DNA of 42,530 nucleotides from Bacilli bacterium (GCA_024695405.1 JAILIF010000046.1:1-42530); one strand, 5' to 3'; positions 1 through 42,530 are shown, numbered from the stretch's first letter. Notes: generated by a model not told the origin, from the sequence alone. A program made the numbers and translations.

Positions 1-243
1 TGCTTCAAGAACTTTAATGGATTCGGAAGCAGAATAGATACTTTCTTTTTCTTCGGTAGTGTATGTCTTAGTTGAGGAAGCTCCATCAGCGGACATATGT
101 TCATTAAGAAATTTGGTTGTACACCAAAAGCTTATAGAAAAGAACATATGTCCGCTGATGGACCTTCCTCCACAAAGACATACACTACTGAAGAAAAAGA
201 AAGTATTTATTCAGCATCAGAATCAATAAAAGCACTTGAAGCA
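1..243. repeat. Diverged 102-bp inverted repeat with 39-nt spacer
   Basis: Positions 1-102 are the reverse complement of 142-243 at roughly 87 percent identity, separated by 103-141. The arms meet the spacer at GGACATATGTTC and GAACATATGTCC. Most mismatches fall on third codon positions of the frame starting at 142, so the two arms encode nearly the same peptide on opposite strands. That pattern argues for two old copies that diverged under protein-level constraint, not a fresh fold-back artefact. The left arm runs off the window edge, so its full length is unknown. Confidence 0.85.
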
Positions 244-276
244 TATAAAAGTGCTAAAGATACCGAGCAAGAATAA
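76..276 (+). pseudogene. C-terminal fragment of an AraC-family regulator
   Basis: The open frame ends at the TAA at 274-276 and is blocked upstream by a TGA at 73-75. Residues encoded from 100 read FIKKFGCTPKAYRKEH, which resembles the last helix-turn-helix segment of AraC/XylS regulators (pattern F-K-K-x-F-G-x-T-P-x-x-Y-R). It is followed by a polar tail of about 43 residues. The upstream part of the gene is not where it should be, because the inverted-repeat arm replaces it. It is probably the remnant of a regulator for the downstream xylan genes, although the AraC match rests on only about 16 residues. Confidence 0.4.
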
Positions 277-293
277 CAAGAAAATCTTATTTT

Positions 294-335
294 AATACCT
301 CCAATCAAGTATAATAGCGATTAGAGGTATTTTTT
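294..335 (+). terminator. Rho-independent terminator overlapping the next gene's leader
   Basis: AATACCTC (294-301) pairs with GAGGTATT (324-331), and an inner AATC/GATT pair extends the stem. A T-run follows at 331-335. The 3' arm contains GAGG, the only plausible Shine-Dalgarno sequence for the GH43 start at 338. A possible -10 TATAAT (310-315) lies in the loop. Confidence 0.7.
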
Positions 336-337
336 AT

Positions 338-1786
338 ATGAAAAAACAGGTTTATAACCCTTATTTACCATTGTACGAATATATTCCTGATGGTGAACCA
401 CACGTTTTTGGGGATCGTGTTTATGTTTATGGTAGCCACGACCAATATGGCGCATTCAATTTCTGCCATAATAACTATGTTACTTGGTCTGCTCCAGTAA
501 ATGATTTATCTGATTGGAGATACGAAGGTGAAATCCTTTTAAGAACTGAAGACCCAGATAACAAAAAGAATAAACATGACTTATACGCTCCAGACGTATG
601 CCAAGGCCCAGACGGAAAATATTATATTTATTACGCATTTGACTGGGTTGGTCATACTGGCGTTGCAGTTAGTGATAAGCCTACAGGCCCATTCAAATTT
701 GTTGGACACGTCCACTTCTCTGATGGCACTGTTTTAGGTGCAAGAAAACACGATGTTTTCCAATTTGATCCAGGTGTCTTAGTAGATGATGATGGAAGAG
801 TTTATTTATATTCTGGCTTCGGTGCCACTACTTTCTTCCCACAAATCACATTTAAAGGTTTCAAAATCGATGGCGGTTACGTCATGGAATTAGAAAAAGA
901 CATGGTCACTATTAAAGGCGAACCAAAGAAAATCTTCTTCAAAAGAGGTGAAGAAGGTCTTGATCCAGCATACGCAGGTCACGAATTCTTTGAAGCTTCT
1001 TCAATTAGAAAAATTAATGGTGTTTATTACTTCGTATATTCCGCATATGACGGACACGAATTATGCTACGCTACATCAGATAGTCCAATGGGACCATTCA
1101 AATTCGGTGGCACTATCGTATCTAACGGTGATGTCGGCTTAAACGGTAGAGCAAAAGCTAATGCATGTTACCCAATTGGTAATAACCACGGTGGCATTGC
1201 TTGCTTACCTAATGGTAAATTCTATATCTTCTATCATAGACACACTAACTTCACTAATACTGATAGACAAGGTTTAGCAGAAGAAATCAAGATTGAAAAA
1301 GATGGTTCAATCAAACAAGTTGAAATGACATCTTGCGGTCTTAACGGTGGACCATTAAAAGGCGAAGGTGAATATCCAGCAAGTATCTGCTGCTGCTTAA
1401 TTCCTAAGGAAGGAAATATCTTCTATAACTTCTTCCGTTGGCCATGGCAAAAAGGCAAAATGTGTATCACTCAATCTGGTAAAGATACAGATACAGTTGA
1501 AACTCAATATATTGAAAATATTAAAGATGGCGCTTTAGTTGGTTATAAATATTTCGATTTAGCTAAGACAAAAGAAGTCTCTTTAGTTGTCAAAGGTAAA
1601 GCAAAAGGTAAAGCAGTCCTTAAATACACTGAAGATGGAAAAGCAATCAATTCAGTTCAATTTGATGTTAAAGGTGATGGAGTCATCACTCTTAACATTG
1701 TAGATGGTACTGCTAAAAACGCTGTTTATATCAAATTCACTGATATGAAGGGTAAATTAGACGCATATAAATTATGCTTAAAATAA
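338..1786 (+). CDS. GH43-family glycoside hydrolase (beta-xylosidase or alpha-L-arabinofuranosidase type)
   Basis: This 482-residue enzyme has the five-bladed propeller signature of glycoside hydrolase family 43. The visible catalytic triad is Asp18 in PDGEPHVF (base), Asp144 in FDPGVLVDDDG (pKa modulator) and Glu219 in HEFFEASSIRK (acid). The catalytic domain covers about residues 5-335. Residues about 370-482 look like a beta-sandwich module of CBM6 type. No signal peptide is present, so it probably acts in the cytoplasm on imported xylo- or arabinoxylo-oligosaccharides. The start at 338 follows GAGG at 324-327. Its end overlaps the next lipoprotein gene by 13 nt. Substrate specificity (xylose or arabinose side chains) cannot be fixed from sequence alone. 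Confidence 0.9.
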   Translation: MKKQVYNPYLPLYEYIPDGEPHVFGDRVYVYGSHDQYGAFNFCHNNYVTWSAPVNDLSDWRYEGEILLRTEDPDNKKNKHDLYAPDVCQGPDGKYYIYYAFDWVGHTGVAVSDKPTGPFKFVGHVHFSDGTVLGARKHDVFQFDPGVLVDDDGRVYLYSGFGATTFFPQITFKGFKIDGGYVMELEKDMVTIKGEPKKIFFKRGEEGLDPAYAGHEFFEASSIRKINGVYYFVYSAYDGHELCYATSDSPMGPFKFGGTIVSNGDVGLNGRAKANACYPIGNNHGGIACLPNGKFYIFYHRHTNFTNTDRQGLAEEIKIEKDGSIKQVEMTSCGLNGGPLKGEGEYPASICCCLIPKEGNIFYNFFRWPWQKGKMCITQSGKDTDTVETQYIENIKDGALVGYKYFDLAKTKEVSLVVKGKAKGKAVLKYTEDGKAINSVQFDVKGDGVITLNIVDGTAKNAVYIKFTDMKGKLDAYKLCLK

Positions 1787-2709
1787 GTAAGGACTTATTA
1801 GTTATTAGTGCAGCACTACTTTTAGTAGGCTGCTCTGGTAACAATAATAATAAAGATAAACCTACAATTAAGGCTCAAGAATCTTTAAAGGTTCTTTCTA
1901 ATCCAGTTAAAACTTCTTATAACTGTGGAAATAACTTTGATAAAGAAGGTTTAACTTTAGAATACACAGATAAAGATGGAAATAAGACCACTGTAACAGA
2001 TTTCACACTGAGTGAAGATAAAAACTTAACTTATTATCAAACATACGTTACAGCGTCTTACAATAATCTTTCTGTTAATGTCGATATAGACGTTAATGAA
2101 GTTATTGAAGGTCAACTAACTTGTGTAGGTGATTCTTTAACTCATGGTCACTATTGGAAAGATGAAGCATACCCTAATTACATCGATGACAATTTAGGTG
2201 GACATCTATTAACAGTTAGTAACTGTGGTAGAGACGGAGCTTCATTTAAAACATTTGGTCAATATAACCCTGCATATAACACAACTGAACAATATCAAAC
2301 TTCCTTAACAGGTAATCCAATTGTTATCTCAATTATGTTAGGCACTAATGATGCTACTAACTGGGCTAATGAAAAAGATTTATATGTCCAAGATTATACT
2401 GATTTAGTTAATTTATATCGCACTACTTTTGGAGAACAAGTAAAGATAATTGTTATGACTTCTCCAAGATGTATTTCTCCAAATGATTTTGGAATTCCTA
2501 ATGACACTATTTGTAATGAAGTAGTTCCTTTGCAAAAGCAAATCGCGGAAGACTTAGATTGCTATTTATTAGATTTAAATGCTGAATTTAATAAATATTC
2601 TGATTCAGATTTATTTAGACCTAACGATGGCGTTCATTTCACAAAGAACGCTGCTGAGATAACCGCTAAACTTCTAGCAGAGAAAATTAAGTCAATTTAC
2701 GGCATTTAA
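1774..2709 (+). CDS. SGNH/GDSL-family esterase lipoprotein
   Basis: The 311-residue product starts with a lipoprotein signal peptide whose lipobox LLVGC makes Cys20 the likely acylated residue. Residues about 30-110 form a bacterial Ig-like beta domain. The SGNH hydrolase domain follows, with block I GDSLTHG (Ser121 nucleophile), block III GTND (Asn192) and block V DGVH (Asp285, His288). It should be anchored on the outer face of the membrane. In this neighbourhood it probably removes acetyl or other acyl groups from xylan. The ATG lies inside the end of the GH43 gene and has no clear Shine-Dalgarno sequence, which suggests translational coupling. The exact ester substrate is an inference from context. 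Confidence 0.85.
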   Translation: MLKISKDLLVISAALLLVGCSGNNNNKDKPTIKAQESLKVLSNPVKTSYNCGNNFDKEGLTLEYTDKDGNKTTVTDFTLSEDKNLTYYQTYVTASYNNLSVNVDIDVNEVIEGQLTCVGDSLTHGHYWKDEAYPNYIDDNLGGHLLTVSNCGRDGASFKTFGQYNPAYNTTEQYQTSLTGNPIVISIMLGTNDATNWANEKDLYVQDYTDLVNLYRTTFGEQVKIIVMTSPRCISPNDFGIPNDTICNEVVPLQKQIAEDLDCYLLDLNAEFNKYSDSDLFRPNDGVHFTKNAAEITAKLLAEKIKSIYGI

Positions 2710-2718
2710 GAACAAATT

Positions 2719-2754
2719 AAAACTGGATTGAAGATTTACTCAAGTCCAGTTTTT
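2719..2754. terminator. Bidirectional terminator between convergent genes
   Basis: AAAACTGGA (2719-2727) pairs with TCCAGTTTT (2745-2753), and an inner TTGA/TCAA extension has one bulged G. T-rich tracts lie on both strands. It separates the rightward SGNH gene from the leftward esterase gene. Confidence 0.85.
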
Positions 2755-2765
2755 ATTTTGCTCTA

Positions 2766-3893
2766 TTAATCTAAAAGATTATTATTGAGGATGATATCAG
2801 CGTATGCTTCACCTAAGATGAATGCGTCTTTAGTGTTGTAATGAAATGTATTATAACCGCCTTTTTCTGCATCACCGATTTCAAGTTTTAATCCATGATC
2901 AGTAAATGTAGCATCAATAAGGAAGTTTGGTTCATAGAATCCATCACCAGGAGTATAATTTCTAGCATGGTCTGCAAGCTGATTCTTTTTAGCATTGATT
3001 CCGTTATTTACTTGCTCTTGAGTACCATATCTATTTTTGCTTCCATCATAAATAGTGCAATCAATAAATGGAATCTTACTTTCTCCATCTGATGAATATT
3101 CCATATAATCTACACGGAACCATTTAATTAATTCATTCATTTGTTCATAGTAATTTTCATTGCCAGTATCACTTTCACCTTGGTGCCAAAGGAATCCTTT
3201 AATAACTGGTTTTTTGCCAGAGTCTTCAATTTGTTTTAATGCTGCATCTGTATATCTTTTTAAAAGATAATACAAAGACTTACTTGCATTCTCTTCGTCT
3301 GATAATTCTTCATCTGGTTTAGTTTTCCAGTTAGGGCCATCAGTTTTTTCAAATCCGGAACCAGAAAATGCACATTTAATTAGGTGAACTGGAGTATCCA
3401 CTACTTCTTCTTTATGAAGTTTATATGCTAGTCCAAGTTCAGGACCAAAATAATCATCATTTCCACCATCGCCAACACCCATACCAACAGTAGTAGGTCT
3501 AAAGTTAGGTTTTAATTTTCCTTCAGGAGAAGATTGATCAGGTGAACTTGAATGTGCTTGTGCCCATCCGTTTGGATAATAGAATCCATAGTTAGTGCAT
3601 AAAACATCTTCAATACCATTTTCAATAACTTCATAATCTTCATTAGCTTCTTCCATATATTCTTTTAGAAGATTCTTACCGTTAAGTCTCCAGTTTGTAC
3701 TACCTTCCATATTGGACTGACCAGACATAACAAATACTGGAACTTCTTCAATTTCAGGTTCCTTATTAGTGTTTGTATTAGTATTTGTGTTTGTATTGTT
3801 ATTATTTGGCTTTGGCTCAGAAGTTTTTTTATCACAACCTACAAGAGCTAAAATTGATGCAAAACCAAGTGTTAACAATAATTTCTTTTTCAT
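2766..3893 (-). CDS. Sialate-O-acetylesterase/CE6-type acetylesterase lipoprotein
   Basis: The 375-residue protein has a lipoprotein signal peptide with lipobox ALVGC (Cys20). An Asn/Thr-rich linker (residues about 27-44, mostly alternating N and T) leads to an SGNH-like domain of the SASA/carbohydrate esterase 6 group. The nucleophile motif is SGQSNMEG (Ser60), and the WHQGESD motif sits in the second half. CE6 enzymes typically deacetylate xylan, so surface-anchored removal of acetyl groups from xylan fits the context. Its ribosome binding site overlaps the stop codon of xylB upstream, so the two are probably co-transcribed from xylB. A sialate esterase is the main alternative, but no sialic-acid genes are nearby. 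Confidence 0.82.
   Translation of the reverse strand: MKKKLLLTLGFASILALVGCDKKTSEPKPNNNNTNTNTNTNTNKEPEIEEVPVFVMSGQSNMEGSTNWRLNGKNLLKEYMEEANEDYEVIENGIEDVLCTNYGFYYPNGWAQAHSSSPDQSSPEGKLKPNFRPTTVGMGVGDGGNDDYFGPELGLAYKLHKEEVVDTPVHLIKCAFSGSGFEKTDGPNWKTKPDEELSDEENASKSLYYLLKRYTDAALKQIEDSGKKPVIKGFLWHQGESDTGNENYYEQMNELIKWFRVDYMEYSSDGESKIPFIDCTIYDGSKNRYGTQEQVNNGINAKKNQLADHARNYTPGDGFYEPNFLIDATFTDHGLKLEIGDAEKGGYNTFHYNTKDAFILGEAYADIILNNNLLD
3767..3810 (-). repeat. Low-complexity tract encoding an Asn-Thr linker
   Basis: A degenerate six-base repeat of the type GTATTA/GTATTT encodes alternating Asn and Thr just after the lipoprotein signal peptide. It probably acts as a flexible spacer between membrane anchor and esterase domain. 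Such tracts can change length by slippage. Confidence 0.7.
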
Positions 3894-3902
3894 AAAAATC
3901 TC

Positions 3903-5354
3903 CTAGAGAATCTTATAGATATCTTTTAAATTTGGATAAATTTGTTTAAATGTTTGATATTTCTTTTCGTATTTTTCTACGATTGCTGGATCTGGTTTGA
4001 TGACTTTTCTGACTTTAACTAATTCGTTAACTGCATCTTCAATAGTTGCATATTCTTTATTAGCGACCATAGCTAACATAGCACCACCATATGAAGGACC
4101 TTGTTCTGTTTCTAATAAGCAAATGTCCATATTCAAAACGTTAGCTAAAATCTTTTGCCATAATGATGATTTAGCACCACCACCACATAAAGTAGATTTA
4201 GGAATAACAACGCCTTCTTTTCTAGCAATTTCAACACAGTCTCTTAATGCAAAAGATACGCCTTCTAATACTGCTAAAGACATTTCTTGTCTTCTAGAAT
4301 TAATAGCTAATCCAACAAAAGCGCCTCTTGCATTGACATCATTATGTGGGCTTCTTTCACCAGAAAGATAAGGCAAGAAGTAGATTGTATTTTCACCTAA
4401 TTTTTCTTCCATACCTCTAACACTACCTGAATAGTCATCAGTGCTTAAAATATCTTCTAACCACCATTTATTAGCACTAGCAGCAGAAAGGATACATCCC
4501 ATTAATGAGAATTTACCTGTTGTATGTGCAAAGCTATGTAATGAGTTATTTTTATCAACAGCAAATTTATCTGAAGAAATAAATACTGTTCCACTAGTGC
4601 CTAAAGAGATGTTACATGAACCATCAAAGATAGTTCCTGTACCAATAGCTGCTGCAGCGTTATCACCTGCACCTGCTGATACAATTGCGTTTGGTAAATT
4701 GAATTTTTCTTTAACTTTACCAACAACGTCTAATCCAGAACATAATTGTGGTAATTGTGAAGGTTTAATTCCACAAATGTCGCACATTTCATTTGACCAT
4801 TTTTTATTTTTAACATCAAAGAATAATGTTCCAGAAGCATCTGAATAGTCAGATACAAATTTACCTGTTAAGTAGTAAACAAGATAATCTTTTGGAAGCA
4901 TAATCTTGTTAATTCTCTTAAAGTTTTCTGGTTCGTTCTTTGCTAACCAAAGTAATTTTGGAGCAGTGAAACCAGCGAAAGCGATATTAGCAGTTAAATC
5001 AGAAAGTTTCTTCTTTCCAATAACTTCATTTAAATATTTTGTTTCTTCTTCAGTTCTACCATCATTCCATAAAATACATGGTCTAATGACTTTATCATTT
5101 TCATCTAAGATAACTAAGCCATGCATTTGGCCACCGAAAGAAATACCACCGATTGTGTTTCTAACGTTGTCACAAAGTTTATTTAATACATACTTTAAGC
5201 CTGCAATCCAATCTTCTGGATTTTGTTCACTATAGTTAGGAGCAGGATATGACACATCATACATATATGATGCTTCATTTAAGATTTTACCTTTTTCAGT
5301 AACAAGCAAGCCTTTAATTGAAGACGTGCCTAAATCAATTCCAATATAATTCAT
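3903..5354 (-). CDS. xylB: Xylulokinase
   Basis: This FGGY-family sugar kinase has 483 residues, the usual xylulokinase length. It phosphorylates D-xylulose with ATP to give xylulose 5-phosphate for the pentose phosphate pathway. The N-terminal IGIDLGTSSIKG motif binds phosphate. SFGGQMHGLV (about 72-81) is typical of XylB, and AGAGDNAAAAIG places the catalytic base at Asp231. A second FGGY motif region lies near LCGGGAKSSLWQ. AGAGG precedes the ATG. No xylose isomerase or sugar transporter lies in the window, so the first pathway step must be encoded elsewhere. The next gene begins within 10 nt of its stop. Confidence 0.92.
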   Translation of the reverse strand: MNYIGIDLGTSSIKGLLVTEKGKILNEASYMYDVSYPAPNYSEQNPEDWIAGLKYVLNKLCDNVRNTIGGISFGGQMHGLVILDENDKVIRPCILWNDGRTEEETKYLNEVIGKKKLSDLTANIAFAGFTAPKLLWLAKNEPENFKRINKIMLPKDYLVYYLTGKFVSDYSDASGTLFFDVKNKKWSNEMCDICGIKPSQLPQLCSGLDVVGKVKEKFNLPNAIVSAGAGDNAAAAIGTGTIFDGSCNISLGTSGTVFISSDKFAVDKNNSLHSFAHTTGKFSLMGCILSAASANKWWLEDILSTDDYSGSVRGMEEKLGENTIYFLPYLSGERSPHNDVNARGAFVGLAINSRRQEMSLAVLEGVSFALRDCVEIARKEGVVIPKSTLCGGGAKSSLWQKILANVLNMDICLLETEQGPSYGGAMLAMVANKEYATIEDAVNELVKVRKVIKPDPAIVEKYEKKYQTFKQIYPNLKDIYKIL

Positions 5355-5391
5355 TATAAAAACCTCTTTAACATTGCTAATTCTACATTAC

Positions 5392-5420
5392 AAAAGAAAA
5401 AGAAATCAAATAATGATTTC
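5392..5420 (-). terminator. Terminator downstream of glf
   Basis: On the minus strand GAAATCA (5420-5414) pairs with TGATTTC (5408-5402) and is followed by an almost pure T tract (complement of 5392-5401). It ends the ispE-to-glf transcription unit before xylB. Confidence 0.75.
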
Positions 5421-5449
5421 ATTTCTATTTTAATAATACTTATTTGTTA

Positions 5450-6559
5450 TTATCTTTTAATTCCTAGTTTATCTAGCAATTTGAACGCTTCAATAATTGT
5501 GTCATCCATATCTAGATATTTATATAAACCCAGTCTACCACCTAAATATAAGTTGCCTTGTTTATTAGCTAGTTCCACATATTTAACGTACAATTCATTA
5601 TTTCTTTGATTGTTAACTGGATAGTATGGCTCTCCACCTCTTTGGTAAGTGGATGAATATTCTTTAGAAATTAATGTTTTGTCACCGTATTGTTTTAAGA
5701 AGTGACAGTGTTCAATAATTCTAGTAAATTTAGTGTCTCCATCAGTGTAGTTAATAACTGCTTTTGGTTGGAATTTTTCCATATTTAACCATTCATTTTC
5801 AAATCTAATTGAACGATATTCTAAATCACCTAATTCGTAGTTAAATAATGCGTCTACTTGGCCAGTGTAAATAATATTATCTGCGATAGAATTGTAATAT
5901 TCTTTATCTTTTAGATAATCTACATCTAATTTAACTTCTATTCCTTCTAATAACTTTTCAATAATTCTTGTATAACCATGTTCAGGCATACCTTGATATT
6001 GATCATTAAAATAATTGTTATCATAAGTTAATCTAAAAGGTAAACGAGAGATGATAAATGGAGGGAGTTCTGTACATTTTCTACCCCATTGCTTTTCTGT
6101 ATAACTTTTTACTAATAATTCGTAAATAGTTTTGCCCACTAAAGAAATAGCTTTTTCTTCTAAATTTTTAGGGTCGGTAATTCCTGCTTCGGCTTTTTCT
6201 TTTTCGATGATTTTTACTACTTCATCAGGATCTTTAGTACCGAATACTTTTTCAAATGTATACATATTGAAAGGAAGAGAATAAATCTCACCTTTATAGT
6301 TAGCATCTACACTATGGTTATATGGAATGAAATGGTCTAAAGAATTAACAAAATCCCATACTTCTTTTTCAGTTGTATGGAAGATATGTGCACCATAAAC
6401 ATGGATATCTATTCCATTTTCATTCTTAGTGTAAATATTTCCTGCTATATGATCTCTTTTATCAATAACAAGAACTTTCTTTCCATCCTTTTTTAAATAG
6501 TACGCAACAGTCGCACCAAAAAGACCAGCGCCTACAATTAAATAGTCGTATTGTTTCAT
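5450..6559 (-). CDS. glf: UDP-galactopyranose mutase
   Basis: The 369-residue flavoenzyme converts UDP-galactopyranose to UDP-galactofuranose, a precursor of surface glycans. The N-terminus shows the FAD-binding GxGxxG fold at residues 10-15 (VGAGLFGATVAYYL) followed by the ribose-binding acidic end (VLVIDKRDHIAGNIYT). Length and the YGAHIFHT, KQWGRKCTELPP and GGEPYYPV motifs are typical of bacterial Glf. It starts two bases after the stop of the PIG-L gene and is the last gene of the leftward operon. Galactofuranosyl transferases are not in the window, unless the GT2 gene at 27746 is one, which I cannot tell. Confidence 0.93.
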   Translation of the reverse strand: MKQYDYLIVGAGLFGATVAYYLKKDGKKVLVIDKRDHIAGNIYTKNENGIDIHVYGAHIFHTTEKEVWDFVNSLDHFIPYNHSVDANYKGEIYSLPFNMYTFEKVFGTKDPDEVVKIIEKEKAEAGITDPKNLEEKAISLVGKTIYELLVKSYTEKQWGRKCTELPPFIISRLPFRLTYDNNYFNDQYQGMPEHGYTRIIEKLLEGIEVKLDVDYLKDKEYYNSIADNIIYTGQVDALFNYELGDLEYRSIRFENEWLNMEKFQPKAVINYTDGDTKFTRIIEHCHFLKQYGDKTLISKEYSSTYQRGGEPYYPVNNQRNNELYVKYVELANKQGNLYLGGRLGLYKYLDMDDTIIEAFKLLDKLGIKR

Positions 6560-6561
6560 AA

Positions 6562-7389
6562 TTATAATGTCCTATCCATCATATCGTTAATATCAGTATA
6601 TAAATCATCAATAAAACTCATCGCATAACGTTTTATTGGGAAATCTTTTCTTCTTAATAATGTAGTCATATTAATTGCTTTAGCAGTTAATTTAGCAGCT
6701 TTCTTTTTCTCATCTTTATTAAAAACTGCGTTTACAAGTCTTCTTCCAATAGTAGCGTTTACATAATCTCTAGAAATATTAGCACTCTTATGAGCGGAGA
6801 TTAATTGTCTTTGTAAACGCATGTTTTTACTAATATTGAAAGTGACTATTTTATCTGGATTAACCCACTCTAAATCTCTTTCGGATTCACATCCATAAAG
6901 TGTTTTAGGTTGGTCTCCTCTTTTCATAGTTCTAAGCGCATTAATCACTTTAACTGCTACTGCAACATGAAGAGGATTTCTATCTAATAATGAATATGTA
7001 TAAATAACACGTGGTTTTAATTCTTTAATAATTTCTACATATTCATTAACAATATCTTCATTTTCTTGATCTTTAATTTCTTCAGTAGAATAGTTCATAA
7101 AATAAACGGAATTATATCTACCTATATTAGCTGCTCTTTTTTGTTCCGCCATAACAACTTGAGTCATTCTTTTATCAGTGGCTTTTGCGTATCTACCACT
7201 TCTTTCGGAGTCTGCTCCATCAGAAGTAACAACACATGCAAAAGTATATTTAGAAGCTCTATAACCTCTTTGAATGCCATCTATTGCCATAACTTCGCAA
7301 TCAGTTGGGCGTAAGCAAATACCAAGGAACTTTACAGGTCCTCTTTTTCCTTTTCTAGGTATATAAATAATGCCTTTTTTAAGTTCCAT
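6562..7389 (-). CDS. PIG-L/LmbE-like protein with degenerate active site
   Basis: The 275-residue product has the fold pattern of zinc-dependent GlcNAc deacetylases (PIG-L, MshB, BshB). In that family the motif HPDD(x)E supplies zinc ligands and the catalytic Asp. Here the aligned stretch is RPTDCE (residues 27-32), so His is Arg27 and the base Asp is Thr29, while Asp30 and a later His141 (NPLHVAV) are kept. It therefore probably cannot deacetylate in the normal way. It may bind a sugar, serve as a partner of Glf, or use changed chemistry. The start ATG follows AGGTAG that overlaps the glucokinase stop. Family membership is fairly secure; function is unknown. Confidence 0.7.
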   Translation of the reverse strand: MELKKGIIYIPRKGKRGPVKFLGICLRPTDCEVMAIDGIQRGYRASKYTFACVVTSDGADSERSGRYAKATDKRMTQVVMAEQKRAANIGRYNSVYFMNYSTEEIKDQENEDIVNEYVEIIKELKPRVIYTYSLLDRNPLHVAVAVKVINALRTMKRGDQPKTLYGCESERDLEWVNPDKIVTFNISKNMRLQRQLISAHKSANISRDYVNATIGRRLVNAVFNKDEKKKAAKLTAKAINMTTLLRRKDFPIKRYAMSFIDDLYTDINDMMDRTL

Positions 7390-7398
7390 AACTACTAC

Positions 7399-8349
7399 CT
7401 AAAAGAATAATGCTGCAGCACCGATTTTTCCTGAATCATATCCAAGTTTTCCTTGAACAACTTTAACTTCAGGAGAATTCTTATATCCATAATCTCTTTC
7501 TTTAATGTATTCTTGAACTCTTTCGATTAAGTAGTCACCTTCATTAGCGACACCACCAGAAAGAATAATTAAATTAGGTCTAAAAATATTACAAATATTT
7601 AGTAAACCTTCACCTAAATATGAAATATATTGATCAACTACTTTAATTGCCCATGGATCTTCATATTCTCTAGCAGCTTTGAATGCTACTCTACCATTGA
7701 CTTTACCAAATTGGATTGCAATCTTTTTCATCTTTGTTTCTGGATGTTTTGCAATCATTTGTTCTGTATCGTAAATAAGTCCAGATGCTGAAGCATAAGC
7801 TTCAAAACATCCTTTTCTACCACAGCTACATTTTCTACCACCTAAAATAAGTGTTGCGTGACCTAATTCAGCACCTTTACCCTCATTACCTTCGAATAAT
7901 TTACCGTTAAGAACAACACCACAACCAACTCCAGTACCTAAAGTAAGCATAATTGCAGTTTCACAGTTTTTACCTGCACCAAATCTTACTTCACCAAGAG
8001 CAGCAGCGTTAGCATCGTTAGAGACTCTAACTTCATATCCAGTTATTTTCTCCATTATTTCTTTAACTTTTAAATCAGTCCAAAGAGGTAAGTTTGCTGA
8101 AGCGCAAACAACACCTTTTTTTGAATCAATAACGCCAGGAATACCCATTCCAATTCCGGATATTTCACCTAACTCATCCTTATAGGTTTTTATGTAATCT
8201 AAAACTGCTTGAGCAAGTCTCTCAATTACTTCTTTACCTTTTTCGAATTTACTAACTGGAACAGTAAAAGGTTTAAACATTTTACCTTCACTAGTTACTG
8301 CAGCACCCTTAATAGTTGTGCCACCAATATCAATACCAATAACTGTCAT
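7399..8349 (-). CDS. glcK: ROK-family glucokinase
   Basis: This 316-residue protein belongs to the ROK sugar kinases, which phosphorylate glucose or N-acetylhexosamines with ATP. The N-terminal GIDIGGTTIKG binds ATP phosphate. SNDANAAALGE contains the catalytic Asp, and TLGTGVGCGVV is the second phosphate loop. The ROK zinc site is complete: a His in ELGHATLI followed by CSCGRKGCFE. The length matches Gram-positive GlcK. No helix-turn-helix precedes it, so it is a kinase, not a ROK repressor. AGGAGG stands directly before the start. Because it sits with glmU, specificity for N-acetylglucosamine or N-acetylmannosamine is possible. Confidence 0.85.
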   Translation of the reverse strand: MTVIGIDIGGTTIKGAAVTSEGKMFKPFTVPVSKFEKGKEVIERLAQAVLDYIKTYKDELGEISGIGMGIPGVIDSKKGVVCASANLPLWTDLKVKEIMEKITGYEVRVSNDANAAALGEVRFGAGKNCETAIMLTLGTGVGCGVVLNGKLFEGNEGKGAELGHATLILGGRKCSCGRKGCFEAYASASGLIYDTEQMIAKHPETKMKKIAIQFGKVNGRVAFKAAREYEDPWAIKVVDQYISYLGEGLLNICNIFRPNLIILSGGVANEGDYLIERVQEYIKERDYGYKNSPEVKVVQGKLGYDSGKIGAAALFF

Positions 8350-8360
8350 AAGAGTTCCTC

Positions 8361-8615
8361 CTATTTATTGAAAACAGTAGTTTTGTAAAACACAAAATTA
8401 TTATCTAAATCAATATATCCAACTTCTGCATCATTTATTATGATGTATCCGTCTTCATCTACATACCCAACGTTTTTATCCCCTAAAGATATTTCTCCGT
8501 CTTCTGTAATGTCTGCAAACTTATGCCCATTTATAAATAGTCCGTTACGATCAATGTAACCAACTTGTTTAGTTTCTATAAATATATTTTTACCAAAACT
8601 ATTTACAATGTGCAT
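8361..8615 (-). CDS. Small repeat protein with four GYIDxDG-like units
   Basis: I do not recognise this 84-residue protein. Residues about 16-79 consist of four tandem units of 15-16 residues: KQVGYIDRNGLFINGH, KFADITEDGEISLGD, KNVGYVDEDGYIIIND and AEVGYIDLDNNFVFY. The pattern predicts a short beta-hairpin or beta-solenoid protein without signal peptide or membrane segment. Its ATG overlaps the glmU stop (TAATG), so it is translationally coupled to glmU, and the glucokinase gene follows 11 bases later. The units recall WG-type repeats but are shorter. A structural or regulatory partner of GlmU or GlcK is conceivable, but there is no direct evidence. Confidence 0.8.
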   Translation of the reverse strand: MHIVNSFGKNIFIETKQVGYIDRNGLFINGHKFADITEDGEISLGDKNVGYVDEDGYIIINDAEVGYIDLDNNFVFYKTTVFNK

Positions 8616-10036
8616 TATTTACTTTCCTTTGCTGCTAAAGCAGCATCTTTTTTTGCTTTAGCTTTCTTTCTAAAGTTAGTATAGCCATGTTCTAAATCTA
8701 CTTGTCTAGCTCTAGCAATAGCCATAGTGTCTGTTTTTACGTCTTTAGTAATTGTGGAACCCGCTGCGGTGAATGTTTGATCTTCTAATGTAATAGGAGC
8801 AACCATTATTGTTCCACTACCAACGAAGCATTCTTTACCAATAGTAGTTCTAGTCTTATTAAAGCCATCATAGTTAGCAGTTACTGTGCCACAACCAATA
8901 TTAGTTTTTTCACCAACTTCAGCATCACCAATATAAGTTAAATGAGCGCACTTAACGCCGTTATGGAAATGAGCGTCTTTAAGTTCAACGAAGTTACCCA
9001 CTCTACAGTTATTTTCAAGAACAGTCCCTGCTCTAGTTTTTGTAAATGGGCCGATTTCATTTTCATTTCCACATGTAAAGTCAGTTAACCATGAAGATAA
9101 TACTTTATTGTTATCTCCAATTACTGCATTTAATAGATAACTATTAGGCCCAACAAAGTTACCTCTTCCAACTTTTGAATTGCCTAAAATAGATGTATTT
9201 GGTCCGATAATTGTATCTTGTCCAATTATAACTTCTGGACCGATATATGTTGAACGTGGGTCCTGGATTGTGACACCGCTTAACATCCATTTGTCATTAA
9301 TACGACTTTGCAAAACTTTTGCTGCGTATGCAAGTTGTTTTCTATCATTGATACCAAACATTTCTTCGGCATCTTCGACGATGAACGCGCCGATTTTATT
9401 TTTATGGTTTTTGAATATTGTAACGATATCAGTCAAATAATATTCATGTTGAGCATTATTTGGCTTAATTTCTTTTAAATATTCAAACAATAATTTGTTA
9501 TTAAAAATATATAATCCAGAATTGACTTCGTTAACAAGCAATTCTTCTTGAGTACAATCTTTGTGCTCTTTTATTGCGACGATTTCGTCGCCGCCGCCAC
9601 GTAAAATTCTGCCATATCCAGTTGGATTAGTTAAAATCATAGTTGCAACAGTCATATCGTTATTATTTTTGATATGATAATCAAATAATTCTTTAACAGT
9701 TTCTCCTCTAATCAATGGAGTGTCTCCACACATAACAATAGTTGTACCTTCTTTACCTGCTAAATAATCTTTTGCAGCTTCAACTGCTTTACCAGTGCCA
9801 TTAATTTCTTTTTGTTCCGCGGTTTTTGCGCGATTTTCAACGATTTTTTTGGTCTCTTCACCGCCAAAACCAGTTATAACAACTGTATCGTCTACATCTG
9901 CATAACTTAAAGAATCTAATACATATCCTACTAATGGTTTTCCAAGGATTTCGAAAGCTACTTTAGACTTATTAACATCTAAAGACTTCATTCTAGTTCC
10001 TTTACCAGCTGCTAATATGATTCCATATTTATTCAT
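8615..10036 (-). CDS. glmU: Bifunctional GlmU (UDP-GlcNAc pyrophosphorylase / GlcN-1-P acetyltransferase)
   Basis: The 473-residue enzyme makes UDP-N-acetylglucosamine, the precursor of peptidoglycan and surface glycans, from glucosamine 1-phosphate, acetyl-CoA and UTP. The N-terminal uridyltransferase shows LAAGKGTRMKS with the catalytic Arg/Lys region, MCGDTPLI with the metal-binding Asp, and EVNSGLY. From about residue 250 the hexapeptide repeats of a left-handed beta-helix begin (ISPEV-like IGPEVIIGQD and others), including TYIGDAEVG and the acetyltransferase segment GCGTVTANYDG. The C-terminal tail is Lys/Ala-rich. It lies 10 bases after ispE with a GGGG ribosome site. Confidence 0.95.
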   Translation of the reverse strand: MNKYGIILAAGKGTRMKSLDVNKSKVAFEILGKPLVGYVLDSLSYADVDDTVVITGFGGEETKKIVENRAKTAEQKEINGTGKAVEAAKDYLAGKEGTTIVMCGDTPLIRGETVKELFDYHIKNNNDMTVATMILTNPTGYGRILRGGGDEIVAIKEHKDCTQEELLVNEVNSGLYIFNNKLLFEYLKEIKPNNAQHEYYLTDIVTIFKNHKNKIGAFIVEDAEEMFGINDRKQLAYAAKVLQSRINDKWMLSGVTIQDPRSTYIGPEVIIGQDTIIGPNTSILGNSKVGRGNFVGPNSYLLNAVIGDNNKVLSSWLTDFTCGNENEIGPFTKTRAGTVLENNCRVGNFVELKDAHFHNGVKCAHLTYIGDAEVGEKTNIGCGTVTANYDGFNKTRTTIGKECFVGSGTIMVAPITLEDQTFTAAGSTITKDVKTDTMAIARARQVDLEHGYTNFRKKAKAKKDAALAAKESK

Positions 10037-10046
10037 AATCGGCCCC

Positions 10047-10904
10047 TTATTTTAATACTTTTGTTTTAATAACTTGGAAGTTCCCCTCAATAGTTTTAAA
10101 AGCGTTATTAACTAAACTTTCATCTGTGCTCATCGCAAATACTGCACTTCCTGATCCAGACATCATAACAATCTTAAAACCAAAGTCTTTTAATTTTTGT
10201 TCTAATTCAGCAATCTCTGGAACAAATGTTAATGCAGGTTTTTCTAATGCGTTTCCGATATATTTTACTAATTCGTCATCATCACCATTCTTTAGACATT
10301 CAATTACTTTATCAATGTCATAGACATCTAATTTCATTTCATCTCCAGCTACATAAACTTCTTTAGTGCTGCATCCTTTTCTAGGTTTGATGATTAAAAC
10401 ATAGTAATTATTTTTAACTTCAATAGGAGTGCAATCTTCTCCAATACCTTTACATCTACATGGTTTACAGTCGATGAAAAACGGAACATCTCCACCTAAA
10501 GATTCGCATAATTCTTTAAGTTCTTGATCACTAGCGTTTAATCCTAAAAGTTTGTTAATAGCTTTAACTGTAAACGCAGCGTTAGAAGATCCACCACCTA
10601 ATCCGGCTTGAATAGGTATATTTTTGTGGACAAATACTCTAAATAAATCAGGGAATTTATATATATCTTGTAACTTTTCTATCGCAGAAGTAACAGTGTT
10701 ATATTGTTGAGAAGTAATGGAAAAATCATCGATAGTAATAAAGTGATTTTTTGCATTTGCTTTTTCTTTAGAAAGTAAAATAGTGTCATGCAAATCAATA
10801 GGCAACATGATCATATCTAATTCGTGATAACCGTCTTTTCTTTTTCCAACAACGTTTAAACAAATGTTAATCTTGGCGTAACTCTTTATGACTGTAGTTC
10901 CCAT
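10047..10904 (-). CDS. ispE: 4-diphosphocytidyl-2-C-methyl-D-erythritol kinase
   Basis: This GHMP-family kinase of 285 residues phosphorylates CDP-methylerythritol in the MEP pathway, so the organism likely makes isoprenoids by MEP and not mevalonate. KSYAKINICLNVVGKRKDGYHEL is the characteristic N-terminus, and PIQAGLGGGSSNAA is the ATP-binding glycine loop. GSGSAVFA is the third motif near the C-terminus. No Shine-Dalgarno sequence precedes the ATG. Instead TATAAT lies seven bases upstream within a 16-bp palindrome, which suggests a leaderless transcript. It heads the leftward run to glf. In Bacillus ispE and glmU are also near each other but with several genes between. Confidence 0.94.
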   Translation of the reverse strand: MGTTVIKSYAKINICLNVVGKRKDGYHELDMIMLPIDLHDTILLSKEKANAKNHFITIDDFSITSQQYNTVTSAIEKLQDIYKFPDLFRVFVHKNIPIQAGLGGGSSNAAFTVKAINKLLGLNASDQELKELCESLGGDVPFFIDCKPCRCKGIGEDCTPIEVKNNYYVLIIKPRKGCSTKEVYVAGDEMKLDVYDIDKVIECLKNGDDDELVKYIGNALEKPALTFVPEIAELEQKLKDFGFKIVMMSGSGSAVFAMSTDESLVNNAFKTIEGNFQVIKTKVLK

Positions 10905-10907
10905 ACT

Positions 10908-10923
10908 TGTAATTATAATTACA
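10908..10923 (-). promoter_or_regulatory. 16-bp perfect palindrome with -10 box at the ispE start
   Basis: TGTAATTATAATTACA is its own reverse complement. On the minus strand it contains TATAAT, which ends seven bases before the ispE ATG, so transcription would start at or next to the start codon. The -35 region is poor (TTTATA at best). It could be a promoter with an overlapping operator; the binding protein is unknown. Confidence 0.45.
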
Positions 10924-10964
10924 TTTCAATATCTATAAAAGACATTTTTACAAAGTAAAAGATT

Positions 10965-11765
10965 TTATTTTGTTAATTTATATATCTCTAAGATTTTCTC
11001 AGGTGATATTTCTTCAATTCTAGCGGTCTCTAAAATACCTAATTGATTGAATATTGATAAAGCCTTTTCTTTTTCACAAACATTAGAAAGATTATTAAGT
11101 AATGTTTTTCTTCTGTTTAAAAATAGTTTCTTCGCTAATTTATAAACATCTAACACTACTTCTCTAGCATATTTATCTTTAACATTAATCTCAAAAACAA
11201 CTGAGTTACATTTAGGAGCAGGATAGAAAGAACCGGCTTTAACAATAAAGTTTTTCTTAATATCCCCTAATAAATGTATCAATACAGAAGCAGGTCCGTA
11301 ATATTTACCTTTAACTTCTATAAATCTATTCAAAGCTTCAGCTTGAATCATAAATACAAATTGCTTACACAAAATTGCATTTTCTAAAAGAAACACTATT
11401 AATTCTGTAGTGATATTATAAGGAAGATTTCCAATTATTTTTGTGTACTTACTTAAGTTAATTTTTCTAACATCATTTAAGATTAGTTCTATTTCATTAT
11501 TGGTATAAATTTGTTTTAAAATAGACACCATTTTTGCATCTACATCTACACAAGTTAACTTACCTTCTTTTTGAATTAGAAAATGTGTTAAAGAACCTAA
11601 ACCAGGTCCAATTTCTAAAACATTATCACTATTTTCAACTATTAAAACATCCGCAATTTTTTGACAAATTGATGGTTCAATCAAAAAGTTTTGGCCAAAA
11701 TCTTTAGATGGTTTCGCGCCATTTATATTTAATAATTCAAAGACATTATTTTTATTTATTTCCAT
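10965..11765 (-). CDS. rsmA: 16S rRNA dimethyladenosine transferase RsmA
   Basis: The 266-residue Rossmann methyltransferase dimethylates two adjacent adenosines near the 3' end of 16S rRNA. It begins with the family pattern KDFGQNFLIE. The SAM loop is VLEIGPGLGSLT, and the adenine-binding catalytic motif is NLPYNIT. The last 80 residues form the small helical RNA-binding domain (NRRKTLLNNL). It overlaps the end of rnmV by 14 nt, the order conserved in Gram-positive genomes. A weak AT-only hairpin (TTTTAC/GTAAAA, 10946-10960) follows before ispE and may partly end transcription. Confidence 0.95.
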   Translation of the reverse strand: MEINKNNVFELLNINGAKPSKDFGQNFLIEPSICQKIADVLIVENSDNVLEIGPGLGSLTHFLIQKEGKLTCVDVDAKMVSILKQIYTNNEIELILNDVRKINLSKYTKIIGNLPYNITTELIVFLLENAILCKQFVFMIQAEALNRFIEVKGKYYGPASVLIHLLGDIKKNFIVKAGSFYPAPKCNSVVFEINVKDKYAREVVLDVYKLAKKLFLNRRKTLLNNLSNVCEKEKALSIFNQLGILETARIEEISPEKILEIYKLTK

Positions 11766-12276
11766 ATTTTTCTTTAATTATTTTAAATGTAATTCCATTA
11801 TAATTCATTCTCTTAAATAACGTCTTTGAATTACAAATGCCTAAATGTAATACATTACTTATTTCATTTCTTTTATCTTGTGAATTCATTAAGCCTAAGA
11901 AATTAAATTCAGCTTGCGAAATAGAATTCTTAAAAGGATTTTCATTAATTAAGTCACTGTCCAAAACACGCAATATTTCATCTTTTTTACATTCAGCTAC
12001 GCCGTGTTTTCCATGCTTATCACATTTAGAAATATCTACTTTTCTATAATCATATTTTATGCCTGTTTTTTGTAAACGTTTTTCTATAGAAATACCAGCT
12101 TCATCTGGATCAGTTAGAACTATTATTTTTCTATCTTTGATATGACTTAAATAATCAATAATATCACTAGGCATATCATACCCATTTAAAACTACATATT
12201 CTGCAGAAATAAAAGAAGAAAGATAAGAAGTATCTCCTGTTCCTTCCACTACTATAATTCCGTCAAAATATTTCAT
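11752..12276 (-). CDS. rnmV: Ribonuclease M5
   Basis: This 174-residue TOPRIM nuclease matures the 5S rRNA precursor. The TOPRIM acidic residues are visible: Glu in IIVVEGTGDT near the N-terminus and the Asp cluster in VLTDPDEAGISIEKR (about residues 55-70). HGVAECKKDEI is also typical of RNase M5. It overlaps tatD by four bases (ATGA) and rsmA by 14, forming a tightly coupled tatD-rnmV-rsmA unit as in Bacillus subtilis, although yabE is missing between tatD and rnmV. Confidence 0.92.
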   Translation of the reverse strand: MKYFDGIIVVEGTGDTSYLSSFISAEYVVLNGYDMPSDIIDYLSHIKDRKIIVLTDPDEAGISIEKRLQKTGIKYDYRKVDISKCDKHGKHGVAECKKDEILRVLDSDLINENPFKNSISQAEFNFLGLMNSQDKRNEISNVLHLGICNSKTLFKRMNYNGITFKIIKEKYGNK

Positions 12277-13049
12277 TTATTAATCCTAAATAACTTACAA
12301 GCGTTATCAAAAGTAACATCCGCAATATGTTTCTTTGATAATCCTTTTATTTCTGCTATTTCATCTAAAATAAGTCTAATATTTACTGGTTCATTTAAAC
12401 TTCCTCTAAATGGATGAGGAGTTAAATAAGGACAATCAGTTTCTAAAAGAAGTCTATCAAGAGGAACAACATCTGCGACCGCCTTTGGAGTTTTTGCATT
12501 CTTAAAAGTGACTGGCCCGTCTAGGCCGATGTATAATCCTAAATCTAATACATTTTGTAAAAGTTCTACACTGCCTGAATAACAGTGCATTGTGCCAGAA
12601 GCGACTGGTTTATTTTCTTCTAAAATTTTAAGACAATCTTCAAAAGCTTCTCTATTGTGAATAATAATTGGCAAATTATGCTCATTAGCGTATTTAATTT
12701 GCTTAATAAAATACACTTTCTGAAGTTCTCTTTTCTCAGATTCTTTTGTCCAATGGTAGTCTAATCCAATTTCGCCGATGGCGATGACTTTTGGATGTTT
12801 TGAGAGTTCAAGTGTGTCGAGGAGATTTTTCTCATCGACACCATATATATTTTCGGGGTGAATCCCCACGGCCGCATAGCAAAAATCGTACTCTTCCGCG
12901 ATTTTAATCGCTTTGAGACTAGATTCATAATCCCAACCCACTACTAAAAGTTTTGTAACACCTGCTTGAAGCGCTCTTTGGATTATTTCATCTCTTCTTT
13001 CGTAAAGTTGATCATCATTTATATGACAATGAGTTTCAAATATATTCAT
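12273..13049 (-). CDS. tatD: TatD-family metal-dependent deoxyribonuclease
   Basis: The 258-residue product is a TIM-barrel metal-dependent hydrolase of the TatD family, which shows 3'-5' DNase activity in tested members. The metal site includes ETHCHIND at the N-terminus (normally HxH), GEIGLDYHW with the bridging Glu, IIHNREA and MHCYSG, and the C-terminal LLETDCPYLTPHP with the final Asp. Its start overlaps the stop of mnmE by one base (TAATG). The usual neighbour of tatD in Bacilli is metG, not mnmE, so the junction is unusual. Confidence 0.93.
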   Translation of the reverse strand: MNIFETHCHINDDQLYERRDEIIQRALQAGVTKLLVVGWDYESSLKAIKIAEEYDFCYAAVGIHPENIYGVDEKNLLDTLELSKHPKVIAIGEIGLDYHWTKESEKRELQKVYFIKQIKYANEHNLPIIIHNREAFEDCLKILEENKPVASGTMHCYSGSVELLQNVLDLGLYIGLDGPVTFKNAKTPKAVADVVPLDRLLLETDCPYLTPHPFRGSLNEPVNIRLILDEIAEIKGLSKKHIADVTFDNACKLFRINK

Positions 13050-14377
13050 TATTTTCCCACACAGAATCTAGAGAATATTTCCTTAGCTAAATCCATTTGA
13101 TTAGCTTCCCCTAAGATTTCTAAAACACTTGTATAAGCTTCAAGAATTGATACAGAAACTAAGTCTAAAGTAAGACTGTTTTCTATATCTTCTTTTGCTT
13201 TTAATAAATTCTCTTTTGCATTTTGTAATAAACCAATTTGTCTAGTGTTATTAAGGGCTGGGGTCTTAAATGATTTTTCATCTAGTCCTACTACTTCTTT
13301 TATCTTCTTAACTAGATTTTCAATATCATTATTTCCTGCTGAAATAGTGACTCCTTCAATGTTTGCAACACTATCTAAATCTGATTTATTTAACACAATG
13401 ATTCTACGTAAATCTTTAGTCTCTTCTAATAACTTTTTATCTTCTTCATCAATAGTTTTACTATTATCTATAACTAGAATAACTAAGTCCGCTTCATATA
13501 TAGTATTTTTAGCTTTTTCTACACCTATATTTTCAACTTTATCACTAGTCTCATGAATTCCTGCGGTGTCTAATAAATGAAGCGTTAAACCGCCTAAATT
13601 TACATCGCCTTCAACAATATCTCTAGTAGTACCTGCAATATCTGTAACAATAGCTTTTTCTTCTCCAACTAAAGCATTTAATAAAGAAGATTTGCCAACA
13701 TTAGGTTTACCTACTATCGCTACTTTTAAACCATCTTTAATAATCTTAGCTTTATTACCTTCATTAACTAATAAATCTATTTGAGGAACTAACTCATTAG
13801 CTAAATTTACTATAGTGTCTTTATTTGCTTGTTCTATATCTTCATATTCAGGGTAATCAATATTTACCTCTATCAAAGATAAAACATCAGCGATTCTAGT
13901 TTTAATAGGTACTATCTTTTCAGAAGCTTTTCCATCTAATGATAATAATGAAATGTTCTTAGCTTCTGCAGTAGTAGCATTTATAACGTCATTAATTGCT
14001 TCTGCCTGAACTAAATCTATTTTATTGTGCATGAATGCACGCGAGGAATATTCCCCATTAGTGGCAAGTCTCGCACCATTTTTAATTAATACTTGGATTA
14101 TTTGATTTGCGATTAACATAGAACCATGACAAATAATCTCTACACTATCTTCACCTGTAAAAGATTTTGGGCCTTTGTAAGCAAGCAAAACTACATCATC
14201 AATCTTTTGTTCATCATCAATAACTGAGCCGTAGTAAATTTCTTTTTTAGTGATATTTTCGATGTTTCTAGTAAAACATTTTGAAACAATAGTTAAAACA
14301 TCATCACCAGATAATCTAATGATGGCTAAAGCAGATTTCATTGGAGGTGTCGCTAAAGCTACTATTGTTTCAAACAT
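13049..14377 (-). CDS. mnmE: tRNA modification GTPase MnmE
   Basis: The 442-residue GTPase works with MnmG to install carboxymethylaminomethyl groups on U34 of tRNAs. The N-terminal folate-binding domain begins ETIVALATPPMKSALAIIRL. The central G domain has GKPNVGKSSLLN (G1), DTAGIHE (G3) and NKSD (G4). The protein ends in the required CVGK, whose Cys is catalytic. No good Shine-Dalgarno sequence lies before the ATG and a terminator sits just upstream, so its expression may rely on read-through or a promoter inside khpB. The partner mnmG, normally next in line, is absent and tatD takes its place. Confidence 0.95.
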   Translation of the reverse strand: MFETIVALATPPMKSALAIIRLSGDDVLTIVSKCFTRNIENITKKEIYYGSVIDDEQKIDDVVLLAYKGPKSFTGEDSVEIICHGSMLIANQIIQVLIKNGARLATNGEYSSRAFMHNKIDLVQAEAINDVINATTAEAKNISLLSLDGKASEKIVPIKTRIADVLSLIEVNIDYPEYEDIEQANKDTIVNLANELVPQIDLLVNEGNKAKIIKDGLKVAIVGKPNVGKSSLLNALVGEEKAIVTDIAGTTRDIVEGDVNLGGLTLHLLDTAGIHETSDKVENIGVEKAKNTIYEADLVILVIDNSKTIDEEDKKLLEETKDLRRIIVLNKSDLDSVANIEGVTISAGNNDIENLVKKIKEVVGLDEKSFKTPALNNTRQIGLLQNAKENLLKAKEDIENSLTLDLVSVSILEAYTSVLEILGEANQMDLAKEIFSRFCVGK

Positions 14378-14383
14378 AATAAT

Positions 14384-14407
14384 TAAAATGCGCCTTTAAA
14401 AGCGCAT
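14384..14407 (-). terminator. Hairpin between khpB and mnmE
   Basis: On the minus strand ATGCGC (14407-14402) pairs with GCGCAT (14393-14388), with the stem extending into the loop, followed by TTTTAATT. It sits only seven bases before the mnmE start, so it may be a partial terminator that lowers mnmE expression. Confidence 0.65.
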
Positions 14408-14415
14408 ATTATTTT

Positions 14416-15015
14416 CTATTCAACGTAGATGATTTGAACTTGACGACGAGTTCCTTCACCGATTGATTCTGTACGAACATTTGGCATTCCACTAATTGCG
14501 TTATGAATGATTCTTCTTTCATCCGCACTCATTGGATCAAATGTGTATGTTGTTTTCGTTTTTTGAACTTCGTGAGCAAATCTTCTAGCCATTTTTGATA
14601 AGTGATAATATTTCTTATCCTTATATCCATTAACGTCTAAGAGAATTCTAAATTTCTTATGGAAATGATTACTTACTGCTAATTTAACAACTTCATTTAA
14701 AGCTTGAAGTGTTTTACCATTTTTACCAATTAAAATTGGATTATGTGTTGAATCGATTGTGATTCTAACAATTTCATCATCAATTCTTGATTTAACTGTG
14801 CTTTCAATTTCTAATGAATCTAAGACATTTAAAACATAGTTTTCAGCGTATTCGATGATATCTGCTAAATCATATACTTCGATGATAATTTTCTTTTTTA
14901 AAATGCCTGCTGTTTTTTCAGTAACTAAGTAAATTAAGTTTTCAACAGGGGTTCCGAGTTCTTCACTAGCTTTTGCTAATGCTTCTTCTACTGTTTTTCC
15001 AATATATTCATTCAT
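14416..15015 (-). CDS. khpB: RNA-binding protein KhpB (Jag)
   Basis: This 199-residue protein has the three-part Jag/KhpB architecture. A Jag-N domain (about 1-52, KTVEEALAKASEELG) is followed by a KH domain (about 85-140, with the loop LIGKNGKTLQAL) and an R3H domain (MSADERRIIHNAI, near 160-172). The KhpA-KhpB complex binds many RNAs and influences cell division and elongation in streptococci. The gene lies directly after yidC, the order conserved around Gram-positive origins, with 15 bases between them. Confidence 0.94.
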   Translation of the reverse strand: MNEYIGKTVEEALAKASEELGTPVENLIYLVTEKTAGILKKKIIIEVYDLADIIEYAENYVLNVLDSLEIESTVKSRIDDEIVRITIDSTHNPILIGKNGKTLQALNEVVKLAVSNHFHKKFRILLDVNGYKDKKYYHLSKMARRFAHEVQKTKTTYTFDPMSADERRIIHNAISGMPNVRTESIGEGTRRQVQIIYVE

Positions 15016-15030
15016 AGTAGATGTCTCCTA

Positions 15031-16515
15031 TTAATTTTTCTTTTTTCTATTGCTTATTGCGAAAGTAATCAATGTTTGACATAAAGAGAAAATTGAACCA
15101 ACTAACCAATAAACACCCATAGCAGATACAAGAGTAAAGCCCATGATAATAACCATACCCATCATAATGATTGTGAACATCATGGTTTTATTTTGTTGTG
15201 CTTTCATAGCAGGGTTCTTACCTAATTTAGCGATATTTTTTGTCTTTTTCTTTTGAAGAATTCTAGGTAATAACATTTGCATTACTTGGCCTGCTGCCAT
15301 CAACAAGAATAATACTAATGCAGTAATAGCAGAACCATTAACCCAGTTAGCACTATTAAAGATTGTAGTAGAAATAGATGAGCTTAAGTTCAAACCTAAT
15401 AAACTACCAGTAGATAATGAAGCACTGCCTTGAATTGCACCCCAAACACACATGAAGATAGGGAATTGAATAAACAACGATAACAAACTAGATAATGGAT
15501 TAATATGATGCTTTTTATACAAAGCTTGCATTTCCATAGCCATGCGTTGTTTTTCATTCATACTAGTATTGCTGTTTGGATATTTTTGTTGAATTTTAGT
15601 AATTTCAGGTTGAAGTAATTGCATCTTAGAAGTAGCAGCGGTTGATTTAAATGTAATTGCTAAAACTAATCCTCTAACAATAAATGTTACTAAAAGTAAC
15701 GCTAATACTTGAGGAACACCATTTTGTAAATTTACAACATCGTGTCCGCTAAATAAGCCAATAAATGATTCTAATACCCACCCAATTGGGTAAATTAATA
15801 AACCTTGGAATAAACCTTGTTTCCATGCTCCGCCCCAGGTCTTTTTGCTAATTGTTACTGATGCTGGATTTGGTCTAAATCCATCAATACCACTATCGTA
15901 ACCATAGTAACCAAATTGGCCTTCTTCAATAGTGAAACAAGATCTATAACTAGCAATAGCAGTGTTTAATCCATCCTTATAGGACTTCAAATAATCTTCA
16001 GTAGGACAATCATCGAGGCTTACTTTTGTTGCGGCTTCTTTGACATAACTATCAAAATTATCAAAAGTTTTTCCTTTTTCTTCAGTGGTTGTAAATTTTA
16101 AATATCCATAGTCATTAAGTGATTGAAATAATTCAGAATAAGTGACTGTAGATTTACTTAAATTTGACTTTTCTAAAGCTCTATCTAAAACAACTTCATC
16201 AAGTGCTTTCCAGAAATCCAATGATGGAATTGGTGCACCTTTTTCTTCTGCTTTTTTATTTGCAATAGCGATACCACTTTTTTCAGGCATTTCACTTAAA
16301 GCAGTGTATTTAACAAAAATATTAGCGTTTTCAGTGAATAATTGATTACTATTTTCAACATTCGTTCCATAGTATTGAGTAACACCATAATCAAACATAT
16401 ACATAATATGAGCTTGATCATCGACATTACAAAATGACTTAGTACATCCACTTAAAGCAAGTGAACCTAATACTAAACCTAATCCACCGATAATTAGTTT
16501 ATTAGTTTTTTTCAT
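15031..16515 (-). CDS. yidC: Membrane protein insertase YidC with enlarged extracytoplasmic region
   Basis: The product inserts proteins into the membrane alone or with SecYEG. It starts with a lipoprotein signal peptide (ALSGC, Cys at about residue 24). The conserved YidC core occupies about residues 225-490: LLVTFIVRGLVLAI with the groove Arg, MQLLQPEITKIQQKYP, PLSSLLSLFIQFPIF, and two more membrane segments near the C-terminus. At 494 residues it is much longer than the roughly 260-residue Bacillus proteins. The extra length is a region of about 200 residues between the lipid anchor and the first core helix, with no family I recognise. It overlaps rnpA by 14 nt. Confidence 0.92.
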   Translation of the reverse strand: MKKTNKLIIGGLGLVLGSLALSGCTKSFCNVDDQAHIMYMFDYGVTQYYGTNVENSNQLFTENANIFVKYTALSEMPEKSGIAIANKKAEEKGAPIPSLDFWKALDEVVLDRALEKSNLSKSTVTYSELFQSLNDYGYLKFTTTEEKGKTFDNFDSYVKEAATKVSLDDCPTEDYLKSYKDGLNTAIASYRSCFTIEEGQFGYYGYDSGIDGFRPNPASVTISKKTWGGAWKQGLFQGLLIYPIGWVLESFIGLFSGHDVVNLQNGVPQVLALLLVTFIVRGLVLAITFKSTAATSKMQLLQPEITKIQQKYPNSNTSMNEKQRMAMEMQALYKKHHINPLSSLLSLFIQFPIFMCVWGAIQGSASLSTGSLLGLNLSSSISTTIFNSANWVNGSAITALVLFLLMAAGQVMQMLLPRILQKKKTKNIAKLGKNPAMKAQQNKTMMFTIIMMGMVIIMGFTLVSAMGVYWLVGSIFSLCQTLITFAISNRKKKN

Positions 16516-16849
16516 TTTTTATACCTACTTGGTTTGTTAATAAATCATTCAATAATGACTTATTTTCTTCAAAATTTTTATTCAAAAAATCTTGTCTTGC
16601 GATGAGGACTATATCGAGTTTATTCAAGCTATAGTTTATTAAAGAGTCACACATCGCTCTTAGTTGTCTTTTGACCCTATTACGAGTCACAGCGTTACCA
16701 ATCTTTTTTGAAACAGATATACCTACTCTAGAGTGATCTAATTCGGTTTGATTGAAATGTAATACGAAAGATTGGTTTTTTACTGTTTTTCCGTGTTTAA
16801 TCGTTGAAGCAAAGTCTTTAGATTCTTTGATTCGATTAATTACTTTCAT
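16502..16849 (-). CDS. rnpA: Ribonuclease P protein component
   Basis: This small basic protein (115 residues) is the protein subunit of RNase P, which trims the 5' leader of tRNA precursors. The RNR signature is intact in KIGNAVTRNRVKRQLR. The start is set by GAGG eight bases upstream. It follows rpmH by 12 bases and overlaps yidC by 14, the usual rpmH-rnpA-yidC operon next to the origin. Confidence 0.95.
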   Translation of the reverse strand: MKVINRIKESKDFASTIKHGKTVKNQSFVLHFNQTELDHSRVGISVSKKIGNAVTRNRVKRQLRAMCDSLINYSLNKLDIVLIARQDFLNKNFEENKSLLNDLLTNQVGIKNEKN

Positions 16850-16861
16850 TAGTTACCTCAA

Positions 16862-16996
16862 TTAAGCAGCTAATTGTTTTCTACCTTTTGCTCTACGGCG
16901 AGCTAAAACTTTACGACCTGTAGCACATTTCATACGAGCTCTGAATCCTGCTCTGTGTGCATGTTTTACTTTACTTGGTTGATATGTTCTTTTCAT
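16862..16996 (-). CDS. rpmH: 50S ribosomal protein L34
   Basis: The 44-residue protein [20 protein letters not shown]... is a complete L34. I chose the ATG at 16996 because AGGAGG (complement of 17004-17009) lies just before it and the family starts with MKRTYQP. A longer frame reaching 17047 is not used. A strong promoter lies upstream. It is the first gene of the leftward operon and reads away from oriC. Confidence 0.97.
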
Positions 16997-17024
16997 AAAA
17001 GGACCTCCTATACATAGCGAATAG

Positions 17025-17054
17025 AATATAACAAAAAATAAGTTCACGTGTCAA
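17025..17054 (-). promoter_or_regulatory. SigA-type promoter of the rpmH operon
   Basis: On the minus strand a perfect -35 TTGACA (17054-17049) is followed after 18 bases by -10 TATATT (17030-17025). The leader is short and contains the AGGAGG of rpmH. Confidence 0.75.
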
Positions 17055-17458
17055 TACAAGTGTGCATACACATACATATACTGCATTATTCGGCTGATAC
17101 GCCGAGCCATGTGGAAAAATTTCACGTTATTTAGGTAGATTTTTGCTAAAATATAAGGACTTTTTTAAGTTATCCACATAATTTTATACTACTTTTAAAT
17201 TTCACAAAAAATTGTTAATAATAATTACTAAGTAATTATATTATTGAATAATCGATTATCTCACTTAAAACTTTCCACCTATATTGCTAGGTGAATTATT
17301 TGTGATTAGTAATTATCCACAAATTCTTAAATGTGGAAAATGTGGAAAACTCACAATAAAATCAATATAACGCGCGCGAGAAAGTGAGCAAATTGTGGAA
17401 AAATAATTTTTGAAACTTTTTCCCTTGTTTTTAATGTGGATTACTCTATACTAAAGCC
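17041..17458 (+). other. oriC: Replication origin, main DnaA-box cluster (oriC part 1)
   Basis: This AT-rich intergenic region upstream of dnaA holds two perfect DnaA boxes TTATCCACA (17170-17178 and 17313-17321). Four TGTGGAAAA boxes on the other strand lie at 17110-17118, 17332-17340, 17341-17349 (a head-to-tail pair) and 17394-17402. A one-mismatch box TGTGGATTA is at 17435-17443. A very AT-rich stretch (17200-17265) could be the unwinding element. A CG-alternating tract lies at 17371-17378. Genes on both sides read outward, as expected at an origin. Confidence 0.9.
17425..17452 (+). promoter_or_regulatory. dnaA promoter with internal DnaA box
   Basis: TTGTTT (17425-17430) and TATACT (17447-17452) are separated by 16 bases. 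The DnaA box variant TGTGGATTA (17435-17443) occupies the spacer, consistent with autoregulation. The start codon is only seven bases past the -10, so transcription would begin at the ATG. Confidence 0.6.
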
Positions 17459-18829
17459 ATGCTAAATAACATTTCTGAAATATCAGCCCTATGGCAAAAA
17501 GCACTTTTAAAAATAGAAGAAAGACTAGATGATCGTAACATTTATGAATCATTCTTTTCTGACACATATATTTATGAGATTAGAAACGACACTATTGTTA
17601 TTGTTGTTAACTCAGCTGTTGCAGTTGCGTTATTCAATAATAAATATATAGATTTAATAAGTGATATTATCAGTGATATTACTGAAAGTAATTTTAAATT
17701 AGAATTTGTCCAACAAAGTGATATTGCGAATAAAAAAGAAAAAGAAGCAAGCACTCCAAAAGCACCTGCATATTTTAAAGATTCCATTCTTAATCCAAAC
17801 TTAACTTTTGATTCCTTTGTTGTTGGTGATTTTAATAGAGAAGCAAGTCAAGCTTCTTTAGTTATTGCGTCTAATCCAGGCCAAATGTTTAATCCACTAT
17901 TCATTTACAGTAGTTCTGGATTAGGAAAAACTCATTTATTACACGCAATCGGTAACTATATTTCTAAAATTTCTAGACCAGGAAGCAAGATTTTGTATAT
18001 TTCCGCGAATGACTTTGTGGAAGAATATGTAAAATTTGCTAAAGGTGAAAAAGAATCTGAAAGTATTAAAGATTTTGTATGTACTTTTGATGTTTTACTT
18101 TTAGATGATATCCAATTCATGGCGGATAAAGTAAAAACACAAGAAGTTTTCTTTACTATCTTTAATAAAATGCGCGACGCTGGAAAACACGTTGTTATTA
18201 CTTCAGATAGACAACCAAATGAATTAAAAGGTATTGAAGAAAGATTAGTAACTAGATTCTCACAAGGATTATCTGTTCAAATTAGAGAACCTGATCAAAG
18301 TACTTGTGTAGAAATCTTAAAAAGAAAGATTGAATCAAACGGGCTTGATATCAACATTTTTGATGAAAACGTATTATATTTCTTTGCCGAAAAGTTCTCA
18401 AGCAATGTTAGAGAATTAGAAGGAGCTTTTAATAGATTAATTTTCTATTCAATCCAAATGCAAAAGTCTTCAAAAATCACCATGGATGTCGCAGTAGAAG
18501 CTGTTAGTAACTTAATTGGTGCAAAAGGTGCAATTACTCAGCTTAACGAGTCAAAAATTATCAATATTGTCGCAGATTATTATAACTTATCTCCTTCTCA
18601 AATCACAGGTAAGATAAGAACAGGTCAAATAGCCTTAGCAAGACATGTCGCAATGTATTTAATAAGAATAAATCTTGATGTTCCTCTTAAGAGAATCGGC
18701 GATATGTTTGGCGGTAAAGACCACACCACTGTTATGAACGCAATTCAAAAAGTGGAAAAAGGGTTAACAACTGATGAGGGTTTAAAAGCTGCTGTAGATG
18801 AACTTACAAAGCGTATTAAGCCACAATAA
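17459..18829 (+). CDS. dnaA: Chromosomal replication initiator DnaA
   Basis: The 456-residue AAA+ initiator binds DnaA boxes and opens oriC. Domain I spans about 1-90. The ATPase has Walker A SSGLGKTHLLHAIG, Walker B VLLLDDIQFM and the sensor II region NVRELEGAFNRL. The C-terminal DNA-binding domain carries the DnaA signature (VPLKRIGDMFGGKDHTTVMNAI). There is no Shine-Dalgarno sequence before the ATG. The -10 box ends six bases before it, so the mRNA may be leaderless. A second DnaA-box group follows the gene. Confidence 0.97.
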   Translation: MLNNISEISALWQKALLKIEERLDDRNIYESFFSDTYIYEIRNDTIVIVVNSAVAVALFNNKYIDLISDIISDITESNFKLEFVQQSDIANKKEKEASTPKAPAYFKDSILNPNLTFDSFVVGDFNREASQASLVIASNPGQMFNPLFIYSSSGLGKTHLLHAIGNYISKISRPGSKILYISANDFVEEYVKFAKGEKESESIKDFVCTFDVLLLDDIQFMADKVKTQEVFFTIFNKMRDAGKHVVITSDRQPNELKGIEERLVTRFSQGLSVQIREPDQSTCVEILKRKIESNGLDINIFDENVLYFFAEKFSSNVRELEGAFNRLIFYSIQMQKSSKITMDVAVEAVSNLIGAKGAITQLNESKIINIVADYYNLSPSQITGKIRTGQIALARHVAMYLIRINLDVPLKRIGDMFGGKDHTTVMNAIQKVEKGLTTDEGLKAAVDELTKRIKPQ

Positions 18830-18908
18830 GTTTTATGTAATAAAAAAGAGTATTAAAATACACTACAAAATGATAACATATGATAGTTGAGCATTTTATT
18901 AAAAAGAA

Positions 18909-18926
18909 TTATCCACATAATCCACA
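18909..18926 (+). other. oriC part 2: tandem DnaA boxes between dnaA and dnaN
   Basis: TTATCCACA (18909-18917) is followed directly by TAATCCACA (18918-18926). With the cluster upstream of dnaA this gives a bipartite origin like that of Bacillus subtilis. Confidence 0.75.
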
Positions 18927-18978
18927 CGCCTAATTATTATTGTTAATATATTTAAACAAAAAGAAAGGAATAAATTCT

Positions 18979-20097
18979 ATGAGATTTACAATCGTTAGAG
19001 ATGAATTAGTTAAAAGTGTTAATGTAGCTTTCAGAGCAATCTCCAGTAAAGTTTCTTATCCAGTGTTAGAAAATTTAAAAATGGATCTTACTGATGATGG
19101 TTTATCAATTATTGGTAGTAACTTTGAAATCAGCATTAAAACTTTAATTCCATATGTTGACGGAGATAGAGAAATTATCCGTAATTACAAAAAAGGTTCT
19201 GCTTTAGTTAAGGGTAAATTATTTGCAGATATCATTAGATCAATGGATGATGATGAAATTACATTTGATGTTATTGATAACAATGCATCTATTACTGATA
19301 ATCATTCAGAATATAGGCTTAACTGTATTAGACCTGAAGAATATCCAGATTTGGACTTAGAAGCTATTGGAACTGAATTAGTTCTCCCTAAAGAAGTATT
19401 CCACTCTATTTGTGAACAAACAGCATTCGCAGCTTCTACTAAAGAACAACGTCCAGTATTAACTGCTTTAAATTTAGAAGCAGAAAATGGAGTGCTCACT
19501 GCTACTGCTACTGACTCAGCTAGAATGGCTAGAAAAACAATTAACATTCCACAAGATATCAACTTTGTCGCTAATGTTCCAGCTAAGATGATGGTTGAAG
19601 TAGATCACTTAATGGAAAATCTTCCTGATGTAAGTATTTCTTTCTCGGATAAAAAAGCTTTATTTAAATTAGGTAAAACTGTTGTTGCTACTAGATTAAT
19701 TGCTGGTGATTATCCAAACACTAAGAATATCGTTCCAAAACTTACTAACTATGCTTTAGAAGTTAACGGTGCAGATTTGTTAAAAGCAATTGCAAGAGCT
19801 AACTTACTCTCAATGGATAGAGAAAACGTTGTTGACTTAGCAATGAGTGATGAAGGTGTTTCAATTTCCGCTAAGAGTTCACAAGTTGGTTCTGCTGTTG
19901 AAAAGATTGATAATTACAAATTCGAAGGCGCACAACTTAAAGTTTCATTCAACTCTGAATTTGTATCTTCCGCAATTAGAGCTTTAAATGCTGAAGATGT
20001 CACTATTGCTTTCGTTGGTGAAATGAAGCCATTTGTTATCAAAAACACTTCTGATGACTCAATTATTCAAGTAGTTACACCTGTTCGTACATACTAA
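18979..20097 (+). CDS. dnaN: DNA polymerase III beta subunit (sliding clamp)
   Basis: The 372-residue clamp encircles DNA and tethers polymerase III. I set the start at 18979 (MRFTIVRDELVKSV) because AAAGGA stands nine bases upstream and family members begin at this point; an in-frame ATG at 18940 would add 13 unrelated residues. The three repeated clamp domains are recognisable, with motifs such as EEYPDLDLE, TDSARMARK, AGDYPNTKNIVP and the C-terminal VTPVRTY. It is separated from dnaA by the second DnaA-box site. Confidence 0.96.
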   Translation: MRFTIVRDELVKSVNVAFRAISSKVSYPVLENLKMDLTDDGLSIIGSNFEISIKTLIPYVDGDREIIRNYKKGSALVKGKLFADIIRSMDDDEITFDVIDNNASITDNHSEYRLNCIRPEEYPDLDLEAIGTELVLPKEVFHSICEQTAFAASTKEQRPVLTALNLEAENGVLTATATDSARMARKTINIPQDINFVANVPAKMMVEVDHLMENLPDVSISFSDKKALFKLGKTVVATRLIAGDYPNTKNIVPKLTNYALEVNGADLLKAIARANLLSMDRENVVDLAMSDEGVSISAKSSQVGSAVEKIDNYKFEGAQLKVSFNSEFVSSAIRALNAEDVTIAFVGEMKPFVIKNTSDDSIIQVVTPVRTY

Positions 20098-20126
20098 AAT
20101 AGCCCATTTAAGAGGTATAATATAAG

Positions 20127-20152
20127 AGGGAATAATTTATATTCCCTTTTTT
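20127..20152 (+). terminator. Terminator after dnaN
   Basis: AGGGAATA (20127-20134) pairs with TATTCCCT (20140-20147), followed by a T-run to 20152. A TATAAT at 20165-20170 may be the -10 of a new promoter for yaaA-recF-gyrBA. Confidence 0.85.
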
Positions 20153-20188
20153 ATTTATATGGCGTATAATGTCTAAAAGGAGCGGAAA

Positions 20189-20408
20189 ATGGCCGATAAA
20201 ATAATAGAGTTAAGGGAAGATGAACCTTACATCACTCTTGGTATTGTTCTTAAGTTAGGTAAGATAATATCCACTGGTGGAGAGGCAAAAATATTCCTTA
20301 GTGAAAATGAAGTATTGGTCAATGGAGAAAAAGAAAATAGACGCGGTCGAAAACTATATCCGGAAGATAAAGTTGAAGTCGCAGATAATGTATTTTTGAT
20401 AAAAGACC

Positions 20409-20422
<14 letters not shown>
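20189..20422 (+). CDS. yaaA: S4-domain RNA-binding protein YaaA
   Basis: This 77-residue protein consists of one S4 RNA-binding domain. The segment LGIVLKLGKIISTGGEAKIFL and the following VLVNGEKENRRGRKLYPEDKV are typical of YaaA between dnaN and recF in Bacilli. Its exact role is not settled; a link to the ribosome or tRNA has been suggested for the family. AGGAG precedes the ATG. Its end overlaps recF by 14 nt. Confidence 0.9.
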
Positions 20423-23554
<3,132 letters not shown>

Positions 23555-23572
23555 TAGAAAGGAGACTTGAAT

Positions 23573-26305
23573 ATGTTTTTTGAAGATGAAGAAAACAAAG
23601 CTGAAGCTGAAGTAGCTGAAGACGAAGAAGAAGTTTCTGAAGAAGATGAAAAAGAACTCGAAGCTCTTGAAGACGGTATTGTTGCTGGTCTTGAAGATGT
23701 AGATACAGTTCCACTTGTTCAACAATCCTTCCTTGATTACGCAATGAGTGTTATCGTTGCTCGTGCTATCCCTGATGTTAGAGATGGTATGAAACCAGTT
23801 CATAGACGTATTGTTTATGCTATGCACGAAACAGGAAATACTCCTGATAAACCATTTAAGAAATGTGCTCGTATCGTTGGTGACGTTATGGGTAAATATC
23901 ACCCTCATGGTGACTCTGCAATTTATGGTGCGTTAGTTAGATTAGCTCAACCATTCGCAATGAGATACACTCTCGTTGAAGGTCATGGTAACTTCGGTTC
24001 TATCGATGGTGATGAACCTGCAGCTTACCGTTATACTGAAGCAAGAATGGCAAAGATGGCACTTGAAATGGTACGTGATATTAACTGCAATACAGTTGAT
24101 TTCATGGATAACTATGATGGTGTTGACCAAGAGCCTACTGTATTACCATCAAGATTTCCTAACTTATTAGTTAATGGTTCTTCTGGTATCGCTGTTGGTA
24201 TGGCTACAAATATTCCACCACACAATTTAAATGAAGTTGTTGATGGAGTTATTGCTCTTTCTCATAACAGAGACATCACTACTGATGAATTAATGGAATA
24301 TATCAAAGGTCCTGACTTTCCTACTGGCGCTATGATTTTAGGTAGAGGTGGAATTAAAGAAGCTTATGAAACAGGTTCTGGTTCTATCGCTATTAGAAGT
24401 AAATGTCATATTGAAGAAAGAGGCGCTAACGGTGATTTAAAACGTATTGTTGTTGATGAAGTTCCTTATGGAGTTAATAAAGCAACAATGTGTGAAAATA
24501 TTGCTGAATTAGCAAGAGATAAAGTAATTGATGGAATTACAGATATTCGTGATGAATCTAATAAAGATGGTATCCGTGTTGTTATCGAAGTTAGAAGAGA
24601 TTGCATTCCTGAAGTTATCTTAAATCAACTTTTCAAAATGACTTCATTACAAGTAAGTTTTGGTATTATTAACCTCTGCTTAGTTGATAATGGACCAAAG
24701 GTTTGTTCTTTAAAACAAATGTTAGAAAATTACTTAGATTTCCAAATCGAAGTTGTTGAAAGAAGAACAAAATTCTTATTAGAAAAAGATGAAGCAAGAG
24801 ATCATATCGTTATCGGTTTGATTAAATGTCACGACAATATTGATGATATCGTCGATATTATTAAAGACAGTGCTACTCCAGAAGAAGCTACTAAGAGATT
24901 GATGGAAAAATATGGATTCACAGAAATCCAAGTTAACGCAATCTTAGCTATGAACTTACGTAGATTAACTGGTATCGAAAATGAAAAACTTGAAGCTGAA
25001 AGAGCTCAATTAGAAAAGAATATTGCTGAATACAATAGAATCCTTTCTTCTAAAGAAAACGAGACAGAAGTTGTTAGAAAAGAATTAGAAGAAATTAAAG
25101 AAAAATTTGGTGATGAAAGAAAAACAGAAATCACTAATGTTGCAGCAAGTATTGATGATGAAGACTTAATTCCACAAGAAGATATCGTTGTTACATTATC
25201 TAAGGGTGGATATGTTAAGAGAGTTTCCGCTGATACTTTCCGTGCTCAACATAGAGGTGGTAGAGGCATTAAAGGTGCGTCATTATATGAAAATGATGTT
25301 GTTCAATTAATGACTTACACAAAGACTCACACTGACTTATTATTCTTTACAGATTTAGGTAAGGTTTATAGAATCCGTGGTTATGAAATTCCTGAATATC
25401 AAAGAACAGGTAAAGGCGTTCCAGTTATTAACTTAATCAACATTGAAAAAGGCGAAAATGTTAAAGCTATTATCGCTGTTGATGATTACTTACCATATCG
25501 TTTCTTATTGTTCTTCACTAGAGACGGTATTGTTAAGAGAACTCCTATTGCAGAATACGAATCTATCAGACAAAACGGTAAGATTGCTATCGCATTAAGA
25601 GAAGGCGACACTATTATCGATGTTAAAGAAGTTCAAGAAGTAATGAAGACTAGAGACACTGAAATTCTTCCTGAAAAGACTTATTATTCACTTAATAAAG
25701 AAGAAGGAACATACGCTCCTATCGCTTCTCCAAACGCTGAAGAATTAGCAAATTACTACGAAGAAATGTACGTTGGTATTGCTGCAGATAACGGTAAGAT
25801 GGTTAACTTCCCAGTTATTGAAGTAAGACCTATGGGACGTACTGCAAGCGGTGTTAAAGGTATTGAATTATGTGAAGGCGCTAAAGTTGTTGGCGTTACA
25901 GTTGCATATGAAGGTGACCATGTCTTAGTTGTTACAGACAAAGGCTTTGGTAAGATATCTTCAATTGATGAATACCGTAAGACAAAACGTGGTGCTAAAG
26001 GTGTTTCAACACTTAAATCTTCACCTAAGATTGGTAAGATTGTTGATGTTAAATCAGTCTTTGGTGATGAAGATATCATGGCTATCACAAACGCTGGTAT
26101 CATTATCAGAACTCACTTAAATGAATTCAGAATCACTGGCAGAAATACTCAAGGTGTTAGATTGATTAATCTTGAAGATAAACAAAAAGTTTCTTCTATC
26201 ACTATCGTTCCTTATGAAGAAGACGCTCCAGAAGTAGAGCAAATTATTGAAGATGGTGAAGAAGAAAACGTTGAAGAAAACGTTATTGAAAAAGTAGAAG
26301 AATAG
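23573..26305 (+). CDS. gyrA: DNA gyrase subunit A with acidic N-terminal extension
   Basis: The 910-residue subunit cuts and rejoins DNA. I chose the ATG at 23573, nine bases after AAAGGAG; an in-frame TTG at 23567 lies too close to that site. The conserved region begins at [20 protein letters not shown]. The active-site Tyr lies in [10 protein letters not shown]. The C-terminal wrapping domain has the GyrA box QHRGGRG, which marks it as gyrase and not topoisomerase IV. The first 40 or so residues and the last 30 are strongly acidic, which lengthens it beyond typical family members. Confidence 0.95.
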
Positions 26306-26324
26306 TTCTTCTGAGGCAAATAAA

Positions 26325-27605
26325 ATGATTGATATTAATTTAATTCGTGAAAATCCTGAAAAAGTTAAAGAAGCTTTAGCTAAAAAACTTTGGGATACAG
26401 ACTTTACAGAATTATTATCCTGGGATGCAGAAAGAAAACAATTGCTCTCAATAGTTGAAGGAAACAAAGCGGAAATGAACAAACTTTCCGCTTCTGTTCC
26501 AGCAGCAAAAAAAGCAGGTGAAGATGTTTCTAAAATCTTCGCTAAAGTTAAAGAAATTGCTTCTGCAAATAAAGACAATGAAGAAAAACTTAAAATATTA
26601 GATGAAAAGATTTTCAATTTTGTTTCTGAACTTCCAAATATTCCAGATGATGATTTAGTTGGTGGTGGAAAAGAAAATAACAAAGTTATTCGTGTTTTTG
26701 GTGAAAAGCCAGTCTTTGATTTTAAAATGAAAGACCACGTAGAATTAGCAGAATCACTTGGTTTAGTTGATTATGATAGAGGCGCTAAAATTGCTGGTAG
26801 AGGTGCTTGGATTTATACAAATTTAGGTGCTCAACTTGAATGGGCTTTATTAAACTATTTCATCACTACTCATCTTAAAGATGGTTATACATTTATCCTT
26901 CCACCACACTTATTAAATGAACAAAGTGGATTTGGTGCAGGCCAATTCCCTAAGTTCAGAGAAGATGTTTTCTGGCTTGAAGGATTAGAACCACAACGTT
27001 TCTTATTACCTACTGCAGAAACTGCATTAGTTAACCTATATAGAGACGAGATTTTAAAAGAAGATGAACTTCCTAAGAAGTTCTTCGCATATACCCCATG
27101 CTATCGTAGAGAAGCTGGTTCATATCGTACTGAAGAACGTGGAATGATCAGAGGTTATCAATTTGATAAAGTCGAAATGGTTCAATACACAAAACCTGAA
27201 GATTCTGATGCAGCATTTGAAGAACTCGTTGCTAAAGCAGAAGGATTAGTTAAAGGTTTAGGACTCCACTATCAAGTTTCTAAATTAGCTGCTGGTGATA
27301 TTTCTCACTCGATGGCTAGAACTTATGATATTGAAGTATATTTACCAAGTATTGGTATTTATAAAGAAGTCAGTAGTGCTTCTAACGCAAGAGATTATCA
27401 AGCTAGAAGAACAATGTGTAGATATAGAGATTCCGCAACTGGAAAAACTAGATATGTTCATACATTAAATGCTTCTGGACTTGCAACTTCTAGAATTTTC
27501 CCTGCTATTCTTGAACAAAATCAACAAGCAGATGGAAGTGTTAAAATTCCAGAAGTTCTCCAGCCATTTATGGGTGGATTAAAAGTTTTAAAACCAATTA
27601 AGTAA
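26325..27605 (+). CDS. serS: Seryl-tRNA synthetase
   Basis: The 426-residue class II synthetase charges tRNA-Ser. The N-terminal coiled-coil arm spans about 25-105. Motif 2 is YTPCYRREAGSYRTEERGMI, and motif 3 is in NASGLATSRIFPAILEQNQQ, where the usual GR is SR. TGAGG lies before the start. It follows gyrA by 19 bases with no terminator, so it may be expressed from the gyrase transcript. A strong terminator ends it. No T-box leader is visible. Confidence 0.95.
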   Translation: MIDINLIRENPEKVKEALAKKLWDTDFTELLSWDAERKQLLSIVEGNKAEMNKLSASVPAAKKAGEDVSKIFAKVKEIASANKDNEEKLKILDEKIFNFVSELPNIPDDDLVGGGKENNKVIRVFGEKPVFDFKMKDHVELAESLGLVDYDRGAKIAGRGAWIYTNLGAQLEWALLNYFITTHLKDGYTFILPPHLLNEQSGFGAGQFPKFREDVFWLEGLEPQRFLLPTAETALVNLYRDEILKEDELPKKFFAYTPCYRREAGSYRTEERGMIRGYQFDKVEMVQYTKPEDSDAAFEELVAKAEGLVKGLGLHYQVSKLAAGDISHSMARTYDIEVYLPSIGIYKEVSSASNARDYQARRTMCRYRDSATGKTRYVHTLNASGLATSRIFPAILEQNQQADGSVKIPEVLQPFMGGLKVLKPIK

Positions 27606-27620
27606 GTTTTTAAAACTATA

Positions 27621-27643
27621 AAGTAGACACTTGTCTACTTTTT
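27621..27643 (+). terminator. Terminator after serS
   Basis: AAGTAGAC (27621-27628) pairs with GTCTACTT (27633-27640) around a four-base loop, followed by a T-run. Confidence 0.85.
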
Positions 27644-27662
27644 CTATGCACTAAATTGATAG

Positions 27663-27711
27663 ATAGACTTTCAAATAGTCTATATCAAAATATACTGATT
27701 TAATGTATAAT
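27663..27711 (+). promoter_or_regulatory. Candidate promoter and hairpin upstream of the GT2-GH3 pair
   Basis: TATAAT at 27706-27711 is a good -10 box, 35 bases before the GT2 start, though no clear -35 is seen. An inverted repeat ATAGACT/AGTCTAT (27663-27669 and 27677-27683) lies just upstream and lacks a T-run, so it could be an operator and not a terminator. Confidence 0.4.
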
Positions 27712-27745
27712 TTCTTTAAGAGAAAATTATTTTTAGGTGGAATAT

Positions 27746-28771
27746 ATGAAATTACTTTCTATTGCTGTTCCTAGTTATAATTCCGAAAAATTCTTAGCAG
27801 AAACATTAGAATCTTTATTAGGCTATGAAGATGTTGAAGTTATTGTTATTAATGATGGAAGTAAAGATGGAACAATTAAAATCGCGAATGAGTTTAAAGA
27901 AAAATATCCAGATTACTTTAAAGTCATCGACAAAGAAAATGGGGGTCATGGATCTGGGCTGAATGCAGCATATAAAATTGCTGAAGGATTGTATTTTAAG
28001 TGTTGTGATTCTGATGACACTTTAGATAGAGAAGGCTTGTTACATCTATTAGATACTATTAAAAAACTTCAAAAAGAAGATAATTTGCCTGACATCTTTT
28101 TAGCGGATTATATTGCAGTCTACAAAACTCGTAATAAAGAGACAAGATGTGGAATTAGAAGATTCTTCAAGCTTAATCAAACTATTGGTTATGATAAGAC
28201 AAAGTTCTTACCATTTACTGAATACTTGATGATCCATATGACATTTGTTAAAACTCAAATTTTGAAAGATAACAACATGGCATTGGTAGAGAAAACTTTC
28301 TATGAAGATAATGAATTTGTTTACTTTATATTAGGATGTGCAAATTCTTTCTATTATATTGATAAACCAATTTATAGATATGCATTAGGAGATATAGGAC
28401 AATCAGTTTCTATTCCAAATATGCAAAAGAATTTTCTGCATGAAATGAGAGCATTTACTGCTACATTCAAACATTTCACTAGTGAAGATTATTCTAAATG
28501 GAGTAAGAAAAAACAAAGATATGTATTAAAAGATTTATCTCAAATGTACGTTCTTTGTTATACATATGCATTCTTAAAAAGAGGTAAAGAAAGAAGAGAA
28601 GCTTTTAAACAAGTCAAAAGAGATTGCAAAGCTTTCGATAAGCGTTTGTTTAAGAAGATTAGATGGAAATGTTTACCAGTATTTATCACTCTAATTCCTA
28701 CATTCATTAGGCCTCCTCTTACTAGATTTACCACTAGAATAGTATCGAGACTTAAGGGGTGGAATTATTAA
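27746..28771 (+). CDS. Family 2 glycosyltransferase
   Basis: The 341-residue protein has a GT-A fold of the GT2 family. It starts LLSIAVPSYNSEKFLAETL, followed by VIVINDGSKDGT, and has the metal-binding DxD-type motif in CCDSDDTLD. The ATG at 27746 follows AGGTGG by six bases; an in-frame GTG at 27737 lies inside that site. There is no clear membrane-spanning segment, though the basic C-terminal part may bind the membrane. It probably transfers a sugar to a surface polysaccharide, teichoic acid or glycolipid. The GH3 gene starts two bases after its stop, so the pair forms an operon. Donor and acceptor are unknown. Confidence 0.85.
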   Translation: MKLLSIAVPSYNSEKFLAETLESLLGYEDVEVIVINDGSKDGTIKIANEFKEKYPDYFKVIDKENGGHGSGLNAAYKIAEGLYFKCCDSDDTLDREGLLHLLDTIKKLQKEDNLPDIFLADYIAVYKTRNKETRCGIRRFFKLNQTIGYDKTKFLPFTEYLMIHMTFVKTQILKDNNMALVEKTFYEDNEFVYFILGCANSFYYIDKPIYRYALGDIGQSVSIPNMQKNFLHEMRAFTATFKHFTSEDYSKWSKKKQRYVLKDLSQMYVLCYTYAFLKRGKERREAFKQVKRDCKAFDKRLFKKIRWKCLPVFITLIPTFIRPPLTRFTTRIVSRLKGWNY

Positions 28772-28772
28772 T

Positions 28773-31394
28773 ATGCCAAAACTACAGTATGAAAACATTA
28801 TTAAGCAAATGACTTTGGAAGAAAAAGCGTCTTTAATGTCTGGAAAGAATTTCTGGGAAACTCAAGAAATTAATAGACTAAATATTCCTTTCATATTTCT
28901 TGCGGATGGTCCTCATGGAATAAGAAGACAAATCGCAAGTGCTGATCATTTGGGATTAAACGAATCCACTAAAGCTACATGTTTTCCTACTGCTTCTGCT
29001 CTTGCTTCTTCATGGAATATTGAATTAGCAAATAGAGTCGGTATTGCTTTAGGACAAGAAGCAAGATACCAAGATGTAAATGTTCTTTTAGGACCAGGAT
29101 TAAACATTAAAAGAAATGTTTTATGTGGTCGTAATTTTGAGTACTTTTCAGAAGATCCATATTTAGCAGGCAAGATGGCCGCTAATATTGTTAATGGTGT
29201 TCAACAGAGTGGAGTTAGTGCATGTTTAAAACATTTCGCATGCAATTCTCAAGAGTTAAGAAGAATGAATATTGATTCGATTGTTGATGAAAGGGCTCTT
29301 AGAGAAATATATTTAACCAACTTTGAAATAGCAGTAAAAGAAGGTAAACCAAACTGTATTATGTCTTCATATAATCCAGTAAATGGTACATACACAAATG
29401 AAAATAAACACCTAACAGATATTCTTAGAAATGAATGGGGATACAAAGGTGTAATGGTTACTGATTGGGGCGGATCTAATGATCATATCCAAGGTATTTT
29501 AGCAGGTAATGATTTAGAAATGCCTACCACTGATGGTGACACTAAAAAAGAGATTATTAAAGCAGTCAATGATGGCACTTTAAAAGAAGAAGATTTAGAT
29601 AGAAATATTGATAGAATCTTAGACTTAGTTTTTAAAACACAAAAGGATAAAAACAAGACTTATAAATGTGATTTAGAAGCCAATCATAAACTTGCTGTTG
29701 AAGCTGCAGAAGAAAGTATTGTTCTTCTTGAAAATGATGGAATTTTACCACTAAAACCAAATAAAAAAGTTTGTGTGATTGGTAAATTTGCCGAACAAAT
29801 AAGATATCAAGGAGCGGGTTCCTCTAAAGTAAATTCATATAAAGCAGATAATTTGTTAAATCTAATTCCTAACTACGAAATCAATTTCGTTGGTTATTCA
29901 AAAGGTTTCGATTTCAAAAACAAAGCAAACGATGGGGCCATTAAAAAAGCTATCACGTTAGCAAATGAATCTGACTCAGTTATTTTGATGATTGGATTAG
30001 ATGAATTAAGTGAAGCTGAAGGTATTGATAGAGATTCGATGAAGTTACCTGAAAGTCAACTTAAGTTAGTAGATGAATTAATTAAAGCAAATAAAAAGTT
30101 GGTTGTTTGTTTATGCTCTGGAAGTGCTGTTGAATTACCTTTTGCTAATAAAGTTAATGCATTGCTCCACTATCATTTAACAGGTCAAGGAGCTATGGAA
30201 GCGCTACTTAATGTTTTAACTGGAAAAGTAAATCCATCTGGAAAATTAAGTGAATCATATCCGTTTAAGTATGAAGATAATCCTACTGTGAATTATTTCC
30301 ATAAGAAATTAAATACTGCTGAATATAGAGAATCCATTTACGTTGGTTATAGATATTATGGAAAAAATGATATTCCAGTTAGATATCCATTTGGTTACGG
30401 AAAATCTTATACAGAATTTAGATATACTGCCTTAGCTGTTAGACAAACAGGAGTGAGTTTTAAAGTAACTAATATTGGTGAAGTTCCTGGAAAAGAAGTA
30501 TGTCAATTATATGTTTCTTTATCAGGTTCAAGAATCTTTAGAGCAAATAAAGAACTAAAAGGTTTTGTAAAAGTATCATTAGAACCAGGAGAAACAAAAG
30601 AAGTTACTATTCCTTTTGATGAATACACATTTAGATTCTTTAACGTTAAATCTAACCAATGGGAAATTGAAGGCGGAACTTATTATCTTTACATAGGTGG
30701 TTCCTCTAATTCATTTGAACTTAAAGGATCAGTTAAACAAGTAGGCAATTTATCTGTAATTCCTTATGATCCTGGAAAAGTTCATTCATATTTTGATGGA
30801 ATTATTAACAACATCCCAAACAATCAATTTGAAGCTTTATTAGGTAGAGAAATTCCTAATGGGGATATTCAATTTATTAACAAAAAGAAGACGAGAATTA
30901 ATGTTGATATTTACACCACTATCGAACAATTAAGATACGCAAAAGGATGGACTGGAAGATTATTCTCTTGTGCTATTAGATTTGCTATTTGGTTCATGAA
31001 AAAGATTGGTAAAGGTAAAACTGCAAATACATTAATTATGGGCGTATATAATTTGCCACTAAGAGGACTATCAAGAATGTCAGGCGGAGCAATTCACTGG
31101 GAACAATTGATGGGTCTAATAATGATGTTTAATGGGCATTTCTTCAAAGGGTTCCATAAATTCTGTAAGGAAGGAAGAATTATAAAAAAAGAAAGACGTG
31201 CTCTTAAGAAAGCACAAAAAGAAGAAACAAATAAAAACAATACTTCCGAAGAACCTGTGAAGGAAGAAATTAAATTAGAAAATGAAGTTATAGAAACTAC
31301 TATCAAAGAAAACAAAGTAAATCCTGAAATTAATCAAGAAATAACTCCTACAGAAGAAGTTAATGAGACTGTTGAGGAATTTACCGAAGAATAG
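28773..31394 (+). CDS. GH3-family beta-glucosidase with C-terminal extension
   Basis: The 873-residue enzyme is a glycoside hydrolase family 3 member, likely acting on beta-glucosides or beta-xylosides. The N-terminal barrel holds the nucleophile Asp231 in GVMVTDWGGSND and the substrate-binding CLKHFACN. The second alpha/beta domain (about 330-540) and a fibronectin III-like domain (about 565-650) follow. Beyond residue 680 there is an amphipathic region of about 130 residues and then a highly charged Glu/Lys-rich tail of 70 residues. No signal peptide is present, so it is probably cytoplasmic. The charged tail may be lineage-specific. Confidence 0.9.
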   Translation: MPKLQYENIIKQMTLEEKASLMSGKNFWETQEINRLNIPFIFLADGPHGIRRQIASADHLGLNESTKATCFPTASALASSWNIELANRVGIALGQEARYQDVNVLLGPGLNIKRNVLCGRNFEYFSEDPYLAGKMAANIVNGVQQSGVSACLKHFACNSQELRRMNIDSIVDERALREIYLTNFEIAVKEGKPNCIMSSYNPVNGTYTNENKHLTDILRNEWGYKGVMVTDWGGSNDHIQGILAGNDLEMPTTDGDTKKEIIKAVNDGTLKEEDLDRNIDRILDLVFKTQKDKNKTYKCDLEANHKLAVEAAEESIVLLENDGILPLKPNKKVCVIGKFAEQIRYQGAGSSKVNSYKADNLLNLIPNYEINFVGYSKGFDFKNKANDGAIKKAITLANESDSVILMIGLDELSEAEGIDRDSMKLPESQLKLVDELIKANKKLVVCLCSGSAVELPFANKVNALLHYHLTGQGAMEALLNVLTGKVNPSGKLSESYPFKYEDNPTVNYFHKKLNTAEYRESIYVGYRYYGKNDIPVRYPFGYGKSYTEFRYTALAVRQTGVSFKVTNIGEVPGKEVCQLYVSLSGSRIFRANKELKGFVKVSLEPGETKEVTIPFDEYTFRFFNVKSNQWEIEGGTYYLYIGGSSNSFELKGSVKQVGNLSVIPYDPGKVHSYFDGIINNIPNNQFEALLGREIPNGDIQFINKKKTRINVDIYTTIEQLRYAKGWTGRLFSCAIRFAIWFMKKIGKGKTANTLIMGVYNLPLRGLSRMSGGAIHWEQLMGLIMMFNGHFFKGFHKFCKEGRIIKKERRALKKAQKEETNKNNTSEEPVKEEIKLENEVIETTIKENKVNPEINQEITPTEEVNETVEEFTEE

Positions 31395-31426
31395 AAAAAC
31401 GCGTCTTAAATGGCGCGTTTTCTATT
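31391..31426. terminator. Bidirectional terminator between GH3 and the signalling island
   Basis: GAAAA(A)CGCG (from 31394) pairs with CGCGTTTTC (31414-31422), with A- and T-rich flanks on both sides. It serves the rightward GH3 gene and the leftward 1329-residue gene. Confidence 0.85.
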
Positions 31427-34400
31427 ATTTTCCATCTTTTACGAAGACGAATGAACCTGCTACTCTAGCTTTCTCAAGTTCTTTGTTCTTATACATAGCT
31501 TCATCAGCACGTTTAATAACATCATCGATAGTCATATCTGTTTCTGGATTATATATAGCTACACCCATAGCAATATGTGCCCTACCTTTTTCATATTCCT
31601 TAATTGCAGAAGCACGTCTATTCATCTTGTCTAATTGATCCATTAATTCTTTATAATTTGTTAAATCTTGGCCTTCAAGAATGACTGAGAATTCATCACC
31701 ACCGATACGATAAACAGGTGAATGTGTAAATACTTCACAGAGCATTCTACAACAGTTTTTAATGTACATATCACCAATCTCGTGGCCAAATTTATCGTTA
31801 GCAACTTTTAAGTTGTTAATATCGGCACCAACGATACCAAATTCATAGTATGGATTTGTCTTAAGAATAGAAGAAATTTGTTCAATTCTTTCTGCGTGTG
31901 CAGTTCTATTCTTAACGTTGGTAAGAACGTCTGTATTTGCTTTTTGAATTGTAGAAGTAAGTTTTCTTTCCATTCTATTTGAATGTTCTTTCATAGAAAG
32001 AATTAAAAGTCTTGCCAATTCTTCAATGATTAAAGGTTTACTCATACAACCATTCGCGCCTTCTTCTAAACATTGTTTTGCTAAGTCACTTTCAATTTCG
32101 CCAGTGACAGCAACGATTGGAACACGAATATCCTTATCTTCTTCCCAATCACGAATAGCTTTTGTTAAATCAACGCCGTTCATTTCTGGCATGACTAAAT
32201 CAACTAAAATAATATCAAATGGTTTGAATTTTTTGATTGCTTCAAGAGCGGTTGCACCACTGGAGAAATCACTAACAATAGCACCTTCATCTTCAAGAGT
32301 CTCTTTAGTCATAAAACGAGATAAAGCATTATCATCAACAATTAAAATTCTAGTGCCTTCAAGAGTTTTTACTCTAGGTTTATTAGTTGGTTCTTTTTCA
32401 ACAATCTTCGCAGCTGATTTTGCTAATCCAAGAGTTTGATTATTAGACTCTAATTGTGTAACATCTTGCACGAATGCATAGGAAATATCACCAAATGATT
32501 CACTATGAGAAATATATCCAAAGTGATCAAGAATCTTCTCTTCTCCATTCTTACAAACAATACGATATTTAGTGTGCTCTAAGTGTTTGCTAGATTTTAC
32601 GACTTGCTTATTAATAATATTAACAGTCTTTTCAAAATCATCAGCGTGGACAATACCTTTAAATGAATTATTTACGTATTTTATAAAGTCTTCACGATTA
32701 GCACAGTTAAAATATTTAACCATTATATTATTAAAATATAATAGTGAGCCTTGTGCGTCATTTCTATACATAAAGAAACCAGTAGGCATTTGTTCAGAAA
32801 TTTGAGTTAAAACAGGGAATGTTTGATTATTGATTACTGTATTAAATTTATATGTTTCTATTGCTGATTTATTAATTGAAGCAGCAGAAACAATTTTTCC
32901 ACTATTCATGTATTCACTCATGTTACTGACGCATTTTTTAAGCGAATCAAAGAATATAGGATTAAATGAACCACATTCACCGTTAATAATCATTGCAACT
33001 GCGGAATCAACCTCATATGCATCACGATAAGTTCTTTTTGAAGTTAAAGCGTGGAAAGCATCAATTAATCCAACAATTTGAGCTGATAAAGGAATATCGT
33101 TGCCTGCTAATCCATAAGGATATCCTTCACCATTCCATCTTTCATGGTGGTATTTACATACATCAGTTAAGATTTTGAAATATGCACTATCGTAGACATT
33201 TTTGAGCTTATTTAATAATTTTTCACTATGTGAAGCATGGGTTTTAATGACTTCAAATTCTTCTTTTGTAAGTTTACCTTGTTTATAGATGATTTCTTCA
33301 GGGATAGCTAATTTACCAATATCGTGAATAACAGAGGCTTCGCTTACTTCAGCTACAAAATCGTTTGTTAAACCTAATTCAGGGTAATCTTGCATTAATT
33401 GAGTACCAAAAATATAAGTCAAATATTTGAATTGATATGAGTGGTTAAAACCTTTATCTTTACGTGTTTCGACTATGTCGCCAATCAAATCAATAATGCT
33501 TTCATTAACATTTTCGATGATATTGTTTTTATCGTAGATTTCTCTATCCTTAGAACGGATTTCTTCTTCTAATTTATCAATGTTTTGATTAGCTGCTTCG
33601 TATTCTGCATTAATGTTTGTGATAACCACTAATGCCATATTGTTATCACCTTTTGTAGCACGTAATAAATAGTGATATGGCATTCCTTTAGAGATATCAC
33701 GATAATAAACAGTTAAAGTTCCTTTGTCTTCTAGTGATAATCTTAAATTGACTAAATCTGTTGCTAAAAGCATGTTATCAATATCTTCAAAATAAACATC
33801 TCTTTTAACATATGCTTGAATGTATGCTTCGAAATCAGGGATGAAACTATTTCTTCTTGCAAAAACTGTATCCTGCTTGCAAATATCAAAAGTATGGTCT
33901 TTTAAGTTTACCAAGAATGCTGCGTCATAATTTTCCAATAACAAGTTAGACATCTTATTTTGTTTATTCTCAAAATATGGAATTGTTTCACCTTGGGAAA
34001 TACTAGAAGAATTATTATTAACTAAGCGAATGCCACAAACTAATCCAGCGATACTTCTGTCATCTTCGCGATCAGGGAAAAAGACTACTTCATAGTCATA
34101 AACAACGCCAAAATATCTAATCTTAAATGTTGTCTTAAAAGTGCCACTTTTTTTCAAACTGTTTAAGATATTTTGTCTGCTGTCGCCTTTTGTGAAACGT
34201 TCACGGTCAACACTAGTTAAAACTTTGTTAATTAAGACATTAAAACGGTCAGTAAAATTGTTACTGTGACCCCAGTTTTCAGTCAATTTATTTAAGAATT
34301 CAGATGTTTTGAAATCCTCGACATAATCATCATCAGGAGTTAGTCCTAAATTGACATAACCAACATATTCGTAATCTTGTGCAATTAAATTTAAATAGAA

Positions 34401-35414
34401 ATTACGTGTTTTATTACGATTTCTTAAAGTTTTAAATGAAGTAATATTTTGTAAAATGCCTTCAAAACGTGTAATGCCGTTTTCAAGTCCAGTACGTTTT
34501 CCTGAACAACGATAATATATAGTTCTCATTGATGGAGCAGACCAGCGATATTCAAATTCGACATATTGACCTAATAACATTTTATGAATCGCTTCAGTTA
34601 CAACTGAAATATCGTCTTCTTCAACGTGATTAAGAATAAACTTATAAACATATTGTGGAGATGCATCATCACTTACACCAGCTTTACGTAATATTGTTTT
34701 TGGAAAATATAATGCAGGCTCACGATCTTCACTAATTTCTGCATACCAAGTAGTAATGTTATAAAGTTTCAAAGCTTTATCAGAAATACTTTCAAAAATA
34801 GAAGCTTCATTAGATAAAGAATATTTTGCTTCATCAACTGCGTCTAATTTCTTAAATAATTGGATATAAACATCATCTGAGACATATTGTTCACCCATTT
34901 TTAAATATTCCAAAGTGAGGTCACAACAGTTTTCAATAAATCTAGTTAATACATCAAATTCGTCTTTGTTTTTTATCTTTCCTAAATCTACTTCATCCTT
35001 AAAAAAGATATTAATTTTAGTAGTTAAAAAGAGGTTTGATATTACTTCTTTACAACTGTTTGGCAAATTATTGAAAGACCTAATTGCAGTATTAAAAAAT
35101 GATAATTCTTCTTTAGAACGAGTGCCAATTGCTTTAATAAAATGAATAATTTCTAATAAGCATTCATTTAAATCTTTTGTATTTTTAAATGTTGGGAAAT
35201 CAGACAAAATCCCATTTAATAATTGCGAATATAACGCTTCTTTAGAACCGAAACGTTGAACAATTAAACCATTAGTAACTTTAGCGATTTTTGAAATATC
35301 AGTAAAAGTTGCAGCGTTATATTCAATAGTAGAAAAAACATTCAAGCTAGCGCTTAGAATTGCTTTTGATGTTAATTCTTTTTGTAGAGCTCTCTTATTT
35401 ACAACTTCTTTCAT
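31425..35414 (-). CDS. TetR-HTH / PAS / HD-GYP / PAS / REC / GGDEF multidomain protein
   Basis: This continuous 1329-residue frame joins domains that are rarely combined. Residues 1-66 resemble a TetR-type helix-turn-helix (FTDISKIAKVTNGLIVQRFG, SKEALYSQLL). Residues about 210-625 contain PAS-like sensor folds and are followed by a coiled coil (about 630-670). HD-GYP follows, with HDIGK (His697-Asp698) and HHERWNGEGYP. A PAS domain lies at about 860-990. The receiver has VDDN and the phosphoacceptor Asp1072 in VDLVMPEMNG. The GGDEF domain ends the protein with an intact RIGGDEF (1238-1242). The c-di-GMP inhibitory RxxD site is absent (FTHS). It could therefore make and degrade c-di-GMP under phosphorelay control. 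There is no membrane segment. The upstream promoter is strong, but the ATG lacks a clear Shine-Dalgarno sequence. Confidence 0.9.
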   Translation of the reverse strand: MKEVVNKRALQKELTSKAILSASLNVFSTIEYNAATFTDISKIAKVTNGLIVQRFGSKEALYSQLLNGILSDFPTFKNTKDLNECLLEIIHFIKAIGTRSKEELSFFNTAIRSFNNLPNSCKEVISNLFLTTKINIFFKDEVDLGKIKNKDEFDVLTRFIENCCDLTLEYLKMGEQYVSDDVYIQLFKKLDAVDEAKYSLSNEASIFESISDKALKLYNITTWYAEISEDREPALYFPKTILRKAGVSDDASPQYVYKFILNHVEEDDISVVTEAIHKMLLGQYVEFEYRWSAPSMRTIYYRCSGKRTGLENGITRFEGILQNITSFKTLRNRNKTRNFYLNLIAQDYEYVGYVNLGLTPDDDYVEDFKTSEFLNKLTENWGHSNNFTDRFNVLINKVLTSVDRERFTKGDSRQNILNSLKKSGTFKTTFKIRYFGVVYDYEVVFFPDREDDRSIAGLVCGIRLVNNNSSSISQGETIPYFENKQNKMSNLLLENYDAAFLVNLKDHTFDICKQDTVFARRNSFIPDFEAYIQAYVKRDVYFEDIDNMLLATDLVNLRLSLEDKGTLTVYYRDISKGMPYHYLLRATKGDNNMALVVITNINAEYEAANQNIDKLEEEIRSKDREIYDKNNIIENVNESIIDLIGDIVETRKDKGFNHSYQFKYLTYIFGTQLMQDYPELGLTNDFVAEVSEASVIHDIGKLAIPEEIIYKQGKLTKEEFEVIKTHASHSEKLLNKLKNVYDSAYFKILTDVCKYHHERWNGEGYPYGLAGNDIPLSAQIVGLIDAFHALTSKRTYRDAYEVDSAVAMIINGECGSFNPIFFDSLKKCVSNMSEYMNSGKIVSAASINKSAIETYKFNTVINNQTFPVLTQISEQMPTGFFMYRNDAQGSLLYFNNIMVKYFNCANREDFIKYVNNSFKGIVHADDFEKTVNIINKQVVKSSKHLEHTKYRIVCKNGEEKILDHFGYISHSESFGDISYAFVQDVTQLESNNQTLGLAKSAAKIVEKEPTNKPRVKTLEGTRILIVDDNALSRFMTKETLEDEGAIVSDFSSGATALEAIKKFKPFDIILVDLVMPEMNGVDLTKAIRDWEEDKDIRVPIVAVTGEIESDLAKQCLEEGANGCMSKPLIIEELARLLILSMKEHSNRMERKLTSTIQKANTDVLTNVKNRTAHAERIEQISSILKTNPYYEFGIVGADINNLKVANDKFGHEIGDMYIKNCCRMLCEVFTHSPVYRIGGDEFSVILEGQDLTNYKELMDQLDKMNRRASAIKEYEKGRAHIAMGVAIYNPETDMTIDDVIKRADEAMYKNKELEKARVAGSFVFVKDGK

Positions 35415-35427
35415 TTCAATAAATCAT

Positions 35428-35440
35428 CGTTTAGTAAACG
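35428..35440 (-). promoter_or_regulatory. 13-bp palindromic operator candidate
   Basis: CGTTTAGTAAACG is a perfect odd-centred palindrome placed at the predicted transcription start of the TetR-GGDEF gene. TetR-type proteins usually bind such sites near their own promoters. A related direct copy CATTTAGTA lies 15 bases away at 35443-35451 and overlaps the -10 box. Confidence 0.55.
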
Positions 35441-35447
35441 TGCATTT

Positions 35448-35476
35448 AGTATAAGTTATGAGATATATAGTTGCAA
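35448..35476 (-). promoter_or_regulatory. SigA-type promoter of the TetR-GGDEF gene
   Basis: On the minus strand TTGCAA (35476-35471) is separated by exactly 17 bases from TATACT (35453-35448). Transcription would start inside or next to the 13-bp palindrome. Confidence 0.7.
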
Positions 35477-35486
35477 GAGGAAAATT

Positions 35487-35518
35487 AAAAAAAGTGATAT
35501 AGTTTCCTACACCACTTT
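35487..35518 (-). terminator. Strong terminator after the HPt gene
   Basis: On the minus strand a 12-bp stem (two G-T pairs) with a GAAA loop spans 35518-35491 and is followed by seven T residues (complement of 35487-35493). It separates the HPt unit from the TetR-GGDEF promoter. Confidence 0.88.
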
Positions 35519-35535
35519 CTTAAATATGTATTTTA

Positions 35536-35883
35536 TTAATCTAAAAGCGCAATTGCTTGAATAATGTTGTTATATTTTTCTCTTACATCTGCTAATGCGC
35601 TAGCGTAGTCTTCACCATTATAATTGCGGAATATTTCAGTTAAAACAACACTTGAATTGTATAAATCAGTTAAAGCTAAATTTGCAGATAAACCTTTTAA
35701 TGTATGAACAGCTCTAAATGCAGTTGGGATATCATTATTAGCAATTGCAGCATTCAATTCATTAAATGTTTCATCCATAGCAAACATACGGATATATTTC
35801 TTAGCGCGTTCTTCAGTTCCAACGCGTCCTAAAAATTCATCGTACGAACCATTTATTTGTGTATAGAATTCTTTAACTGTCAT
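35536..35883 (-). CDS. Histidine phosphotransfer (HPt) domain protein
   Basis: The 115-residue all-helical protein has the HPt signature AFRAVHTLKGLSANLAL, which places the phosphorylatable histidine at His60. HPt proteins pass phosphate between receiver domains and have no enzymatic activity of their own. It lies 52 bases after the Tyr-box hybrid kinase and before the receiver-containing TetR-GGDEF gene. It is therefore the natural link between the two hybrid kinases and the output receiver. The terminator behind it shows that the kinase and HPt genes probably form one unit. Confidence 0.88.
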   Translation of the reverse strand: MTVKEFYTQINGSYDEFLGRVGTEERAKKYIRMFAMDETFNELNAAIANNDIPTAFRAVHTLKGLSANLALTDLYNSSVVLTEIFRNYNGEDYASALADVREKYNNIIQAIALLD

Positions 35884-35934
35884 AGATATCCTCGTGTTTT
35901 TTATATTCTATCAATATTATTTATTAATACACGA

Positions 35935-38148
35935 TTACTTTTTAATATTTTTAGAAAGAATTTCAATAAGATGATCTATTTGAACAGGTTTTGGGAGAAA
36001 ACCATTCATACCTGATTCAACCATTAAAATCCTATCTTCTTTAAATTTACTTCCAGTCATTCCAATAACAGGAATTTTAGAAGCTTTATTGTTTAATTTT
36101 CTGATTGCTTTTGTTGTTTCAAAACCGTTCATTTCAGGCATAGAAATATCGATTAAAACCGCTAAATAATCGGAAGAATTTGGTTTTGTTAATTCTTCTA
36201 TTGCTTGTTGACCATTTTCTACACTTTCAACAATAAAACCAAATTCTTTTAAAGAATTCATAGATATTTCACTACTAATTGGATTATCTTCAACTAATAG
36301 TAATTTAGTACCGATAAAGTCTTTTTCTCTGTATATATTAGTTTCTTCTTGTTCTACATGTTCATCAGCGTATTGCAATGGTAAAGTAATTACTACTTCT
36401 GTTCCTTTATTTGGGATACTGGAAATAGAAATTTCTCCATGCATCATATCAATAATGTTTTTGGTAATTACCATACCTAATCCACTACCGGTATTTGCAG
36501 GATTAATAAAGCTATTCTTTTTGATAAATGGATTATAAATTGTTTCGAGTGTTTCTTTATTCATTCCAACGCCTGTATCTTTAATTCTAAATTCATATTT
36601 TCCTGTTCCAGTTCCTAAATCCCCTAACTGTTTTACAGAGAAAACAATTGTGCCATCTTCTGGTGTGAATTTTTCTGCATTAGAAAGAATATTTAAAATA
36701 GCCTGTTTAAGACGGAATTTATCACAGATTATGTTTTTATTAATGATGTCGACATTCGTTTCAAAATTGATTTGTTTTGATTGAATATTGGCATGTACAA
36801 TCTCATTTAATGAACGAATTATCTCTCTTAAGTCTTCATTCCTTTCCTCAATAGAGATTCTTCCTGATTCAATCTTACTCATATCTAAAATATCATTAAT
36901 AACAGCGGATAACTGATTTGATGTTTCTTTTATCTTTGTAAGATAACTAGATACTTGATCTAAATTATCCATATGTGAATTAGCTAGAGATGAATATGTC
37001 AAAATTGCATTCATTGGTGTGCGAATTGTATATGACATATTGTTGAAGAACAAATTCTTTGCTTTGTTAGCGCCTTCTGCCATTGTTAAAGCGTCTTTTA
37101 ACTGTAATCTTAGTTCTTGTCTATCACTACCATATGAGTCTAATTTACTAAAGCCTAAAGAAATAACCGCAGGAGTTCCATCTTGATTTCTACATAAAAC
37201 ATAATTAGTAACACTAACCCAGTTTCCACCTACACGATCGCTAGATTTATAGAAAAATACACGTTTATTTTCAATCATTAATGATTGTTTTATTAATTCA
37301 ATATTTGATAAATTTTCAAAAATCTCTTTAGTGTCTCCTTGATGAACTTTTGAAAAAGATTTCATTGCATTAGTAAAAGAGGCAATTTGACCTGTTCCGC
37401 CAGATTCTTTGTAAAAAGGTGAACTTTTAATTGTGGTAATTTCGTCTCGGTCTAAATCAGCGACGAATAAAGCAAAATAATCTTCCTCTTTCAAAGTAGA
37501 TAGTTTTTCCTCAAGAATTTTTGTGCCTCTAGTAGAGATTGTTACTAAGAATAATTCAGGTGAAAAATTAGAGAAAGTTATTTGTGCCCATTCACATTTT
37601 TCATTCTCAATTTCACGGTAATATAGTGTGTAAAATTCTTGCTTTGATAATTTTTGAAGGATAGTTTTATAATCAAATTCTTCCTTGAGGAAATCACGTT
37701 CTTTAAAGTAGACATTATTTTCTAAATATTTAAGTATTTCAGTCAAAAAACTATTGTCTTTAGTTTTTCCTTTAAACACTAAATCAATGTCTCTTATTTG
37801 TTTATAAGAATCACTTTTAAAATCGACTAAAAATGCACTTTTACATTCCTTTAAGAGATTTTCAGTTACTTCGAAAACGTGTTTATTAATTTCGTATTTG
37901 TTATCTAGTAACATCCAAATGCAGTAACCAACAAAAAGAACTAATTCAAAAAGCGCTAAACAAAGTAATAAATTCTTAGCTGTTTCAATGTTTTCACCTG
38001 ATTCACTGTTTTTATTAAAAATTAGAAAGGTTGAAATAATGGTTGCACCGGCAAATAAAACAATCATAATGACTGTTATAAAAGTTCTTATTGCAGCGTG
38101 TTTGCTTCTAAAGAAATCGGTTTTAGAAAAATTATTTTTCTCCGCCAT
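35935..38148 (-). CDS. Membrane hybrid histidine kinase-like protein with Tyr in place of the H-box His
   Basis: The 737-residue protein has two membrane segments (about 23-44 and 59-81) with only a short loop between them. Two PAS-like regions (about 90-340) follow, then a HisKA-like domain, HATPase and a receiver. The H-box reads NNMSYTIRTPMNAI, so the phosphoacceptor His is Tyr373 (codon TAT at 37030-37032). The ATPase N box NILSNAEKFT, G1 DTGVGM and G2 GSGLGM look intact. The receiver is complete, with EDN, Asp667 in LIDISMPEMNG and the C-terminal KP. It cannot autophosphorylate in the normal way. It could act on partner kinases or accept phosphate from HPt. GGAG precedes the start. Confidence 0.88.
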   Translation of the reverse strand: MAEKNNFSKTDFFRSKHAAIRTFITVIMIVLFAGATIISTFLIFNKNSESGENIETAKNLLLCLALFELVLFVGYCIWMLLDNKYEINKHVFEVTENLLKECKSAFLVDFKSDSYKQIRDIDLVFKGKTKDNSFLTEILKYLENNVYFKERDFLKEEFDYKTILQKLSKQEFYTLYYREIENEKCEWAQITFSNFSPELFLVTISTRGTKILEEKLSTLKEEDYFALFVADLDRDEITTIKSSPFYKESGGTGQIASFTNAMKSFSKVHQGDTKEIFENLSNIELIKQSLMIENKRVFFYKSSDRVGGNWVSVTNYVLCRNQDGTPAVISLGFSKLDSYGSDRQELRLQLKDALTMAEGANKAKNLFFNNMSYTIRTPMNAILTYSSLANSHMDNLDQVSSYLTKIKETSNQLSAVINDILDMSKIESGRISIEERNEDLREIIRSLNEIVHANIQSKQINFETNVDIINKNIICDKFRLKQAILNILSNAEKFTPEDGTIVFSVKQLGDLGTGTGKYEFRIKDTGVGMNKETLETIYNPFIKKNSFINPANTGSGLGMVITKNIIDMMHGEISISSIPNKGTEVVITLPLQYADEHVEQEETNIYREKDFIGTKLLLVEDNPISSEISMNSLKEFGFIVESVENGQQAIEELTKPNSSDYLAVLIDISMPEMNGFETTKAIRKLNNKASKIPVIGMTGSKFKEDRILMVESGMNGFLPKPVQIDHLIEILSKNIKK

Positions 38149-38223
38149 TTATTTTCTCCAAATAACTTATCACATATTAACACACGCGATTTACTTAGTA
38201 AATTTATTGAATAATTTAGAAAG

Positions 38224-38246
38224 AAAAAAAGTCTCGATTGGACTTT
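38224..38246 (-). terminator. Terminator overlapping the stop of the FIST kinase
   Basis: On the minus strand AAAGTC (38246-38241) pairs with GACTTT (38233-38228), followed by a T-run (complement of 38224-38230). The first arm includes bases of the stop codon. Confidence 0.7.
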
Positions 38247-40638
38247 ATTTCATATGTTTTAATAATGCTTCTTTTAATTCATCAATGTTTATTGGTTTTG
38301 CAACGTGGTCATTCATTCCTGCTGCTAGAGAAGCTACTTTGTCTTCTTCAAAGGCATTAGCAGAAACTGCGATGATAATTATATTTTCGTTAGGATACAT
38401 TTCTCTAATTGCTTTCGTTGCTTCATAACCATTCATGATTGGCATTTGAATATCCATCAAAATTGCATCATAGTAGTCAGGGCCCTTTTCTTTCAACATA
38501 TCAACAGCGATTTTTCCGTTTTCAGCGGTCTCTGCTACTATTCCTTCTTCTTGAACAATATCTAATGCAATTTCACGGTTTAAAACATTGTCTTCGACAA
38601 TGAGCAATTTTTTTCCTTTTAATTCGACAAATTTTGAATCTTTATCGTCATGTGATTCATTATTGTCGAGTTTTTTAATGAACTTAAATGGGAATTTTAT
38701 TGTAAAAGTTGAACCGACTCCTTGTTTACTGACACAAGAAATACTTCCACCCATTAATTGAGTTAATTTCAAAGCAAGAGGTAATCCCAAACCAGTTCCT
38801 TGAATTCCACTTATTGTTGAAGTCTCTTCACGAGAGAATTCTTCAAACATATGTTTTTGGAATTCTTCACTCATTCCAATCCCAGTGTCTGCAACTTTAT
38901 AAGTGTAAATATGAATGTCTTCTTGATCACTTTCGCTTTCTTCTAAAGTAATATCTACACGACCACCATTATTTGTGTACTTAATTGCGTTAGTTATGAT
39001 ATTAATTAATACTCTTTGTACAAAGACAGTGTCCATCTCAACAAATGAATGCTTCAAATTGATTACTTTATAGCTTACATTAATGTCTTTTGAAGCAGCT
39101 AAATTAGCCATAATTGGTTCTATATTTTCTAGGATTGTTTTAATATTGACTTCGTCATATTTTACTTTTACTTTTCCACTTTCAATACGACTCATATCTA
39201 AAATGTCGTTAATAATTGATAAGAGTATTTCACTAGAATTTTGAACTTTTTCAATAGCTTCTAATGCTTTTTTTGGATCATTTTCAATATCTTTTAAAGC
39301 TATATTTGTGAAACCAATAATTGCATTCATTGGAGTACGAATATCATGTGACATATTGAATAAGAATCTAGTTTTTGCTTTATTAGCTTCTTCTGCTAAT
39401 TCTAGAGCCTCTTGTTGTTCTTGAGTGACTTTCTTAGTAAAGAAAGCAAGACGAGAGACCATTGATTTATCCACTTCTTCAGAAGTGACAACAACAGGGA
39501 TAGCATCTTTTCCAGCAAATTCACGAACAGAAATTACGCATAATGTTTCATTACAAATTCTGATTTTGTTATTAATTTTTACGTAAACACCTCTTGAATA
39601 ATATCCAGATAATGGAGCAATTTGGTTCAAAATTCTAGTTTCTTTTCCAACTTCTTCATTACCCCAGAAAGTTCTTCTTGATGCGCAAGAATATGCTTTA
39701 ATAGTTTCCGGCCTAAACTCTGAAATATTAAGTGCTTTTTGATGAATTTGAGATAGAACAGCGTTTCTATCTCCATAGGAGATTCTTACTTCTGTTCCTT
39801 GAGGAATATTTACATACATTTCCATTGTTCCATCTTCATTAATTTTTGATGGAATTCTTAAATATTCAATACCATCTTCATAGACAATAAGTGGAAAAAC
39901 AAACGTTTCTTGCAGGCCAGCTAAATTGCCTAAATACTGTTGCAATAGTTTTAAAGGATTAACGTTATCAATTGTCTTAACACATCTGCCTTCAACTTCA
40001 GTAATTTTCATTAATTTTCCCACAGCTTCGAAGCCAAGAACAAAATCTGAAGAAAATGACAAATCGCTTCCTGAATACACTATTGCAATCATTGCATCAG
40101 TGGTTTTTGGATGGCCTTTTGCAAAAATAGAAGCACTTTCGATTGAATTAGAATATGATGCAGCAATGCCTCCGAAGATATAAATATCTTCTCCTAAAGG
40201 AGGAATCTCATTATCTAACTTTAAATATTCGGAATATGAATATGTAGGTAGTAATTCTACAGCCTTTAAATCTTTCTTATTTATACAAATATTCCACAGA
40301 CTATTCAATGTCGGAGTTTTTGTACCTTTTTCAATCCAAATAAGATCAATTTTAGATCTTTTACTCTCAAAAATTGAGCAAGTAATGTGAATTCCTAAAG
40401 AAAATTCGCCAGCTGCAATATTGCCAGATGCTTCGTTCCCATAGTACATTGCATTAGGAAAAATTTCTTCTATTTTGTCAATGCAAGTTGGTAGTTTTCC
40501 TTTCACATTATCTGACCATGTAATATGAAAAATTATTTCCCTTTCTTCAAGAACATTATCTTCAAGATAATTTCTGAGTTGGAGCAATTTATTTATAAAA
40601 TCAGTGCTATTCTTATAAGCAATTTGGATTTGTTGCAT
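38245..40638 (-). CDS. FIST-domain hybrid histidine kinase/response regulator
   Basis: The 797-residue protein has no membrane segment. Its N-terminal about 380 residues match the FIST sensory module, with FIST-N (YYGNEASGNIAAGEF) and FIST-C (VGKLMKITEVEGRCVKTIDN, ISYGDRNAVL). FIST is thought to sense small intracellular ligands, possibly amino acids. HisKA follows with an intact H-box FNMSHDIRTPMNAIIGF (His431). HATPase has NAIKYT, DTGIGM and GTGLGL. The receiver has EDN, Asp729 in LMDIQMPIMNG and KP. It is the only kinase of the island with a complete H-box, so it is the likely phosphate source. AGAGG precedes the ATG. An IS30 element lies 126 bp upstream. Confidence 0.9.
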   Translation of the reverse strand: MQQIQIAYKNSTDFINKLLQLRNYLEDNVLEEREIIFHITWSDNVKGKLPTCIDKIEEIFPNAMYYGNEASGNIAAGEFSLGIHITCSIFESKRSKIDLIWIEKGTKTPTLNSLWNICINKKDLKAVELLPTYSYSEYLKLDNEIPPLGEDIYIFGGIAASYSNSIESASIFAKGHPKTTDAMIAIVYSGSDLSFSSDFVLGFEAVGKLMKITEVEGRCVKTIDNVNPLKLLQQYLGNLAGLQETFVFPLIVYEDGIEYLRIPSKINEDGTMEMYVNIPQGTEVRISYGDRNAVLSQIHQKALNISEFRPETIKAYSCASRRTFWGNEEVGKETRILNQIAPLSGYYSRGVYVKINNKIRICNETLCVISVREFAGKDAIPVVVTSEEVDKSMVSRLAFFTKKVTQEQQEALELAEEANKAKTRFLFNMSHDIRTPMNAIIGFTNIALKDIENDPKKALEAIEKVQNSSEILLSIINDILDMSRIESGKVKVKYDEVNIKTILENIEPIMANLAASKDINVSYKVINLKHSFVEMDTVFVQRVLINIITNAIKYTNNGGRVDITLEESESDQEDIHIYTYKVADTGIGMSEEFQKHMFEEFSREETSTISGIQGTGLGLPLALKLTQLMGGSISCVSKQGVGSTFTIKFPFKFIKKLDNNESHDDKDSKFVELKGKKLLIVEDNVLNREIALDIVQEEGIVAETAENGKIAVDMLKEKGPDYYDAILMDIQMPIMNGYEATKAIREMYPNENIIIIAVSANAFEEDKVASLAAGMNDHVAKPINIDELKEALLKHMK

Positions 40639-40763
40639 ATTACCTCTAAATCAAAAATAAATTTAAATTATTACATTCTTATCTATTAATAAATTTCAAA
40701 AATATAATACGATATATGCGCGCGTTTTGCAAAAAATTAAAATAAATTTTCATTCTTTATTTG

Positions 40764-40775
40764 TATGTTCTATGT
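40764..40775 (+). repeat. Left 12-bp direct repeat flanking the IS30 element
   Basis: TATGTTCTATGT directly precedes the left inverted repeat and is repeated at 42404-42415. It is the likely target-site duplication. Confidence 0.75.
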
Positions 40776-40803
40776 CGCTAATTGTAAAAGTAAACGCAAC
40801 TTT
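40776..40803 (+). repeat. Left terminal inverted repeat of the IS30 element
   Basis: Its reverse complement matches 42375-42402 at 24 of 28 bases, including a shared 13-base block AAAGTTGCGTTTA. Confidence 0.85.
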
Positions 40804-40845
40804 AGAGAAATAAGTCGCATTTAGTTCTTCCTATATAATTAAATT

Positions 40846-40857
40846 GCCTCTTGCTAA
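40846..40857 (+). repeat. Inner inverted repeat, left copy
   Basis: GCCTCTTGCTAA is the exact reverse complement of TTAGCAAGAGGC at 42189-42200. The two copies bracket the transposase gene closely, and the role is unknown. Confidence 0.75.
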
Positions 40858-40877
40858 TCCATAGAAAGGAGAATTAT

Positions 40878-42179
40878 ATGGGGATTAACAAAGACAAACA
40901 TTTTAATCTTTCTAAAAGAAAAATACTCATTCAATCTTTGGAAGATGGTAAAACAGCAACAGAAATTGCGCATATATTAGGTTGCCATAAATCATCTGTT
41001 TCAAGAGAAATTTTGAAACATCGTTATATTAGCTTCAAAAGAGAAACTAAGCCTTCTTTATGTTCGACATGTTCTAGAAACTATACATGCTCATTAAAGC
41101 ATAGATGTGGCCGTATGATGTGTAGCTTAAAATGTGCTGGCTGTAAATCGCTAGAAGTATGTGACAAATATCTTGAAATCAAATGCAATATTGAAACAAG
41201 ATTCCCGTACATCTGTATAAACTGCAAACACATCAATTGTTGTAAAAGAAATCACTACTTCTATAACCCACAGCAAGCTGATAAGGAAGCTATAGAATTA
41301 CGAAAACGTTGTAGAGAAGGTATTAATATGACTTCAAGAGAATACAACGAATTCGATAAAGCAATTTTAGAAGGAGTAAAGGCTGGACAGTCTATTTATC
41401 ATATTAAAAAGACAAATAATTTACCGAGGTGTCTAAAGTCTATTTATAACTATTCTCATAAAGGACAAATATCAGTTAGACCGATAGATTTGCCTAGAGT
41501 TGTAACTCTGAAAAGAAGAAGATCCAAGCTTCCTAGCGATTACGAATATGAAGAGAATAAAAACATTGATAGAAGCCATCATTTATTCTCGGATTGGTTA
41601 GTTTATCAGGCGAAAAATAGAATAATTGTTTATTGGGAAATGGATTTTTTAGGTGCTCCACGCACTAGTGAACAAATGATAATGACATTAGTCATTCCAC
41701 AATTTCAATTCGTTTATTTAATTCCGTTTTCTCATCTGAAAGAAATTGACGTATTAAATATGTTTAATCAATTGGATAAATTATTGGACGGTAAATTTGA
41801 AAAAGTTTTCGAAGCAATTGTCACCGATAGAGATCCAAGATTTAGCCTATTTAGAGATATTGAAATCAGAGATGATGGAATTGTTAGAACTAGGGTTTTC
41901 TTCTGTAATCCAGGCGCTTCAAATGAAAAGCCTTTCGTAGAAAACCTTAATCAACAATTGAGGATTATCTTTCCGAAAGGCGAGGATTTGAGAGATTTCA
42001 CATTTGAAAAGTGCAACGAAATCTCATCAAATTTAAACTCTAGATATTTAAATTCAATAGATGGTCAGAGACCAATTGATTTGTTTGTCGAATACTTTGG
42101 AGCAGAAATCCTTAATAAATTAGGTTTAAGAACAATCGACCCTGATGAAGTAAAAATACTCAAATACAACAAATACTAG
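40878..42179 (+). CDS. IS30-family transposase
   Basis: I set the start at 40878, because AAAGGAG lies 7 bases upstream; an in-frame start at 40851 lies before it. The 433-residue protein has an N-terminal helix-turn-helix (GKTATEIAHILGCHKSSVSREI) and an unusual Cys-rich segment with about 14 cysteines (about residues 57-125), which may bind zinc. A second HTH-like region follows. The DDE core shows WEMDFLG (first Asp), VTDRDPRF (second Asp) and ASNEKPFVENLNQQLR (Glu). The frame is uninterrupted, so the enzyme may be active. The length is somewhat above the usual 320-390 residues, mostly because of the Cys-rich part. Confidence 0.92.
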   Translation: MGINKDKHFNLSKRKILIQSLEDGKTATEIAHILGCHKSSVSREILKHRYISFKRETKPSLCSTCSRNYTCSLKHRCGRMMCSLKCAGCKSLEVCDKYLEIKCNIETRFPYICINCKHINCCKRNHYFYNPQQADKEAIELRKRCREGINMTSREYNEFDKAILEGVKAGQSIYHIKKTNNLPRCLKSIYNYSHKGQISVRPIDLPRVVTLKRRRSKLPSDYEYEENKNIDRSHHLFSDWLVYQAKNRIIVYWEMDFLGAPRTSEQMIMTLVIPQFQFVYLIPFSHLKEIDVLNMFNQLDKLLDGKFEKVFEAIVTDRDPRFSLFRDIEIRDDGIVRTRVFFCNPGASNEKPFVENLNQQLRIIFPKGEDLRDFTFEKCNEISSNLNSRYLNSIDGQRPIDLFVEYFGAEILNKLGLRTIDPDEVKILKYNKY

Positions 42180-42374
42180 AGATTATTTTTAGCAAGAGGC
42201 GTTGCGTTTAGTATTACAAGTTGCGTTTGGGACTTGTTTTCAGCATACTTCGAAAAACCTTTTGCTAACAAAATAGTATAAAAAATTGAATGATTTGTGA
42301 ATATAAGAAAAACTAAACGCAATTATTCTTATCGAAATGTTGCATTTAGTTTTACCAAATCGTTGTCATTTTAA
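42180..42374 (+). repeat. Iterated GTTGC(G/A)TTTA sites inside the right end of the IS
   Basis: Copies lie at 42201-42212, 42220-42229, 42313-42322 (inverted) and 42339-42350, and another is part of the terminal repeat at 42378-42389. On the left side copies are at 40791-40800 (inverted) and 40814-40825 (one mismatch). They are probably transposase-binding sites, more numerous on the right. No gene is seen in this stretch. Confidence 0.65.
42189..42200 (+). repeat. Inner inverted repeat, right copy
   Basis: TTAGCAAGAGGC, the exact partner of 40846-40857, lies 10 bases after the transposase stop. Confidence 0.75.
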
Positions 42375-42402
42375 AAAGTTGCGTTTAATTATTCAATTCG
42401 CG
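42375..42402 (+). repeat. Right terminal inverted repeat of the IS30 element
   Basis: It is the partner of 40776-40803, with four mismatches in 28 bases. Confidence 0.85.
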
Positions 42403-42403
42403 G

Positions 42404-42415
42404 TATGTTCTATGT
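42404..42415 (+). repeat. Right 12-bp direct repeat flanking the IS30 element
   Basis: TATGTTCTATGT is identical to 40764-40775. One extra G separates it from the right terminal repeat. Confidence 0.75.
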
Positions 42416-42433
42416 TCTTAAACGAGTTGGATA

Positions 42434-42448
42434 TGTAATCAGATTACA
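42434..42448. promoter_or_regulatory. 15-bp perfect palindrome near the right edge
   Basis: TGTAATCAGATTACA is an odd-centred palindrome in an otherwise gene-free edge region (42416-42530). It may be an operator for a gene outside the window; nothing else is recognisable there. Confidence 0.35.
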
Positions 42449-42530
42449 AACCATTTGGAATTTCGATTGATAAAAGCAAAACAATAAATTTTTTAAAGCA
42501 GTTAACCTAAAGATATTATAAAGTTGTAAC

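Follow-up and report, generated by a model that had tools for sequence, protein, structure and literature searches.

In Escherichia coli, PdeL (YahA) is a trigger phosphodiesterase sensitive to cyclic di-GMP (c-di-GMP), which joins a LuxR-type helix-turn-helix (HTH) to an EAL domain and is autoregulatory, recognizing an imperfect palindrome within its own promoter (PMC5052742). VieA of the Vibrio cholerae VieSAB system is a REC-EAL-HTH protein fed by a phosphorelay (HK-REC-Hpt), and its direct DNA binding was stated to be not shown (PMC4352251). These proteins are precedents for the fusion of c-di-GMP enzymes to DNA binding, at odds with the original prediction for the locus described here, in which such enzymes were held to act normally through separate effectors. 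We analyzed a 42,530-nucleotide stretch of DNA from a Bacilli bacterium (GCA_024695405.1 JAILIF010000046.1:1-42530; the window), in which a minus-strand gene encodes a 1329-residue protein with a TetR head followed by PAS, HD-GYP, receiver (REC) and GGDEF domains. As in PdeL, a DNA-binding HTH and a c-di-GMP enzyme (active in PdeL, predicted here) share one chain, and a palindrome (bound in PdeL, a candidate here) lies in the gene's own promoter. In contrast, PdeL carries a LuxR-type HTH and an EAL domain without cyclase, receiver, PAS domains or phosphorelay, and it activates its own promoter, whereas the 1329-residue protein is predicted to repress. With VieA the protein shares a phosphorelay-fed receiver, a c-di-GMP phosphodiesterase domain and an HTH in one chain, while VieA differs in its REC-EAL-HTH order and domain classes and lacks a cyclase. 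The REC-GGDEF end aligns over 301 residues with Caulobacter PleD (REC-REC-GGDEF), which has neither a DNA-binding head nor an HD-GYP domain and retains an RxxD inhibitory site that the 1329-residue protein lacks. In the literature searched, no TetR fusion to GGDEF or HD-GYP was described. The principle of a DNA-binding c-di-GMP enzyme is known, but a TetR head together with both cyclase and HD-GYP domains in one chain appears to be new.

Architecture and distribution of the 1329-residue protein

The gene is a single minus-strand frame that starts with ATG and contains no internal stop, as originally predicted. Its features are as follows.

31425..35414, minus strand: gene for the TetR-PASx3-HD-GYP-PAS-REC-GGDEF protein, 1329 aa (open frame, Pfam, orthologues L017 and L016)
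34824..35414, minus strand: complete TetR fold, residues 1-197 (Pfam, AlphaFold2 model, PDB match to 3pas)
35226-35372, minus strand: TetR_N HTH, about residues 15-63 (Pfam, 29.8 bits)
33609..34778, minus strand: approximately three PAS-like alpha/beta domains, residues 213-602 (AlphaFold2 secondary structure, low confidence)
33459..33608, minus strand: coiled-coil linker helix, residues 603-652 (AlphaFold2 helix at about 602-652, leading into HD-GYP)
32925..33458, minus strand: predicted HD-GYP phosphodiesterase domain, residues 653-830 (HD_5, 102.5 bits; alignment to 4mcw)
32445..32807, minus strand: PAS domain, residues 870-990 (PAS_3 over its cut-off)
32004..32354, minus strand: REC domain, residues 1021-1137 (Response_reg, 85.5 bits; motifs)
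31467..31949, minus strand: predicted GGDEF diguanylate cyclase domain, residues 1156-1316 (GGDEF, 89.7 bits)

The HD-GYP, REC, GGDEF and PAS-like domains named in the original prediction were all recovered, and every Pfam match exceeded its curated gathering cut-off (HD_5 at residues 679-810, PAS_3 at 909-971, Response_reg at 1023-1135 and GGDEF at 1159-1314). An AlphaFold2 model of residues 1-663 contained three PAS-like alpha/beta blocks as well as a long helix; since its pLDDT was 48, the PAS count is approximate. In L026, PAS_3 passed its cut-off at the position equivalent to residues 213-602. The REC domain has its acidic pair, phospho-acceptor D (DLVMPEM at 1072) and T and K motifs, and the GGDEF domain has its signature (GGDEF at 1238) and, from motifs and the PleD alignment, the metal- and guanine-binding residues (ADINNLK at 1197, GHEIGD at 1210). 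An RxxD product-inhibition site was absent from the GGDEF domain, the RAID of PleD having no counterpart in the alignment. Overall, these domains suggest that the protein has cyclase and phosphodiesterase activities.

A TetR-like HTH had been predicted at the N-terminus, within the first 66 residues, and both an HTH profile and the fold were found there. TetR_N matched residues 19-63 with 29.8 bits against a cut-off of 24 (E 5e-7), and it passed the cut-off in all fused relatives (30.0-34.1 bits), with 26.3 bits in a 605-residue protein of the genome G582. AlphaFold2 modelled residues 1-210 with a pLDDT of 81.5 and a pTM of 0.79, giving ten helices over residues 2-193, and the model superposed on 3pas over about residues 7-195 (VIA-align; Z 15.1, rmsd 4.1 A over 185 residues). 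Model and match agree on an all-helical TetR fold with a ligand/dimer core after the HTH. The head also gave profile matches to many TetR structures; because it matches TetR regulators over residues 7-194, it is a whole TetR and not an HTH alone. The HTH is among the best-kept parts of the whole protein: the recognition region (residues 37-62) is 96% identical to that of L017 and 92% to that of L016, compared with 70% and 36% for the TetR C-domain. The dN of the recognition region was 0.017 for L017 and 0.051 for L016, against 0.653 for the C-domain in the latter comparison. A kept HTH with a drifting core is the pattern expected if a DNA-binding surface were retained while the ligand/dimer core drifted.

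Two genomes of the same genus, L017 (yak omasum) and L016 (horse faeces), encode the full protein with 83% and 52-56% identity, respectively. When a profile of residues 1-640 was searched against 279 genomes of the order, full-length matches were confined to the three members of this genus and to G046, from a second genus of the same family, whose diverged protein of 1304 residues reads TetR-PAS-HD-GYP-PAS-GGDEF without REC. Further samples of 395 class and 392 phylum genomes, overlapping the order set, added one fused protein, a 916-residue TetR-PAS-HisKA-REC-GGDEF protein that adjoins a separate kinase-REC in G582, a member of another family. The 605-residue TetR protein of G582 has no Pfam hit in its remainder, which looks PAS-like. 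The full domain order was not found outside this genus in any of the samples searched at family, order, class and phylum level, in line with the original remark that no standard family has this order. Fusions of a TetR head with sensory modules and c-di-GMP outputs thus recur in gut Bacilli at low frequency. An assembly chimera was ruled out by the same fusion in two independently assembled genomes of the genus, and a mobile element was rejected after a plasmid search gave no match. The C-terminal order HD-GYP-REC-GGDEF is shared with L018 and L019 (Mogibacterium/Candidatus Crickella; PAS-HD-GYP-REC-GGDEF), which are 44-46% identical to the 1329-residue protein over the best matched segments. 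Unlike that protein, L018 (832 aa, complete) has no TetR head; L019, at a contig edge, is read only in part.

Promoter, candidate operator and phosphorelay genes

The region upstream of the gene contains the following features.

35428..35451, minus strand: candidate auto-operator (conserved in L017 and L016; footprint score; G582 match)
35448..35476, minus strand: promoter-like TTGCAA-17-TATACT (scan; -10 box and 17-nt spacing retained in L017 and L016)
35488..35521, minus strand: terminator-like hairpin between the Hpt gene and the TetR gene (scan)
35536..35883, minus strand: Hpt phosphotransfer protein (Hpt, 38.7 bits; histidine intact, AVHTLKG; adjoins the TetR gene in L016 and L017)
35935..38148, minus strand: histidine-kinase-like-REC protein (Pfam, motif scan)
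38245..40638, minus strand: FIST sensor-histidine kinase-REC (FIST, FIST_C, HisKA, HATPase_c and REC; all boxes intact; present in L016 and L017)

The original prediction had pointed to a palindrome at 35428-35440, which proved to be conserved and part of a likely auto-operator. This perfect palindrome, CGTTTACTAAACG, is overlapped by TACTAAA-tgcacg-TTTACTA (35432-35451), a version of the operator-like palindrome TACTAAA-N6-TTTAGTA that overlaps the -10 box and has one mismatch, in the right half, in both the window and L017. In L016, TATACTAAATnnACGTTTAsTAAA is retained from the -10 box onward, read as TACTAAA-N6-TTTAsTA, whereas the intergenic region is for the most part not conserved. Ungapped local matching of the promoter footprint with L016 gave a best score of 15, a value reached in none of 500 shuffles. 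A palindromic candidate operator in its own promoter, as in the TetR family, was found for this gene. Upstream of the remote 605-residue TetR protein of G582, an exact palindrome, TACTAAA-aatgat-TTTAGTA, likewise overlaps the -10 box and stops two bases short of the start codon. An exact match occurred in none of 20,000 shuffles and a match with at most one mismatch in 0.045%; the palindrome was spotted after the fact, with half-site and spacing already fixed by L016. Half-sites, 6-bp spacer and promoter position are the same in the gene for the 1329-residue protein and this TetR-PAS gene, and the two proteins have closely similar recognition helices (TNGLIVQRFGSKEAL versus TAGLIGQRYGTKDNL). 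The G582 match offers independent support and is the best evidence that the head may bind DNA and control its own promoter, and we infer that the candidate operator is its target.

The three signaling genes lie upstream of the TetR gene on the same strand. In the middle one (35935..38148), the phospho-acceptor His is replaced by Tyr (MSYTIRTP) while the ATPase boxes are intact; it is found with the same Tyr in L017 and is missing from L016. The FIST-kinase-REC and Hpt genes adjoin the TetR-protein gene in all three genus members. Together with the intact REC of the 1329-residue protein, they would give a complete His-Asp-His-Asp path ending on that REC, the direction of phosphotransfer being deduced from established two-component biochemistry. 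Because an intrinsic terminator and a separate promoter intervene, the kinase genes need not be co-regulated with the TetR gene. Neither these relay genes nor the c-di-GMP riboswitches elsewhere in the genome had been noticed in the original prediction.

The c-di-GMP-I riboswitches, which can read the messenger, number 4, 4 and 2 in the three genus genomes and 4 in G582; none was found in G046, and no PilZ effector exceeded its cut-off in five genomes. In G000, genes beside the riboswitches encode proteins with AWF-type leaders, and G582 has a SipW-like signal peptidase (E 5e-13 in NCBIfam, under its cut-off) close to a pair of riboswitches. By inference only, these riboswitch-adjacent genes resemble TasA/SipW matrix systems.

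Proposed mechanism and competing readings

We consider it fairly likely that the 1329-residue protein has two roles, standing at the end of a phosphorelay as its response regulator and binding DNA as a TetR-type protein that regulates its own gene. The activity of the hybrid kinase (38245-40638) would depend on a small ligand held by the FIST domain, and phosphate would pass from the His of this kinase through its REC and the Hpt protein (35536-35883) to the REC of the 1329-residue protein. Phosphorylation there would change the homodimer and switch on the GGDEF cyclase, the PAS and HD-GYP domains would set the opposing hydrolysis, and c-di-GMP-I riboswitches at other places in the genome would read the resulting c-di-GMP. 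At the same time, the TetR head would sit on TACTAAA-N6-TTTAGTA across the -10 box and start of its own promoter and cause repression. The ligand, phosphorylation or c-di-GMP state would probably act along the dimer to change how the head occupies DNA, much as c-di-GMP affects E. coli PdeL. Domains, gene adjacency and the conserved promoter palindrome are read directly from the sequence; the coupling of nucleotide turnover to DNA binding is our hypothesis, and it runs through a middle region modelled at low confidence.

A serious, if less probable, reading is that the head only autorepresses, perhaps in response to its own ligand, while the enzymes act on the general c-di-GMP pool without allosteric coupling. 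The gene's own promoter is the sole well-supported site, and the riboswitches already supply a c-di-GMP effector. An untuned motif built from the auto-operators alone gave only a modest genome-wide excess (11, 9 and 6 matches against 7, 3 and 6 in the control). A regulon search with the exact palindrome CGTTTANTAAACG was abandoned, as it gave no excess over the reversed-pattern control at one mismatch, and so was one with the footprint, which stayed at about control level at three mismatches. The consensus RCTAAAYGNNCRTTTAGY, tuned on hits from the same three genomes in which it was counted, occurs 6, 6 and 5 times in those genomes with the full protein (0 for the reversed control) and 0-3 times, never as an exact copy, in each of the other 217 family genomes; several of these copies fall within coding sequence or follow tRNA genes. 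Because of this tuning and the modest excess of the untuned motif, a wider regulon of the head is only suggestive. On the other hand, three genus members keep the fusion, and two other genera also have a TetR-PAS head with a GGDEF output, which a separate small repressor would not require.

It is more doubtful that the HD-GYP domain is a c-di-GMP-binding sensor or weak enzyme, leaving the protein in effect a cyclase only. The original claim that the key motifs are intact held for REC and GGDEF but only with departures for HD-GYP, whose DxFDAL motif reads IDAFHAL, with the first D retained and the second replaced by H. The alignment to the HD-GYP structure 4mcw starts at residue 679, past the early Glu/His metal ligands, and a candidate early His is Asn in L016 (MAFFT alignment). 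These departures make phosphodiesterase activity uncertain. Against the cyclase-only reading, the HD (at 697), the next H, the HH pair within the GYP signature (HHERWNGEGYP at 756, matching HHExxxGxGYP) and the first D are all present, as the 4mcw alignment also indicated.

We regard it as unlikely that the palindrome is a structural element or the site of some other genus-specific regulator. Similar RCTAAAYGNNCRTTTAGY palindromes do sit at non-promoter places, inside comEC and a ylqF-like GTPase gene, where a crp-like gene ends, and downstream of tRNA genes; however, the same half-sites, spacing and promoter position recur at a TetR-PAS gene from another family, whose product has a similar recognition helix, and the tuned motif occurs mainly in the genus that encodes the 1329-residue protein. 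Least probable by some way is a head that has lost DNA binding and acts for the enzymes as a ligand-sensing or dimerization module: TetR cores are generally ligand-binding dimers and the TetR_N score is moderate, but conservation is highest in the HTH and lowest in the ligand/dimer part, opposite to what such a module would predict, and an operator-like promoter palindrome is conserved.

Returning to the phosphorelay-fed autoregulator, the protein of this gut bacterium probably responds to a sensor signal, regulating its own gene as it alters c-di-GMP levels. More tentatively, it may form a single-chain closed loop, in which the phosphorelay sets the cyclase/HD-GYP pair, the state passes through the dimer to the repressor head, and the head regulates both its own gene and a small set of TTCRCTAAAYG-NN-CRTTTAGYGAA sites specific to this genus. 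On this view, gut Bacilli would have joined TetR-PAS heads, as a recurrent DNA-binding module, to c-di-GMP and histidine-kinase outputs. Since a candidate operator, phosphorelay partners and riboswitch readers can be named from the sequence, the coupling of turnover to DNA binding becomes testable. If true, this would bring the TetR class and a cyclase under the trigger-enzyme idea, known for PdeL and suspected for VieA, and would do so in anaerobic gut Bacilli, whose c-di-GMP signaling has received little study.

Kinases lacking the phospho-acceptor histidine

A motif scan revealed that the phospho-acceptor histidine of a hybrid kinase in the window is replaced by tyrosine (MSYTIRTP), with the ATPase boxes and the REC domain intact.
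35935-38148, minus strand: hybrid kinase with REC
The Tyr-for-His kinase likewise occurs in L017, one of two same-genus loci carrying the full-length orthologue of the 1329-residue protein, and is absent from the other, L016. Domain and motif scans identified a complementary split pair in G582, a genome of another family.
L047 6488-10691: kinase-REC and adjoining TetR-PAS-HisKA-REC-GGDEF proteins
The kinase-REC protein lacks the histidine (NVNYDLKTP) and keeps the ATPase; its neighbour has the histidine (MSHDIRTP), and no ATPase was recognisable in it by these scans. The TetR-PAS-HisKA-REC-GGDEF protein may be phosphorylated by the kinase-REC protein.

Probable proximity to the replication origin, and a genus-specific palindrome

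17459-26305: dnaA-dnaN-recF-gyrB-gyrA cluster
Given this cluster, the region probably sits near the replication origin, no more than some 15 kb from the 31425-35414 gene. A 24-bp palindrome, TTCRCTAAAYG-NN-CRTTTAGYGAA, is genus-specific, with positions orthologous between same-genus genomes; its placements include ones within comEC and 3' of tRNA-Asp/Phe.
L080 2984; L080 5663-5698; L081 3370: palindrome
L083, L086, L089, L092, L093: palindrome, further loci
At L080, in the window's genome, double palindromes adjoin a rubrerythrin-like gene whose neighbourhood corresponds to that in G046, a second genus of the family, where such a gene lies directly downstream of the TetR-PAS-HD-GYP-GGDEF gene on the same strand (L026 7550-12067).

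c-di-GMP-I riboswitches

Four riboswitches were located in the window's genome.
L100 4131-4207; L100 10098-10173: c-di-GMP-I riboswitches
L101 1867-1943: c-di-GMP-I riboswitch
L102 176-250: c-di-GMP-I riboswitch
Close to them are genes arranged in tandem whose products carry AWF-type leaders; these are possibly TasA/SipW-like matrix operons.
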